The translations under genes were made by a program, and so were the position numbers. A stretch of 64,000 bases of DNA, from positions 1 through 64,000 of the forward strand of contig JAGYKB010000009.1 of assembly GCA_018401885.1 (NCBI GenBank). Direction: 5' to 3'. Shown one piece after another: positions 1-64,000 of the stretch. Below the pieces are notes generated by a model, which saw nothing but the letters and a program-made list of their open reading frames with translations, was not told where the DNA came from and did not search any database. The first letter of the stretch is position 1, and every line of letters starts with the position of its first letter. The DNA is from Gammaproteobacteria bacterium (lineage in GTDB: Bacteria; Pseudomonadota; Gammaproteobacteria; Pseudomonadales; Pseudohongiellaceae).

Positions 1-60
1 ATTTACCCGCGTATTTGATTTACCCTGTGGGTAAGTTACCTGTAGATAACCTGTGATTAA
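1..60. other. DnaA-box-like cluster upstream of rpmH (possible oriC edge)
   Basis: Two 9-mers differ by one base from the reverse-strand DnaA box TGTGGATAA: TGTGGGTAA at 26-34 and TGTAGATAA at 41-49. A weaker one, TGTGATTAA, lies at 52-60. In Pseudomonas-like genomes the dnaA-rpmH spacer is an origin of replication and carries such boxes. The window starts here, so dnaA itself is not visible and the cluster is probably cut by the window edge. Origin function is inferred from context. Confidence 0.45.
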
Positions 61-352
61 GCTATGACTCAATGCGGCTAATCTCCATAACTACACTCAA
101 ACATCAAAACTTACTGCAGAAGCTGTCCAAAACGCAGCGTTAATCCACCGATTAAAAGAAAGGAACTGAGAGAAGCATCTGACGTAGGTGCTTTGAATCA
201 AGGGTCTTTTCGCGTTACAAGGCATTGCATCTTTGCCGTAAACCCTCTACTATTCGCGTCCCTTTGTGAAAGGGTATTCGGTTCAGGCATAATCGCAAAA
301 CCTAACCAGTACTACTTTCGTTGCAAGGTCACTCATTATCTAGGTGTAAGTC
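61..352 (+). promoter_or_regulatory. rpmH upstream/leader region
   Basis: No gene is supported here. A reading frame from about 193 that overlaps rpmH has no family resemblance and is rejected. A perfect 6-bp hairpin (CCCTTT, 3-base loop, AAAGGG) sits at 260-274. A -10-like CATAAT lies at 288-293 without a clear -35. The region probably holds the rpmH promoter and 5' leader, but no single promoter can be fixed with confidence. Confidence 0.3.
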
Positions 353-487
353 ATGAAAAGAACATTTCAACCAAGCGTACTCAAGCGCGCACGTACTCAC
401 GGCTTTCGAGCTCGCATGGCTACAAAAGGCGGACGCGCTGTCATCAATCGTCGTCGCGCTAAAGGCCGTGCTAAGCTATCCGCGTAA
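353..487 (+). CDS. rpmH: 50S ribosomal protein L34
   Basis: This encodes a 44-residue, very basic protein beginning MKRTFQPS and ending [10 protein letters not shown], the exact usual length and pattern of bacterial L34, a late-assembling protein of the large ribosomal subunit. A longer frame overlaps it, but this short frame is the conserved one. It is first in the rpmH-rnpA-yidD-yidC-mnmE cluster found beside dnaA in many bacteria, which orients the window: dnaA is expected just to the left, on the opposite side of the DnaA-box cluster. Confidence 0.97.
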
Positions 488-505
488 AGACGAAGAGTAG
501 AGGGT

Positions 506-549
506 AGAGTGCGGCGTTTTTTGGGCCCCATCCATATTAACCGCACTCT
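506..549 (+). promoter_or_regulatory. Inverted repeat between rpmH and rnpA
   Basis: The 9-base arms AGAGTGCGG (506-514) and CCGCACTCT (541-549) are perfect complements around a 26-base loop, with a short T-rich stretch after the second arm. It lies between rpmH and the GTG start of rnpA. It could be a weak terminator or attenuator lowering rnpA relative to rpmH, or an RNA processing site. That role is inferred. Confidence 0.4.
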
Positions 550-556
550 TTCTTAA

Positions 557-937
557 GTGTCAGAGAACGCATTTCCAAAGACCGCTCGGCTACTGAGCCC
601 GAAAGATTACAAACCGGTCTTCGATAACTCTCGCTACAAAGTCTCAAGCAAGCAATTCCTCCTCTTAGCGACGGCTTCACAGGCCAGGCGCCCAAGACTC
701 GGCCTCGTAATAGCTAAAAAACACGTCTCCAAGGCCGTTCAACGAAATAGGCTAAAACGAGTTCTGCGAGAATCCTTTAGGCTTCGACAGACAGAAATTC
801 CCCTGATAGATATAGTCGTGCTCGCGCGCAAGGATGCTGATAAACTAGCGACCATTGAACTGCGCACAATGATAGATCGACTGATAGACGACTTAATCCT
901 TCGCGAGATGAAAGATAAAAAGAGACTCAATAAATAA
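557..937 (+). CDS. rnpA: Ribonuclease P protein component
   Basis: RnpA is the small basic protein subunit that helps the RNase P ribozyme mature tRNA 5' ends. The 126-residue product has the family signature around residues 47-66: [20 protein letters not shown], followed by RESFR. Length is normal. The start is a GTG directly after the inverted repeat, with no clear Shine-Dalgarno, so expression may be low or depend on rpmH translation. Its TAA stop shares one base with the ATG of yidD (TAATG), suggesting translational coupling. Confidence 0.95.
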
Positions 938-1230
938 TGCGTCTTATCGAAAGGATAGCGAACACACTACTAAGCCCTCTGCTCTTACTACTCATACGAG
1001 TTTATCAATTAACACTGAGCCCGTTCATAGGTCGGCAATGCCGCTTCGTACCAACCTGCTCACATTACACGGCCGAAGCTATCGCGCTGCATGGGGCAAT
1101 AAAAGGTTCCTATTTAGGGATAAAACGCTTGGGTAAATGCCACCCTTGGCACGAAGGGGGTTTCGACCCAATTCCGCCGACCAAAGGCACCAAAGACGGA
1201 ACCAAAACTTACCAAACAAAAAACAAGTAG
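937..1230 (+). CDS. yidD: Membrane protein insertion efficiency factor YidD
   Basis: YidD is a small inner-membrane-associated protein thought to help YidC insert membrane proteins. The 97-residue product shows the family's hydrophobic start, then [13 protein letters not shown] and the cysteine-containing [15 protein letters not shown], and a later [14 protein letters not shown]. It lies between rnpA and yidC as in most bacteria, overlapping the rnpA stop by one base and ending 6 bp before yidC. Confidence 0.95.
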
Positions 1231-1236
1231 ACTCAA

Positions 1237-2937
1237 ATGAACTTTATACGTTTAGGCCTTTATACCGCACTCGCTTTAGTCACCTATTTGATGCTACTCA
1301 AGTGGCAAGAAGACTACCCACAAACAATAGAGCAAGCGAGCGCCATCGAACCGGTCACGCAGAGCCAGTTGCCACAAATCGCGCAGACCGACGTCCCAGC
1401 GGTAACTGCCTTAACTGCTGGCGAGCCTGCTGTTAGCGCCGACGTACCCAGCCTCCCAGCCGAACCACGCGCAGAGCAAACCGTAGCGGCACCAGAAACA
1501 CTTGTCACCGTGAAAACAGAAACCTTTGTTCTTAGCATAAACACGGTGGGCGGAGACATTGAATACCTCGCTTTGCCCAAATACCTCAAAGCACTCGAAC
1601 CTAACTCAGACCCCTTCGTAATACTAAGCAACTCTGCAGGCCAAACTTACACAGCACCAAGCGGATTAATTGGGCGCGATGGAATTGATAGTGACAGCCG
1701 GGCACGGTACCGCGTCGAAAAAACAGACTATGTTATGAGCGCCGATCAACAAACCCTAGACGTTGATCTAACATTCACAACAAGCGAAGGTATCGACATA
1801 ACCAAACGCTTCAGTTTCGCCAAAGACAGTTATGCTATTGATGTAACTTACCTAATAAACAACCAATCGGCTTCAGAATGGCGCGCAAACGCCTTTGGCC
1901 AAATCAAACGCAGCAATTTCGACGACCCAAGTAATGCAGGCGGCTTCGGGCGTACCTATTTAGGTTTTGTCTCGACTACGCTTGATGATCCCTATTATGA
2001 AATAGAGTTCGACGATATCGATGAAGACGGCGCAAATACAAACACAACAACCGGTGGCTGGATTGCCTTTAGCCAGCATTACTTTATAAGCGCTTGGATT
2101 CCAAACGACGTGTCGCAGAACAATTTCACAACGCGGAAGAATAACGCGGGTCTCTATTTTGGTGAATTTACCAGCGATGCGATCAATGTTCCTCAAGGTC
2201 AATCTGCAACTTACACAACGCGTTTTTACGCAGGGCCTAAGGATCAATATAAATTAGCAGAAATTTCAGAGCATCTAGATCTCACCATCGATTACAGCTT
2301 TCTGTGGTTTTTAGCCGCACCCATTTACTGGCTACTCACACAGATCAATCAGTTTATTGGCAACTACGGTTTCTCAATAATTTTGCTGACCGTCAGCGTT
2401 AAAGCCCTTTTCTACAAACTTTCAGAGACCCAGTATCGCTCGATGGCAGGTATGCGCCGCATCATGCCTAAGATGCAGAAACTGAAGGAAAGCTACGGCG
2501 ATGACAGAATGAAAATGCAGCAGGCTACGATGGAGCTGTACAAAAAAGAGAAGATCAATCCTTTTGGCGGCTGTCTGCCAATGCTCGTGCAAATGCCGGT
2601 TTTTATCGCGCTCTATTGGGTGCTCCTCGAAAGCGTCGAGTTAAGACATGCTCCCTTTATGCTCTGGCTAACAGACCTTAGCGTTAAAGATCCATATTTC
2701 ATCCTGCCATTGTTAATGGGTGGCACGATGTATTTGCAAACTTCACTAAGCCCTGCGCCGGCAGATCCCATGCAGGCCAAAGTGATGAAGCTTATGCCAA
2801 TTATGATGACCGGGATCTTCCTCTGGTTCCCCGCCGGACTTGTCCTCTATTGGTTCACCAATGCGGCTCTCGGTATTATTCAGCAATGGTATATCACCCG
2901 CAAAATTGAAGCGCAGTATGAAGCGAAAAAAGCATAG
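1237..2937 (+). CDS. yidC: Membrane protein insertase YidC
   Basis: YidC inserts proteins into the inner membrane alone or with SecYEG, including Fo subunits a and c, which are encoded downstream here. The 566 residues match Gram-negative YidC: an N-terminal anchor (residues about 4-20), a low-complexity linker, a large periplasmic beta domain (about 90-340), then the insertase core with MAGMRRIMPKMQKLKE and NPFGGCLPMLVQMPVFIALY, and five membrane segments in all. It is cotranscribed with rnpA and yidD, with a 6-bp gap. Confidence 0.97.
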   Translation: MNFIRLGLYTALALVTYLMLLKWQEDYPQTIEQASAIEPVTQSQLPQIAQTDVPAVTALTAGEPAVSADVPSLPAEPRAEQTVAAPETLVTVKTETFVLSINTVGGDIEYLALPKYLKALEPNSDPFVILSNSAGQTYTAPSGLIGRDGIDSDSRARYRVEKTDYVMSADQQTLDVDLTFTTSEGIDITKRFSFAKDSYAIDVTYLINNQSASEWRANAFGQIKRSNFDDPSNAGGFGRTYLGFVSTTLDDPYYEIEFDDIDEDGANTNTTTGGWIAFSQHYFISAWIPNDVSQNNFTTRKNNAGLYFGEFTSDAINVPQGQSATYTTRFYAGPKDQYKLAEISEHLDLTIDYSFLWFLAAPIYWLLTQINQFIGNYGFSIILLTVSVKALFYKLSETQYRSMAGMRRIMPKMQKLKESYGDDRMKMQQATMELYKKEKINPFGGCLPMLVQMPVFIALYWVLLESVELRHAPFMLWLTDLSVKDPYFILPLLMGGTMYLQTSLSPAPADPMQAKVMKLMPIMMTGIFLWFPAGLVLYWFTNAALGIIQQWYITRKIEAQYEAKKA

Positions 2938-2960
2938 CGATTTTTGCAATCGTCGCTTGA

Positions 2961-4418
2961 GTGAGGGATCAAGTGAACGCACTCACTACTGATACGATCG
3001 CAGCGCTTGCTACAGCACCGGGTAAAAGCGGAATCTGTGTTGTGCGGGTTTCCGGACCGGAGGCGGCGTCCATTGCGACGTCTATTCTAGCCTTCGCTCC
3101 AACCCCGCGGACAGCGCACCTCTCTAAGTTTAAAGATGCCAACAACGACACAATCGACGAAGGTATCGCGCTCTTTTTCAAAGGCCCAGCGTCGTTTACT
3201 GGTGAAGACGTTCTCGAGCTTCAGGGCCACGGTGGCCTTAGTGTACAGAAACTAATTCTCGATCGAGTTCTAAGCCTGGGCGCAAGACTCGCAAATCCCG
3301 GAGAATTTTCAGAGCGCGCATTTTTAAACAACAAAATCGACCTTGTTCAAGCCGAGGCGATTGCCGATCTGATTGATGCAAATTCAGCGCAAGCAGCACG
3401 ATCTGCGCTACGCACGCTTAGCGGAGAATTTTCAAATAAGGTTAATCATCTTGTTGCAGAACTGACAAAAATTCGAGTGAATATCGAAGCTGCAATCGAT
3501 TTCAGTGATGAAGATATCGACATAATAACCGAGTCCCGCGTAAAAGAGGGTCTGCGGGAAATAAGCGAGTCTCTAACTCTCGCGTTGTCACAAGCAAACA
3601 AGGGAATGTTGCTGAAAGAAGGGATGCAGGTAGTTATTGCAGGCGAGCCGAACGCAGGTAAATCTAGCCTTCTTAATGCACTATTAGGTAATGACTCAGC
3701 AATAGTCACCTCTATCGCGGGCACCACTCGCGATCTTCTCTCCGAGCAGCTACAAATAGATGGGATGCCTGTTCACATTACTGATACCGCTGGCCTCAGA
3801 CTAAGTGAGGATGTTGTCGAACAAGAAGGTATTCGACGAGCGGCAGATGCGGTGCGCAAAAGCGACAAAGTTATTTTAGTGATAGATAGCTCGGCACGCG
3901 CGTTGCAAGAAGAGTCGCTAAAGGAGAACGGCCTACAAGAATTATCACTGAGTCTTGTCCCGAATTTGCTTTTAGACGAACCAACACTTTTCGCGAAAAC
4001 TCTTGTTGTCTTTAACAAAGCAGACCTAACACCGGGCGTGGTCATAGGTAGAGACGCGATAAAAGTCCCCGCATCATTACAGACACACGCTGACATCCCG
4101 GATAAGCTTGAGACAATCACACTAAGCGCCAAACTTAACGACGGCATTGATGGGCTTCGCGATGCGTTAAAAGAGTCGATCGGTTTTAACTCAATGATAG
4201 AAGGAGCTTTTGTCGCCCGCGAGCGTCATCTCATTGCGCTTAGGACGGCTAGCACACTCATCGCATCTGCTGAACAGGGTTTAGTCGATGGTGTGCCTTT
4301 TGAACTGGCTGCTGAAGACTTGCGGCTTGCCCAAAACGAGCTGGGTAAAATTACCGGACAGATTACAAGTGATGATCTACTTGGCGAAATCTTCTCGAAT
4401 TTCTGCGTGGGTAAGTAG
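2961..4418 (+). CDS. mnmE: tRNA modification GTPase MnmE
   Basis: With MnmG, MnmE forms the 5-carboxymethylaminomethyl group on wobble uridine 34 of certain tRNAs. Visible parts are the N-terminal folate-binding domain, the G1 loop GEPNAGKSS, the TSIAGTTRD loop, DTAGL (G3), NKAD (G4), and the C-terminal FCVGK that carries the catalytic cysteine. At 485 residues it is longer than the E. coli protein (454); the extra residues fall between G3 and G4 and between G4 and G5. The start is GTG; a second in-frame GTG four codons later is equally possible. Confidence 0.95.
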   Translation: MRDQVNALTTDTIAALATAPGKSGICVVRVSGPEAASIATSILAFAPTPRTAHLSKFKDANNDTIDEGIALFFKGPASFTGEDVLELQGHGGLSVQKLILDRVLSLGARLANPGEFSERAFLNNKIDLVQAEAIADLIDANSAQAARSALRTLSGEFSNKVNHLVAELTKIRVNIEAAIDFSDEDIDIITESRVKEGLREISESLTLALSQANKGMLLKEGMQVVIAGEPNAGKSSLLNALLGNDSAIVTSIAGTTRDLLSEQLQIDGMPVHITDTAGLRLSEDVVEQEGIRRAADAVRKSDKVILVIDSSARALQEESLKENGLQELSLSLVPNLLLDEPTLFAKTLVVFNKADLTPGVVIGRDAIKVPASLQTHADIPDKLETITLSAKLNDGIDGLRDALKESIGFNSMIEGAFVARERHLIALRTASTLIASAEQGLVDGVPFELAAEDLRLAQNELGKITGQITSDDLLGEIFSNFCVGK

Positions 4419-4926
4419 CAACAGTCAGTGCCGAAAGTTATCAACACTCTGCGCACAACTAACTCTAAGACTATCTACAGGTTAACCATCAAACTCAAAC
4501 GGTGGATAAAACAAGCGCGAAGACAGATTAGCTATTGATAACCGTCGCCAAAACGATAAAAACCTGTGTACAACAAAGGATAAGTTTACTCGCTCTCTGC
4601 GACCTTGCGTTTTATCCCCATTGATCCATAGCTTTAAAACGCGTTAAACACATCCTAACCACACACTTAAGATTTTTATAAAACGCTGTTTTTAATACTA
4701 TAATTCGACTTAGCCACAGAAAACCTGTTTACTATATTCATCAGTATTAACACTCTATTTACTCTTAACGCGAACAGTGGCAAATACCAAAGGGGAATTA
4801 AGAAAGATAAGTCAGTAATAAAGTGCTTGTTTTTTAATCAAAGACCCAATAAAGCAATTCACTACGACGCTGAATTCTATATACTTCTCCACCCTAAAAC
4901 CGCGAACAGTCATTTTAGAGGCACCC
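4419..4926. other. AT-rich mnmE-mnmG spacer with DnaA-box-like sites (candidate oriC)
   Basis: This 508-bp gap has no supported gene. Four 9-mers differ by one base from TTATCCACA or its complement: TTATCAACA (4438-4446), GGTGGATAA (4501-4509), TTATCCCCA (4612-4620) and TTAGCCACA (4710-4718). Weaker ones are at 4471-4479 and 4565-4573. An AT-rich tract at about 4660-4800 could serve as the unwinding element. In E. coli the origin lies just upstream of mnmG (gidA), as here. The mnmG promoter must also lie in this gap; GAGG at about 4918-4921 is its ribosome-binding site. Confidence 0.55.
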
Positions 4927-6927
4927 ATGACGACTCCGCCCCTGACAACAATGGAATACCCTACGCCGTTCGATGTGATCGTCATCGGCGGTGGCCATGC
5001 CGGTACGGAAGCAGCGCTCGCCGCTGCCCGTCAGGGTGTGGCCACGATGCTAATTACTCACAGCATCGACACATTGGGTCAGATGTCGTGTAACCCAGCC
5101 ATCGGCGGTATCGGCAAGAGTCATCTCGTTAAAGAAATTGATGCCCTCGGCGGGGCTATGGCAATAGCAACAGACAGGGCGGGTATCCAGTTCCGTGTTT
5201 TAAACGCGAGCAAGGGCCCTGCAGTACGAGCAACACGCGCGCAGGCCGATCGTACGCTTTACAAAGCTGCTATTCGCGAGATCTTAGAATCTCAGTCCAA
5301 CCTAAGCCTCTTCCAGCAGGCAGTCGACGATCTCCTAATTGAAGATGGCGAAGTGAGGGGTGTCATAACACAAATGGGCGTGTTGATCCGCGCTAATCGG
5401 GTTGTATTGACTGCTGGTACCTTTCTGGGGGGCAAGATTCATATTGGGCTAGAAAGTAGTTCAGGTGGTCGTGCGGGAGACCAGCCCTCGATAGCGCTAG
5501 CGAACCGGCTCCGCAGCTTGCCGTTTAGGGTAAACAGGCTAAAAACAGGTACGCCCCCGCGAATTGATTCCCGCTCAGTTGATTTTAGTGTTATGCAACA
5601 GCAGGCTGGCGACGAACCATTGCCCGTGATGTCCTATCTTGGCAACGCAGCCGATCACCCTAAACAGGTAAATTGCTACATCACATCGACCAACGAAGCA
5701 TGTCACGACATAATTCGTGGTGGACTCGACCGTTCACCTATGTATACCGGAGTGATTGAAGGTACAGGCCCGCGCTATTGCCCGTCTATTGAAGACAAGG
5801 TAATGCGTTTCGCTGATAAAAATTCACACCAGATTTTTGTCGAGCCCGAAGGGCTAACAACAAATGAGCTATACCCTAACGGAATATCAACGAGCCTACC
5901 TTTCGATGTTCAAGTTGAGATGGTTCGAAAAATTAAAGGCTTCGAGAATGCGTTAATAACGCGGCCTGGGTATGCAATCGAATACGATTTTTTCGATCCT
6001 CGAGATCTTAAGTATTCTCTCGAAACAAAGTTCGTTAAAGGGTTGTATTTTGCTGGTCAGATTAATGGAACGACAGGTTACGAAGAAGCCGCTGCGCAGG
6101 GGCTCTTAGCAGGACTTAACGCAGGGCTCGCCGCGCGTGGAAAGGACTCATGGTGTCCTCGCCGTGACCAAGCTTATCTTGGTGTCCTGGTAGATGATCT
6201 TATCTCACTAGGTACCAACGAACCCTATCGCATGTTCACGAGCCGCGCCGAATACAGACTCACGCTACGCGAAGACAATGCCGACCAACGACTCACTCCT
6301 ATTGGCCGAGAACTGGGTGTGGTTGATGATCTACGCTGGGCTTTCTACTGTGATAAGCAAGCGCATATTCAGCATAGGCTTACATGGCTTAAAAAGACAT
6401 GGCTGCAGCCAAACACACTAGAAGCGGCTAATGTCGACGCGTTTCTAGAAAAACCACTCACGCGTGAATACAGCTTAGCCGATCTTCTCGCGCGCCCGCG
6501 TGTGACCTACGAAGGTCTGACAGGTGCGCTTAAAGAGAGTGATAAATCTCTCGCGGCTTATTGTAGTCATACACCTATCGAAGGGTTAACGGGATCTCTC
6601 ACATCAAGGCTTGAAGACGAACTCCTTAAACAAGTCGATGAACAGGTGAGTATTCACATCAAATACCAAGGCTATATCGACAGACAGCAAGACGAGATAG
6701 AAAAGCTTAAACGACATGAAGAGTCGGTGTTGCCAGACGATCTTGATTATTCTTCTATGCAAGGTCTTTCTAACGAGCTCAAGCAGAAGCTCATCGCTGC
6801 AAGACCAGAAAATATAGGCCGTGCCTCAAGGCTTCCAGGTATGACACCGGCCGCTATCTCGCTGATTCTTGTGTATCTAAAGAAGTATAAATCGTCTAAT
6901 AATGAGGCAGTCCGCCGCGCTAGCTGA
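4927..6927 (+). CDS. mnmG: tRNA uridine-5-carboxymethylaminomethyl synthesis enzyme MnmG (GidA)
   Basis: MnmG is the FAD-dependent partner of MnmE in U34 tRNA modification. The 666-residue protein has the FAD-binding [17 protein letters not shown] near residue 22, [18 protein letters not shown], the GTPPRI motif, [14 protein letters not shown] and TSRAEYRL, all diagnostic. It is somewhat longer than E. coli MnmG (629), partly from extra N-terminal residues; an internal ATG nine codons in (4951) is an alternative start. rsmG follows 17 bp downstream. Confidence 0.97.
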
Positions 6928-6944
6928 GCGTTCGCGGCAGAGAG

Positions 6945-7613
6945 ATGACAGATCGATTAGAGGTGATGCTAGAGCAAGGAATACGTGAGCTTGAACTCAC
7001 TATTCCAGCGAATGCACAGTCTAAGCTTTTACACTATTTACATCTTATCGTTAAATGGAATAAACGATTTAATCTCTCTGGTATTACATCTATTCAGGAA
7101 ATGGTGCCACTACATTTACTTGATAGTTTAGCAGTCTCTCCTTTTATCGAAGGTAATCAAATCTTAGATATAGGCTCGGGTGCAGGGTTGCCAGGAATTC
7201 CGTTAGCTGTCGTCAACCCCGATAAAAACTTTGTCCTTCTTGACAGCAATGGCAAAAAAACAAGATTCCTTTTTCAAGTTAAAGTTGCGCTCGAACTTGA
7301 GAACGTTGAGGTGGTAAATGCGCGTGTTGACGAGTATTTTGAGAGATGCCAGAAGGACTTTTCGCTTATCACCTGCCGTGCATTCTCAAGCTTAACTTCT
7401 ATAGTTAAGATGAGCGAAAAACCTCTAAGCGTCGGAACGCAGTTGCTTGCGATGAAAGGAGTCTATCCTCATGAAGAAATCGCCGAGCTTGAGCAGTTTA
7501 ATGAAGCAAACAAGGCAACTACTGACGTTTATTCAGTAAAGCGTATTACCGAGTTGCTCGTTCCCGGTATCGAGTCAAAACGTCATTTGGTTTTAATTGG
7601 TAGTGAAAGGTGA
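6945..7613 (+). CDS. rsmG: 16S rRNA (guanine-527-N7)-methyltransferase RsmG
   Basis: RsmG (GidB) methylates G527 of 16S rRNA using S-adenosylmethionine; loss gives low-level streptomycin resistance in several bacteria. The 222-residue product has the family core: YLHLIVKWNKRFNLSGI near the N-terminus, the SAM-binding ILDIGSGAGLPGIPLA around residues 68-83, and the RAFSSL region. It follows mnmG by 17 bp and precedes parA by 45 bp, the usual order. Confidence 0.96.
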   Translation: MTDRLEVMLEQGIRELELTIPANAQSKLLHYLHLIVKWNKRFNLSGITSIQEMVPLHLLDSLAVSPFIEGNQILDIGSGAGLPGIPLAVVNPDKNFVLLDSNGKKTRFLFQVKVALELENVEVVNARVDEYFERCQKDFSLITCRAFSSLTSIVKMSEKPLSVGTQLLAMKGVYPHEEIAELEQFNEANKATTDVYSVKRITELLVPGIESKRHLVLIGSER

Positions 7614-7658
7614 TCTAAAAAGAGTAACCAGCTTAGTAAAAGCCTAGGAGTAATAAGA

Positions 7659-8459
7659 GTGGCGAAGATTTTCGCGATAGCGAACCAAAAAGGAGGGGTA
7701 GGTAAAACAACCACCTCTGTAAACCTTGCTGCTTCGTTATCTGCTACCCGAAACAAAGTCTTACTTGTCGATCTCGATCCACAGGGTAATGCAACTATGG
7801 GCAGCGGTATCGATAAGTCTTCTCTGGAGCTATCACTCTACGACGCTATTGTTGGTGAGGTAGGTGTTGGCCAAGTGCTCACTCGCGCAGAGGAAGCGGG
7901 CTATGATCTCCTTCCCTCTAATGGCGATCTCGTCGCCGCCGAAGCCCAGCTTTTCGGCATGGAAGATCGAGAGTACAAACTCAAAGAGATTCTCGACTCT
8001 ATTAGTCACTCCTACGACTATATGATCATCGACTGCCCTCCTTCACTCAACATGTTAACTATTAATGCGCTGGTTGCAGCAGAGGGAGTCATTATTCCCA
8101 TGCAGTGTGAATACTATGCGCTTGAAGGGTTGGCAGCATTAATAGACACAGTTGATAAAATCCGCGAGCACCTTAACCCTTCACTACATATCGAGGGGAT
8201 TATTCGCACAATGTACGATCCCAGAAATAGACTAACAATTGAGGTAAACCGCCAACTCTTTAAACACTTCGGTGATGCGGTTTATCGCACTGTGGTTCCT
8301 AGAAACGTAAGACTTGCCGAAGCGCCTAGTTTTGGCCTACCAGTATTAAAATATGATAAGAGCTCCAGAGGAGCCGTGTCTTACCTAGCGCTCGCAGGTG
8401 AAATACTTCGCCGTAGCGATCAAGCGAGCGCAGCAATCGACAGTGTTAGCGCATCCTAG
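7659..8459 (+). CDS. parA: Chromosome partitioning ATPase ParA (Soj)
   Basis: ParA is the deviant-Walker ATPase that moves ParB-bound origins. The 266-residue protein starts at GTG with AKIFAIANQKGGVGKTTTSV, the deviant Walker A with its signature lysine, then LLVDLDPQGNAT and IIDCPPSLNMLT (Walker B region). Length is typical of chromosomal Soj proteins rather than plasmid ParA proteins with an N-terminal HTH. It precedes parB by 45 bp, forming the parAB pair next to the putative origin. Confidence 0.96.
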   Translation: MAKIFAIANQKGGVGKTTTSVNLAASLSATRNKVLLVDLDPQGNATMGSGIDKSSLELSLYDAIVGEVGVGQVLTRAEEAGYDLLPSNGDLVAAEAQLFGMEDREYKLKEILDSISHSYDYMIIDCPPSLNMLTINALVAAEGVIIPMQCEYYALEGLAALIDTVDKIREHLNPSLHIEGIIRTMYDPRNRLTIEVNRQLFKHFGDAVYRTVVPRNVRLAEAPSFGLPVLKYDKSSRGAVSYLALAGEILRRSDQASAAIDSVSAS

Positions 8460-8504
8460 CGAAACAGGGTTCAGAGAAATTAAAGAAAAGTAGAAGAGAC
8501 GAGA

Positions 8505-9428
8505 ATGGCTGAAGGTAAAAGAATGGGTAAGGGGTTAGATTTTCTCCTTTCCGCAGGAAAAAAAACGAAACCAGTTTCAGGTGCTACTGAAGCAAACGAT
8601 GCTGGAGAAGTTGGAAAGTCCAGTTCCGCTCCCCAGCCCGATAAAGCGCCACGTGATGGCGAACTGCGACATATCCCAATTGATCTTATTCAGCGGGGGA
8701 AATACCAACCGCGCATGGATATGCACGAAGAGGCCCTCGCTGAACTTGCTGCGTCTATTAAACAGCAAGGTGTAATGCAACCGATTGTCATTCGACCGAT
8801 ATCAGCTGATCGTTATGAAATCATTGCTGGAGAGCGCCGCTGGCGAGCGACGCAACTCGCTGGTCTAGATACAATTCCTGCCATCATCAAACCTGTTTCT
8901 GACGATGCAGCGATTGCTATGTCGCTTATCGAAAACATCCAGCGCGAGAATCTAAACCCAATAGAGGAGGCTGTTGCGCTGAAACGGCTTCAGGATGAAT
9001 TCGAACTAACACAGCAGCAGGTTGCCGATGCGGTTGGTAAATCCCGAGCCACTGTCACAAACCTCATGCGGCTCATCAACCTCAGCCTAGATGCAAGGGT
9101 GATGCTAGAAAGAGGTGATATCGAGATGGGTCACGCTCGCGCATTGCTCGCGCTTCCCCAAGAGCATCAAACCCAAGCTGCACGGAGCGTGGTCGGTGGC
9201 GGTCTTTCGGTGCGACAGACCGAGGCTCTGGTGAGGCGCCTACTCTCAGGTCCTGGCAAAAAATCAGCAATCCCAATCAATCCCGATATTCGTCTACTCG
9301 AGCAAACGCTCGCGGAGAAATTAGGCGCTAAGGTAATGGTTCAGCACACCGCCAAAGGATCGGGAAAATTAGTATTAAAATACAACAGTTTAGACGAGCT
9401 AGACGGAATTATTGCGCATATTAAATGA
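8505..9428 (+). CDS. parB: Chromosome partitioning protein ParB (Spo0J)
   Basis: ParB is the CTP-dependent DNA clamp that loads at parS and spreads. In the 307-residue product one sees the N-terminal GKGLDFLLS, the ParB/sulfiredoxin domain with PIVIRPI and the GERRWRA motif (about residues 107-113), ENIQRENLNPIEEA, an HTH (LTQQQVADAVGKSRATVTNLMR), and a C-terminal dimerisation domain. I found no perfect parS palindrome in the window. The stop codon lies inside the inverted repeat at 9423-9444. Confidence 0.95.
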   Translation: MAEGKRMGKGLDFLLSAGKKTKPVSGATEANDAGEVGKSSSAPQPDKAPRDGELRHIPIDLIQRGKYQPRMDMHEEALAELAASIKQQGVMQPIVIRPISADRYEIIAGERRWRATQLAGLDTIPAIIKPVSDDAAIAMSLIENIQRENLNPIEEAVALKRLQDEFELTQQQVADAVGKSRATVTNLMRLINLSLDARVMLERGDIEMGHARALLALPQEHQTQAARSVVGGGLSVRQTEALVRRLLSGPGKKSAIPINPDIRLLEQTLAEKLGAKVMVQHTAKGSGKLVLKYNSLDELDGIIAHIK

Positions 9429-9446
9429 CAAGTATTTGTCATTTTT
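9423..9446 (+). terminator. Rho-independent-like terminator after parB
   Basis: Perfect 9-bp arms AAATGACAA (9423-9431) and TTGTCATTT (9436-9444) surround a 4-base loop and run into five Ts. The parB stop codon (9426-9428) is in the left arm. The stem is AT-rich, so termination may be partial. It separates parAB from the atp operon. Confidence 0.6.
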
Positions 9447-9499
9447 AAAACTATAACCGCTATATAACTTCTAAGAGATGATGTGGTTCTCTAGATTAG

Positions 9500-9528
9500 T
9501 TGCTTGACGCCACTAATCTACCTATAAT
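9500..9528 (+). promoter_or_regulatory. Candidate sigma70 promoter of the atp operon
   Basis: A perfect -10 hexamer TATAAT lies at 9523-9528. A 17-bp spacer separates it from TTGCTT at 9500-9505, a poor -35 (3 of 6). TTGACG at 9504-9509 looks better but the spacing would be only 13 bp. This is the best promoter in the 251-bp gap between parB and atpI and would give a leader of about 145 nt. Confidence 0.5.
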
Positions 9529-9679
9529 GCGCGCCTTGGTTTTGCTTTAACTCGGCCTAATCTCGCCCTAAACATCTCTCTTTCGAGACTAATTTGCGCG
9601 CGTTTTTGCATAAAAACAGAAGCAGAAAAGAAAGATTGAGAGAAAAGCGCTTAGAGAGCTTAAGGTTTAAGCTTAAAGA

Positions 9680-10084
9680 GTGGAGAGAATGGCTGTGACG
9701 ACGATTAAGCCACCACCTTTTACCCGAGTGATTGTTCTACAGTTTACCGCCGCCGCAATTTTTGCAGCACTGGTAGGGATTATAGCGGGTGAAGATAAGG
9801 GTGTAGTCGCCTACTCGGCGTTTCTGGGTGGGTTAATAAGCGCGGTACCCGGTGCTTATTTTGCTTATAAGACGTTTCAGCACCGTGGAGCGAGCGAAAC
9901 AGAAAAAATGATAGCCTCCGTTTTCAAAGGAGAAGCTATTAAGCTTGGTCTTATAGCAGCAGGATTTGCGTTGACCTTTGCAGTTGTTGAGCCACTGGCT
10001 CCGATCTGGGTCTTTGCAGGATTTTTAGTCGTCCACAGCGCGGGTATTTATGGCGCCTATCGGCTGACTAAATATAGACAGTGA
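9680..10084 (+). CDS. atpI: ATP synthase subunit I
   Basis: AtpI is a small hydrophobic protein, not part of the finished enzyme, implicated in c-ring assembly. The 134-residue product has about four hydrophobic segments (residues 20-36, 45-63, 89-105, 110-128), the FLGGLISAVPGAYFAYKTF pattern, and its expected place first in the atp operon. The start is uncertain: GTG at 9680, or ATG three codons later at 9689 whose GGAG is very close. The atpB gene begins 62 bp downstream. Confidence 0.88.
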   Translation: MERMAVTTIKPPPFTRVIVLQFTAAAIFAALVGIIAGEDKGVVAYSAFLGGLISAVPGAYFAYKTFQHRGASETEKMIASVFKGEAIKLGLIAAGFALTFAVVEPLAPIWVFAGFLVVHSAGIYGAYRLTKYRQ

Positions 10085-10143
10085 TAAGTAAGAAAGACGA
10101 AAGCACTAGAAAACACATTCGACGAAAATTGAAAGAAGACTGA

Positions 10144-10992
<849 letters not shown>

Positions 10993-11063
10993 AAAAGTAA
11001 GACCCAAACCACTGAAACCCGGAGCCAGAAGGCTCCACAAGAAAGTAAAACTTGGAGACAAAC

Positions 11064-11306
11064 ATGACCATTGAAGCAATGACTCTACTCGCGGCAGCAA
11101 TTATCTTCGGTATCTGTGGTGCTGGCACCGCGGTAGCGTTCGGCAGCCTAGGCGGCAAGTTGATCGAAGGTTCGGCTCGTCAACCAGAGCTCGCCCCAAA
11201 GCTACAAACACAGTTCTTCCTCGTTGCGGCGTTCGTGGACGTAATCTCCATCATCGGTGTTGGTATCGCGTTCCTGTTCATCTTCGCTAATCCTTTCCTC
11301 GGTTAA
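11064..11306 (+). CDS. atpE: ATP synthase Fo subunit c
   Basis: Subunit c forms the proton-driven rotor ring. I chose the ATG at 11064, which gives 80 residues and has GGAG at 11054-11057 upstream; an in-frame TTG at 11052 would add four residues and destroy that site. Two membrane helices flank the polar loop with ARQPEL. The proton-carrying acid is Asp59 in FFLVAAFVDVISII, and no sodium-site signature is present. In helix 1 a glycine of the usual GxGxG packing motif is alanine (TAVAFGSLGG). Confidence 0.96.
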   Translation: MTIEAMTLLAAAIIFGICGAGTAVAFGSLGGKLIEGSARQPELAPKLQTQFFLVAAFVDVISIIGVGIAFLFIFANPFLG

Positions 11307-11354
11307 TTAACTGCAGCTCGGTAGGGGTAAACCCAACCAGACAGGAGAGAAAGC

Positions 11355-11825
11355 ATGAATTTAAACGCAACAGTACTTGGTCAAAGCATTGCATTTGCAC
11401 TCTTTGCCTACTTCTGCATGAAGGTGGTTTGGCCGCCTTTGGTCGCTGTGCTCGAAGAACGTCGTAAGAAAATTATCGACGGACTCGAAGCGGCAGAACG
11501 CGCGCAACTCGATCTCGCCGCCGCACAAGAAAAAGCCGGTGCGGACAAGGAAATCGCGAAGCGAGAAGCTGCTGAGATAGTTGAGCAGGCGAAGCGTCGC
11601 GCTAACCAGATTGTAGAAGAAGCTAAGGATCAGGCACGCGCCGAAGGCGAGCGTATGATTGCCGCAGCGAATGCAGAAATCGAACAGCAAGCTAACCGTG
11701 CGAAAGAGGCGCTGCGTGAGCAGGTTGCAACAATCGCTATAGCCGGCGCCGAGAAGATCCTGCAACGATCTATCGATCAAGCTGCTAACGAGGAGCTACT
11801 CAAAAGCCTTGCAGCTGAGCTCTAA
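11355..11825 (+). CDS. atpF: ATP synthase Fo subunit b
   Basis: Subunit b is the peripheral stalk linking membrane subunit a to F1. The 156-residue product starts with the family pattern [20 protein letters not shown], a single membrane helix, followed by [18 protein letters not shown] and a long charged, alanine-rich helix to the C-terminus. Length equals that of E. coli (156). The following spacer to atpH is unusually long for this operon (139 bp). Confidence 0.97.
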
Positions 11826-11840
11826 CAGTGCTGTCTAGCC

Positions 11841-11931
11841 CCTCGCCGCGTTAGCGGCCAGAGCGAGGCCAAAACAGTCGAATGCTTGCGCTAATTAGCG
11901 CCAGCAACGAACGCCGCGAGGGAACTCCCTC
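11841..11931 (+). promoter_or_regulatory. Three inverted repeats in the atpF-atpH spacer
   Basis: First, arms CCTCGC (11841-11846) and GCGAGG (11863-11868) enclose a smaller CCGC/GCGG stem. Second, GCGCTAATTAGCGC at 11888-11901 is a perfect 14-bp palindrome. Third, GAGGG/CCCTC (11918-11931) closes a 4-base loop. There is no T-tract, so these are unlikely to be terminators. They may stabilise or process the mRNA and so adjust subunit stoichiometry, or be a small REP-like element; both are inferences. Confidence 0.5.
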
Positions 11932-11964
11932 CGGTGCAACTAGGTTAAAAACCAGGTTTCACAC

Positions 11965-12501
11965 ATGGCAGAACCAATAACTCTCGCACGGCCCTACGCG
12001 AAGGCTGTGTTTCAAGTCGCAGTAGAGAGCAATGACCTCGCGGGCTGGTCGCAGATGCTGCGACAGATCGCCTTAGTCTGCAAAGACGAGCGAGTTGCCA
12101 CGCTCCTTTCTTCGCCGATTATCACCGCCGAAGAACAAGCTGAAAAGCTCATTGGACTTTTCGGCGACGCCTTGACGCCAGCGGCTCAGAATGTCGTTAA
12201 AGTGCTCGCTTATCACGGCCGCTTAACACTGATCGCCGAGATAGTTGAGTTATTTGAAGTGCTCCGAGCACAGCAAGAAAAGTCGGTAGACGCGATGGTC
12301 ACTACCGCCTTTGAGGTGAACGACGCGACAGTGGACGCGCTCGCCGCCGCGCTTACGAAGAGCCTTAACCGTGAAGTGAAACTGGTTGCCAACGTTGACC
12401 CAAGCTTAATCGGTGGTGCGATTATTCGCGCCGGTGATACCGTGATCGATAGCTCGGTGCGAGGCAAACTCAAGAAACTAGCCGAATCAATAAATTCCTG
12501 A
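11965..12501 (+). CDS. atpH: ATP synthase F1 subunit delta
   Basis: The delta subunit sits on top of F1 and binds subunit b, completing the stator. The 178-residue protein starts with the family motif TLARPYAKAVFQVAVE and ends with GGAIIRAGDTVIDSSVRGKL, the conserved C-terminal signature. E. coli AtpH has 177 residues. It lies 25 bp before atpA. Confidence 0.96.
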   Translation: MAEPITLARPYAKAVFQVAVESNDLAGWSQMLRQIALVCKDERVATLLSSPIITAEEQAEKLIGLFGDALTPAAQNVVKVLAYHGRLTLIAEIVELFEVLRAQQEKSVDAMVTTAFEVNDATVDALAAALTKSLNREVKLVANVDPSLIGGAIIRAGDTVIDSSVRGKLKKLAESINS

Positions 12502-12526
12502 ACACGTCAGGATCTAGGATATAAGC

Positions 12527-14071
12527 ATGCAAGAACTGAATCCCTCAGAAATCAGCGAAATTATTAAGCAGCGCATCGACAACCTCGACGTCTCGGTTCA
12601 ATCGAAGAACGAAGGCACGATCGTTAGCGTATCCGACGGTATTATCCGCATCCACGGCCTCGCAGACGTGATGTATGGTGAGATGATCGAGTTCGAAGGC
12701 GGCATCTACGGTATGGCACTAAACCTCGAGCGAGACTCTGTCGGCGCCGTGGTATTAGGCGACTACTTGTCGTTGGCCGAAGGCCAAACGTGCCGATGCA
12801 CACAGCGCATCCTAGAGGTCCCAGTGGGTCCTGAGCTGGAAGGCCGCGTAGTCGACGCGCTCGGCAAACCTATTGATGGTAAGGGCCCGGTCGAAGCGAA
12901 GCTCTCTGCGCCTGTTGAGAAGATCGCACCGGGTGTAATCGCACGTAAGTCGGTTGATCAACCTATTCAAACCGGCCTTAAGTCTATCGACTCTATGACT
13001 CCGGTTGGGCGCGGACAGCGCGAGCTAATCATTGGCGACCGTCAGGTTGGAAAAACAGCGGTTGCGATCGATACGATCATTAACCAAAAAGGCAAGGGCA
13101 TTAAATGTGTCTACGTGGCTGTCGGCCAGAAGGCCTCGTCAGTTGCCAACGTCGTGAAGAAGCTCGAAGAGCACGGCGCACTTGAGTACACAATCATTGT
13201 TGCCGCAACAGCGTCCGATCCTGCATCGATGCAGTTCATCGCTCCTTATGCGGGTTGTACGATGGGTGAATACTACCGTGACCGCGGTGAAGATGCCCTT
13301 ATCGTTTACGATGACCTCTCTAAGCAAGCGGTAGCCTACCGTCAGATCTCACTACTCCTCCGTCGTCCACCGGGCCGTGAAGCTTATCCTGGTGACGTTT
13401 TCTATCTGCACTCACGTCTGCTTGAGCGTGCGTCACGCGTAAGCGCCGACTATGTAGAAGCATTTACCAACGGTGAAGTAAAAGGCAAGACAGGATCACT
13501 GACCGCACTACCGATCATTGAAACTCAGGCGGGCGACGTATCAGCGTTCGTTCCGACCAACGTGATCTCTATCACCGACGGTCAGATATTCCTCGAAACT
13601 GACTTATTTAACTCAGGCATCCGCCCTGCGATGAATCCGGGTATCTCGGTTTCACGTGTAGGTGGTGCCGCACAAACTAAAATCATTAAGAAGCTCGGCG
13701 GTGGTATTCGTATCGCCCTTGCGCAATATCGAGAACTCGCTGCTTTCGCACAGTTTGCATCGGACCTAGACGAGGCAACACGTGCTCAGCTAGAGCACGG
13801 TCAGCGCGTCACCGAATTAATGAAGCAGAAGCAGTACTCACCGTTGTCGGTTGCCGAAATGGGTATCGTTATTTACGCGGCTAACAATGGTTACCTGAAG
13901 GACATCGCGCTAAATAAGGTGTTGGACTTCGAAGCGTCACTTCTTTCTTACATGAATAGCGAAGAAGCTGCGTTGATGGCGAGCATCAACGAGACCGGCG
14001 ACTGGAATGACGACTTCGAGTCTAAGTTCAAAGCCGCCTTGGATAAGTTCAAGTCGACTCAAACTTGGTAA
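12527..14071 (+). CDS. atpA: ATP synthase F1 subunit alpha
   Basis: The alpha subunit alternates with beta in the F1 hexamer and carries the regulatory nucleotide sites. The 514-residue protein begins [14 protein letters not shown] and contains Walker [15 protein letters not shown] (about residues 168-181), [19 protein letters not shown] and [17 protein letters not shown]. Length equals that of pseudomonad AtpA. No anomalies. Confidence 0.98.
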
Positions 14072-14081
14072 GCCCTGCGGT

Positions 14082-14106
14082 GCTCGAGTTTTAGAATCGC
14101 TCGAGC
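14082..14106 (+). promoter_or_regulatory. Hairpin in the atpA-atpG spacer
   Basis: Arms GCTCGAG (14082-14088) and CTCGAGC (14100-14106) are perfect 7-bp complements round an 11-base loop, just after the atpA stop. There is no T-run. It may protect the 3' end of an atpA-containing processing product or slow ribosome passage; this is inferred. Confidence 0.4.
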
Positions 14107-14143
14107 TATGCACTCACTTACAACTAAGAGAAGCAACTGAGCA

Positions 14144-15004
14144 ATGGCTGTCGGAAAAGAAATACGAACGCAGATTTCGAGTATTAAAAATACTCAGAAA
14201 ATCACTAGCGCGATGGAAATGGTCGCAGCTAGTAAGATGCGCAAGGCACAAGATCGCATGGAACTGGGCAAACCTTACGCCCAACGCATCCGCGCGGTAA
14301 TTGGCCATATTGCGCACGCGACGCCCGAATACCACCACGTATTCTTCGACACGCGAGAAGTTAAGCGAGTCGGCTATATCGTTGTGTCTACGGACCGTGG
14401 CCTCTGTGGCGGCTTAAACACTAACTTGTTTAAAGCAACCATTGCAGCAATGAAGGCAAACCGTGATGCGAATATCGAAGTCGATGTTTGCGCTATTGGT
14501 GCCAAGTCGATGAGCTTTTTTAAGAACTTTGGCGGCAATGTGCTGGCTTCAGTTCGCGACATGGGCGAAAAGCCAGAGGCTGCTGACATCGTCGGCGTCG
14601 TTAAAGTCATGTTGGATAAGTTCGAAAACGGGGAACTAGACCAAGTGTTTGTTGTGAGCAACGAGTTTGTTAACACCATGACACAGAAGCCCACAGTGCA
14701 GCAGCTGCTACCACTAGAACCCTCGGACGAAGACGAGTTAAAAGGACATTGGGATTACCTCTACGAGCCGGACGCTCAAGAGCTACTCGATGGTCTTCTA
14801 GATCGTTACATCGAGTCGCAGGTTTATCAGGCTGTTGTTGAAAACAATGCCTGCGAACAAGCGGCTCGAATGATCGCAATGAAGAACGCTACCGATAACG
14901 CGGGCGATCTCATCGACAACTTGCAGCTCGTTTATAACAAAGCGCGCCAAGCGGCGATTACACAAGAACTCTCAGAGATCGTCGGTGGTGCATCAGCTGT
15001 TTAA
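14144..15004 (+). CDS. atpG: ATP synthase F1 subunit gamma
   Basis: Gamma is the rotor shaft coupling c-ring rotation to catalysis. The 286-residue product starts [21 protein letters not shown], then [16 protein letters not shown], has the [11 protein letters not shown] motif (about residues 83-93), and ends with [13 protein letters not shown] and [12 protein letters not shown], all hallmark sequences. Length matches E. coli (287). It follows atpA by 72 bp. Confidence 0.97.
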
Positions 15005-15049
15005 CAGCAATGCGAACTGATATTAATTTAAATAGAATTTAGTGCTTAG

Positions 15050-16465
<1,416 letters not shown>

Positions 16466-16480
16466 AGAGAGCAGACCACT

Positions 16481-16894
16481 ATGGCCACAACCCTACACTG
16501 CGATATCGTTAGTGCCGAGAAGAGCATCTTCTCCGGTTCCGTCGAGATGATCGTAGCAACAGGCGTGCTCGGCGACCTCGGTATCGTGCCCGGTCACGCT
16601 GCGTTGTTAACGCAGCTCATCCCGGGTCCGGTAAAGCTCACAATGGAAGGCGGTGCCGAAGAGATTTTCTATGTCTCTGGCGGATTCTTAGAAGTGCAGC
16701 CCGGAGTCACTACCTTATTGGCCGATACGGCAGAACGTGCGGAAGACCTCGATGAAGCTGCTGCAGCCAAAGCGATAGAAGACGCTGAGCAAGAGATTGC
16801 TGATCGCCAAGCTGACTTTGACTACGGCAGCGCTGCGGCCCGCATTGCAGAAGCGGCCGCGCAGTTACGAGCGCTTCGCCAGCACAAACGTTAA
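16481..16894 (+). CDS. atpC: ATP synthase F1 subunit epsilon
   Basis: Epsilon binds gamma and the c-ring and inhibits ATP hydrolysis through its C-terminal helices. The 137-residue protein has the beta-sandwich start [16 protein letters not shown], the [19 protein letters not shown] motif and an alanine/glutamate-rich C-terminal helical pair. It is last in the operon, 15 bp after atpD, with a terminator beginning 39 bp beyond its stop. Confidence 0.96.
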
Positions 16895-16932
16895 CGCAGA
16901 TGCTAGATTGGCATTGCCGTAACGAAAGAGAC

Positions 16933-16958
16933 AAAGGGTAGCGAAAGCTGCCCTTTTT
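16933..16958 (+). terminator. Rho-independent terminator of the atp operon
   Basis: A 10-bp stem AAAGGGTAGC / GCTGCCCTTT (16933-16942 and 16947-16956, one T-G wobble) closes a stable GAAA tetraloop and is followed by Ts to 16958. It sits in the gap between atpC and glmU. Confidence 0.9.
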
Positions 16959-17045
16959 CGTTGTGTAAGGGCTATATTTCTGCAGTCGAACTAAATAAAT
17001 CAGCCGATAACCTTCGGTAATCCACCATAAAACAGTGAGAGGCCT

Positions 17046-18461
17046 ATGAGACTCGATGTAGTAATTCTAGCTGCCGGAAAAGGCACGCGAATGAATTCTA
17101 ATCTTCCCAAGGTAATGCATAAGATTGCAGGCAAGCCGATGATAGAACATGTCGTCGACTGTGCATCTTCGCTTGGCACGGAGCATATCCACCTTGTTGT
17201 TGGCCACGGCGCCGATGTGATCAAACGACACTTTCTAGGCGATGACTCTCACGAAGGCTATGTTAGCTATGAAGGGCTTAAGGGCAGCGAGCTAAGCTTC
17301 GTTAATCAAGATAATCAGCTTGGTACTGGACACGCAGTACAACAAGCGATGCCCAATATACCTGCACGCAGTGTTGAAGACCGAGTACTCGTTCTGTATG
17401 GCGATGTGCCGCTCGTGAGCAAAGACACGTTGCAAGAGCTTATCGACACGAGCGCCACGGCGCCACTTGGCGTGCTGACGCTCTTTACGCAAAACCCTGA
17501 AGGTCTGGGTAGGATAATCAGAGATGACTCACACCAACTACGCGCTATCGTTGAAGAACGCGATGCATCAGAAGAGCAAAAAGGCATAAATGAGGTAAAC
17601 AGCGGAATTTTGGTAACCTCAGCTATCGAGCTAAAGGATTGGCTCAGCCGTCTCAGTAATGACAATGCGCAAGGCGAGTATTATCTAACGGATATTATCG
17701 CGATGGCAGTTGCCGACGGGCACGTCGTAGAATCACTAACCACCGGCGACGAATACGAAGTACAGGGTGTAAACGATAAGCTTCAGCTGTGCATGCTGGA
17801 GCGTCACTTCCAGATGATTCAGGCGCAGGCGCTACTCGCAACGGGCGTTACCGTAATGGACCCGACCCGCGTGGATATTCGTGGTGACATTAGCTATGGG
17901 CGAGACCTTACGATCGACGTAAACGTCGTTCTCGAAGGGCAGATAAAACTGGGTAACAACGTCTCTATTGGAGCAAACTGTCTCATCAAAGATGCAACCG
18001 TAGGTGATGACGTAACCCTGTTACCAGGGACGATTATCGATGGTGCAGTCATCGGAAACGCCGCAACCATAGGCCCCTATGCGCGCCTGCGACCAGGAAC
18101 TGTGCTTGCGGACTCAGTAAAAATAGGTAATTTTGTCGAGACAAAAAAAGCTGTCATGGGCAATGGTAGCAAGGCGAACCATCTTGCCTATATTGGCGAC
18201 GCGGCTATCGGTGCAGACGTGAATATCGGTGCAGGTACAATATTTTGTAACTATGACGGCGTTAACAAACACACCACCACATTAGGCGACAATGTATTTG
18301 TTGGATCCAATAGCGTTCTCGTCGCACCTGTTGAACTCGAAAACGGCGTTTTTGTTGCTGCAGGATCGGTAATTAATCGCGCAGTGCCTTGCGACAACCT
18401 CGCTGTCGGCCGAGCGAAGCAGCGCAATGTCACCGGTTGGAAACGACCCGCAAAAAAATAG
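17046..18461 (+). CDS. glmU: Bifunctional GlmU: glucosamine-1-phosphate acetyltransferase / N-acetylglucosamine-1-phosphate uridyltransferase
   Basis: GlmU makes UDP-GlcNAc, precursor of peptidoglycan and lipopolysaccharide, by acetylating glucosamine-1-P and then coupling to UTP. The N-terminal pyrophosphorylase domain shows LAAGKGTRMNSNLPKVMHKI, and the C-terminal half is a left-handed beta-helix of hexapeptide repeats with GNFVETKKA and YIGDA. At 471 residues it is slightly longer than in E. coli (456). It is 23 bp upstream of glmS, which supplies the earlier precursor glucosamine-6-P. Confidence 0.97.
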   Translation: MRLDVVILAAGKGTRMNSNLPKVMHKIAGKPMIEHVVDCASSLGTEHIHLVVGHGADVIKRHFLGDDSHEGYVSYEGLKGSELSFVNQDNQLGTGHAVQQAMPNIPARSVEDRVLVLYGDVPLVSKDTLQELIDTSATAPLGVLTLFTQNPEGLGRIIRDDSHQLRAIVEERDASEEQKGINEVNSGILVTSAIELKDWLSRLSNDNAQGEYYLTDIIAMAVADGHVVESLTTGDEYEVQGVNDKLQLCMLERHFQMIQAQALLATGVTVMDPTRVDIRGDISYGRDLTIDVNVVLEGQIKLGNNVSIGANCLIKDATVGDDVTLLPGTIIDGAVIGNAATIGPYARLRPGTVLADSVKIGNFVETKKAVMGNGSKANHLAYIGDAAIGADVNIGAGTIFCNYDGVNKHTTTLGDNVFVGSNSVLVAPVELENGVFVAAGSVINRAVPCDNLAVGRAKQRNVTGWKRPAKK

Positions 18462-18484
18462 ACTAGAAGAACAGAGGTCAAGGT

Positions 18485-20338
18485 ATGTGTGGAATCGTAG
18501 GGGCTATCGCTGAACGAGAAGTCAAAGAGATTCTATTAGAAGGTCTTAAGCGGCTCGAATATAGGGGCTACGACTCTGCCGGACTCGCGCTCATATCACC
18601 GACGTCTGGCACTCCCGCAACAACAATTAATACGATTAAAACGGTTGGTAAGGTAAACAAGCTCGTTACCGCAGCGGCCAAACCCAACGCAAAAGCGAGC
18701 GGTCGAATCGGCATTGCCCATACGCGCTGGGCAACGCATGGTAAGCCCAGTGTTGCCAATGCGCATCCGCATATGTCGGGGCCTGATATTGCCCTGGTGC
18801 ATAACGGCATAATCGAAAACTACGAAGCACTCCGAGGCGAACTCAAAAAAGCCGGCTATATTTTTGTTACAGACACTGATACCGAAGCCATTGCCCACCT
18901 CATTCACGCCAATCGTGATGGCGGGAAAGTCTCTCTCGTGGCGGCGGTAAAAAAGACGGTGAAAAAACTCGAAGGTGCCTACGGACTTTGCGTTATTGAT
19001 AATAACGAGCCAGATAAACTCGTCGTCGCCCGCAGCGGAAGCCCACTGGTTATCGGTGTCGGAATTGGCGAAAACTTTGTTGCATCAGACCCGCTTGCAT
19101 TAGGTCAGGTTACTGACCGCTTCATCTACCTCGAAGAAGGTGATATCGCACAGATCGAAAGGCAGACGATCACCATCTGGCATAAGGGTAAAAAAGTAAG
19201 TCGTCCGACAACGACGGTAATGCATCAGACAGATGACTCCGACAAGGGCCGCTATGAGCATTTTATGCTCAAAGAAATTTATGAGCAGCCGCGGGTGATT
19301 AAAAACACATTAGACGGACGTGTAAGTAAAACCTCGGTTTTAGAACAGGCGTTTGGTATCAAAGCACCGCCCATTTTCGATAAAATCAACGCGGTACAAA
19401 TAGTCGCCTGCGGCACGAGTTCACATGCCGGTTTGGTCGCTAAGTACTGGTTCGAATCGATTGCTAAAATTCCATGTCAGGTCGATATCGCTAGCGATTA
19501 TCGTTACCGCGATATTATTGTGCAGCCAAACACACTTTTCGTTACTATTTCGCAGTCGGGTGAAACCGCTGATACGCTTGCAGCCCTAAGGCATGCTAAA
19601 AAACTCGGCTACGTAGCCACGCTTGCGATATGTAATGTAGCGACCAGTTCACTCGTGCGCGAATCTGATATCAGCATGCTAACTATGGCTGGCCAAGAGA
19701 TCGGTGTTGCATCGACAAAAGCGTTTACCACGCAGCTCACCATACTCCTCATTCTCTCAATCGTGCTTGCCCGCCGCACAGGCCTAAGCGTGGCCCAGGA
19801 AGCTAAGCTAGTTAAGGAGCTGCACAAACTTCCAAGCATCGTCGAAAAAACCTTAGGGCTTCGTAAACAAATCAAAACCATTGCGAAACAGTTTAGCGAT
19901 AAACACCATAGCCTCTTCTTAGGGCGCGGTATTCAGTATCCGGTCGCGAAAGAAGGCGCGCTCAAACTAAAAGAAATTTCATACATTCACGCGGAAGCCT
20001 ATCCAGCGGGCGAGCTTAAACATGGCCCTCTTGCGCTAGTTGACAGCAAAATGCCGGTCGTAGCCGTGGCGCCCAATAATGATCTTTTGGGTAAGCTTAA
20101 AGCGAATCTCTCGGAGGTAAGCGCACGCGGGGGTAAGTTATTCGTTTTTGCCGATGAGAGTATTGGTTATGAGTCCGAAAAAGGACTTAAGGTAATCAAT
20201 GTACCGCGCTGCTCAGAGGTTCTTGCACCCATTGTTTTCACTGTTCCGCTGCAGATGCTTTCTTATTATGTTGCTATTACTAAAGGTACGGATGTCGATC
20301 ATCCTCGTAATTTGGCGAAGTCTGTCACAGTGGAATAA
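18485..20338 (+). CDS. glmS: Glutamine-fructose-6-phosphate aminotransferase (isomerizing)
   Basis: GlmS makes glucosamine-6-P from fructose-6-P and glutamine, the committing step of amino-sugar synthesis. It starts MCGIVGAIAEREV, so Cys2 becomes the N-terminal nucleophile of the glutaminase domain; the THGKPS motif follows. Two SIS domains follow (ACGTSSHAGLVAKYW, SQSGETADT, STKAFTTQ), with a C-terminal HPRNLAKSVTVE. At 617 residues it is a little longer than in E. coli (609). No GlmS-like ribozyme leader is possible in the 23-bp gap. Confidence 0.97.
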   Translation: MCGIVGAIAEREVKEILLEGLKRLEYRGYDSAGLALISPTSGTPATTINTIKTVGKVNKLVTAAAKPNAKASGRIGIAHTRWATHGKPSVANAHPHMSGPDIALVHNGIIENYEALRGELKKAGYIFVTDTDTEAIAHLIHANRDGGKVSLVAAVKKTVKKLEGAYGLCVIDNNEPDKLVVARSGSPLVIGVGIGENFVASDPLALGQVTDRFIYLEEGDIAQIERQTITIWHKGKKVSRPTTTVMHQTDDSDKGRYEHFMLKEIYEQPRVIKNTLDGRVSKTSVLEQAFGIKAPPIFDKINAVQIVACGTSSHAGLVAKYWFESIAKIPCQVDIASDYRYRDIIVQPNTLFVTISQSGETADTLAALRHAKKLGYVATLAICNVATSSLVRESDISMLTMAGQEIGVASTKAFTTQLTILLILSIVLARRTGLSVAQEAKLVKELHKLPSIVEKTLGLRKQIKTIAKQFSDKHHSLFLGRGIQYPVAKEGALKLKEISYIHAEAYPAGELKHGPLALVDSKMPVVAVAPNNDLLGKLKANLSEVSARGGKLFVFADESIGYESEKGLKVINVPRCSEVLAPIVFTVPLQMLSYYVAITKGTDVDHPRNLAKSVTVE

Positions 20339-20358
20339 ATCATGAAGAACTCTAACTG

Positions 20359-20460
20359 ATGCGTGAAGAGTCTAAGAATTCTGAAAACACCGGAAGCGGG
20401 ATCGCAATAGGTGCGGCGATTGGTTCTACGAGATCCAATAACAATAAAGAGAAGAACTGA
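20359..20460 (+). CDS. Small glycine-rich ORF (33 aa), unknown
   Basis: An ATG frame of 33 codons gives a peptide with a charged, polar start, a short glycine/alanine-spaced hydrophobic core (GSGIAIGAAIGS) and an Asn/Lys-rich tail. Such spacing resembles glycine-zipper membrane peptides. The ATG overlaps the TGA of an even smaller frame. It has no strong Shine-Dalgarno and overlaps, in another frame, the beginning of the next ORF. It may be real, a fragment, or chance. Confidence 0.3.
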   Translation: MREESKNSENTGSGIAIGAAIGSTRSNNNKEKN

Positions 20461-20890
20461 TATCAATAAATACACAGTAGTGACACGAGAAGACAGCTTT
20501 GAGCGTATTCATTACATCGAGCATGTACTCACAGGGCAGGTATTCGAGCGCTGGGAGACAAACTTCTATGCGCCTGAAGACCCACTCATTATTGCAATCG
20601 ATCCGGCTGAATACTCTGTTGACGATTTGCTTTATAGCGACGCCGAGATACTCTTTAGCGAATGGCGGGAGTGTGACGACCCCAGGGTGTCTGATCAGTT
20701 TCGACTAGTGATCGGAAAATATAGTCTGCCGCGTGAAACGCATACCGATGATAAGGGTTGGAGTATTCCTGAGGACCTTTGGCAGTCTTATGAGGAGTTC
20801 GAAGACAGTGGATATGCTAACGACGAATGGCGTCAGATTGACAGCGAAATACTCTTTACGCCGATCGCACTCGAACCCGTTGATTATTAA
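20411..20890 (+). CDS. Hypothetical acidic protein
   Basis: I do not recognise this family. The frame codes for up to 159 residues. From about residue 20 onward it looks like a folded, acidic cytoplasmic protein (KYTVVTREDSFERIHYIEH, YAPEDPLIIAIDP, an aspartate/glutamate-rich C-terminal half), with no signal peptide or membrane segment. The start is uncertain: GTG at 20411 lies inside the small ORF, while GTG at 20480 gives 136 residues but has no ribosome-binding site. It lies between glmS and purT on the same strand, 15 bp before purT. Confidence 0.6.
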   Translation: MRRLVLRDPITIKRRTDINKYTVVTREDSFERIHYIEHVLTGQVFERWETNFYAPEDPLIIAIDPAEYSVDDLLYSDAEILFSEWRECDDPRVSDQFRLVIGKYSLPRETHTDDKGWSIPEDLWQSYEEFEDSGYANDEWRQIDSEILFTPIALEPVDY

Positions 20891-20905
20891 GGCAGACGCG
20901 ACACT

Positions 20906-22093
20906 ATGACCACAATCGGTACTCCCTTCGGCCCGTCTGCAACAAAAGTACTCATGCTTGGTTCAGGCGAGCTTGGCAAAGAGGTAGTGATAGAGCTGCA
21001 GCGACTCGGGGTAGAGGTTATAGCCTGCGACCGCTATACGAACGCACCTGCTATGCAAGTTGCGGACCGCAGCTATACTTTCTCAATGCTAGACCCAATC
21101 GAACTCAGGCGCATAATCGAGATTGAGCGACCACACTATGTCGTTCCAGAAATCGAGGCTATCGCCACGCAGACGTTGGTGGAGCTAGAGGCCGAGGGCA
21201 TCAACATAGTGCCGAGTGCGCGAGCCGCGCAGCTCACAATGAACCGCGAAGGCATTCGACGACTCGTTGCAGAGGAGCTGGGCATTGCAACGTCTACGTA
21301 TCGATTTGCGTCAACCTACGATGAGTATAAAGAGGCCATTGCGGCCATTGGAATCCCATGTGTCATCAAGCCGATTATGAGCTCCTCTGGCAAGGGCCAG
21401 AGTACGATCAAGAGCGAGTCAGACATCGAGCCGGCTTGGCATTACTCGCAGGAAGGCGGTCGTAGCGGTGCTGGCACTGTCATAGTCGAAGGCTTCGTCG
21501 ATTTTGACTATGAGATCACGCTGCTCACCGTACAACATAGCGATGGTGTGAGCTTCTGTGAACCTATCGGCCATAGGCAGGAAGACGGTGACTACCGCGA
21601 GTCTTGGCAGCCGCAGACTATGTCGCAGCCCGCATTGGACAAAGCCAAAGAGATTGCACAGAAGGTAACAGGCGCGCTTGGTGGCCGCGGGCTATTCGGT
21701 GTTGAGCTATTTGTGAAAGGCGACGAGGTGTTGTTCAGTGAGGTGTCTCCGCGTCCACACGACACGGGTATGGTCACGCTCATCTCGCAAGACCTCTCAG
21801 AATTCGCCCTGCATGCTCGCGCGATTCTGGGACTGAGTATTCCGGCGATTCGCTTTTATGGTCCTTCCGCCTCGGCAGTGCTGTTAGTCGAAGGCGAAAG
21901 TGCGCAGATAAGTTACGGCAACCTGAAGGCGGCTACTGCAATACCAGATACGTCGATTCGCCTCTTTGGCAAACCCGAAGTAAACGGCATGCGGCGGATG
22001 GGCGTTGGTCTCGCACGCGCTTCGACTACCGATGAAGCAACTCAAAAAGCCCTCGCCGTTGCAGCTTCAATACACGTTAAACTTGAGGCTTGA
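20906..22093 (+). CDS. purT: Formate-dependent phosphoribosylglycinamide formyltransferase PurT
   Basis: PurT uses formate and ATP to formylate GAR in purine synthesis, an alternative to folate-dependent PurN. The 395-residue ATP-grasp protein shows the N-terminal [36 protein letters not shown] (ATP-grasp lysine and glycine loop), [14 protein letters not shown] and a C-terminal RRMGVGLA. Length matches E. coli (392). It starts 15 bp after the unknown acidic protein, so the two may be cotranscribed. Confidence 0.96.
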
Positions 22094-22190
22094 AAAGAAA
22101 CGGTAGTTGCCGACAATTAGCGCTTTCGGAATACTGCCGCAGGATACCAAGTGCGTTAGTATTAATACCGAATGCAGCCAAGAATGGGCA

Positions 22191-22250
22191 ATAGTTACTG
22201 AGAGTTGTTGAGAGTTATTGAAAGTTAACAAGAGTTAACAAGAGTTATTA
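22191..22250. repeat. 10-bp tandem repeats downstream of purT
   Basis: Six consecutive 10-mers resemble one unit: ATAGTTACTG, AGAGTTGTTG, AGAGTTATTG, AAAGTTAACA, AGAGTTAACA, AGAGTTATTA. The array lies in the 200-bp gap between purT and the VOC gene and codes for nothing evident. A 10-bp period matches about one helical turn of DNA. Confidence 0.75.
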
Positions 22251-22293
22251 CGAGAAACCGATAAACACGTAGTGTAAAAAGAGAGGAAAAATA

Positions 22294-22689
22294 ATGTTTA
22301 GTCACATCATGTTAGGTGCCACGGATATCGAAGCATCAAAGAAATTTTACGACGAAGTACTTGGCGTTCTTGGCTACGGGCCGGGCGTGTTAAACGAGAG
22401 TCCAACCGGCAAGAAGCGCTATTTTTACATGGCACCTACCGGTATTTTCTCAATCTCTGAGCCGATAAATGAGCAGCCGGCAACAGGCGGCAATGGCAGC
22501 ACAATTGGTTTTTCAGTTGCCGACGAAGCGCAGGGTGATGCTTGGCATGCAGCTGGACTTGCGAACGGCGGCTCCGCCTGTGAAGATGCGCCGGGTATAC
22601 GCGAAGGAGATAACGGTAAAATGTATCTTGCCTATCTACGGGATCCGTCGGGCAACAAGATCTGTGCTCTTCACAGAATCGCAGGATAG
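22294..22689 (+). CDS. VOC-family (glyoxalase/bleomycin resistance-like) protein
   Basis: The 131-residue product has the vicinal-oxygen-chelate fold: MFSHIMLGATDIEASKKFYDEVL at the start and YLRDPSGNKICALH at the end, with first-strand His4 as a likely metal ligand and the conserved DPSGN turn. Members include glyoxalase I and antibiotic-binding proteins; the substrate here cannot be told. AGAGG lies upstream of the ATG. A long inverted repeat follows. Confidence 0.85.
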   Translation: MFSHIMLGATDIEASKKFYDEVLGVLGYGPGVLNESPTGKKRYFYMAPTGIFSISEPINEQPATGGNGSTIGFSVADEAQGDAWHAAGLANGGSACEDAPGIREGDNGKMYLAYLRDPSGNKICALHRIAG

Positions 22690-22716
22690 CGTCAGCTTAC
22701 CGCGGTGATAAAAACC

Positions 22717-22799
22717 CTCTCTAAGGCAATGCATCGGCACCTAGAGAGTCAAAAGACGACGTTTCTTGTCGAAAAAATCGGTGAGCCGCGTCGTCTTTT
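22717..22799 (+). terminator. Paired inverted repeats after the VOC gene
   Basis: CTCTCTA (22717-22723) pairs with TAGAGAG (22742-22748), and immediately after, AAAAGACGACG (22751-22761) pairs perfectly with CGTCGTCTTTT (22789-22799), an 11-bp stem with a 27-base loop. The second arm ends in four Ts. This is a likely terminator for the VOC transcript; the leader of the next gene starts inside it. Confidence 0.55.
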
Positions 22800-22828
22800 G
22801 TTTTACGCAGTTAGTTAAGGACTGTGCC

Positions 22829-23389
22829 ATGACCTTTAATACTCAACCAAGATTAAGCAACGAAATACTCACTCTGCGGCCTCTCGCCGAGGCTGATTTC
22901 GAAGGTCTTTATCTGGCGGCGTCTTCGCCGGAAACTTGGGCTGGCCATCCTAAGCATGATCGCTGGCAGCGGGACGTCTTCGAGTCGTATTTTGAGTATT
23001 TGCTCGCAACAGAGACGACACTCGTCGCCATCGATAACGCGACCGGTGGCGCGCATGAGGCACGAATCATCGGCTGTTCGCGTTACTATCCCGCACCGGA
23101 TATCGAAGACTCTATGTCGATAGGCTTTACCTTTCTAGATTCTCTTTACTGGGGCGGTGTTTGGAATAGGGCAATGAAGACACTGATGTTAGATCATGCT
23201 TTCGAGACATTTGATGAGATTTGGCTTCATATCGCGCCAAATAACATTCGCTCGCAAAGAGCCGCTGAGAAAATAGGGGCCGAATACGCTTACACTGCAG
23301 ATCTTGCGATCTCCGGCGAGCCTACTAAGACGCGCTGCTATCGAATTACCAAAAACAATTGGCAGAATGAACAGTCTAAAAATAGCTAA
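22829..23389 (+). CDS. GNAT-family N-acetyltransferase (RimJ/RimL-like)
   Basis: The product transfers an acetyl group from acetyl-CoA to an unknown amine. The chosen ATG has AAGGA at 22816-22820 and gives 186 residues; a TTG upstream would start within the inverted repeat. Features are LTLRPLAEADFEGLY at the start and LHIAPNNIRSQRAAEKIGAEY near the C-terminus, the acetyl-CoA-binding and alpha4 pattern of RimJ/RimL-type GNATs. It converges on the hydrolase gene, overlapping by 4 bp at the stops. Confidence 0.85.
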   Translation: MTFNTQPRLSNEILTLRPLAEADFEGLYLAASSPETWAGHPKHDRWQRDVFESYFEYLLATETTLVAIDNATGGAHEARIIGCSRYYPAPDIEDSMSIGFTFLDSLYWGGVWNRAMKTLMLDHAFETFDEIWLHIAPNNIRSQRAAEKIGAEYAYTADLAISGEPTKTRCYRITKNNWQNEQSKNS

Positions 23390-24462
23390 TCAACTTCATC
23401 TAGCAAAATTTTATCGCTGCCCACGGGCAGCGTGACCCTCGTGCCGTCTACTGAGAGAGTCCAATTGTCAGGACGTACCTCCTTCACGCCGCGCAGAAGT
23501 CTGTTGGCTATAATCGAATTTCTCGGCGAAGGCGCGAGGTGGTAAAAGACTAAGTGTTTAACACCTGCCTCATTCGCAACCTCGGCGGCCTCGATTGGCG
23601 TTGTATGGTAGGTTTGGATATCCTCGAATAGCTGCGCGAGCTTGTCCGCTGAATTCGCCCTCGACGCATCAATCATGATGTTGAGTATTTCGTTCGACTG
23701 CGCTTCATGAAACAGCACGTCAACTCCGCGGCTATTGTCGATCATCGCCTGACTCTTGTTGGTATCGCCACTGATTACAAGCGACCGGCCTTTATAATCG
23801 AATCGATAACCATAGGCCGGGACGATAGGTGGGTGATCGACTAGAAAAGCGCTGACTTTTAAGTCGCCCTCGTCGATTATCGTCAATGCGTCATTATCGA
23901 TTGGCCTTGGATCAAAGCCGGCGACACTAAGCGGCGCGAGTGAATCGCCATGATGCGCATTGCGCAGGCCATAATCGATACCGTAAGCCATTTCGAAACC
24001 CGCAGTCACCTGCTCGACACCGACAGGGCCGTAAACTGGCAGCTTGGCGGGTCTGTCTTGCAGAACCCACGTGGCGAGATGCATATCTGCTAGGTCGGAA
24101 ATATGATCCGAATGGAGGTGGGTAAGCATCACCGCCTCGATTTTATTGAACGGAGTAGCCCACTGGCGGAGTCGTGCGACACTGCCATCACCTACGTCGA
24201 CAACGAAGAGTCGCTCGCCCGCCTGCACCAACACACAGGCTTCCGCGCGCGCTGGATCTGGAATCGGTGAGCGTGAGCCGCATACCGAGGCGCTGAGCGC
24301 GTCTGCCTCAGCGGGCGCATCAGCATCAGGCGTGGTCGTGGAAAAGACTCGGAGCAGCGCCCAATCCTGCACGAATTCGAGTCTCATTGCCCCAAAACCT
24401 GCTAAGGCGACAAGCGCCAACACGACGCTGGCCTGTAGTAGAACCCTTTTAGTTGAAATCAT
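23386..24462 (-). CDS. MBL-fold metallo-hydrolase, membrane-anchored or secreted
   Basis: The metal-binding motif THLHSDH, then SGDT and FYHLAP, mark a metallo-beta-lactamase-fold hydrolase of the RNase Z/arylsulfatase AtsA-like kind with a two-metal site. I start it at the ATG at 24462 (AGGA 8 nt upstream; 358 residues); a GTG at 24501 would add 13. An N-terminal hydrophobic stretch (about residues 5-25) after three lysine/arginine residues looks like a signal peptide or anchor, placing the enzyme in the periplasm. The substrate is unknown. Confidence 0.85.
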   Translation of the reverse strand: MISTKRVLLQASVVLALVALAGFGAMRLEFVQDWALLRVFSTTTPDADAPAEADALSASVCGSRSPIPDPARAEACVLVQAGERLFVVDVGDGSVARLRQWATPFNKIEAVMLTHLHSDHISDLADMHLATWVLQDRPAKLPVYGPVGVEQVTAGFEMAYGIDYGLRNAHHGDSLAPLSVAGFDPRPIDNDALTIIDEGDLKVSAFLVDHPPIVPAYGYRFDYKGRSLVISGDTNKSQAMIDNSRGVDVLFHEAQSNEILNIMIDASRANSADKLAQLFEDIQTYHTTPIEAAEVANEAGVKHLVFYHLAPSPRNSIIANRLLRGVKEVRPDNWTLSVDGTRVTLPVGSDKILLDEVD

Positions 24463-24616
24463 TTTTCCATTCCTAGAAACGCGTGACTGTCCGTAGTACA
24501 CAAGATAAGTAGAGCGTACGTTGCCACACAGAATAGTCGGTGTCTATGTCATAAATCATACACAAAAACACAGGGTGAGGTGGGGTGAAGTATTGGTGGA
24601 CTCCATTGTTAGATTG

Positions 24617-25771
24617 TCAGGTGAGTTCTGGCACCGCGACCGAAACTTCATTCGAGGCTTTGCGGAGCGAATCGCTCGAAAGATGCGCATAGCGCTGAGT
24701 GGTCTTAATCTGCGAATGACCGAGTAATGTCTGGACTTCATAGAGACTGCGCCCTGCGTTAACTAAGAAAGACGCGAAACTATGGCGCAGGTCGTGCACG
24801 CGCAAGTCGTCAAGACCGGCATCCTTGCGCGCCGAATGCCAAGAATAATAAAAACTATTGTAGGGTTTACATGTGTTCGGATTGGCGAAGACATAGTCGC
24901 CGCTTCTCTTCTCCTGCAACCGCTCGACTAGTTTGGCTGCCGTATCCGACAGTGGCACGACGCGCGCTTTACCTGATTTAGTAGTTGGTATGCGCCATAT
25001 TTGCCGAGCGAGATCGAAATCCTCCCACTTTGCATCTAGCACTTCACGCTTTCGTGCGCCGGTTAAGATGAGCATGGGAACAATGTGCTTAAGCATTTTG
25101 TTGCGAGAATAATTGATCGCGCGTAGCAGTGCTTTTGCCTCGAGCGCCGATAGAAAGCGTTCGTTTTGGTTGTTCTCTTTTAGCAGCGGAATCCCCGAGG
25201 TAGGATTGCTCGTTACACCGTCGACCTCCCATTTGATCGCGAGATTAAACAGATAGCGCAGTAGAATCACAACGCGATTTATGGTGCCGGGCTTGAAGTT
25301 TTCTGCAAGCCCGTTGATTAATGCAACCACATCGCGCTTCTCGATGTCGTTCATCCGCCTCTTTCCAAAATGCGGGAGAATATGGTTTCTAAGCCGCGAC
25401 TCATCCATATTCCAAGATTTTTTGTAGGTCTTCACATAGGATAGATACTCGTTTTTGGCGAAAGCTTCAAATGTGGGAGCCGAGTTTATTGGTGAGTGTA
25501 AAAAAGGATCTTGGCCCAGATCAATCTGCGCAAGGTAGCGCGCCGCGATCGCCCGCGCTTCATTAAGGGTGAGGATTGCCGCATTGCCTATTTTGCGTTG
25601 GCGGTTTAAGCCGGCGCTATCTTTATAGCGTATATAGAATGTCTTTCGCCCGCTCTCCGAAACCTTTAGTAGCAGGCCCTTTATTTTTCTGTCGTAGTAG
25701 TCGAGGTTACTTTTGTTTGTGTCGACACCCGTGTTCCGTATAAAAGACTCCGTTAACTCTACTTTTGGCAT
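24617..25771 (-). CDS. Tyrosine recombinase/integrase A (P4 type)
   Basis: The 384-residue protein has an N-terminal arm-binding domain of the DUF4102 type (LLLKVSESGRKTFYIRYK, RKIGNAAILTLNEARA), a SAM-like core-binding domain and a catalytic domain with Arg240 (TGAR), Lys265, HDLR (326-329), GH (351-352) and Tyr361, all present. It should be active. AAGGAG lies 5 nt before its ATG and overlaps the stop codon of integrase B, so the pair is probably translationally coupled. No tRNA, excisionase or cargo is visible nearby. Confidence 0.92.
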   Translation of the reverse strand: MPKVELTESFIRNTGVDTNKSNLDYYDRKIKGLLLKVSESGRKTFYIRYKDSAGLNRQRKIGNAAILTLNEARAIAARYLAQIDLGQDPFLHSPINSAPTFEAFAKNEYLSYVKTYKKSWNMDESRLRNHILPHFGKRRMNDIEKRDVVALINGLAENFKPGTINRVVILLRYLFNLAIKWEVDGVTSNPTSGIPLLKENNQNERFLSALEAKALLRAINYSRNKMLKHIVPMLILTGARKREVLDAKWEDFDLARQIWRIPTTKSGKARVVPLSDTAAKLVERLQEKRSGDYVFANPNTCKPYNSFYYSWHSARKDAGLDDLRVHDLRHSFASFLVNAGRSLYEVQTLLGHSQIKTTQRYAHLSSDSLRKASNEVSVAVPELT

Positions 25772-25779
25772 ACAACTCC

Positions 25780-26934
25780 TTAGGTTAATTCGGGCACGGC
25801 AAGCGAGACTTCGTTTGATGCGCTGCGCAGCGACGTGGTCGAAAGATGGGCATAGCGCTGCGTGGTTTTTATTTGCGTGTGACCAAGCAGAATTTGTACC
25901 TCGTACAAACTTCGGCCAGCATTGACTAAGAAAGACGCAAAGCTATGCCGCAGATCATGGATTCGCACATCAGAAAGTCCCGCCATCTTGCGTGCGGTAT
26001 GCCACGAGTAATAAATGCTTTTATAGGGTTTTAGCGAAACAGGATTGGCAAATGCATAAGGACTGCGCTTTTTCTTTCTCAGCTTCATAAGAACCACTAT
26101 TGCAGTGTCAGACAGCGGCACAATGCGCGCTTTGCCTGCTTTAGTATTCGGAATGCGCCAACTCTTTCGCTCTATATCAAAGTCTTCCCATTTAGCATCT
26201 AACACCTCACGCTTACGAGCGCCCGTTAGGATCAGCATTGAGACAATGTGTTGGAGCATCGGGTTCTTTGAGGCTTTAATGGCAATCAGCAGCGCCTTGG
26301 CCTCCTCAGCCGAAAGGAAGCGTTCTACCTGATTGTTCTCCTTAAGAAGCGGAATCCCTGCAGTTGGGTTGCGAAAGACGCCATGCACCTCCCATTTGAT
26401 TGCGAGATTGAAGATATAGCGAAGCAGGATAATCACGCGGTTTATACTGCCAGGTTTATAAATCGGTAATTGATCGTTAATCAGCTGAACGACATCGCGT
26501 TTTTCTATGTCTTTCATCTGCACGGCGCCGAAATACGGCAGTAGATGGTTGCGAATACGCGAGATATCCATCTCCCAGGATTTCTTATAGGTCTTCACAT
26601 AGGGGATGTAGTCGTTTGCGGCGAATGCCTCGAGCGTAGGGGAGAGAATTTCCGATGTGTCCGTGAAGGGGTCACCCCCCATTGCCACTTCGGCGAGTTT
26701 GCGACGCGCCAGCGCGCGCGCTTCGCTGAGCTTTAGTATTACGGCGTTGCCAATCTTACGCTGGCAACTTACTTTGTTTAAATTTTTGTAGCGAATGTAA
26801 TAGGTTTTGCGGCCGCTCGATAAGACTTTCAATAAGAGACCTGGCATGCGTTCGTCGTAGTAGTCAACGCTGGCGAGTCCTTTTGGTATTTCAGATTTTC
26901 CAACAAAACCCTGGGTTAAATTAAGCTTGGGCAT
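25780..26934 (-). CDS. Tyrosine recombinase/integrase B (P4 type), paralogue of A
   Basis: This is the upstream gene of the integrase pair. I start it at the ATG at 26934 (GGAG 7 nt upstream), giving 384 residues, the same length as A; a longer frame to 26979 is unlikely. It has the same domain order and full catalytic set (TGARKRE, TKAGKAR, HDLRHSF, GH, RYAHL) and the same C-terminus (AVPELT). The two differ at many positions, most in the N-terminal arm-binding part, so they are old duplicates rather than a recent copy. Confidence 0.92.
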   Translation of the reverse strand: MPKLNLTQGFVGKSEIPKGLASVDYYDERMPGLLLKVLSSGRKTYYIRYKNLNKVSCQRKIGNAVILKLSEARALARRKLAEVAMGGDPFTDTSEILSPTLEAFAANDYIPYVKTYKKSWEMDISRIRNHLLPYFGAVQMKDIEKRDVVQLINDQLPIYKPGSINRVIILLRYIFNLAIKWEVHGVFRNPTAGIPLLKENNQVERFLSAEEAKALLIAIKASKNPMLQHIVSMLILTGARKREVLDAKWEDFDIERKSWRIPNTKAGKARIVPLSDTAIVVLMKLRKKKRSPYAFANPVSLKPYKSIYYSWHTARKMAGLSDVRIHDLRHSFASFLVNAGRSLYEVQILLGHTQIKTTQRYAHLSTTSLRSASNEVSLAVPELT

Positions 26935-27451
26935 TACATCTCCGGCAAAATCGCAACCGAGAACAGCAAGTCTAATCAAAAACTGGTTCTATCATTTTAT
27001 ACGTTTCGATAAGGGGCGAAACGAATAGAAATGCGTCAAAAAATCCCTTTCACAAAACTATTATCGCCAACACCGAATACAGATTTCAGCTCATTTCCTT
27101 AAGCAAAAAATAATAATTCATAAGTATTTAGCGAACAGCTTTTAATATCTCTTGTATTCTTTTAATTATAATTTTCTATCGAGTGTAGAAATCAACTAAG
27201 CATCAAATAGAGCGAACGTTTGCTCGCATTTTCGATTTCTTATCATTGCCTATCGTCAGTAGGCATAAGAGAAAGAGGAAAAAATTTCTACTGTTTGTAA
27301 CAAAACGGATTGAGGAAAATTAGATTAGTAATAAAGTAATACAGCAACCTTTCAGAATTAGGGCATTTGCGAGGAGGCTTGGCAAAAAACGAAAGGAAAA
27401 ATAGGCGGCTTATTTGATACCAAATTTTACAACTGTAGCAACGTAGAGTGT
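26935..27451. other. AT-rich non-coding stretch between integrase B and hexR-like gene
   Basis: No gene is supported in this 517-bp stretch, visibly richer in A/T than its neighbours. It holds a near-perfect palindrome GAGCGAACGTTTGCTC (27210-27225) and a 6-bp hairpin TGCCTA/TAGGCA (27247-27265). It must contain the integrase promoter on the minus strand and is the natural place for attachment or integrase arm sites, but I could not find a direct-repeat pair defining an att core. Confidence 0.4.
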
Positions 27452-28330
27452 TTAACTTCCTCCAACCTTCGAGCGGAGAACTCGCCCCTTGCGCAAGATG
27501 CGCTGGCTAGTATCGAGCTTTTGGAGATGGTCTTTGAGCACCGGCTTACGTTTTAGTGCAACTCCGGTTGCTATGACGTCGATTACGACGAGATGCGCAA
27601 TTCGTGAGGAGACCGGCGCAAAAGTTTCGTGATCTTCCTCTCCATTGACGTAAATTGGGATTGTGCATTCTTGGCTTAGTGCCGTATCGCGTGGCGCGAG
27701 GCCGATGACCGTTGCGCCCGCCTGCCTGGCAAGACGCACACTTTGTAAAAGCGCCGTTGTTTGTCCGGACTGAGAAATCGCCACCACCACATCGTCACGG
27801 CCGAGGGATATCGCCGACATATGCTGAATATGAGGATCGGTATAGGCAGCCGAAGACATCTGTAGCCTGAAGAACTTATGCTGCGCGTCGGCGGCAACCG
27901 AGCCCGAGGCGCCGAAACCATAGAATTCGACGCGGTTGGCGCGGGTGATCGCGTTAATTGAGCGTTCGAGTGCGATGGGGTCGAGTTCATCCCTCACGGT
28001 GAGTAATGTACCGATTGTCGTATCGAAGACTTTGTTGCGCAGGTCTTCGACCGTGTCGCTGTCGTCAACGGCAAACTGCGAATACACACCGCCGCGGCCT
28101 AAATGCTGCGCGAGATTGAGTTTGAATGACTGAAAGCCATCGAAGCCAATCGCTCGGCAGAACCGAATCACCGTCGGCTCGCTAACTTGGGAACCTCGCG
28201 CAAGGTCGGCGATTCGCATCTTAATCACCTCGTGTGCGTTGTCGAGGACATAGCTCGCGACCTTGGTCTCAGATTTGCTGAGCGTCGATCTGGCGTCGGT
28301 AAGGCGGCGTATGAGGTTGGGTGAACGCAA
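27452..28330 (-). CDS. hexR: RpiR/HexR-family transcriptional regulator
   Basis: The 292-residue product has an N-terminal HTH of the RpiR type (LSKSETKVASYVLDN, SEPTVIRFCRAIGFDGFQSFKL) and a C-terminal SIS sugar-phosphate-binding domain (FYGFGASGSVAADAQHKF, VVVAISQSGQT). The spacing and motifs are closest to HexR, which in Gammaproteobacteria senses KDPG and controls the Entner-Doudoroff pathway. It starts at TTG with AAGGAG 7 nt upstream. The usual neighbours (zwf, edd, gap) are absent, so orthology is not certain. Confidence 0.8.
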   Translation of the reverse strand: MRSPNLIRRLTDARSTLSKSETKVASYVLDNAHEVIKMRIADLARGSQVSEPTVIRFCRAIGFDGFQSFKLNLAQHLGRGGVYSQFAVDDSDTVEDLRNKVFDTTIGTLLTVRDELDPIALERSINAITRANRVEFYGFGASGSVAADAQHKFFRLQMSSAAYTDPHIQHMSAISLGRDDVVVAISQSGQTTALLQSVRLARQAGATVIGLAPRDTALSQECTIPIYVNGEEDHETFAPVSSRIAHLVVIDVIATGVALKRKPVLKDHLQKLDTSQRILRKGRVLRSKVGGS

Positions 28331-28475
28331 TGCTATCTCCTTAGTGATTACCCGATGCTACCTAATTCGGTGCGGCACTGCATCAGGAATAGGCAGGTGG
28401 TAGACTCACTGTAACCTTCGTCGCGCAGCCGCGCGCCAATCTTTCAAGTGAACCGCGTCTAATGAGTCGTCTTCC

Positions 28476-29646
28476 GTGAATCCCTATAGCTACACCTTCG
28501 TGCATTCGATAGAAGACATCGGCCATGAGGCGTGGAATAGCTGTGCGGGTACTAAAAATCCCTTTACGCGCTACGAATTTTTGCATGCGCTAGAATCAAC
28601 CGGCTGCACAACCGCTGCGACCGGCTGGCAATATCATGCGGCGGTGAGGTATGCGACGCAGCGTGCTCGTTGCCGTGGTACCGGTATATCTCAAGACCAA
28701 CTCCTACGGCGAATATGTATTCGACTGGTCTTGGGCAAACGCCTATCAGGGAAACGGCTTGAGTTATTATCCCAAGCTGCTTACCGCAGTGCCGTTCACG
28801 CCAAGCGAGGGCTCTCGGATACTGCTCAATGACCCCACTCTTCTGAACAGCGTCGCTGAGGGCCTTGTTCCGGCACTGGAAGCTGAGGTGCAGCGAGTGG
28901 GTGCTTCGTCTTATCATCTGCTGTTTCCGAACCCCGCCGAGCGCGCAGCCTTCGCATCGACCAAATTGGTCGAACGCATGGGCAGTCAGTTTCACTGGCA
29001 TAACCGCGACTACAAGGACTTCGATGCGTTTCTCGCTACCATGACCTCGCGTAAACGCAAGTCGATAAGAAAAGAGAGGGAGACAACGGCGGCCGCAGGG
29101 TTTCGGTTTAGACGCACAGAGGGCGCCGCTATTAGTTCGCAGCAATGGGCTGATTTTAGCCTGTTCTACCATCGCACCTACCTCGTGCGCGGTCAGCAGG
29201 GCTATTTAAGCCAGCGGTTCTTCGAACGTCTGGGAGAAACCATGCCCGAACAGATTTTGCTTATCGAAGCGCTAAGGCCGGCGGGTCTAGACGGTGGTCA
29301 GGCAGCCGACGAGGTCTGTGCGGCAGCCCTGTTTTTTAAAAACCAATCTCAACTTTTTGGTCGCTACTGGGGCAGTACAAGCGATCAGCCCCTATTGCAT
29401 TTCGAGACGTGCTACTACCAGGGCCAAGACTACTGCATTGAACACGGGCTACGCAGCTTCGATTCTGGCGCACAGGGGGAGCATAAAATTCAGCGCGGCT
29501 TCGAGCCGAAGTCTACTTATTCACTGCATTGGCTAGCCCACGAGGGCTTTGCGGCGGCGGTCGCAAACTTCGTGGAACAAGAGAGGCCGCATATCGAGAA
29601 TTATATTGCCGACGCGGCAACACTCCTTCCCTTTCGCCAATCCTAG
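28476..29646 (+). pseudogene. FemAB-like GNAT protein (PF04339 type), frameshifted
   Basis: The family N-terminus (EAWNSCAGTKNPFTRYEFLHALES, then TGWQ) is read in the frame from the GTG at 28476. The rest, from SVLVAVVPVYLKTNSYGEYVF to the end at 29646, is in the frame one base later; the second frame has a stop at 28645-28647, so it cannot be extended upstream. Removing one base at about 28650-28660 restores a continuous protein of about 389 residues, the normal family length. The family acts on an unknown, possibly cell-envelope, substrate. Either a real lesion or a sequencing error. Confidence 0.8.
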
Positions 29647-29668
29647 CTTGCCCGAAGGCTTGGGCCAG

Positions 29669-31366
29669 CTAACCGGCAACGCGTGACACTGACGACCCAG
29701 CATCCGTAATCTCCTGGGGTAAGGCAAACCACCGCAGTGCCTCAACGCTTGCAGGTAACGTAACCGAATAGCGGGTCCCAGCTCTTTGCTCGCGGGTGAG
29801 TTCGTCTCGCGCCTGTGTCAAAAAGCGTGGAAGATCGCGGCTAGGCTCAAATACCGGCATTCCGTCGCTGGCGGCCTCTGTTGAGAAAGCGCTCGAGTTA
29901 TCGGTCATAAAGTCAAAGTCGCTAAGCGCCGTGCCCAGCTGCATTTCTCTGCCCTGGTAACGCCAAGTTGCCGAGGACGAATCGAACTCATAGAAAGGGA
30001 GAAGGCGGGCGCCATAGTCGGCGATCAGTTCGATAGCGCTAACAAGATACGCGAAAGTCGATTCGTCGATAAAATAGTTGAAGTTAAGCCTTACCCACCC
30101 CGGACGCAGCACCATATGGCCTTTCTTGATCTCTTTCTCTATCGCGCGGCTGGTGCGCATGTCCATGTTTAATAGGTCGTGGCCGTAGGGACCCGCGCAG
30201 GAACAGCCGCCCCGCGCCCGAATACCAAATAGGTCATTGAGCAGTGCAACCACGAAGCCATAGTGTAGATCACGACGGCCAGTGGCTGTGTCGCATTTCA
30301 GCCGCAGGGAGAAAATTGCCAGCGAGTCATTGTCTGTGTTGCCGAGCACTTCAATGGCGGGGTTGTCGCGCCAGCGCGCCAGCGCGCGGGTGCGAAAATC
30401 TCTTTCGTTTGCCTCGATTGTGGCTACACCTACATCTTGCTTTAGCTTAAAGACTAACCCTGCCCGAATCGCCTCGACTATCGCTGGCGTGCCGCCTTCC
30501 TCGCGCCGCTGAGGATCGGAGATAAAGGTATGATCCTTCGGATTTACATACAGGACGGTCCCGCCGCCTGGCATCGCGGGTACCGCATTGGTTAAAAGGT
30601 GACGCTTAACGACAAGAATGCCGGGCGTGCCGGGGCCGCCAACGAGCTTATGGGGAGAGATAAAAACAGCGTCTTTAGCTGCCGCCACGTTGTCGCTGGG
30701 ATTCATGTCGATCGCCACATAAGGTGAGGCGGCGGCATAGTCCCAAAGTGAAACAGCGCCGTGGGCATGAAGCAGACTCGCGATGCGGTGAGTATCAGTT
30801 TTCACACCGGTGACATTCGACGCTGCTGAAAAACTACCAATCTTAACCGGACGAGAGGCGAAGCGAACAAGCTCGGCCTCGAGCCTTTCGCAGTCAATTA
30901 GCCCGTCTGAAGTGAGAGGGATGACCACCACCTCGGCGCAAGACTCACGCCAAGGCAGTTCATTGCTGTGGTGTTCGTAGGGTCCAATAAATACCACCGG
31001 TCTAGCGTTTAGATTCGCAGTTCCCTTCTCGCGCAGACCCATAATATCGATGAGCTTGTTAATTGCGGCGGTGGCTCCTGAGCCACAGAAAATAATCTGA
31101 TCGTCGTCGTTGGCATTGACTGCGCGTCGAATGATGCCGCGCGCCTGTTCACGGTAGGCAGTGCTTTGAGCGCCCGTGAACGAGGTCTCGGTGTGCGTGT
31201 TGGCGTAGAAAGGCAGCACTTTTTCGCGAATGGCGTCCTCGATGAACGTTAGAGCACGTCCTGACGCGGTATAGTCGGCGTAGACCAGCGGCTTCACTCC
31301 GAAGCTCGTAGGAATGCACTGCCCCTCGCCAATCAGTGACTGTCGAATCCTCTCTACTAATTCCAC
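29669..31366 (-). CDS. Class V aminotransferase (cysteine desulfurase-like PLP enzyme)
   Basis: The 565-residue protein is a fold-type I PLP enzyme: YADYTASGRAL near residue 29, FCGSGATAAINKLID, GPYEHHSNELPW, WDYAAASPY (Asp209 to the pyridine nitrogen) and SPHKLVGGPGTPG (Lys240, the Schiff-base lysine). A GGCSCAGPYGH motif late in the sequence has two cysteines. It is longer than SufS or IscS (about 400), with a C-terminal extension of unknown role. The substrate is unknown. It is divergent from an Lrp/AsnC regulator, which probably controls it. Confidence 0.88.
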   Translation of the reverse strand: MELVERIRQSLIGEGQCIPTSFGVKPLVYADYTASGRALTFIEDAIREKVLPFYANTHTETSFTGAQSTAYREQARGIIRRAVNANDDDQIIFCGSGATAAINKLIDIMGLREKGTANLNARPVVFIGPYEHHSNELPWRESCAEVVVIPLTSDGLIDCERLEAELVRFASRPVKIGSFSAASNVTGVKTDTHRIASLLHAHGAVSLWDYAAASPYVAIDMNPSDNVAAAKDAVFISPHKLVGGPGTPGILVVKRHLLTNAVPAMPGGGTVLYVNPKDHTFISDPQRREEGGTPAIVEAIRAGLVFKLKQDVGVATIEANERDFRTRALARWRDNPAIEVLGNTDNDSLAIFSLRLKCDTATGRRDLHYGFVVALLNDLFGIRARGGCSCAGPYGHDLLNMDMRTSRAIEKEIKKGHMVLRPGWVRLNFNYFIDESTFAYLVSAIELIADYGARLLPFYEFDSSSATWRYQGREMQLGTALSDFDFMTDNSSAFSTEAASDGMPVFEPSRDLPRFLTQARDELTREQRAGTRYSVTLPASVEALRWFALPQEITDAGSSVSRVAG

Positions 31367-31470
31367 GCCGTTTTACTCCTGCCCAAATGATTGCTTGAAC
31401 AAGTATAGCGAGGGTTGAAATAAACATTGTGCCTATTAATTCAGTTTATAGTATAAAATCGAGACATATT

Positions 31471-31506
31471 TTCGAATAACTCGTCAAAATGAGAATTTGT
31501 TTCGAA
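31471..31506. promoter_or_regulatory. Paired TTCGAA sites in the divergent spacer (candidate operator)
   Basis: Two identical palindromes, TTCGAA at 31471-31476 and 31501-31506, are exactly 30 bp apart start to start, close to three helical turns, inside the 241-bp gap between the aminotransferase and lrp-like genes. Lrp/AsnC octamers often wrap DNA at helically phased sites. Binding here is inferred. Confidence 0.4.
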
Positions 31507-31607
31507 ATAGTGAAACTAATTGAACTGAAAGCCTATAGCCTGCAGCACCGTTCGCTCGGCGTCGACAGGCATGCCGTAGGCCATTTCCACTAAGCAGGAT
31601 TCTCAAC

Positions 31608-32060
31608 ATGCAGCTAGATAGACAAGATATTGTCCTATTATCAATTATTCAGAAGGATTCTTCGCAGTCGGTAGGGGAGCTCGCGGACACAGTGGGCATG
31701 TCCAAATCGGCGTGCTGGCGCAGGCTGCAAAAGCTCGAGAGTCAGGGGGTCATTAAGCAGCGGGTGGCGCTGCTTGATGCGAATGCGCTAAACCTATCGC
31801 TCACCGTTTATATTTCGGTGAGGACAAATCAGCATAACGACGAGTGGGCGGCGACCTTTCAGCGTGCCACTGAGCTAATACCGGGCGTGCTGGAGGTGTA
31901 CCGTATGAGCGGCGATCTCGACTATCTCATTAAAGCCGTTGTTGCGGACATGCCCGACTACGACCGCTTGTACAAACAGCTTATCAAAGCTGATATCTAC
32001 GATGTGAGTTCGAGTTTTGTAATGGAGACGCTAAAGCACACGACCTGCCTGCCTCTCTGA
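31608..32060 (+). CDS. Lrp/AsnC-family transcriptional regulator
   Basis: The 150-residue product has an N-terminal winged HTH (LDRQDIVLLSIIQKDSSQSV, then GMSKSACWRRLQKLESQGVI) and a C-terminal RAM/AsnC ligand domain (VYRMSGDLDYLIKAVVADM). This family senses amino acids and forms octamers. AGGA precedes the ATG by 8 nt. It is transcribed away from the class V aminotransferase, a layout typical of a local regulator; its effector may be that enzyme's substrate. Confidence 0.92.
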   Translation: MQLDRQDIVLLSIIQKDSSQSVGELADTVGMSKSACWRRLQKLESQGVIKQRVALLDANALNLSLTVYISVRTNQHNDEWAATFQRATELIPGVLEVYRMSGDLDYLIKAVVADMPDYDRLYKQLIKADIYDVSSSFVMETLKHTTCLPL

Positions 32061-32082
32061 GCGCGAGAAACACTCAGAGAGG
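32052..32082 (+). terminator. Stem-loop overlapping the lrp-like stop codon
   Basis: Perfect 10-bp arms CCTCTCTGAG (32052-32061) and CTCAGAGAGG (32073-32082) enclose an 11-base loop. The stop codon (32058-32060) is in the left arm. No T-tract follows on the plus strand, so it may act as a transcript-end stabiliser between two convergent genes. GGACTAAGC is repeated just after. Confidence 0.5.
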
Positions 32083-32132
32083 ACTAAGCGGACTAAGCGG
32101 ACAGGCCTGCCGTGCCGAGAGCCGTAAAGGGA

Positions 32133-33956
32133 TTAGTCAGCACCACGATCAGTGTTAATGACTTTCCAGTCCGCCGCGCCGAAAAACATTTCGTCCATGC
32201 TCTGCAGACCCCAAGGAACTGAACGTGAAGGATCCGGATTCATTTTGTTCTGGGCAGAATTATCGAACGCGCCAACCGCGGTGATCTGTGTGCCAGCAGG
32301 CATAAACTTTGGTTCGACGAGCGTATAAGCAAGCTGCCAGTTGTAATTGTAGTTGGCAATATTGATTAACTCTTCTTTCGTGCCATCGGGATAAGTGGCG
32401 TAAAAGCGCATACGCTTGCCGCGGAAATGCATATGCGGCGTTAACGAGTACAGGCGAGAATCCTCGTCAATAGTAATCGTCTGCTGCATTTCGTAGTCGG
32501 GGTCGAACGGAGGAATGTTCACCCACGTCGGAGTGAAGTGACAAGCACATTCGCCGCTCATCCTCTCTTCTGGCACGAAGCCCTTTGGATAAAACCATAC
32601 ACCAATCCGGCTCTCGTCGACCGTGGCCTTACCCGTAGTAGTAAAGTGCATCTGCATCGCTATCTTGGACCCAGCTTGCAGTAGCCCACCTGTATTAGGT
32701 GGCTCTTCGCGCGGCGATTGACCCGGAATGTAGGGCGCAATGCCAGGGCGGTCAGGGTCACCGCCAAGCAGCGAGCCGCCGCTAGTCGCGCCCGGGGGAA
32801 TTATGCTGTGCAGAGTGTGGTGAAGAACCGTTCGGTCTCCCGGAATGTACTGACTTGCGCGAACCCAGCGATCCTCCTCAATATCGATTTCAACTAGTGC
32901 GTTGTAGTAGTCGAGGATGCCAGTCGCAGGGACTTCCTGTGGCGGTATCTCAATGATGTAGTCCGGCTCGCCAAAGGCCCACTCTGACGTTGGCCAAGTG
33001 AGTTGCGCGAGCGGGTCGGCTTCAGCGGTCTCGCCGTCGTAGGGGGCACCCGCACCTATCCAATGAATAAGTTTCTGTGTGTCACTCTCTGCTAACACCA
33101 TGTCGTTAATAAACTCACCGATATGCGAATCGATCTGTCCAGGCGGCATGCGCTTTGTGAGCAACACTTCGCGAATCATGGGCGACCATCCCAACACCAT
33201 CGTGTAACTGTCCATCGCAAACGGCGCGATGCCCCCTTCACGGTGGCAGCTGGCACAGTTCTCGGCAATGATAGGTGCGATGTCATTAACATAGGACGGC
33301 GTTGAAGCAGTATGCGCCTCGCGGGCGGCGTAGCGTATTTCGACGCCCTGTCGCTGCGTTGTCGAACCGACTGCCGCCGCTGCTGCTGTGATGTCGCCAC
33401 CCGTGTCTAGCTGGGCGAGTAGCTGTTGAACCTCGGCCAGGACCTGCCTGCCGGCACCGCGCGCGATAATCGAAAATCGCTTGGGATCGAAAACCAGTAC
33501 TTCACCGCTTGCGGTAAGGGTCAACGCCTCGCCTACGAGTTGGGTGTCATCCATTAAAACAGGAATGTCTAAGCCCTCCGCACGCATGGCCTCGGCGATA
33601 TCATCTCGGTTGTGCTTCGCCTGCGAGTCGATAAGGAAAAACGCGAACGATTCACCGGCGCTATCGCGTAACTCGGCGTAGGTGTCGAGCAGTGATGACA
33701 AACCCTTGTCGTCCTCGGCATAGCTGAGTAACACTACGGCCTTGTGGTCGTCGTACCAACTCATCTGATGGAAATAGCCCTCGGCATCAAGGAGCGAAAA
33801 ATCCCCTATACGCTGCGACGCCTCGGCTGCGGTCGCAGTAGGCGAGGCCAGCATGGTTAGCACTGCCAGCGCTGTCACTGACGCCACTGATGCCAATGAC
33901 GCCAATGAAGAGCGCCAAAAGGCGGTCGCTTTTCTTGATTCCAGAAACAGTCTCAT
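32133..33956 (-). CDS. Secreted redoxin / cytochrome c / copper type II monooxygenase fusion
   Basis: Read in order: signal peptide (about 1-44, cleavage near ATAAEA); thioredoxin-like domain (about 48-185) lacking the CXXC pair; a single haem c motif CASCH (234-238); and a C-terminal region like the copper domains of peptidylglycine hydroxylating and dopamine monooxygenases. Equivalents of the copper ligands are visible: His379/His380 (LHHTLH), His437 (MQMHFTT), His508/His510 (PHMHFRG) and Met590 in DEMFFG. A periplasmic copper hydroxylase fed electrons by its own haem is a fair inference; the substrate is unknown. Confidence 0.85.
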   Translation of the reverse strand: MRLFLESRKATAFWRSSLASLASVASVTALAVLTMLASPTATAAEASQRIGDFSLLDAEGYFHQMSWYDDHKAVVLLSYAEDDKGLSSLLDTYAELRDSAGESFAFFLIDSQAKHNRDDIAEAMRAEGLDIPVLMDDTQLVGEALTLTASGEVLVFDPKRFSIIARGAGRQVLAEVQQLLAQLDTGGDITAAAAAVGSTTQRQGVEIRYAAREAHTASTPSYVNDIAPIIAENCASCHREGGIAPFAMDSYTMVLGWSPMIREVLLTKRMPPGQIDSHIGEFINDMVLAESDTQKLIHWIGAGAPYDGETAEADPLAQLTWPTSEWAFGEPDYIIEIPPQEVPATGILDYYNALVEIDIEEDRWVRASQYIPGDRTVLHHTLHSIIPPGATSGGSLLGGDPDRPGIAPYIPGQSPREEPPNTGGLLQAGSKIAMQMHFTTTGKATVDESRIGVWFYPKGFVPEERMSGECACHFTPTWVNIPPFDPDYEMQQTITIDEDSRLYSLTPHMHFRGKRMRFYATYPDGTKEELINIANYNYNWQLAYTLVEPKFMPAGTQITAVGAFDNSAQNKMNPDPSRSVPWGLQSMDEMFFGAADWKVINTDRGAD

Positions 33957-34105
33957 AGTTTGTTATTCCGGTTTATGAAAGTAGTTTGCCATTAACTTGT
34001 ACCAAAGCTTCTTTAAAAATGCCATCTCATTGAGCATAGTCTATGCTTAAGGAACATCTGAGGCTTGTCCACGGCGCGAAAAAACGCACGATTAACACCG
34101 ACTTA

Positions 34106-34190
34106 GAATAAGAAAAAGAATAAGAAAAAGAATAAGAAAAAGAATATAAAGAATATAAAGAATAAAAAGAAGAATAAGAAAAAAAGAAGA
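34106..34190. repeat. Purine-rich tandem repeats upstream of the DUF898 gene
   Basis: Three exact copies of GAATAAGAAAAA (34106-34117, 34118-34129, 34130-34141) are followed by three 9-bp units (GAATATAAA twice, then GAATAAAAA, 34142-34168) and a degenerate A/G tail. The plus strand has no C in this stretch. It fills much of the 334-bp gap between two divergent genes. Reading frames across it encode only low-complexity peptide and are rejected. Confidence 0.8.
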
Positions 34191-34290
34191 CTGAAAATAT
34201 CTGTAAAAATTAGCAGCAAAATTTCCAGTCGAGAGAAGATCAAAAACCGGAAAAGAACAAAAACGGAAAAGGAACAAAAAGGGGCGCCCA

Positions 34291-35325
34291 GTGACCGAAA
34301 TTATCCAGACAATGCCAGCGTCAGACCGATCACACTCGCCAATAATAGACCATCCGATCGAGTTCGAGGGTAAAGGAGGCGAGTATTTCCGTATCTGGAT
34401 CGTTAACGTCTTGCTTTCAATTGTCACCCTCGGAATCTACTCCGCCTGGGCGACCGTAAGGACGCGGCGCTATTTTTATGCAAACGTAAAACTTGCTGGC
34501 GAGGGTTTTGAGTATCACGCCGAGCCTATGCAAATACTCAAAGGCAGAATAATCGCACTTATCGCCTTCGTTCTATACTCGATAAGCTCCGCGCTTTCTC
34601 CTCTTATCGGTGGCATCGCCGCGCTACTATTGATTCTCGTTGTCCCGCCATTCATCTTACTTTCACTTAGGTTTTCTCGGCGAATGACATCGTATAGGAA
34701 CATTCGTTTCAGTTTTCAGGGTGGCTGGAAAGAGGCTTATATGTCGATATTGGTGTGGCCGTTTCTTAGTCTACTCACCCTCGGTATCTTATTCCCGCTC
34801 GCACAGGTCAAATTGAAGCGCTTCATTCTTAATAACAGTCGCTATGGCACCGAAAATTTTGTTTTTACCGGCACCTACTCTGATTATGGAAAACTGCTTC
34901 TCTTGTATATTGGGATCTATGTCGCTGCTAGTTTGCAGCTAGCTCTATCACTTACAGTTGGGGCCTCTTTTCTTGGTACTACTGTATTTATAGTTCTTAT
35001 CTACGGTGGATTCTTTTTTATACAGCCTAAGTACATGAATTTAATGTATCGACGTACTCTGTTGCGCGAGCATAGCTTTGACGCTACCTATACCGGGTTC
35101 GGCTTCGTATGGGTCTGGCTCAGCAATATAATGCTCATAGTTGTCACGCTAGGTTTATTTTTTCCATTCGCAAAGGTTCGTCTAACAAAGTATCTGGCTG
35201 AAAATGTCACACTCAAGGTGAAGGGTGGCCTCGAAGACTTCACCGCCAGTGAGACAGAAAAAGTGTCGGCGCTTGGTCAAGAAGTGGGAACCGCATTCGA
35301 TTTCGATCTCGGAATTGGAATCTAA
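34291..35325 (+). CDS. DUF898 (YjgN-like) membrane protein
   Basis: The 344-residue protein begins at GTG with AAGGGG upstream. It has two copies of a module, FxFxGKGGEYFRIWIVNVLLSIVTLGIYSAW-like, repeated around residues 180-230 and 268-300, and about six to eight membrane segments, matching DUF898 (YjgN). Function is unknown. It stops 2 bp before the M48 peptidase gene, and this pairing recurs in other bacteria, suggesting the peptidase and the membrane protein work together. Confidence 0.88.
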   Translation: MTEIIQTMPASDRSHSPIIDHPIEFEGKGGEYFRIWIVNVLLSIVTLGIYSAWATVRTRRYFYANVKLAGEGFEYHAEPMQILKGRIIALIAFVLYSISSALSPLIGGIAALLLILVVPPFILLSLRFSRRMTSYRNIRFSFQGGWKEAYMSILVWPFLSLLTLGILFPLAQVKLKRFILNNSRYGTENFVFTGTYSDYGKLLLLYIGIYVAASLQLALSLTVGASFLGTTVFIVLIYGGFFFIQPKYMNLMYRRTLLREHSFDATYTGFGFVWVWLSNIMLIVVTLGLFFPFAKVRLTKYLAENVTLKVKGGLEDFTASETEKVSALGQEVGTAFDFDLGIGI

Positions 35326-35327
35326 CA

Positions 35328-36491
35328 ATGGCAGACAGTCGCACCGCAGCTATTGAGGGCCTCTTTTATACGGGTGAAAGCTCGGAAAGTATTCAGGCTG
35401 TCCTTTATTTTGATGCGAGTTCGGGCAGGGTGACACTATCGGAAGTGATGATTGGCATCGCAGAAGGGCCTGCGGCACTCGAACAACAGCCCGAACAGAA
35501 GACTTTGTTCTCGTCTCTACTCATCGACATAAAAATACCGCCGCGGCTGGCAAACACCAGGCGTCGATTAGCCCTCAGTAATGGCGCAGCGTTCGTGACG
35601 CAGGACAATGAGTCGATCGACGCACTGGCCGAACGAGCGCGTGCGCTAACACGGTCGTCAGTCGGCGGCGTGAAAAGTGGATACAGAGGGAATTGGCTCT
35701 ATAGACTCGAGAGCCATCTTGGTGCCGTAGCCGCCTGTTTTGTTGCGATTATCGCTATCGCGGCGCTCACGCTTGTTTATGGAATTCCGATCGCTGCAAA
35801 ACGCATCGCCTACGCCGTGCCGCAGCCTGTGCAAAACTCAATGAGCGAAGGCACGCTCGAACTGCTCGACTCTCTCTATCTGTCTCCCAGCGAGCTCTCT
35901 CGCGAGGAGCAGGCCCGCGTGCTCGCACTCGCCTCAGATGCGATCGAAGGAGTTGGCATTACCAGCTACGCGGTCGAGCTACGCACCGGTATTGGACCCA
36001 ATGCAATGGCGCTACCCGACGGGACGATTGTCATCACCGATGACATTGTCGAACTCTGTGCTAACGACAACGAACTGCTTGCCATCCTCTATCACGAAAT
36101 CGGTCATCTCCAAAATCGGCATCTGCTGAGACGAGTCCTGCAGTCCTCTTTTGTGTCGCTTGGGCTTATTTTGATGAGTGGCAATGTCGAAACAATCGAC
36201 TCCCTCATCGCATTACCGACATTCTATTTGGATATGAGCTACACGCGAGGCTTTGAAATCGAGGCCGATAGATACGCGCTGCAAAGCCTCAAAGATCGCG
36301 GCCTCGGCGTTGATAATTTCAGTGCGATTATGAATAAGCTCGAAGATTCCTTAAGCCGAATTTACGTCGACGAAGACGCTGACGAACCAACTTCTCGAAC
36401 GGCACGGCGGCAACAAAAGCTGCTGAAATATTTTGCGTCGCATCCGCTCACTGCTGAGCGACTCGCGCTGGTCGAGGAATATCGGGATTGA
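35328..36491 (+). CDS. M48-family membrane metallopeptidase
   Basis: This 387-residue protein has an N-terminal soluble part, a membrane segment at about 129-153, and an M48 peptidase domain with HEIGH (256-260) as the zinc site and EADR (Glu312) as third ligand. In such proteins (HtpX, Oma1 relatives) the protease acts on membrane or envelope proteins. It is cotranscribed with the DUF898 gene. Substrate unknown. Confidence 0.9.
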   Translation: MADSRTAAIEGLFYTGESSESIQAVLYFDASSGRVTLSEVMIGIAEGPAALEQQPEQKTLFSSLLIDIKIPPRLANTRRRLALSNGAAFVTQDNESIDALAERARALTRSSVGGVKSGYRGNWLYRLESHLGAVAACFVAIIAIAALTLVYGIPIAAKRIAYAVPQPVQNSMSEGTLELLDSLYLSPSELSREEQARVLALASDAIEGVGITSYAVELRTGIGPNAMALPDGTIVITDDIVELCANDNELLAILYHEIGHLQNRHLLRRVLQSSFVSLGLILMSGNVETIDSLIALPTFYLDMSYTRGFEIEADRYALQSLKDRGLGVDNFSAIMNKLEDSLSRIYVDEDADEPTSRTARRQQKLLKYFASHPLTAERLALVEEYRD

Positions 36492-36511
36492 GACTCGGTT
36501 TCTACACCAAT

Positions 36512-37264
36512 CTACTCAGCGGCGCGTTTACGCCAGACGAGTAGCCGGTTGTTGGCAGGCATTTCGATATCCTGTTCGAACTCAAAATTGGCAATGTCGG
36601 CAATTGAGCAGACTGCCTCGAAGCTGCGAATGCCGCTTACCGGATTACGCTCTTTGAGCCAGCCATCGAATTCTTCATTGCTTTGTGAAGTAAATTTACC
36701 GGCGTAATTGAAAGGGCCATAAACAATTAACAAAGCGTCTTTAGCAAGCAGCTTGCCCGCGCCTAAGAAAAAATTGGTTACCGAACCTTCGCTCATAATG
36801 TGAAGACTGTTTGCGCTAAAAAGGGCATCGAACGGCCCTGCGTTGATGGCGGCGTTTTTGCCGAGCCTATCGTAAATCGCTTTTTCGAATTGTTCGCCTG
36901 CGCTTAACGCTTTCTCGCCCTGCGTGGGTTCAGTGCGCTGTGCGGGCGCAGTTGGCCAAGTCCCGAGCAGCCAGCTCTGCTGGTCGACATCGAGCGCCAA
37001 CGCCGCCGGCAAATTATCCAGCTTCAGAGACTCGATACGGCTATTTAGCCCCGCCAGCGCGCTTTGAATGTCGCTAGACTGCCATCGCAGCTGCGGTAAA
37101 GCCTCGGCGAAATACGCTGCGTGCTGACCGGTTCCGCCGGCGACTTCGAGCACATGTTTGGCATCTGCTAGCAGCCTTTCGAGCTGGGTAAGAATCGGCT
37201 GCTTGTTATTCTCGCAGCTTTGGCTGAAGGGCAGGTCATTGGTCTGCGACATCGGTGGCCTCAC
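36512..37264 (-). CDS. DUF938 family SAM-dependent methyltransferase-like protein
   Basis: The 250-residue product matches DUF938: LPFSQSCENNKQPIL at the start, VLEVAGGTGQHAAYFAEALP (SAM-binding motif I), FSANSLHIM and YGPFNYAGKFTSQSN. The biochemical role is not known. The GTG start at 37264 overlaps the yaaA stop as GTGA; ATG four codons later (37252) is closer to the usual family start. It is transcribed with yaaA. Confidence 0.88.
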   Translation of the reverse strand: MRPPMSQTNDLPFSQSCENNKQPILTQLERLLADAKHVLEVAGGTGQHAAYFAEALPQLRWQSSDIQSALAGLNSRIESLKLDNLPAALALDVDQQSWLLGTWPTAPAQRTEPTQGEKALSAGEQFEKAIYDRLGKNAAINAGPFDALFSANSLHIMSEGSVTNFFLGAGKLLAKDALLIVYGPFNYAGKFTSQSNEEFDGWLKERNPVSGIRSFEAVCSIADIANFEFEQDIEMPANNRLLVWRKRAAE

Positions 37265-38037
37265 TGTTTACGAAGAAAAACGGGCATGTTTGGTTTTGAT
37301 TCTTCGGCGCTGTAGCGATAGCCGTTAACATCAAAGGCCAGCAGTGCTTCGGGATCTTTTAGGCGATTCTTAATGATGTAGGCTGCCATTTCGCCGCGGG
37401 CTTTTTTCGCGAAGAAACTGACTATCTTGTATTTACCCGACGAAAAATCTTTGAACACGGGTGTTACCACCTCTGCATCCAGCAGAGCAGGCTTTAATGA
37501 GTTGAAGTATTCGTTTGACGCAAGGTTTACAACAACTTTGCTCTTGCCTTTATGCGCTGTGAGCTCGTCGTTAAGAAACCGAGTGAGACGTTCGCCCCAG
37601 AACTCATAAAGTGTGTTTGCCTTACCGCTGGCGAATTTACGGCCCATTTCGAGTCTATAAGGCTGCATGAGGTCGAGAGGTTTTAGCACGCCATACAACC
37701 CCGAAAGGATGCGTAGGTGGTTCTGTGCGAAGGTGATATCCGCCGCAGAGAAACTGGCGGCGTTGAGCCCTACATAGACGTCGCCCGTGAACGCGAAAAG
37801 CGCTTGCTTAGCGTTATCGAGATCGAAGGGAGTATGCCAGTTGGCAAAGCGCGCGTGGTTTAGCTCGCCTAGCTTTACGCTGACCCCCATGAGTGCCGAA
37901 ATATCATCGGGACTAAGTTTGCGCAGATCTTTGATAAGTGCCTGGGACTCTTTTAGAAAGCTCGGCGTGGTAAATTTTTTCGTTTTCGCGGGGCTTTCAA
38001 AGTCTAATGACTTTGCAGGGGAGACAACAATTAACAT
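37261..38037 (-). CDS. yaaA: Peroxide stress protein YaaA
   Basis: YaaA (DUF328) lowers free iron and protects DNA during peroxide stress in E. coli; it has a DNA-binding fold. The 258-residue product begins MLIVVSPAKSLDF and shows KPLDLMQPYRLEMG, VVNLASNEYF and KIVSFFAKKARGEMA, all diagnostic. Length equals that of E. coli (258). It sits 4 bp in overlap with the DUF938 gene. Confidence 0.95.
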   Translation of the reverse strand: MLIVVSPAKSLDFESPAKTKKFTTPSFLKESQALIKDLRKLSPDDISALMGVSVKLGELNHARFANWHTPFDLDNAKQALFAFTGDVYVGLNAASFSAADITFAQNHLRILSGLYGVLKPLDLMQPYRLEMGRKFASGKANTLYEFWGERLTRFLNDELTAHKGKSKVVVNLASNEYFNSLKPALLDAEVVTPVFKDFSSGKYKIVSFFAKKARGEMAAYIIKNRLKDPEALLAFDVNGYRYSAEESKPNMPVFLRKQ

Positions 38038-38127
38038 AATAATTACTCTTACTTTCTTCTAGAAATCAGCACGCTAAGCTAAACCGGATACTTGGTCTAT
38101 GCAAACAATGCGTCTATCAGGGTCCGG

Positions 38128-38625
38128 CTACTTCTCGTCTAGGTCAATCCACCACTCCATCGGTGTTGTGCCGTCCTCTGGATCGTACACGTTTCCATAA
38201 TTCCACAGTGTACCTGGAAACTGGGCGCAGGCCTCGTTAAGTAGCGCTTCGATCGCGTTAAAGCCTATCGACACGTGAATTGTATAAACCAACGCGCGAG
38301 GATTGCTATGGTCGAGTACACCTCCGAGCTTCTCAATTTTGGGTGTCAGCATCTGCTCTACCGGATCTATTTCCTCCTTACGCAGTACCCGAATACTGAG
38401 ATTGCCGCTGCGCTCGATAAGCGCATATTCGGCGGCCGCTGCGTTGACGACGTTGAGTTTGTCGCCAGCGGCAAGATTTCGAGTGAAAAGGGGCGAGCGA
38501 AGCAGTCTAACTTCGTGGTTGTCGGCGCTTAAGAGCTCGACTTCAAGGGACTCGAAAACAGGATGATCATCGGCGTTGAAACCGGCAACGAAGGGTAATT
38601 CTACTTTGTGGATGCGATCGGTCAT
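38128..38625 (-). CDS. DUF4265-like protein
   Basis: The 165-residue cytoplasmic protein has an N-terminal beta-rich part (ESLEVELLSADNHEVRLLRSPLFTRNLAAGDK) resembling DUF4265, then a hinge and an alpha/beta part ending in PMEWWIDLDEK. There is no signal peptide or membrane segment. I make no functional claim; the family match is by pattern only. Confidence 0.6.
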   Translation of the reverse strand: MTDRIHKVELPFVAGFNADDHPVFESLEVELLSADNHEVRLLRSPLFTRNLAAGDKLNVVNAAAAEYALIERSGNLSIRVLRKEEIDPVEQMLTPKIEKLGGVLDHSNPRALVYTIHVSIGFNAIEALLNEACAQFPGTLWNYGNVYDPEDGTTPMEWWIDLDEK

Positions 38626-38706
38626 GCGGTCATGCTCGCGCGGGTTGGATCGTCAGTCACAGGCCATTGGTGTATGCTTTTGACGATAAATTAATGTGAG
38701 CTGTCT

Positions 38707-39066
38707 ATGATAGAGCGACTCTCGCGAATTGCTAGCCATTTACACCGATTCCGGCTCTTGTTGCTGCTCGTCGCGCTGTGCGCATTGGGCGTTTTGGGTT
38801 GGCGCATCCCGCAGGTCGGTAGTCTCGAGCGAGACGGCCCAGCGATCGCAGGCTTGCTCGTTTTCTTTTGGGCCCTTCTCCTTTACGCTGTAGCCGCGCT
38901 GTTTCGTTCTGTTCCTGAGAAGACAGGGCTTGGAGACGGGCTCATTAGCTGGCTGGGCTCGCGTCTGAGGCGAGGCCTATTCTGGCTGCTCGGTCTGGCC
39001 CTCTGCATACTGGTGTTCGCCGTGGTGTTGCTCAGCTATCAGCTTGGACGTGTGATGACGCTATGA
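38707..39066 (+). CDS. Small hydrophobic membrane protein, unknown
   Basis: The 119-residue product has about three membrane segments (about 17-34, 45-66 and 92-115) linked by short basic loops, and no recognised domain. It is 54 bp upstream of the TRAP transporter genes on the same strand and could be cotranscribed, but nothing in the sequence shows it belongs to the transporter. Start ATG at 38707. Confidence 0.6.
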   Translation: MIERLSRIASHLHRFRLLLLLVALCALGVLGWRIPQVGSLERDGPAIAGLLVFFWALLLYAVAALFRSVPEKTGLGDGLISWLGSRLRRGLFWLLGLALCILVFAVVLLSYQLGRVMTL

Positions 39067-39120
39067 ATTTGCGTGCACTCGCCAATCCCCTCCACAACGT
39101 GCTTATGAGATACTAGGCAG

Positions 39121-39744
39121 ATGCCTAACAATCCGCCATCAATCGAAGATCAACCGTCTGCTGCACAAAGCTCAATTGCGAATAGCCGAGCATCGACGTT
39201 CGCTTACCGTTTAGCCGCCGCTATCGACAACGTTGCCGAGAGGCTCGGCCGCGCTGCGGCCTGGCTGAGTTTTGTGCTCGTGCTGGTGGTTGGCGTGATT
39301 GTAGTGCTGCGATACGGCTTTCAGCTTGGTTCGATTGCGCTGCAAGAATCTGTTATGTATATCAACGGCACGCTTTTCGTGCTCGGCGCAGGCTATACGC
39401 TCAAAGCGCAGGGGCATGTGCGCGTCGATGTGTTTTATTCTCGCTTTAGTGCCCGCGGCCGCGCTCTAGTCGACAGCCTCGGTGCGCTATTTTTCCTTCT
39501 CCCCTCAGCTTTTTTTATTGCCTGGATTAGTTGGGACTATGTTGCCGTGGCTTGGCGTATTCGCGAAGGCTCGCCCGAGGCGAGTGGATTGCCATTTGTG
39601 TATCTGCTTAAAACACTCATTATCGTGCTGCCTGTTCTGCTCGCAGTGCAGGGCGTGGCGGAACTCCTTAAATCTCTGAGCGCCTTTTTCACGTCGAACG
39701 AGTCTGCCCCTCAAGTTTCGAACGCGGCGGAGACGCATCTGTGA
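39121..39744 (+). CDS. dctQ: TRAP transporter small permease subunit
   Basis: DctQ-type proteins are the four-helix partner of DctM in tripartite ATP-independent periplasmic transporters. The 207-residue product has four membrane segments and the family pattern QESVMYINGTLFVLGAGYTLK and HVRVDVFYSR around residues 80-105. An N-terminal polar tail of about 25 residues precedes the first helix. Its stop overlaps the GTG start of dctM (GTGA), consistent with coupling. Confidence 0.9.
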   Translation: MPNNPPSIEDQPSAAQSSIANSRASTFAYRLAAAIDNVAERLGRAAAWLSFVLVLVVGVIVVLRYGFQLGSIALQESVMYINGTLFVLGAGYTLKAQGHVRVDVFYSRFSARGRALVDSLGALFFLLPSAFFIAWISWDYVAVAWRIREGSPEASGLPFVYLLKTLIIVLPVLLAVQGVAELLKSLSAFFTSNESAPQVSNAAETHL

Positions 39745-41132
39745 TTGAGCTTATCCCCCTGCTGTTTTTTGCGGCGATCTGCGGCGCGCTTATGCTTGGC
39801 TATCCCGTGGCGCTAACCCTTACTGGCGTCTCCTTGGGCTTTGCCGGTTTGGGCATGGCGTTAGGGGTTTTCGACGGGATATATCTCAACCTCATTCCGA
39901 GTCGGCTCTACGGCATCCTAACGAATCAAAACCTTCTCGCGGTGCCGCTGTTTGTGTTTATGGGCACAATGCTCGAGAAGAGCCGCGTGGCCGACGATCT
40001 GCTTCAAAACATGGCGATAGTGTTCGCTCGCTTACCCGGTGGGCTTGGTTTGTCGGTGGTATTAGTGGGCATGCTGCTCGCTGCCAGCACGGGCATCGTT
40101 GGTGCAACGGTTGTCACCATGGGCATACTCTCGCTGCCCACTATGCTCAAGGCGGGCTATAAACCAAGCCTTGCCGCGGGCACGCTGTGCGCGACCGGCA
40201 CTCTGGGTCAAATAATCCCGCCGTCGATTTGCCTCGTGTTGCTGGGTGAAGTCATCTCGAATGCCTACCAACAGTCGCAGCTAAACAGCGGCGTTTTCGC
40301 TCCAGATTTTGTGTCTATCGGAGACCTCTTCGCCGGGGCGATCATCCCGGGTTTGCTGCTGGTAACGAGTTACCTGGGCTATGTGTTAGTTACCGCCATA
40401 GCTCGACCGCAGGATGCGCCGCCGCTAGGTGAGAAAGACGTAGCTGCTTTGCGCAGCGACAACGCAAGCCTTGCGATCGCGCTTTTCAAAGGCCTCCTGC
40501 CACCTGTTTTTCTCATGGTCGCGGTGCTCGGCTCGATTCTTATGGGCGTCGCGACGCCGACCGAGGCGGCGAGTGTCGGTGCACTCGGTGCGCTGGTTCT
40601 TGCTCTTATTAAGCGGGCGCTGAGTATGAGAGTACTGCACGAGGTAAGCCTTGAAACGCTACGCGTGACCTCGATGGTTTATCTTATTTTGGTTGGTGCG
40701 GCGATATTCTCGTCGGTGTTTCGCGGCTTTGGTGGTGATGTGCTAATCGAAGAGGTCTTGCTCGCCCTTCCGGGCGGGGTGTTCTCGGCGATGCTCGTGG
40801 TCATGCTGCTGATTTTTCTGCTTGGTTTTATTCTCGACTTTATCGAAATCACGTTTATGGTCGTTCCCTTGGTGGGTCCGATATTGCTGAGCATGGGCCT
40901 CGATCCCATCTGGCTCGGTATCATGATCGCGGTCAACTTGCAGACGTCCTTCCTCACGCCGCCCTTCGGTTTTTCGCTTTTCTACCTGCGCAGTGTGGCG
41001 CCACCCGAGGTTCGTACACAGGATATTTACCGTGGAGTGATTCCCTTTGTGTTATTGCAGTTGGCACTGCTGTTATTGCTTGCGCTGCAGCCGGGAATCG
41101 TGACGTGGCTGCCTAACTTACTGAAGAGCTGA
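39741..41132 (+). CDS. dctM: TRAP transporter large permease subunit
   Basis: DctM carries the transport path, using an ion gradient to move a periplasmic solute, typically an organic acid. The 463-residue, about twelve-helix protein shows LAVPLFVFMGTMLEKS, GIVGATVVTMGILSLPTML, GTLGQIIPPSICLVLLG and the C-terminal PFGFSLFYLRSVAPP. It starts at a GTG overlapping the dctQ stop. The binding protein lies beyond a thioesterase on the opposite strand. Confidence 0.93.
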   Translation: MIELIPLLFFAAICGALMLGYPVALTLTGVSLGFAGLGMALGVFDGIYLNLIPSRLYGILTNQNLLAVPLFVFMGTMLEKSRVADDLLQNMAIVFARLPGGLGLSVVLVGMLLAASTGIVGATVVTMGILSLPTMLKAGYKPSLAAGTLCATGTLGQIIPPSICLVLLGEVISNAYQQSQLNSGVFAPDFVSIGDLFAGAIIPGLLLVTSYLGYVLVTAIARPQDAPPLGEKDVAALRSDNASLAIALFKGLLPPVFLMVAVLGSILMGVATPTEAASVGALGALVLALIKRALSMRVLHEVSLETLRVTSMVYLILVGAAIFSSVFRGFGGDVLIEEVLLALPGGVFSAMLVVMLLIFLLGFILDFIEITFMVVPLVGPILLSMGLDPIWLGIMIAVNLQTSFLTPPFGFSLFYLRSVAPPEVRTQDIYRGVIPFVLLQLALLLLLALQPGIVTWLPNLLKS

Positions 41133-41175
41133 CACACCGCTAGAAAAACCAGAGTCAGCTCATGTGCAGCTCTCA

Positions 41176-41240
41176 CTTAGCTCTTAAACTTAGCTCTCAA
41201 ACTTAGCTCTCAAACTTAGCTCTTAAACTTAACTCTCAAA
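41176..41240. repeat. 13-bp tandem repeats downstream of dctM
   Basis: Five consecutive 13-mers: CTTAGCTCTTAAA, CTTAGCTCTCAAA, CTTAGCTCTCAAA, CTTAGCTCTTAAA, CTTAACTCTCAAA. They lie in the 180-bp gap between dctM and the thioesterase gene and encode nothing evident. Confidence 0.8.
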
Positions 41241-41312
41241 CACCCTTACACAGCACTCTCACAAAAACTTACACAGCTCTAACGCAACTAGAATTTAAGT
41301 AGGACAAACAGC

Positions 41313-41720
41313 ATGACCGACAACGCAGTAATCGATTCGGCAGAGCCTCAGGGCACACTAGCGCTTCAGACTTTTTCGATGCCCAAAGACACCAACGCCA
41401 ACGGCGATATTTTCGGAGGCTGGCTCGTTTCGCAGATGGATATTGCGGCAGGCATAAGCAGCAAGCGCGAATGCCAAGGCCGCTCTGTCACCGTCGCAAT
41501 CAAAGAAGTTAATTTTATAAAACCGGTGGGCGTGGGTGACGTCGTAAGCTGTTACACACAGGTTGTGCGCCGTGGCCGCACATCGCTAGATATTGCGGTA
41601 GAGGTGTGGACCACGCCGTTCGACTTAACCAAAGGTGTAAGCAAGGTCGGCGATGGCCTGTTTGTTTTCGTTGCTATCGATGACGACGGCAAGCCGCGGG
41701 AGCTGCCGCCTCAGGTCTGA
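41313..41720 (+). CDS. yciA: Acyl-CoA thioesterase, YciA-like
   Basis: The 135-residue hot-dog-fold enzyme hydrolyses acyl-CoA. It matches YciA: the MPKDTNANGDIFGGWLVSQMDIA segment with the catalytic Asp/Gly region (about 24-46), KPVGVGDVV and GKPRELPPQ at the C-terminus. Length is typical. It sits between dctM and the convergent dctP, so its position may be incidental, or it may serve metabolism of the imported acid. Confidence 0.9.
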   Translation: MTDNAVIDSAEPQGTLALQTFSMPKDTNANGDIFGGWLVSQMDIAAGISSKRECQGRSVTVAIKEVNFIKPVGVGDVVSCYTQVVRRGRTSLDIAVEVWTTPFDLTKGVSKVGDGLFVFVAIDDDGKPRELPPQV

Positions 41721-41726
41721 ATTTGG

Positions 41727-42845
41727 CTAGTCTTGATCGCGCCTTGCATCGATATACGCCTCTTCAGAAATGGCGTGATAGTTTTCGACGCCGCGCTGAA
41801 AAGACGAATAAGACTCGTAAATTCTGCGGGTAGTCTCATCGGTGTCGGCGAGTTCTGCGACGACTTCAGCCGACAGGCGGCGAAACTCATCGAGCACGTC
41901 TTTGGGCAGTTCGCGTAGCTGCACGCCATGCTCGTTTATTAAGGTTTGCAGCGCCTTGTTGTTGAGAGCGGTGTACTCGTCATAAAGCTTTTGATTCATT
42001 ACTTCGGCTGCGTTGAGTACGATTGCGCGAAGATCATTGGGCAGGGCGTCCAGCTTCTCTTTGTTAAAGACCAGCTCGATCGTCGAGCCTGGTTCATGCC
42101 ATCCAGGGTAATAGTAATAGCTTGCTATCGTGTGATAACCCGCCGACAGGTCGTTATACGGGCCAACAAATTCGGTCGCATCGAGCGCACCGGTTTGCAT
42201 AGCAGTAAATACGTCGCTCACCTGCATTGTCACGGGCAGGCCGCCCGCGCGGCTGAACACCTCGCCCCCGAGACCGGGGATGCGCATCTTGAGTCCCTTA
42301 ATATCCTCTAGCGAATTTATCTCTTTGTTAAACCAGCCAAACATTTGAGTGCCGGAGTTACCGCCGCGCGTAGGGTATAAATTAAACGGCTCGTAAATCT
42401 CGCGCCACAGCTCCTTACCGCCGCCGTAGTCGAGCCACGCATTCATCTCGACGCCGGTTAGCCCGAACGGGATAGTCGAGAAAAAGGGCGTGCCGGCGAT
42501 TTTGCCCTGCCAGTAATAGGCGCCCGAGTGACCGATTTCGGCAACGCCCGATGACACGGCGTCGAAAACCTCTAAACCGCCGACGAGCTCGTTTGCACCG
42601 AACACACGGATTTTCATGCGGCCGCCGCTCATCTCGTCGACTATTTTGGCGAAGAATTCGGGCGTCGTGCCAAGGGCCGGTAGGTTTTTAGGCCAAGAAG
42701 TAATTAACTTCCATTGGTAAGTTTGCTGTGGCGCTGTGCCGGCTGCCGCAGCAGAGTTAACAGAGGTGGGCTCATTGCCACAGCTCGATAGGAGGAGACA
42801 GAGAGCGGCCGCCGCCAGCGAACGATGTGAGAAACCTAAACGCAT
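41727..42845 (-). CDS. dctP: TRAP transporter substrate-binding protein (lipoprotein)
   Basis: This is the periplasmic receptor of a TRAP transporter. I start at the ATG at 42845: the resulting MRLGFSHRSL... signal ends in a lipobox LSSC, so it is probably a lipoprotein of 372 residues; a TTG at 42881 would spoil the signal. Mature sequence has WKLITSWPKNLPALGTTPE, MRIPGLGGEVFSRAGG and ALDATEFVGPYNDL, closest to the TakP/2-oxoacid or mannitol-type branch; the ligand is not certain. It converges on the thioesterase. Confidence 0.88.
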   Translation of the reverse strand: MRLGFSHRSLAAAALCLLLSSCGNEPTSVNSAAAAGTAPQQTYQWKLITSWPKNLPALGTTPEFFAKIVDEMSGGRMKIRVFGANELVGGLEVFDAVSSGVAEIGHSGAYYWQGKIAGTPFFSTIPFGLTGVEMNAWLDYGGGKELWREIYEPFNLYPTRGGNSGTQMFGWFNKEINSLEDIKGLKMRIPGLGGEVFSRAGGLPVTMQVSDVFTAMQTGALDATEFVGPYNDLSAGYHTIASYYYYPGWHEPGSTIELVFNKEKLDALPNDLRAIVLNAAEVMNQKLYDEYTALNNKALQTLINEHGVQLRELPKDVLDEFRRLSAEVVAELADTDETTRRIYESYSSFQRGVENYHAISEEAYIDARRDQD

Positions 42846-42946
42846 TGAAACAGTCCGATGTGAGTTCGAAAGAGCGCCCAAGTTACACTATTTGGCGAAA
42901 TCGTAAAGGCGCAATTGAAGTAAGCCTAGAGCTCGCGGCAAGGGTA

Positions 42947-45157
42947 TTAAGCAAGCACCTCGAGTTTCGCATAGGAGAGCACCAACCATTTGCTGCCCGC
43001 CGAATCGAAGTTGACCTGCACTCGCGCACTTGTGCCCTGCCCCTCATAGTTCAGCACCACACCCTCGCCGAACTTGCCATGGATGACGCGCTGGCCCAGG
43101 GAAAGGCTTGTTTGTGGCACTTCGACGCTGCCGTCGAGATTACCGCTTGGGTTAGTGCGACCGAGGTGCGCGCCGCCAATTGATGGTCGACTAATGGCTG
43201 ACTTAAGGCGAACCTCTTCGATTAGCGATTTGGGAATTTCACGCACGAAACGTGAGGGGCGGCACAGGTTAATCTCACCGTGAAGCCTGCGGGACTCAGC
43301 ATGGCTCAGATAGAGTTTATGTTTGGCGCGGGTAATACCGACGTAGGCAAGCCTGCGTTCTTCTTCGAGTCCGGACAGGTCGTCCATCGACATCTTGTGC
43401 GGGAACAGTCCCTCTTCCATGCCCACTAAGAAGACTAGATCGAACTCTAAGCCTTTCGCAGAATGAAGAGTCATGAGTTGCACTGCGTCTTCGTCAGCGG
43501 CGGCCTGACCCTCGCCGGCGTCGAGGGCAGCTTGGTCTAAAAAGGCGGCGAGAAACGCTGTGGAGGTGCTATCGAACTCTTCGTCGGCGTCGGTTACGTC
43601 GAAATTACCCGCGGCGTTGACCAACTCCTCGAGGTTTTCGATGCGCGCACGTGCTTTTTCTCCACCTTCTTTTTCGTGGTGTGGTATCAGCCCCGTTGTT
43701 TTTATAATCAGATCGGCTTTGGCGTGCAGCTCGAGATCGCGGCAGCGCTCGTCGAGTCCATCGATAAGTTCGAGGAAGGCAAGCATAGAGTTTGATGCGC
43801 GCGAAGTAAGTAAAGACTCATTAACCGATGCCACAGAGGCTTCCCAGAGCGAGCAGTTGCGGTCCCGCGCTACCTGACGCACGAGCTCGAGTGTGCGCCC
43901 ACCAATGCCGCGCGTAGGCACATTGATGATGCGTTCTACTGCCGTGTCGTCGAAGCGATTGGTGATGAGGCGTAAATAGGCGAGCGCATTCTTGATTTCG
44001 AGACGCTCGTAAAAGCGCTGACCGCCATAAATACGATAAGGCATACCGACGCGCAGCAACGCCTCTTCGAGTTCACGCGACTGCGCGTTAGAGCGATACA
44101 ACACGGCTGAATCGACACGGCGATTGCCGCCATTGAACCAATCTTGCAGTCGATCGACAACGAAGCGTGCCTCGTCCTGTTCGTTAAACGCCTCGTACAA
44201 GCTTATTGGCTCGCCTGCCACTCCCTCGGTCCAGAGCTGTTTGCCTAGCCGGCCGGCGTTATTGGTGATTAGGCTGTTGGCGGCGTCGAGTATGTTCTTA
44301 GTCGAGCGATAGTTCTGCTCGAGTTTGACGAGCTGGGCACCGGGGAAGTCGCTGCTGAATTGCTGAATGTTCTCGATTTTGGCGCCGCGCCACCCGTAAA
44401 TCGACTGATCATCGTCGCCTACTACCATCAGATTACTGCCGCGACCGGCAAGCACTCGCAGCCACGCGTACTGTATCGAGTTGGTGTCCTGAAACTCATC
44501 AACCAGAATATGCGCGAAACGCCGCTGATAGTGATCGAGTATCTGCGGATTCTTCAGCCACAGCTCGTGGGAGCGAAGCAGAATCTCGCCGAAGTCGATC
44601 ATGCCACCGCGGTCGCAGGCGATCTCATAGGCGCGGTAAATGCGCAACATGGTTTTGGTGTAGTCGTCGCCGAAGTCGTCGATGTTGTTTGCACGCAGGC
44701 CTTCGTCTTTCTGGCCGTTGATATACCACTGACACTGTTTGGCGGGCCAGCGCTCTTCGTCGATCTGCAGTTCGCGATTGATGCGTTTGATGAGACGCAA
44801 CTGATCGTCACTATCGAGGATCTGAAAGTCCTGGATCAGCCCGGCCTCTTCCCAGTGCGTACGCAGCAATCGGTGAGCAAGTCCGTGAAACGTGCCTACC
44901 CACATGCCGCCGAAAGATTGCCCCATGAGGGATTCGATGCGGTGCCGCATTTCGCGTGCCGCTTTATTGGTGAAAGTTACGGCGAGAATCGAAAAGGGCG
45001 ACACCTGCTCGGCCTCCAACAGCCAGGCGATGCGATGCACGAGCACGCGCGTCTTGCCGCTGCCGGCGCCGGCGAGCACGAGAAGGTGTTGGCTGGGGTT
45101 GGCAACGGCGTGGCGTTGTTCGTCGTTTAGCGAGTCGAGTATATGCGAGACATCCAT
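42947..45157 (-). CDS. uvrD: DNA helicase II UvrD
   Basis: UvrD is a superfamily 1 3'-5' helicase in mismatch and excision repair. The 736-residue product starts MDVSHILDSLNDEQRHAVA and has Walker A LAGAGSGKTRVL, VDEFQDTN (Walker B), GDDDQSIYGWRGA, QNYRST and TLHSAKGLEFD, with a Tudor-like C-terminus. Length compares with 720 in E. coli. It is monocistronic, divergent from gcdH. Confidence 0.97.
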   Translation of the reverse strand: MDVSHILDSLNDEQRHAVANPSQHLLVLAGAGSGKTRVLVHRIAWLLEAEQVSPFSILAVTFTNKAAREMRHRIESLMGQSFGGMWVGTFHGLAHRLLRTHWEEAGLIQDFQILDSDDQLRLIKRINRELQIDEERWPAKQCQWYINGQKDEGLRANNIDDFGDDYTKTMLRIYRAYEIACDRGGMIDFGEILLRSHELWLKNPQILDHYQRRFAHILVDEFQDTNSIQYAWLRVLAGRGSNLMVVGDDDQSIYGWRGAKIENIQQFSSDFPGAQLVKLEQNYRSTKNILDAANSLITNNAGRLGKQLWTEGVAGEPISLYEAFNEQDEARFVVDRLQDWFNGGNRRVDSAVLYRSNAQSRELEEALLRVGMPYRIYGGQRFYERLEIKNALAYLRLITNRFDDTAVERIINVPTRGIGGRTLELVRQVARDRNCSLWEASVASVNESLLTSRASNSMLAFLELIDGLDERCRDLELHAKADLIIKTTGLIPHHEKEGGEKARARIENLEELVNAAGNFDVTDADEEFDSTSTAFLAAFLDQAALDAGEGQAAADEDAVQLMTLHSAKGLEFDLVFLVGMEEGLFPHKMSMDDLSGLEEERRLAYVGITRAKHKLYLSHAESRRLHGEINLCRPSRFVREIPKSLIEEVRLKSAISRPSIGGAHLGRTNPSGNLDGSVEVPQTSLSLGQRVIHGKFGEGVVLNYEGQGTSARVQVNFDSAGSKWLVLSYAKLEVLA

Positions 45158-45371
45158 CGACGCATTTTACGTGCTGTTGAATAAGCATTACTAGCGCGGC
45201 GTGGATTTGCGGCCAAATTAGCGCCGCCGCGCCCACAAAATGACAACGACTTGCTAATCCCATAGCGATCCTTTTTAGGGATATTGAGCGTAGTTTGCTA
45301 GAATCACGCCACTTATACCTAGCGGCGCTTCCAGCGCCCGCCATACCGCACTACCGATTTAGGAGAAGACT

Positions 45372-46565
45372 ATGTCTGTTCGCTCGGACAACGCGCAATT
45401 CGATTGGAAAGATCCGTTCCTTATGGAGTCACAGCTCAGCGAAGAGGAGCGTCTGGTGCGCGATACGGCGCGCCAATATGCGCAAGAAAAATTATTACCG
45501 CGCGTGCGCGATGCCTACCGCAATGAGCAGACTGATCCCGAAATCTTCCGCGAAATGGGTGCACTCGGTCTTCTCGGTTCAACAATCGAAGGCTATGGCT
45601 GCGCCGGCGTTAATTACGTCTGCTACGGCCTCGCCGCAAAAGAAATCGAAGCGGTCGATTCGGGTTATCGCTCGATGATGAGCGTGCAGTCAAGCCTCGT
45701 GATGCACCCTATCAACGAGTTCGGCAGCGAAGAACAGAAGCAGAAATACCTTCCGAAACTCGCCACAGGTGAATACATCGGTTGCTTCGGCCTCACCGAG
45801 CCAGACCATGGTTCTGACCCGAGCAGCATGGTGACGCGCGCACGCACCGTCGATGGCGGCTTTAGCCTAACCGGTGCGAAGAACTGGATTAGTAACTCTC
45901 CCTTCGCCGATGTGTTTATCGTTTGGGCTAAAGATGACGATGGCGTTATCGGTGGCTATATCCTCGAAAAAGGCATGAAAGGCTTAAGCGCGCCTAAGAT
46001 CGAAGGCAAGCTTGCACTGCGCGCCTCGGTAACCGGTGAGATAGTCATGGACGAGGTCTTTGTTCCGGCGGAGAACAAACTGCCCAAGGCGCGCGGACTC
46101 AACGGGCCATTTAGCTGTCTCAACTCTGCCCGTTTAGGCATTGCTTGGGGCGCACTCGGCGCGGGAGAAACATGCTGGCATGCTGCCCTCCAATACACCC
46201 TAGACCGCAAGCAGTTCGGTCGACCACTTGCAGCCAATCAGCTCATTCAGAAAAAACTCGCGGTTATGCAAACAGAGCTTTCGCTCGCCTTGCAGGGCTG
46301 TCTTCAAGCGTGTCGCCTCAAAGACCAAGGTAAACTTGCCGTGCCGCTTATCTCGCTACTAAAGCGAAACTCCTGCGAGAAGGCGCTAGCCGCAGCGCGC
46401 GACGCCCGTGACATGCTCGGCGGCAACGGTATCTCGGACGAGTACCCAGTGATGCGCCACATGCAAAATCTCGAAGTCGTAAACACCTACGAAGGCACGT
46501 CAGACATTCACGCGCTGATCCTCGGACGTGCGCAAACAGGCATTCAGGCTTTCACTGGCGCCTAG
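45372..46565 (+). CDS. gcdH: Glutaryl-CoA dehydrogenase (acyl-CoA dehydrogenase family)
   Basis: GcdH oxidises and decarboxylates glutaryl-CoA to crotonyl-CoA in lysine/tryptophan breakdown, passing electrons to ETF. The 397-residue FAD enzyme has [40 protein letters not shown] and the catalytic glutamate in [16 protein letters not shown]. These match GcdH rather than short-chain dehydrogenases. AGGAG is 6 nt upstream of the ATG. No CoA-transferase regulator neighbours are present. Confidence 0.9.
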
Positions 46566-46573
46566 AACAAACA

Positions 46574-46603
46574 GAGGAGGGAAAAGGCCTCTTTTCCCTC
46601 CTC
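46574..46603. terminator. Perfect hairpin between convergent gcdH and ubiA
   Basis: Arms GAGGAGGGAAAAG (46574-46586) and CTTTTCCCTCCTC (46591-46603) form a perfect 13-bp stem with a GCCT loop. It overlaps the ubiA stop codon and follows gcdH by 9 bp. Each strand has only four Ts within the stem, so it is an atypical, probably bidirectional terminator. Confidence 0.7.
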
Positions 46604-47483
46604 AGATCCCAAATACCACGCCTGCGAAAACCGCCACTCCTACCCAGTTATTGTGTAAGAACGCCTTAAAACAGGGCTCTGGCAGGCGGTCTCGTATTAG
46701 ATATTGATGGTACGCAAAGAGCAGCCCCGCAACGATGACGCCGAGATAGTATCCGGCGCCGAGCTCGAACTGCGCGCCTGCCAACCACCAGGCAATAAGA
46801 ACCAACCCCTGTAGCACACCGATCATCGTGCGATCGGCGTCGCCAAACAGAATCGCAGTAGACTTCACGCCAATCTTCAAATCGTATTCTCTATCAACCA
46901 TCGCGTACTGGGTGTCGTAGGCAACAGTCCATAGGCAGTTGGCGATAAACAGAAGATAAGCCGCGGGCGGTATCTGCGTTCCCACCGCGGTAAACGCCAT
47001 TAGAATCCCCCAAGAATACGCGATGCCAAGAACGAGCTGAGGCAGATTTGTGATGCGCTTCATAAACGGATAGAGCGCAACCAAAGCAACCGCGCCAAAT
47101 GACAACAAAATCGTCTCACGATTCATGAAGAGCACAAGAACAAACCCGATCAGTGAAAGCACGACGAAGGCGACGATCGCATCGCGTCGTGTAAGCTCAC
47201 CAGTCGCCAGCGGCCGCGTTTGCGTGCGCGCGACGTTGCCGTCGATTCTCGCATCGGCAAAATCGTTTATGCAGCAGCCCGCAGAGCGCATTACCACGGT
47301 GCCGAGTGAAAAGATGAGAAGCAGATCAAATCGCGGAAAGCCGCCGCTTGCTATCCAAAGCGCGCCGAGGGTCGGCCATAACAGGAGAAAAATTCCAATC
47401 GGGCGATCTACGCGCATGAGCTTTAGATAAGCGGTCAACACCCTCTGTTTACTCGGCTTATCGCGCTGCGTTTGTTGCTGCAT
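46602..47483 (-). CDS. ubiA: 4-hydroxybenzoate octaprenyltransferase UbiA
   Basis: UbiA prenylates 4-hydroxybenzoate in ubiquinone synthesis at the inner membrane. The motif [20 protein letters not shown] (first Asp-rich site) and [18 protein letters not shown] (second) are clear, with about eight to nine membrane helices. I use the ATG at 47483 (293 residues); the frame is open upstream to a TTG at 47528, which gives 308. No ubiC (chorismate lyase) is next to it. Confidence 0.95.
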
Positions 47484-47553
47484 TTTTAAAATCACGTCGC
47501 TAGTTGAAGCGAGAGTATAAGCCGTCAAGCTTCACATGTAACGACTGACCAGG

Positions 47554-47886
47554 TTATGCGCGATCGCCGATAAGAATAGTGCGTGCATCAGCGCCCTTGG
47601 CGCAAAGGAGGGACAGGTAGAGCGTCAAAAACAATGCGCCGCCAAAAAAGGCTAACACCGCAAGTCCGAGACCTTTAGTAGAGAATGCATGTCGCCATGC
47701 CACCCACAGCGCACTGAACGAAAGCATCATCATAAAATCTAAATTGAACTGGCCAGGCCAGGCGACCGCAGCCATATCGCCGAAGAAAACAGCGAATAGG
47801 TTGATCCCATAGTCAGCAATAACCACAAGCGTATAGCCGCTTAAAATAATGAGCATTGCGAGTAGGTAAAATCTAAACAGGGCCAT
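47554..47886 (-). CDS. Hypothetical small membrane protein
   Basis: The chosen ATG (GAGGA 8 nt upstream) gives 110 residues starting MALFRFYLLAMLII with about three membrane segments (about 5-25, 45-62 and 75-97); an upstream ATG at 47922 would add 12 polar residues. No family is recognised. It lies between recG and ubiA on the same strand, separated by gaps of tens of bases. Probably real because of its ribosome-binding site and clean hydrophobic profile. Confidence 0.65.
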   Translation of the reverse strand: MALFRFYLLAMLIILSGYTLVVIADYGINLFAVFFGDMAAVAWPGQFNLDFMMMLSFSALWVAWRHAFSTKGLGLAVLAFFGGALFLTLYLSLLCAKGADARTILIGDRA

Positions 47887-47973
47887 TGTGTCATTCCTCT
47901 TGCTATTGTGACTGTCTGTCAATTGCTATCGGCGTAAGCAAAAACCACCTGAACGAGGTCGGCTTATCCTAAT

Positions 47974-50055
47974 TTATACATTTGCGTAATGAATATTCTC
48001 ACCCAGCCAACGCCTGACCAGCGAGTCGACAACGTGTGGGTGTTGACTTAGTACATGGTCGGCGGCGTCTTTAACCTCGTCGAGCATTGCTGCATCGCGA
48101 ACAAGATCGGCTATCCTAAATTCCATGAGCCCGGTTTGCGCGGTGCCGAGGACTTGCCCGGGCCCTCGCAGTTCGAGATCTTTCTCTGCGATATAAAACC
48201 CGTCGTTGCTTTCACGCATCACGCCGAGCCTCTCTTTGCCGTTGCGTGAGAGCGGACTTTGGTAAAGCAAAATACAGTGGCTTTTGATCGAGCCGCGTCC
48301 GACCCGTCCGCGGAGCTGATGCAGCTGAGCGAGACCCAGACGCTCGGGGTTCTCGATTACCATCAGGCTCGAATTAGGCACATCGACTCCTACTTCGATT
48401 ACGGTTGTCGCAACGAGAAGATCGATTTCGGCCGCTTTGAAACGCGCCATGACCTCGGCTTTTTCACTCGGCTTCATGCGCCCGTGGACGAGGCCGACGC
48501 GCACCTGCGGCAGCTGTTCTGCTAGTTGCTGCGCCGTTACCTCCGCCGCCTGACACTGCAGCACCTCTGACTCGTCTATTAACGTACATACCCAATAGGC
48601 TTGGCTGTGGTTTTCGCAGGCGGCGGCAATGCGCTCAATGACTTCGCCCCTGCGCTCGTTGGAAACAATAAGTGTGTTAACCGGCGTGCGCCCCGGCGGC
48701 AGCTCATCAATAATCGAATTGTCTAAATCTGCGTAGGCACTCATCGCGAGCGTGCGCGGAATCGGCGTAGCAGTCATTACCAGCTGATGCGGATTGATGT
48801 GCATCGACGCGGCTTTGTCGCGCAGTGCGAGCCGCTGCTGCACGCCGAAACGATGTTGCTCGTCGATGATAATGAGCCCGAGCTTTGCATAGTTCACCTC
48901 ACCCTGAAACAGCGCATGAGTGCCGACGAGAATCTGGCAGTCGCCCGACGCAACGCGCTCGAGTTGCTCGGCGCGTGGTTTACCTTTCTGTTTGCCGCTG
49001 TGCCAGCCAACCTCGACACCCAAGGGCTCGAACCATTGCCTAAAATTCGCGGCGTGCTGCTCGGCGAGAATTTCGGTGGGTGCCATCAGCGCAACTTGAT
49101 AGCCAGCATCGATTGCGCGTAGCGCCGACAGCGCGGCAACTACCGTTTTTCCCGAGCCAACGTCGCCTTGCAGCAAGCGCAGCATTGGAGTCGGCCTAGA
49201 AAGGTCTTCACTGATCTCAGCGAACGCGCGACGCTGGCCGCCGGTTAATTCGAATGGCAGTGTAGAAAGAAAGCCGCGGATGAGTTGGTTTTCGCCGACA
49301 AACTGCGGCGCTGCCTGCGCGGCGACGTCCTCTCGCAGGCGACGTAGGCTAAGCCTATGAGTGAGTAGCTCTTCGAAGGCAAGACGATCTCGACCGGGAT
49401 TTGGTGCCTCGCGATCCCAACCGCCAAAGGCATCAGCCGGTGGGCGATGAATATGTTTTATCGCGTCGGTAAGGCTGGCGAGATTGAATTTAGCGACAAG
49501 CTCACGGGGCAGGTAATCTTCGATCGCCTCATGTCCCACGACGAGATCTACAGCCTGTCCGATTATACTCCGAAGCCTCGGCTGCATAAGCCCTTCGGTT
49601 GTGGGATAAATCGGCGTGAGCGTGTCCGTCACTTCTTGATTTGCCTGTGAAAGAGGCTTGTATTCTGGATGGAAGAGTTCAAAACCCGCGCGACCGTGTT
49701 TTACTTCACCATAAACCCGTAGCTGTGTGCCGACAGAAAGCGAGTCTTTTTGCGCCGCGCTAAAGTGGAAAAAGCGCAGCGTTATGCTACCCGATGAATC
49801 TCTTAGACTGCAGCGCAGACTTCGGCGTTTTCCAAACTGCAGCTCGCAGCTCGTTACCTCGCCTTCGAACTGCATGTACTCACCAACTCTTGCGCGCGCG
49901 GTAAGCGTGATGCGGGTACGGTCTTCATAGCGAAGTGGGAGATGAAAGAGAAGGTCTTGTATCGAAGTAATGCCAATAGCGGCGAGCTTTTTTTCCAGCG
50001 CAGGCCCCACACCTTTGAGTCGTGCAGGCGACATTGCATCGAGGCTCTTCACCAT
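47974..50055 (-). CDS. recG: ATP-dependent DNA helicase RecG
   Basis: RecG remodels stalled replication forks and Holliday junctions. The 693-residue protein has an N-terminal wedge domain, then the helicase core: LLQGDVGSGKTVVA (Walker A), LIIIDEQHRFGVQQR (Walker B, DEQH), TATPIPRTLAM and the TRG region ending RWLGENIHYANV. It is last in the gmk-rpoZ-spoT-ridA-recG run, 33 bp after ridA, as in other Gammaproteobacteria, except that trmH is missing. Confidence 0.96.
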   Translation of the reverse strand: MVKSLDAMSPARLKGVGPALEKKLAAIGITSIQDLLFHLPLRYEDRTRITLTARARVGEYMQFEGEVTSCELQFGKRRSLRCSLRDSSGSITLRFFHFSAAQKDSLSVGTQLRVYGEVKHGRAGFELFHPEYKPLSQANQEVTDTLTPIYPTTEGLMQPRLRSIIGQAVDLVVGHEAIEDYLPRELVAKFNLASLTDAIKHIHRPPADAFGGWDREAPNPGRDRLAFEELLTHRLSLRRLREDVAAQAAPQFVGENQLIRGFLSTLPFELTGGQRRAFAEISEDLSRPTPMLRLLQGDVGSGKTVVAALSALRAIDAGYQVALMAPTEILAEQHAANFRQWFEPLGVEVGWHSGKQKGKPRAEQLERVASGDCQILVGTHALFQGEVNYAKLGLIIIDEQHRFGVQQRLALRDKAASMHINPHQLVMTATPIPRTLAMSAYADLDNSIIDELPPGRTPVNTLIVSNERRGEVIERIAAACENHSQAYWVCTLIDESEVLQCQAAEVTAQQLAEQLPQVRVGLVHGRMKPSEKAEVMARFKAAEIDLLVATTVIEVGVDVPNSSLMVIENPERLGLAQLHQLRGRVGRGSIKSHCILLYQSPLSRNGKERLGVMRESNDGFYIAEKDLELRGPGQVLGTAQTGLMEFRIADLVRDAAMLDEVKDAADHVLSQHPHVVDSLVRRWLGENIHYANV

Positions 50056-50088
50056 AGGTCGGGCTCGCTCGGGATCAGAGGCGGATTT

Positions 50089-50472
50089 CTATAAACAAAG
50101 CACCGCGTCAATTTCGACGTTGACTCCCTTCGGCAGCGCCGAGACCTGTATCGTCGCGCGCGCAGGGTAAGGTTCGCTAAAATACTCCGCCATGATGGCA
50201 TTCACTGCCGCGAAGTCGCCGAGATCGGTTAGGTAAATAGTAAGCTTGGCAGCGTGTGCCAGCGAGCCGCCAGCTGCCGCGCAAACCGCGATTAGGTTTT
50301 TAAACACCTGATGCGTCTGCGCTTCGATGCCACCGTCGACAACTTCCATCGTTTCCGGCACCAAGGGGATCTGACCTGAGAGGAAAACCATCTGCCCCGA
50401 TTTAATGGCCTGCGAATAGGGGCCAATCGCAGCGGGCGCGGCGGCGGTTTGAATCGGTTCTAACGTCGACAT
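50089..50472 (-). CDS. ridA: RidA family reactive-enamine deaminase
   Basis: RidA hydrolyses reactive 2-aminoacrylate-type intermediates, protecting PLP enzymes. AAGGAA 7 nt upstream supports the ATG at 50472 (127 residues); an in-frame longer form to 50502 is less likely. It has AAPAAIGPYSQAIK near the N-terminus and the catalytic-arginine segment ARATIQVSALPKGVNVEIDA at the C-terminus. It lies between spoT and recG. Confidence 0.94.
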   Translation of the reverse strand: MSTLEPIQTAAAPAAIGPYSQAIKSGQMVFLSGQIPLVPETMEVVDGGIEAQTHQVFKNLIAVCAAAGGSLAHAAKLTIYLTDLGDFAAVNAIMAEYFSEPYPARATIQVSALPKGVNVEIDAVLCL

Positions 50473-50520
50473 AATCATTTCCTTGGTGGTGTTTCTGAGC
50501 AAGCTAAAACGCGGAATAAG

Positions 50521-52716
50521 TTACTCGTTAGCGCCTAAGATGCTCTTGATAGTTTTTCGAACCTTGCGGCTCTTCACGCGCGTCACTTTGAGCACCGAGC
50601 GAATAAGTCGGACTTTCTTTAAGACACGCGCGAGATGAATACGATTGCGCACATTCAAGCTTAGATTAACGATGCTGAAGCGTGCGTCGCGTTCGACGGT
50701 CGAAATGCGTTCGATGTTTGCTTCGCAGCCAGTAATAGTGGTTGCAAGCGTCGCGATGATACCGCGCTGGTTTTCGAGCTCTACACGTAGGTCAACAGAG
50801 AATTCACCCTTAACGTCAGGATCCCAGCGCACCGAGACACACTTCTCTGGATCGTCAATGATCTCAGCGATGTTGTTACAGTCTTCGGTATGAATCACCA
50901 TGCCGCGACCCGTGCTGATATGCCCAACGATCGGGTCGCCGGGAATCGGATGACAGCATTTTGCATAGCTCATCACCATGCCTTCGGAGCCGCGAATGTC
51001 GATAGAACCTTGGCGGTTTGACTCTTCCAAAGCATCGACAGCACTGAGCTCTTCGTTGTTGCTTAGGCGCTGCGCGACCATAAACGACATGCGATTGCCT
51101 AGGCCAATTTCGGCGAGCAGAGCGTCCAGTGACTCGAGCTGCGTTTGCTTAAGTACAGAATCAATGTTGGCAGGAGGTAAGTCGTCGATTGTTGTGCCAA
51201 AACCTGCGAGTGCTTTGGTAAGCAGTCGTCTGCCGAGCGCGACAGATTCAGAGACTTTTTGATTTTTTAAATAGTGGCGAATGTTGCTTCGCGCTTTCCC
51301 CGTAACTACAAAACTGAGCCATGCAGGATTAGGCTGCGTGCCGGGCGCGGTAATAATTTCAACTGTTTGACCGCTCTGAAGCGGCTCACTCAGCGGCGCG
51401 AGACGACGACTTATGCGGCACGCGACGCAGGAGTTGCCTACGTCGGTGTGAATCGCATAGGCGAAATCGACGGCGGTTGAACCGGTTGGTAATTCGAAAA
51501 TAGTGCCCTTCGGCGTGAACACGTAGATCTCGTCTGGGAAGAGATCGATTTTCACGTTCTCGATAAATTCGAGTGAGTTGCCCGCGTGCTTTTGCAATTC
51601 GAGTAAGCCGTTTACCCATTCGCGGGCGCGCCCGTGAGCGTTGCCGGGTAGGTCTTCGTTTGACTTATACAACCAGTGCGCGGCGATACCGTTGTTCGCC
51701 ATCGCCTCCATTTCTTCGGTGCGAATCTGAATTTCGATCGGTACACCGTGCATGCCAAAAAGCGTCGTATGAAGTGACTGATAGCCGTTTGCCTTGGGAA
51801 TGGCGATGTAATCTTTAAAGCGTCCGGGAACAGGTTTGTACAAACTGTGAACGGCGCCGAGCACGCGGTAGCAGGTGTCCGCTTTGTCGACGACTATTCT
51901 AAACGCGTAAACATCCATGATGTCGGAAAACGACTTACGCTGGCTGCGCATTTTCTCGTAAATGCTATAGAGGTGTTTTTCGCGGCCGCTACAGCGGCCT
52001 ACTAATCCCTCGCGCTCGAGACACGCCTCTATCGAGGTTTGAATTTTAGTGATGATCTCTTTGCGATTGCCTCGTATCGCCCTTACCGCCGCATCGATGC
52101 GACGAGCGCGCATCGGATAGAGCGCGTTAAAACCAAGCTCTTCGAATTCGACGCGCACATTATTCATGCCGAGGCGGTTGGCGATTGGCGAATAGATGTC
52201 TAGGGTCTCGCGCGCGATTCGTCGGCGCTTCTCCGGAGTGAGGACTTCGAGCGTGCGCATGTTATGTAGGCGATCGGCGATCTTGACCAAGATGACTCGC
52301 AGATCTTTGGCCATCGCCATCGCCATCTTTTGAAAGTTCTCGGCCTGCGCTTCGGCGCGACTCGAAAAAGTCATTTTGTTGAGCTTGCTGACACCATCGA
52401 CGAGCTCAGCAACACTGCCGCCAAACTGGGTCTTGATCGCGGTCTTGGTGATGCCGGTGTCTTCGATCACATCGTGTAGCATCGCGGCCATGAGGCTCTG
52501 CGGGTCCATGTGCATTTCGCACAGAATGCCGGCGACGGCTAAGGGGTGAGTGACATAGGGCTCGCCGCTGCGGCGAAACTGCCCCTCGTGCGCCTGTTCG
52601 GCGTAGTAATAAGCGCGGCGAATGCCGTTAATCTGATCGCGATTGAGGTATGAAGAGAGACCCGACGCCAGTGCGTCGATAGACTCAACGGGTGGGGCGA
52701 TGGCGGTGACGGGCAC
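50521..52716 (-). CDS. spoT: Bifunctional (p)ppGpp synthetase/hydrolase SpoT
   Basis: SpoT sets (p)ppGpp levels during starvation. In the 731 residues: an active HD hydrolase (His43, His57, HDVIED at 81-86), the synthetase domain with EKMRSQRKSFSDIMDVYAFR and KDYIAIPKANGYQSLHT, a TGS domain (VFTPKGTIFELPTGSTAVDFAYAIH), and a C-terminal ACT domain. Both active sites look intact. It starts at GTG with a strong GGGAG upstream. It follows rpoZ by 61 bp. Confidence 0.96.
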   Translation of the reverse strand: MPVTAIAPPVESIDALASGLSSYLNRDQINGIRRAYYYAEQAHEGQFRRSGEPYVTHPLAVAGILCEMHMDPQSLMAAMLHDVIEDTGITKTAIKTQFGGSVAELVDGVSKLNKMTFSSRAEAQAENFQKMAMAMAKDLRVILVKIADRLHNMRTLEVLTPEKRRRIARETLDIYSPIANRLGMNNVRVEFEELGFNALYPMRARRIDAAVRAIRGNRKEIITKIQTSIEACLEREGLVGRCSGREKHLYSIYEKMRSQRKSFSDIMDVYAFRIVVDKADTCYRVLGAVHSLYKPVPGRFKDYIAIPKANGYQSLHTTLFGMHGVPIEIQIRTEEMEAMANNGIAAHWLYKSNEDLPGNAHGRAREWVNGLLELQKHAGNSLEFIENVKIDLFPDEIYVFTPKGTIFELPTGSTAVDFAYAIHTDVGNSCVACRISRRLAPLSEPLQSGQTVEIITAPGTQPNPAWLSFVVTGKARSNIRHYLKNQKVSESVALGRRLLTKALAGFGTTIDDLPPANIDSVLKQTQLESLDALLAEIGLGNRMSFMVAQRLSNNEELSAVDALEESNRQGSIDIRGSEGMVMSYAKCCHPIPGDPIVGHISTGRGMVIHTEDCNNIAEIIDDPEKCVSVRWDPDVKGEFSVDLRVELENQRGIIATLATTITGCEANIERISTVERDARFSIVNLSLNVRNRIHLARVLKKVRLIRSVLKVTRVKSRKVRKTIKSILGANE

Positions 52717-52777
52717 TTAACTCTCCCTCTCATCAACCCGCTGGCAAAAGAGCCGCGGGTGCGGCACTTGGAACTTC

Positions 52778-53137
52778 CTAGTCTTCTACTTCTTCTGCAG
52801 CGGCTTGATCTGCACCCACTTCTTGTGCGTCGTCTGCGAGAATGATGTCGGCTGCAGCGGCTTCAATAGCGGCTTCGGCTTCGGCAAGTGCGTTCACCTC
52901 GGCTTCCATATCGATCTCTTCGAGTTCGTGACGTGGCTTCGCCTTCAGGATATCGGCGTTAACATGCCCCTCGGCGATTTCGCGTAGCGCGATAACCGTT
53001 GGCTTGTCGTTGTCTGCGGCGACCATCGGGTCTTTACCACCCGTCTGGATTTGACGCGCGCGCTTGCTCGACACCATGACGAGCTCGAAGCGATTCTCTA
53101 CGTTGTCTAAGCAGTCTTCTACAGTAATGCGTGCCAT
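52778..53137 (-). CDS. rpoZ: RNA polymerase omega subunit
   Basis: Omega helps assemble RNA polymerase and binds ppGpp, matching its place before spoT. The 119-residue product starts [20 protein letters not shown], with [16 protein letters not shown] and [10 protein letters not shown], the conserved core. E. coli omega has 91 residues; here a long alanine- and acid-rich tail (from about residue 76) extends it, lacking basic residues. AAGG precedes the ATG. Confidence 0.95.
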
Positions 53138-53335
53138 TTCAGTACCTTATACCATTGTGGGGCGTACCCCGAATTTAATCTAGCGGGAGTCGCTGGGATT
53201 ATTCACAGCGGGTCAGCGATTTTACGCAATGTTGCGCGAAATTGCAGTCTTTTCAGCCAAATCAGCGAGTTAAATTGCCGCCGCCCCGCGGCCTACTGGT
53301 TGAACCCCGTCGATTATTAGCCGCTTACTAGTTGC

Positions 53336-53968
53336 TTACGAGTCGCTTAGCAGTGCGCTTAGCATTGCCTCGAGGCGCTGTGACTGCACTTCACAGCTGA
53401 GCCTCTGTGACAAAATAACCGTTTTAAGATCCGCGAGCGCAGTATCGAAATCGTCGTTTACAAGAATATAGTCCGCTTCCTTAACATGCGATATTTCGGC
53501 GACCGCCTGCCGCATTCGGCGTGCAATCGTCTCGGCGTCGTCCTGTCCACGACCTGTAAGCCTCTGCGTAAGCGCGTCGAGCGAAGGTGGAAGAACGAAT
53601 ATTGAACATGCCGAGGGGTGCTGTTCGCGCACCTGCGCCGCGCCTTGCCAATCGATCTCGAGAATGACATCGATGCCCAAAGCCAGCTGCTCGTTGACCC
53701 ATGTTTTCGACGTGCCATAAAAATTGCCATAGACCTCGGCGCTTTCGAAAAACTCTTCGGCTTGGCGCATCGCGCTGAAGGCCTCTTCGTCGATGAAGTG
53801 ATAGTTAACCCCGTTGACCTCACCGGCGCGCGGCGCACGCGTCGTATGCGATACCGACACGCGCAGCGATTCGGTGCTTTCGACAAGCGCCTTCACGAGA
53901 CTGGTCTTACCGGCACCTGAAGGCGCAGTGACGATAAACAGGGTGGCTTTGGAGGCTTGATCTGACAT
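53336..53968 (-). CDS. gmk: Guanylate kinase
   Basis: Gmk phosphorylates GMP to GDP. The ATG at 53968 gives 210 residues, near the E. coli length (207); an upstream ATG at 53998 would add ten unconserved residues. Walker A APSGAGKTSLVKAL, SHTTRAPRAGEVNGVNYHF and DVILEIDWQGAAQVRE are diagnostic. It begins the minus-strand gmk-rpoZ-spoT-ridA-recG run, with 198 bp between it and rpoZ. Confidence 0.96.
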   Translation of the reverse strand: MSDQASKATLFIVTAPSGAGKTSLVKALVESTESLRVSVSHTTRAPRAGEVNGVNYHFIDEEAFSAMRQAEEFFESAEVYGNFYGTSKTWVNEQLALGIDVILEIDWQGAAQVREQHPSACSIFVLPPSLDALTQRLTGRGQDDAETIARRMRQAVAEISHVKEADYILVNDDFDTALADLKTVILSQRLSCEVQSQRLEAMLSALLSDS

Positions 53969-54033
53969 GCATTGACTCTCTTTCGCGTGAAACTTCATTA
54001 TCCGCTAGAACGGCTTTAGAGTGTAGAGTCTAT

Positions 54034-54108
54034 CGGTTAGATCCAAAGCGGTTAGATTCAAAGCGGTTAGATTCAAAGCGGTTAGATTTAAAGCGGTTAG
54101 ATTCAGAC
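54034..54108. repeat. 15-bp tandem repeats upstream of gmk
   Basis: Five consecutive 15-mers: CGGTTAGATCCAAAG, CGGTTAGATTCAAAG twice, CGGTTAGATTTAAAG, CGGTTAGATTCAGAC. The array lies in the gap between gmk and the convergently placed downstream end of the secreted protein gene, where the gmk promoter should be. It codes for nothing evident. Confidence 0.8.
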
Positions 54109-54262
54109 GTCCATATTAAAAGCGGCGAGACGAAGAGTGCTATGACCTTTAGTCGTAACATAACATCGCTGATGGAAATATTATTCGGAATATTTCTGAA
54201 ATCAAAAGCGCAAGGGGCGCCCAGTCACCCCTCACTCACAAGATTCTGTTTGAGCCGACTGT

Positions 54263-55291
54263 TTATTTAGACTCAGCCTCTCTCTCAGCGCGTCTTGCGC
54301 CTGCCAAAATGCCCGGCATCGCGTAATTACCCTCATGACACGCGTATTCGTAGAGGCGGCCATCGGTCGCATGAAAGCTTAGTTCGGCGGTCCACGGCTG
54401 ACTGTAAAGATTACTGTCGTCGACCGTGAATTGGTAGACAATCTCGGTGTCGCTGTAGCGCGTAAAGCGCTCGGTAATTTTGCCCGCCGCCGAAATCGGT
54501 ACAGAGCTTTGTTGCATCTGCTGTGAATTGATATTTACTGTTTCCACTATCAGCGTGTCGCCTTCATACCAGCCCACCGAGTCGCCAAACCATTGCTGAA
54601 GGACCGACGGGCGGCGATTGGCTCGCGCCTCTTCTTCCGAATCAAACGTTGGGATTATGCGAGCATCGTGCGCCATTTCCACCAAAATGGTCACATAGTC
54701 GTCGGTTTGAACAAACTGGTAGGTGCTGTTATACAGCGTGCCCATCATGCCCGGGCCTGCGGTATTACCAAAGCCGATCAAACACCGCTCCGCCAACGGC
54801 AGCGCCTCGGGGCCAGAATTGTCGCCAATGCCGGTTAGGTAGCGGTAGCCGAAGCTCTTTCGATTCAGATCGACTAGCGGTTCTTCGAGTCGCGGGATCT
54901 GGCCATTGGGCGGATCTATTATGTAAGACGTGCGGAATTCGCCCATTACATTGGCAAGCTGCGAGCCTGGGTCAGTCCAGAACGAGTTATAGCCCCTGAG
55001 TCCAAAATCGATGCTGCCCGCAGGCGGCGCGCCGTCAGGCGTTTCTGCTGGCGCACTCTCGTCGAAATCACCCGGCGCAATGCCGGCGATCGGCGTACCG
55101 TCAGCGATCTGCTGCGCTAGATCGGCATTTACGACAAGCGGGTCGACGCCCTCGGGACGGGTTAGCCCGGTTAGCGACATATTCGTGAACGTCCCGTTTA
55201 GATCGGGGCGCTGGGCGAAGGCTGCATTTGTTGCGACAAGACTCAATGCTGCAGCGAGTAATGTGTGGGTGAGGCGGATTGCTATCGACAT
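54263..55291 (-). CDS. Secreted protein of unknown function
   Basis: The 342-residue protein has a clear signal peptide (MSIAIRLTHTLLAAALSL..., cleavage after AFA near residue 26) and no recognised catalytic domain. The mature part has features of a family common in marine Gammaproteobacteria: GFGNTAGPGMM, a VEMAHDARIIPTF segment, WFGDSVGWYEGDTLIVET, TERFTRYSDTEIVYQFTVDD and YEYACHEGNYAMPGILAGAR. The single Cys pair suggests a disulfide. No functional claim. Confidence 0.85.
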   Translation of the reverse strand: MSIAIRLTHTLLAAALSLVATNAAFAQRPDLNGTFTNMSLTGLTRPEGVDPLVVNADLAQQIADGTPIAGIAPGDFDESAPAETPDGAPPAGSIDFGLRGYNSFWTDPGSQLANVMGEFRTSYIIDPPNGQIPRLEEPLVDLNRKSFGYRYLTGIGDNSGPEALPLAERCLIGFGNTAGPGMMGTLYNSTYQFVQTDDYVTILVEMAHDARIIPTFDSEEEARANRRPSVLQQWFGDSVGWYEGDTLIVETVNINSQQMQQSSVPISAAGKITERFTRYSDTEIVYQFTVDDSNLYSQPWTAELSFHATDGRLYEYACHEGNYAMPGILAGARRAEREAESK

Positions 55292-55437
55292 GATGGTCTC
55301 CTCGACTGTGTTTTAACGACATACGGCACTATTTATATCAGAGAAAAACACTTTGGTCAGGTGCAGTCTGATCTGTTCTTTGGGTTTTGGCGTTAATGAG
55401 TAGCTCCAAACACATTCTTCTATTAAGGACATCCAAG

Positions 55438-55941
55438 ATGATTAACACACTACGCACGTTGTTCATCGCATTAAGCTTCACCGTATTCTCTACTGTTTCA
55501 CTTGCCGACCACCACGGTGGCGGGCATGCAAAAGACATCGTCGATACAGCTGTCGAAGCCGGCTCATTTAGCACACTCGTCGCAGCTGTCCAGGCGGCAG
55601 GTTTGGTCGACACGTTAAAAGGCGAAGGCCCCTTCACTGTATTCGCACCAACTGACGAAGCGTTCGCTGCATTACCAGCAGGCACGGTCGAGAATCTTCT
55701 TAAACCCGAGAATATCTCAACGCTTGCCGGAATACTGACCTACCACGTATTGCCAGGTAAGGTGATGTCAGCTGACATCGCTGGCAAGTCACTAGAAGCG
55801 GCTACCGTCCAGGGCATGAATCTCGCTATCGATGCAACCGACGGCGTAACAGTCAACGAGGCAAATGTCGTGACAGCTGACATCGAAACGTCGAACGGCG
55901 TGATTCACGTAATAGATAAAGTACTTATTCCCTCAATGTAA
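55438..55941 (+). CDS. Secreted fasciclin (FAS1) domain protein
   Basis: With the ATG at 55438 (AAGGA 8 nt upstream), the 167-residue product has a signal peptide (about 1-20, cleavage after SLA), a histidine-rich start of the mature protein (DHHGGGH), then one FAS1 domain: [37 protein letters not shown] and the [11 protein letters not shown] and [12 protein letters not shown] motifs. FAS1 proteins take part in adhesion; the histidines could bind metal. It has a strong terminator. Confidence 0.92.
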
Positions 55942-55965
55942 ATTTGAGATTGTAAGTGTTGAAAG

Positions 55966-55994
55966 AAAGCCGGCCTTTGAGCCGGCTTTTTTTT
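55966..55994 (+). terminator. Rho-independent terminator of the fasciclin gene
   Basis: A perfect 9-bp stem AAAGCCGGC (55966-55974) / GCCGGCTTT (55981-55989) with a 6-base loop runs into eight Ts in a row (55987-55994). Textbook form. Confidence 0.95.
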
Positions 55995-56143
55995 GGAAGT
56001 CGGTACCTATTTAACTAAAACTGGGTAACCAAAAACCGGGTAACGAAAAGCTGGCAGCCCGTGGGGCGAATGGAATAGAGTTACCTTCAGACCACTTTCG
56101 CCGAGATCGCTCTTTACGCCGAATTTTTCGACAGAGGAAACCC

Positions 56144-56974
56144 ATGACTGACGCAACCTACACCCCGCCCAAAGTATGGACATGGGACACCGAAAATGGT
56201 GGCCGTTTCAGTAAAATCAATCGGCCTATTGCTGGCGCTACGCATGAAAAGGATTTACCAGTGGGTGAACACCCACTTCAGCTTTATTCGTTAGGCACAC
56301 CGAATGGCGTTAAGGTAACGATGATGCTCGAGGAGCTTCTCGCGCTCGGTAGAGATGCCGAGTACGATGCGTTCTTGATTAACATCACAGAGGGCGAGCA
56401 GTTTAGCAGCGGCTTCGTAGCACTTAACCCAAATTCAAAAATCCCAGCGCTACTCGATACAGAGACCGGTATTCGCGTGTTCGAGTCCGGTGCCATTCTG
56501 CTTTATTTGGCCGAGAAATTTGACGCCTTTATACCTAAAGACTTATCCGGACGCACCGAATGTTATTCGTGGCTGATGTGGCAAATGGGCAGTGCTCCCT
56601 ATCTCGGCGGCGGCTTTGGTCACTTCTACGCCTATGCACCGGAGAAATTCGAATACCCAATCGATAGATTTAGTATGGAGGTTAAGCGCCAGCTCGACGT
56701 ACTCGATCGAACCTTAGCTAACAACACGTATTTATGCGGCGACGACTATACAATTGCCGACATGGCAGTGTTCGCCTGGTACGGCTCGTTGGTTATTCAT
56801 GATCTATACGCCGCCTCCGAATTTCTGTCAGTAGCGAGCTACAAAAACGTGGTCAGATGGGCTCAGCAGATTGACGCGCGACCTGCTGTTGAGCGCGGCA
56901 AACGCGTAAATAAAATCTGGGGGCCAGAAAGCGAGCAGGTAGCCGAGCGCCATTCGGCCGCGGACTTGGACTAG
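56144..56974 (+). CDS. yghU: Glutathione S-transferase family protein YghU
   Basis: YghU is a disulfide-bond reductase that uses glutathione. The 276-residue protein has the YghU-specific N-terminal extension (PPKVWTWDTENGGRFSKINRPIAGATHEKDLPVG), then a GST fold: thioredoxin-like LYSLGTPNGVKVTMMLEEL with PNSKIPALLD, and an alpha-helical half with MWQMGSAPYLGGGFGHFYAY. Length is close to E. coli YghU (288). Stands alone, 169 bp downstream of the fasciclin stem. Confidence 0.94.
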   Translation: MTDATYTPPKVWTWDTENGGRFSKINRPIAGATHEKDLPVGEHPLQLYSLGTPNGVKVTMMLEELLALGRDAEYDAFLINITEGEQFSSGFVALNPNSKIPALLDTETGIRVFESGAILLYLAEKFDAFIPKDLSGRTECYSWLMWQMGSAPYLGGGFGHFYAYAPEKFEYPIDRFSMEVKRQLDVLDRTLANNTYLCGDDYTIADMAVFAWYGSLVIHDLYAASEFLSVASYKNVVRWAQQIDARPAVERGKRVNKIWGPESEQVAERHSAADLD

Positions 56975-57063
56975 AAGACGAGTCTAATGCGACAGGATAA
57001 AAGCGGCGGCTTGCGAAAGAACTCCTCATGCCTACCGCTGCGTTTTAAACGCCTAGTAAAAAA

Positions 57064-57939
57064 CTATTCGATGTTTTGAATCTGCTCGCGCATCTGTTCA
57101 ATCAGCACTTTAAGATCCACCGCGCTACGAGTGGTCTCCACCACAATCGACTTCGACGACAGCGTGTTGGCTTCGCGATTAAGTTCCTGCATCAAAAAGT
57201 CTAGGCGGCGACCCATCTGATCGTCGCTGCGCAAAACGCGCTCTACCTCGTTTACATGGGCGCCGAGTCGATCGAGTTCTTCGTCTATGTCGGCCTTTTG
57301 AGCGAGCAGCGCGATTTCTTGCTCGAGGCGCGCTGGATCAATCTCAATCTCGATTTCGGCTATCTTCGCAATGAGGTTCTGGCGCTGTTTAGCGAGAATA
57401 TCGGGCATCATCAATCGAACATCGGCAACGATTGCGCGTATCGCATCGAGGCGTTGGAGAATAAACTCGCAAAGCTCGGCACCTTCGCGCTCGCGCGTGG
57501 CGATGAGATCGCGTAGTGCCTCTGAGAAAAGTGCAAGCGCGTCTTGTTCGAGCGCCTTCTTATCGATCTCAGTGGTGCCTATAACACCAGGCCAACGGAG
57601 AAGCTCGGCGGTCGAAAGCGGAGCCACGTCTGAGGCAAGCGAGCCGATTATGTCGCCAGCTTCGAGCAGCTGTTTAACGAGCGCGGTATCAACGTGAATT
57701 TTACTAACCGACGCGCCATCGGCCGCCTCGGTTTGAAATCTAAGTTGACACTCTACCTTGCCGCGATTGAGCTGTTTACGCAGCGCTTCGCGCACCGTGT
57801 TCTCGAGCGCACGGAAACTCTCTGGCACGCGCACACTTGCCTCGAGATAGCGATGATTTACCGAGCGTATTTCCCACGCGAGCGAGCCGTAGTCCTTGTC
57901 GATTTGCTGACGAGTGAAAGCGGTCATGCTCTGGACCAT
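57064..57939 (-). CDS. yicC: YicC family endoribonuclease
   Basis: YicC is a stress-associated RNA-binding endoribonuclease. The 291-residue protein starts MVQSMTAFTRQQID and has WEIRSVNHRYLEASVRVPE, then HVNEVERVLRSDDQMGRRLDFLMQELNREANTLSSKS, the C-terminal DUF1732 core. Length matches E. coli (287). It is divergent from rph, the usual neighbour. In many gammaproteobacteria gmk is also adjacent; here it is about 3 kb away. Confidence 0.95.
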   Translation of the reverse strand: MVQSMTAFTRQQIDKDYGSLAWEIRSVNHRYLEASVRVPESFRALENTVREALRKQLNRGKVECQLRFQTEAADGASVSKIHVDTALVKQLLEAGDIIGSLASDVAPLSTAELLRWPGVIGTTEIDKKALEQDALALFSEALRDLIATREREGAELCEFILQRLDAIRAIVADVRLMMPDILAKQRQNLIAKIAEIEIEIDPARLEQEIALLAQKADIDEELDRLGAHVNEVERVLRSDDQMGRRLDFLMQELNREANTLSSKSIVVETTRSAVDLKVLIEQMREQIQNIE

Positions 57940-58131
57940 GGTCGATCTCCGTGTGCGGTAAAACGTCGAGCATAACCCAACTTTGTTGAGTTGTCCGTCA
58001 TGTTGCCTTCGGCGAGCCTAGCTCAACGCGTCTCGACTCGCGTTAGCCGCTCTATTGGGCGATAATTTGCTCTCACTGACCGGTGTCGCCGATGCCGTTC
58101 CCTCTGATACACCGCAGTAAATGGATATTCT

Positions 58132-58860
58132 ATGACAGACCTAGCCCGACCAAGCCAACGCCAAGCCGACCAATTACGCGAGGTAATACTCACGCGCGAC
58201 TACACCATGCACGCCGAAGGATCGGTGCTTGTGGAATTCGGCAATACAAAGGTGCTATGCACCGCAAGTGTCGAGCAAGGTGTGCCGCGTTTTCTTAAAG
58301 GCAGCGGCAAAGGGTGGGTGACAGCCGAATATGGCATGTTACCGCGCTCGACAGGCAGCCGCATGGACCGCGAGGCTGCTCGCGGAAAGCAAGGCGGGCG
58401 CACGCAGGAGATTCAGCGCTTGATCGGTCGCGCATTGAGAGCCATCGTCGACATGAAGTTACTCGGCGAAAATACAATTAAAATAGACTGCGACGTCATT
58501 CAGGCGGATGGCGGCACGCGTACCGCCTCTATAACCGGCGGCTGTGTGGCGTTAATCGACGCGGTGAACTATTTGCTGCGCAACAAAAAAATTAAAGACG
58601 ACCCCATCAAACATAAGGTCGCCGCGGTATCAGTCGGCATCTATAAAGGTCACGGTGTGCTCGATCTGGACTATGCCGAGGACTCCACAGCCGAAACCGA
58701 CATGAACATTGTGATGATCGAAAACGGCGGTTTTATCGAATTGCAGGGCACTGGCGAGGACGGAGACTTTACGCACGCGCAGTTGCTCGAGATGATCGGA
58801 CTTGCTGAAAAAGGCATTCGCGAACTATTCGATTTGCAAACTGCAGCGCTGCGCGGCTAA
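58132..58860 (+). CDS. rph: Ribonuclease PH
   Basis: RNase PH trims tRNA 3' ends by phosphorolysis. The 242-residue product has the phosphate-binding [13 protein letters not shown] start, [34 protein letters not shown], and [20 protein letters not shown]. Length is normal (E. coli 238). It is divergent from yicC and followed by pyrE 35 bp later, the conserved rph-pyrE pair. Confidence 0.97.
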
Positions 58861-58895
58861 CGGCCACGACAAAAGATAAAAAATAGGGGCAAAAG

Positions 58896-59549
58896 ATGAA
58901 AGACTTTCAAAGCCAATTTCTGCATTTTGTGATCGATCATGAGATTCTGCGTTTTGGCGAATTCACGTTGAAGTCTGGCCGTAAAAGCCCCTATTTTTTT
59001 AACGCTGGGCTATTTAACACTGGCGATAAATTGGCCTTTCTTGCGCGCTGCTATGCAGAGGCGATTCTCGACTCCGAGGTCGACTACGATGTGCTTTTTG
59101 GCCCCGCGTATAAAGGCATTCCTTTGGCGGCGACGACGGTTGTCGCGCTTTCTTTGGGACATGGAGTTGATAAGCCCTATTGTTTTAATCGCAAAGAGGT
59201 CAAAGACCACGGTGAGGGAGGCAGTATTGTTGGCGCGCCATTGGCCGGTCGCGCTCTGGTGATCGACGACGTTATCACTGCAGGGACTGCTATACGCGAA
59301 GCGGCGCAGATAATTACTGACAACGGCGCGACGATGGCCGGCATCGCTGTTGCAATGGACAGGCAGGAACGAGGCACCGGTGAGCTATCGGCGATACAAG
59401 AGGTCGAGCGCGACTACGGTGTGCCTGTGATCAGCATCATTCAGCTCGATCACATTATTGACTATCTCGAAGCGAGCAATAATGCCGAGCTGCAAAAGTT
59501 TTTACCGGCCGTTTCTCGGTACCGCCAAGAGTACGGCGTTAAGGCCTAA
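58896..59549 (+). CDS. pyrE: Orotate phosphoribosyltransferase
   Basis: PyrE makes orotidine-5'-phosphate from orotate and PRPP. The 217-residue product starts [36 protein letters not shown] and carries the PRPP-binding [15 protein letters not shown] (about residues 122-136). E. coli PyrE has 213 residues. In E. coli the rph-pyrE spacer carries an attenuator; the 35-bp gap here has no clear hairpin plus T-run. It converges on slmA with only 12 bp between stops. Confidence 0.97.
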
Positions 59550-59561
59550 TCGACGCATGCG

Positions 59562-60194
59562 TTACGCAGGTGCGTTGCTGCCAAAGCCGTCGTCTATGCC
59601 GAAGGGCATCATAAGATTCGCGCTTAGATACGGCCACTGAATGTCCCAATGCTCGAGAGGCGACTGGGTAAAACCGCTGCGCACAAACTGTGCGAGACGT
59701 CCCTCGACTGCGGCCAACAGCAGACTGGTGAGCGCGGCGGCTGAAATGCTCGGCTTCAAATTTTCCCGAATCTGCGCCTCGCGCAGTATCTGTTTTATCT
59801 GTGCTTCAAGACGCGCGTAGAACTGACTAATGCGTTCGCGGAGGCGATCGTTCTCGCCGTTTAATGCGTCGCCCGTGAGTAGCCGCGTCATGCCAGGGTT
59901 ACGATCGCAGAAGGTGAGAAGTAGCGAGAGAATATTGTAAATACGAGTCTCTGCTGTGCCCTCGTCCGCGGCGAATCGCGCAATGCGCGCAAACAGCGTT
60001 TCTTCGATAAACTGAATAAGTCCCTCAAACATCCGCGCCTTGCTCGGGAAATGGCGATACAGCGCGGCCTCCGAAACGCCTACTTCGCGAGCGAGTGCCG
60101 CGGTGGTGATACGCGCGCCGGGTTGTGTTTCGAGCATTTGCGCAAGCGACTGCAGAATGTGGTCTTTGCGTGAAATCTTAGTCGTTGTTTCCAT
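59562..60194 (-). CDS. slmA: Nucleoid occlusion factor SlmA
   Basis: SlmA is a TetR-type DNA-binding protein that blocks FtsZ over the nucleoid. The 210-residue protein begins METTTKISRKDHILQSLAQM, then a HTH RITTAALAREVGVSEAALYRHFPSKARMFEGLI, and a C-terminal helical domain. Length is close to E. coli SlmA (198). It lies in the usual pyrE-slmA-argB-coaBC neighbourhood. Confidence 0.94.
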   Translation of the reverse strand: METTTKISRKDHILQSLAQMLETQPGARITTAALAREVGVSEAALYRHFPSKARMFEGLIQFIEETLFARIARFAADEGTAETRIYNILSLLLTFCDRNPGMTRLLTGDALNGENDRLRERISQFYARLEAQIKQILREAQIRENLKPSISAAALTSLLLAAVEGRLAQFVRSGFTQSPLEHWDIQWPYLSANLMMPFGIDDGFGSNAPA

Positions 60195-60262
60195 GGCTTC
60201 GCATCTTCTCTTTTTCAGTAAAATTGTAAGGGCCGCGCCTCTTCAGCGCGGGTGCTACAGGA

Positions 60263-62398
<2,136 letters not shown>

Positions 62399-62676
62399 GA
62401 TGATTCCAACGAGGCGACTGTGCCTTCTGGTCGATTGCGATCAAGTCCGCCTGCTTGCGGCGAGCTGCAGCTAGCGACGGGATTGATTAAAGTTGCCTGA
62501 TTAAAGTTGCCTAAGTATAGCAGGCGAAAGCGTCGAAGAGAGTACTTACTAACAAACACGTAGCCGCTAATAGAAACCGGCAAAAAGTCGCTTATCTGCG
62601 CTGCGCCGCCTATATTTATAATTAAACCTGAGCCTGACCCCGAATCTTAAAAATAGACTAACGAATTCGCTGATCA

Positions 62677-62797
62677 CACCCAACTAACACCTAACTAGCA
62701 CCCAACTAACACCTAACTAGCACCCAACTAACACCTAACTAACACCCAACTAACACCTAACTAGCACTCAATTAACACCCAACTAACGCTCAACTAA
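62677..62797. repeat. 11-bp tandem array between coaBC and radC
   Basis: Eleven contiguous 11-mers, mostly alternating CACCCAACTAA and CACCTAACTAG, with later variants CACTCAATTAA and CGCTCAACTAA. It occupies the end of the 434-bp gap between the divergent coaBC and radC starts. There is no coding potential and no spacer sequence between units, so it is not a CRISPR array. The rest of the gap (62399-62676) shows nothing else recognisable. Confidence 0.85.
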
Positions 62798-62832
62798 CAC
62801 CCCCTAACCCACCTCTAGTTCCAAGAGATGAC

Positions 62833-63507
62833 ATGGCTCTTTCTACATGGCCCGAAAGCGAAAGGCCCCGCGAGCGATTTATCGCCGAGGGCCCGCAAAA
62901 CTTATCCGACGCCGAACTCATCGCGCTGGTCTTGCACACCGGTGTGCGCGGCCATTCGACCGTCGATCTCGCTCGGTCGCTGCTTGCCGAATACGGTGGG
63001 CTGGCGAATTTGCTTGGCGCCGACAGCGAACGCCTGCTGCGCTCGCCGGGTATTGGGGCAGCCAAGGCGGCACGGCTCGGAATCATCCGCGAACTGTCTC
63101 ACCGTCATCTCGCCGAGCCTCTGGCTGCGCGCGATGTGCTCGAAAATTCGACCGAAACCCGAAACTATTTTCGCGCCCGCTACCGCGACTGCCCGCGTGA
63201 GATATTCAGCTGTTTGTTTCTCACCAATCAGCATCATATTGTCAAACTTGAGGATATGTTCACCGGTACGATAGATACGGCAGCGGTATATCCCCGCGAG
63301 GTGGTCAAGCGAGCGCTCTATCATAATGCCGCGGCTGTAATACTCGCCCACAATCATCCCTCGGGTATCGCCGAGCCGAGTCGTTGCGATATCGACATCA
63401 CCCTGCGGCTAAGAGACGCGCTTGGCACGGTCGATGTGCGGGTCCTCGATCACTTAATTATCGGACACTCGCAGGTCGTGTCGCTGGCCGAGCGGGGGCT
63501 AATCTAA
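62833..63507 (+). CDS. radC: RadC family protein (JAB/MPN domain)
   Basis: The 224-residue protein has N-terminal helix-hairpin-helix parts (SDAELIALVLHTGVRGHSTVDLA, LLRSPGIGAAKAARL) and a C-terminal JAB-type metal site: HNHPSG with a downstream aspartate (residues about 174-190). E. coli RadC has 222 residues. Its biochemical role is unclear. It is divergent from coaBC and upstream of rpmB, the normal order. Confidence 0.95.
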   Translation: MALSTWPESERPRERFIAEGPQNLSDAELIALVLHTGVRGHSTVDLARSLLAEYGGLANLLGADSERLLRSPGIGAAKAARLGIIRELSHRHLAEPLAARDVLENSTETRNYFRARYRDCPREIFSCLFLTNQHHIVKLEDMFTGTIDTAAVYPREVVKRALYHNAAAVILAHNHPSGIAEPSRCDIDITLRLRDALGTVDVRVLDHLIIGHSQVVSLAERGLI

Positions 63508-63843
63508 TGCGCGGGCTCGCGTCTGAAAACGACGCGACTTCTGTGCGCGTGGCTAACAGAAAAACTAGGTATAGTGGTCTAGCGAGACACGAGCACCTAG
63601 GCGGCTCGAGAGCGGCGAATAATTGACGCTTTAGTGCGTCAAAACCACGCTTTCGTTTGCTATCTACTGGTGCTTTTGGTATAAAACGCAGCTCTTTTTT
63701 GCCGACATCCCCGTCGCGCTGACTCGGTCGGCACCTCGCGGTGACTTTACGGCAGGAAACACAAGTTCATTACAATTCACTAAGACTACTGTGAGGCGCA
63801 GCCCAGCTGGGTTAGGGTTAAACAGGTTATACGAGGCAGCAAC
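63508..63843 (+). promoter_or_regulatory. radC-rpmB spacer with candidate rpmB promoter
   Basis: The gap holds no gene. A sigma70-like promoter is TTGCTA (63657-63662), a 17-bp spacer, and TATAAA (63680-63685). A small hairpin TGACGC/GCGTCA (63624-63641) lies just upstream, followed by As not Ts. The leader from there to rpmB is about 150 nt. GAGG at 63833-63836 is the rpmB ribosome-binding site. Confidence 0.5.
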
Positions 63844-64000
63844 ATGTCTAGGGTTTGCATGGTAACTGGCAAGAAGCCAATTACAGGGAACAACGTATCC
63901 CACGCTAACAACAGGACCAGACGTCGGTTCTCGCCCAATCTTCAATCTCACCGTTTTTGGGTTGAGTCTGAGAAGCGCTTCATCAAGCTGCGTATCTCAA
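63844..64000 (+). CDS. rpmB: 50S ribosomal protein L28 (partial, runs off window)
   Basis: The first 52 codons are present: [48 protein letters not shown]. These are the L28 signature; E. coli L28 has 78 residues, so about a third is missing beyond base 64000. rpmG (L33) usually follows it. radC precedes it, the common gammaproteobacterial order. Confidence 0.96.

Follow-up and report, generated by a model that had tools for sequence, protein, structure and literature searches.

The window analysed here is a stretch of 64,000 nucleotides (positions 1 to 64,000 of contig JAGYKB010000009.1, assembly GCA_018401885.1) from a gammaproteobacterium of the Pseudohongiellaceae. The first-pass annotation had placed at positions 32133-33956 an open reading frame joining a thioredoxin-like domain without its CXXC, a single CXXCH haem site and a copper-binding region. 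The reading frame was recovered exactly, on the minus strand and with 607 amino acids, and the descriptions of the first two parts were borne out: a thioredoxin-like fold was matched, residues 1-233 hold no cysteine, and the sole CXXC sits inside the CXXCH, a CASCH at residues 234-238. The features assigned to this gene are listed below, with conservation counted in an alignment of 32 family proteins and copper ligands placed through a bridge protein (L126).

32133..33956, minus strand: whole gene, encoding a redoxin-like, a haem c and a predicted PHM-type copper domain; 607 aa, ATG start, candidate for export
33825..33956, minus strand: N-terminal hydrophobic stretch, residues 1-44, candidate export signal read by eye, in a part of low model confidence
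33387..33824, minus strand: thioredoxin/redoxin-like fold without cysteine, residues 45-190, from the fold match to 2ywi
33021..33308, minus strand: monohaem c-type cytochrome domain, residues 217-312, from conservation and a separate model with a weak match to PccH
33243..33257, minus strand: CASCH, residues 234-238, predicted haem c attachment site; C234, C237 and H238 in 32/32
33147..33149, minus strand: Met270 of MPP, candidate distal haem ligand, in 32/32
32148..32993, minus strand: predicted PHM-type dicopper domain, residues 322-603, from Foldseek to 3mll and VIA to 6ala
32817..32822, minus strand: His379-His380, putative equivalents of PHM His107/His108 (CuH), from alignment via L126 and conservation
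32646..32648, minus strand: His437, putative equivalent of PHM His172 (CuH), from alignment via L126 and conservation
32427..32435, minus strand: His508-Met-His510, putative equivalents of PHM His242/His244 (CuM), from alignment via L126 and conservation
32187..32189, minus strand: Met590 of DEM, putative equivalent of PHM Met314 (CuM), from alignment via L126 and conservation

The flanking genes in the window (FemAB-like, class V aminotransferase, Lrp/AsnC, DUF898 and M48) point to no pathway. All Pfam matches of the protein fell below the curated cut-offs (Cu2_monoox_C, E 0.03; AhpC-TSA, E 0.031; CBB3, E 0.051), and NCBIfam gave no match at E <= 10. The hydrophobic N-terminus and the presence of a haem c site make it probable that the protein is exported. 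Its four cysteines are 234 and 237 of the haem site and 470 and 472, which could form at most a disulfide in the copper domain.

The family alignment comprised the window protein, the nine other intact genes of the same genome and 22 of the 26 loci from a scan of genome contigs; L012, L018, L023 and L025 were left out of the alignment and of all counts as fragments. C234, C237, H238, M270, H379, H380, H437 and M590 were identical in 32/32 and H508 and H510 were kept in 31/32; the haem site was complete in all 32 proteins and both copper sites in 31. Given this conservation, the ligand pattern is more than chance. Substitution rates were compared with six orthologs. For four of them, synonymous changes had reached saturation in most domains; with the two close orthologs, dN/dS was low in all three domains (redoxin 0.085 and 0.092, haem 0.017 and 0.044) and lowest in the copper domain (0.008 and 0.024). 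An AlphaFold model built with 42 sequences had a mean pLDDT of 79.3 and a pTM of 0.75, with pLDDT below 50 in loop 583-586, just before Met590, and in loop 241-246, after the haem site. A fold search of BFVD found no convincing match.

In the predicted model, the redoxin region aligned to 2ywi with a VIA Z of 16.5 and an rmsd of 2.6 over 160 residues, and residues 45-213 matched thioredoxin-like proteins at Z 14.5-16.5. The fold is common to the thioredoxin-like/AhpC-TSA proteins (2ywi, 3u5r SMc02350 and ResA, all within that range of Z); unlike them, the window protein has no cysteine in this domain, and neither a CXXC nor a peroxidatic cysteine, as would mark a thioredoxin or peroxiredoxin, was found in residues 1-233. 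EDDK stands where the relative from genome G318 has NGCP. A single cysteine is present at this position in the types encoded on contigs C2 and C17 of the same genome, as it is in the NGCP of the G318 homolog, and is missing from the window, C12 and C27 types. The C2 paralog (L036) scored above the AhpC-TSA cut-off (30.7 against 26 bits).

The haem domain, modelled alone, reached a pLDDT of 82.0. Its best match was PccH, a weak one (Z 5.9, rmsd 2.3, 77 residues; Foldseek E 0.33), and the cytochrome domain of hydrazine synthase alpha was found as well, also weakly. With these monohaem c-type cytochromes, to which all structural and profile matches are weak, it has in common the CXXCH and a predicted helical domain; unlike them, it is fused between the redoxin and copper domains and carries the MPP methionine 32 residues past the haem histidine. 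The CASCH and the candidate distal ligand, both features of c-type cytochromes, are thus present in sequence, and a CcmF gene was found in the window's genome.

The copper domain of the predicted model matched 3mll in Foldseek (E 2.8e-10), and residues 330-603 aligned to 6ala with a VIA Z of 14.7 and an rmsd of 3.3 over 247 residues, so that the structure prediction against PHM proposed in the first-pass annotation came out in favour of the PHM fold. A family profile of the copper region found no PHM by sequence in the PDB at E <= 10; since this direct search missed PHM, the sequence link was supplied by the bridge protein L126, a haem-copper protein encoded in G155, another genome of the phylum. 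The window protein matched L126 at E 2e-28 (a single-pair E-value) with the ligands in register, and L126, in which both PHM Pfam domains scored above cut-off, matched rat PHM at E 2.8e-7 with HH, H, HxH and DEM in register. All six copper ligands were in register at both steps, and the earlier claim that equivalents of every PHM/DBM copper ligand (HH, H, HxH and the M in DEM) are retained therefore stands, with these residues near-invariant in the family. For Cu2_monoox_C (cut-off 23 bits), the window protein scored 14.2, below the cut-off, and L126 52.9; the C2 paralog scored 23.2 in the genome search and 20.6 in hmmscan. Fold, sequence bridge and conservation together support the predicted assignment of the copper domain to the PHM/DBM class.

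Members of the PHM/DBM class hold two copper ions about 11 A apart and carry out ascorbate-dependent hydroxylation; animal enzymes of this type use ascorbate, and the PHM-type domain serves hormone making. LPMO and CDH-type copper oxygenases are wired to haem domains; the window protein resembles them in the notion that a copper oxygenase is supplied by a haem domain, and their copper domain and site are probably of another type. With PHM and DBH, the copper type II ascorbate-dependent monooxygenases, the window protein appears from alignment and model to share the catalytic-core fold and the HH, H, HxH and Met set; it differs from both in being bacterial, with a fused haem c and redoxin-like domain, and from PHM in having no equivalents of Arg240 and Tyr318. 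According to one report, the copper ligands of DBH (H262/H263/H333 and H412/H414/M487) form a set of this type and its core holds several disulfides, whereas the window protein has only two cysteines outside the CXXCH (PMC4846438).

PHM numbering was derived as chain index + 44 in the printed alignment, anchored on H242, H244 and M314. On this numbering, Gln435 and Gln541 of the window protein fall on PHM Gln170 and Gln272 and are kept; Thr506 and Ala594 fall on Arg240 and Tyr318, both of which are lost, and close relatives have T, L or I at the first position and A or Q at the second. Because these replace the two PHM residues that we take to hold the carboxylate of the peptide substrate, glycine-extended peptides are unlikely substrates. 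An assay on such peptides would be unlikely to succeed with the window protein and would suit a group of paralogs better.

The 26 loci of the contig scan carry titles of Gammaproteobacteria, Pseudomonadales, Pseudohongiella and OM182 assemblies, and one just 'Proteobacteria'; 22 have the same redoxin-haem-copper architecture and the other four are fragments. The window's genome (2.62 Mb, 70 contigs) holds ten intact family genes and a broken one. Five of the intact genes include the redoxin domain (window, C12, C2, C17 and C27) and five encode haem and copper domains only (two on C5, two on C17 and one on C1), with the haem c site present in 10/10. With the window protein as query, every one of the 25 genus genomes matched, with 9-34 matches each, pieces of one gene being counted separately (E <= 1e-20), and at the same threshold there was no match in 13 genomes that represent other families of the order, the set being made up of this genus and those families. 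Across the phylum, three of 398 genomes matched (the organism's own, G155 and G318), and PF01082 was above cut-off in one of 299 phylum genomes (G155). Not every family member need be a monooxygenase, since R and S replace HxH in one paralog of the same genome; this redoxin-haem-copper gene on C17 (L038:5889-7706) keeps the CuH ligands, the Met and the haem site, and on its sequence might be a natural one-copper variant.

A conserved gene cluster surrounds the C2 type in the organism's own genome and five others:

L036:5209-19367 (own genome, C2) and L129-L134: conserved genus cluster, with a class V aminotransferase in G034 and G046

It includes CstA (identified by eye), a HupE/UreJ-type permease adjoining the C2-type paralogs, one or two secreted NHL propellers and a nuclease, together with extra copies of the family, a penicillin-amidase-type enzyme and an amidohydrolase. 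Assignments come from Pfam for the own-genome genes and from similarity for the rest, and some stretches miss some genes. The propeller was found in 22/25 genus genomes and in none of 13 genomes from outside the genus (E <= 1e-50), and in at least 18 of those 22 its distance from a family gene is some 10 kb or less. It matched rat PAL at E 1.7e-7 and TRIM-type NHL proteins better (best E 1.1e-15 and 2.1e-18), so that the reading as a putative PAL competes with the better-scoring TRIM-type NHL reading. Propeller H139 aligned to PAL residue 585, H356 was assigned to 786 from the alignment end points, and H259 was placed by motif; the PAL zinc ligands are presumably H585, H690 and H786.

Two tandem copy types beside the propeller have Arg and Tyr at PHM positions 240 and 318 (10/10 sequences), and a third copy type in the cluster has Gly and Phe (4/4). 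The class V aminotransferase at the cluster end in G034 had the glyoxylate aminotransferase BhcA as its best match (437.9 bits, below the cut-off of 650); a similar gene lies in the G046 stretch, and the own-genome stretch lacks one. A route from N-acylglycine to amide and glyoxylate is a hypothesis that may be put forward for this cluster, and it concerns the paralogs, not the window protein; the PAL-like genes of the window's genome lie on other contigs, namely C2 and, for a weak one, C11. At C2:70594-72279 of the same genome, a further family copy of this cluster is broken by several stops and is intact in relatives.

A scan of IMG/VR with the family alignment gave 239 relatives, of which the best 80 were kept. 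Two or more neighbouring family genes were found in 74 of these loci, a pairing rate that holds for those 80 only because they are the best of 239. Exactly two family genes occur in 68 loci, always on the same strand; by longest-ORF calls the two overlap in 46 of the 68, and in the others they lie up to 678 bases apart. Pairs of this kind occur among the IMG/VR loci L043-L122, for example at L088:1300-4176 and L122:1337-5020. PHROGs searches on representatives of the neighbour clusters identified the major head protein phrog_138 (E 6.7e-162), tail tube, UvsY-like, helicase and ThyX proteins and, more weakly, a baseplate/tail-fibre connector. At least one of six tested phage clusters was present in 46 of the best 80 loci; the remaining 34 have none in the DNA covered, their records being fragmentary and some possibly misassigned. 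phrog_138 was found in 7 of 22 records (one weak, E 2.7e-4) and in 0 of 14 control genomes; phrog_2 was dropped as a phage marker, being present in 11 of the 14. Many of the 80 loci are clearly T4-like phage. Two haem-copper genes searched against PHROGs had no match at E <= 0.001. The phage genes of the family are known here from IMG/VR contigs only, since tblastn of the window protein against annotated plasmid and phage records gave no match at E <= 1e-5.

The first gene of the pair is 65.0-85.5% identical to the host C17 gene (62 phage genes with at least 380 aligned residues). Gene 1 of L088 reached 84% in the window's genome and up to 76% in full-length matches elsewhere, with one 140-residue piece in G034 at 81%. 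The phage hosts are probably close to the window's organism, whose relatives these phages would infect. A FastTree phylogeny of 54 sequences and 273 columns groups gene 2 with the split copper genes (support 0.977) as sister to the window/C12 subfamily, the two together having a support of 0.998. In L114, L117 and L119-L122, gene 2 is divided between two reading frames, one of about 233 residues for the redoxin-haem part and one of about 316 for the copper part alone. A CopC-cluster gene (Pfam CopC, E 1.1e-15 on the L122 member) occurs in six loci, L113, L114 and L119-L122, five of them with a split gene 2, and comes after it in five of the six split loci. A small cytochrome c gene is present in 15 of the best 80 loci, its L122 member scoring above the Pfam cut-off. 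It may be that both phage-paired enzyme types act together. In L098:78-8189, part of a 340-kb phage record, a CHASE2-guanylate cyclase gene and curlin-like genes (identified by eye) lie beside the haem-copper pair.

We consider it fairly probable that the window protein is an exported, haem-c-wired dicopper monooxygenase of the PHM/DBM class that is fed by a cytochrome, independent of ascorbate and active on a small substrate. The data show architecture, homology, predicted fold, ligand conservation and phage pairing; from these we infer export, metals, haem, electron flow, hydroxylation, substrate class and a joint pathway. O2 and the substrate would meet at CuM (His508, His510 and Met590), and the second electron would reach it by way of CuH (His379, His380 and His437). 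In place of ascorbate, the source would be the respiratory chain or a small soluble cytochrome, with the fused haem (Cys234, Cys237, His238 and probably Met270) as the route. The haem is a plausible electron source, and this fits the context in that the redoxin-haem part is a separate gene beside the copper part in six phage loci and a small cytochrome c gene accompanies 15 of the 80. The cysteine-free redoxin-like domain may have a structural or docking role rather than that of a thiol enzyme. The substrate would probably be a small organic compound and not a glycine-extended peptide, and the second haem-copper protein, of the C17 type, may share a pathway with the window protein.

Other functions could be built on the same residues. 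Since haem c is able to accept as well as to donate electrons, the two sites might belong to a copper-haem oxidase or peroxygenase, either driven by H2O2 or passing electrons from the substrate to the haem as acceptor. According to one report, H2O2 can stand in for both O2 and reductant in PHM itself (PMC6123673). The window protein keeps the full ligand set of O2-activating enzymes, however, and we regard such a function as unlikely. It is quite unlikely that the PHM scaffold was kept for non-catalytic copper binding, storage or sensing: the CopC-cluster gene in six phage loci, the HupE/UreJ permease beside the paralogs and the paralog without HxH would suit such a role, but the haem site is whole in 32/32 proteins and both copper sites in 31/32, and the many diverged paralogs suit enzymes better, although this last is an argument and not a test.

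The PHM fold and ligands would also agree with a PHM-like action of the window protein on N-acylglycines, as would the PAL-like propeller gene adjoining the C2-type paralogs, the Arg and Tyr of its two tandem neighbours and the glyoxylate-aminotransferase-like gene in G034. The window protein and its close relatives depart from PHM at positions 240 and 318, however, and the PAL-like genes lie on contigs other than its own; we judge this activity to be very unlikely.

On a wider and more tentative view, the family may represent a respiration-driven branch of PHM/DBM, in which a genus possesses, for oxidation in the periplasm, a large set of haem-wired dicopper monooxygenases, numbering ten intact genes in the genome of the window. 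One cluster would be of PHM+PAL type for N-acylglycine-like compounds, and a second pathway would join the C17 type and the window subfamily; T4-like phages of these hosts might encode the latter, in the form of two haem-copper enzymes that are sometimes accompanied by a small cytochrome and CopC, as auxiliary metabolic genes sustaining oxidation during infection. The fusion, the implied ascorbate-free wiring, the expansion in one genus and the phage gene pair seem to be new; the type of copper chemistry is already known. Neither such a redoxin-haem-copper fusion nor such phage genes were found among the open-licence papers listed, which leaves their absence unproven, and the copper-protein table of a 2020 review places PHM and DBM under eukaryotes only (PMC7435645). 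The haem c sites stand where animals use ascorbate, and if the haem feeds the copper sites, the family would offer a genetically simple system for studying electron delivery to the two coppers of PHM/DBM. Where the phage genes are split, electron transfer can be tested between separate proteins, and the phage loci suggest that phages profit from having the reaction during infection. The window protein and the phage genes together hint at a new way to oxidise compounds outside the cell.

A further gene type accompanies some members of the family. It encodes an unassigned, probably secreted protein of about 310-350 aa (c36), for which no match was found in Pfam at E <= 0.1 (two members) or in NCBIfam (one member), and it adjoins four haem-copper-only genes, at L037:7513-8442, L038:4595-5530, L041:9282-10331 and L042:10010-10969.
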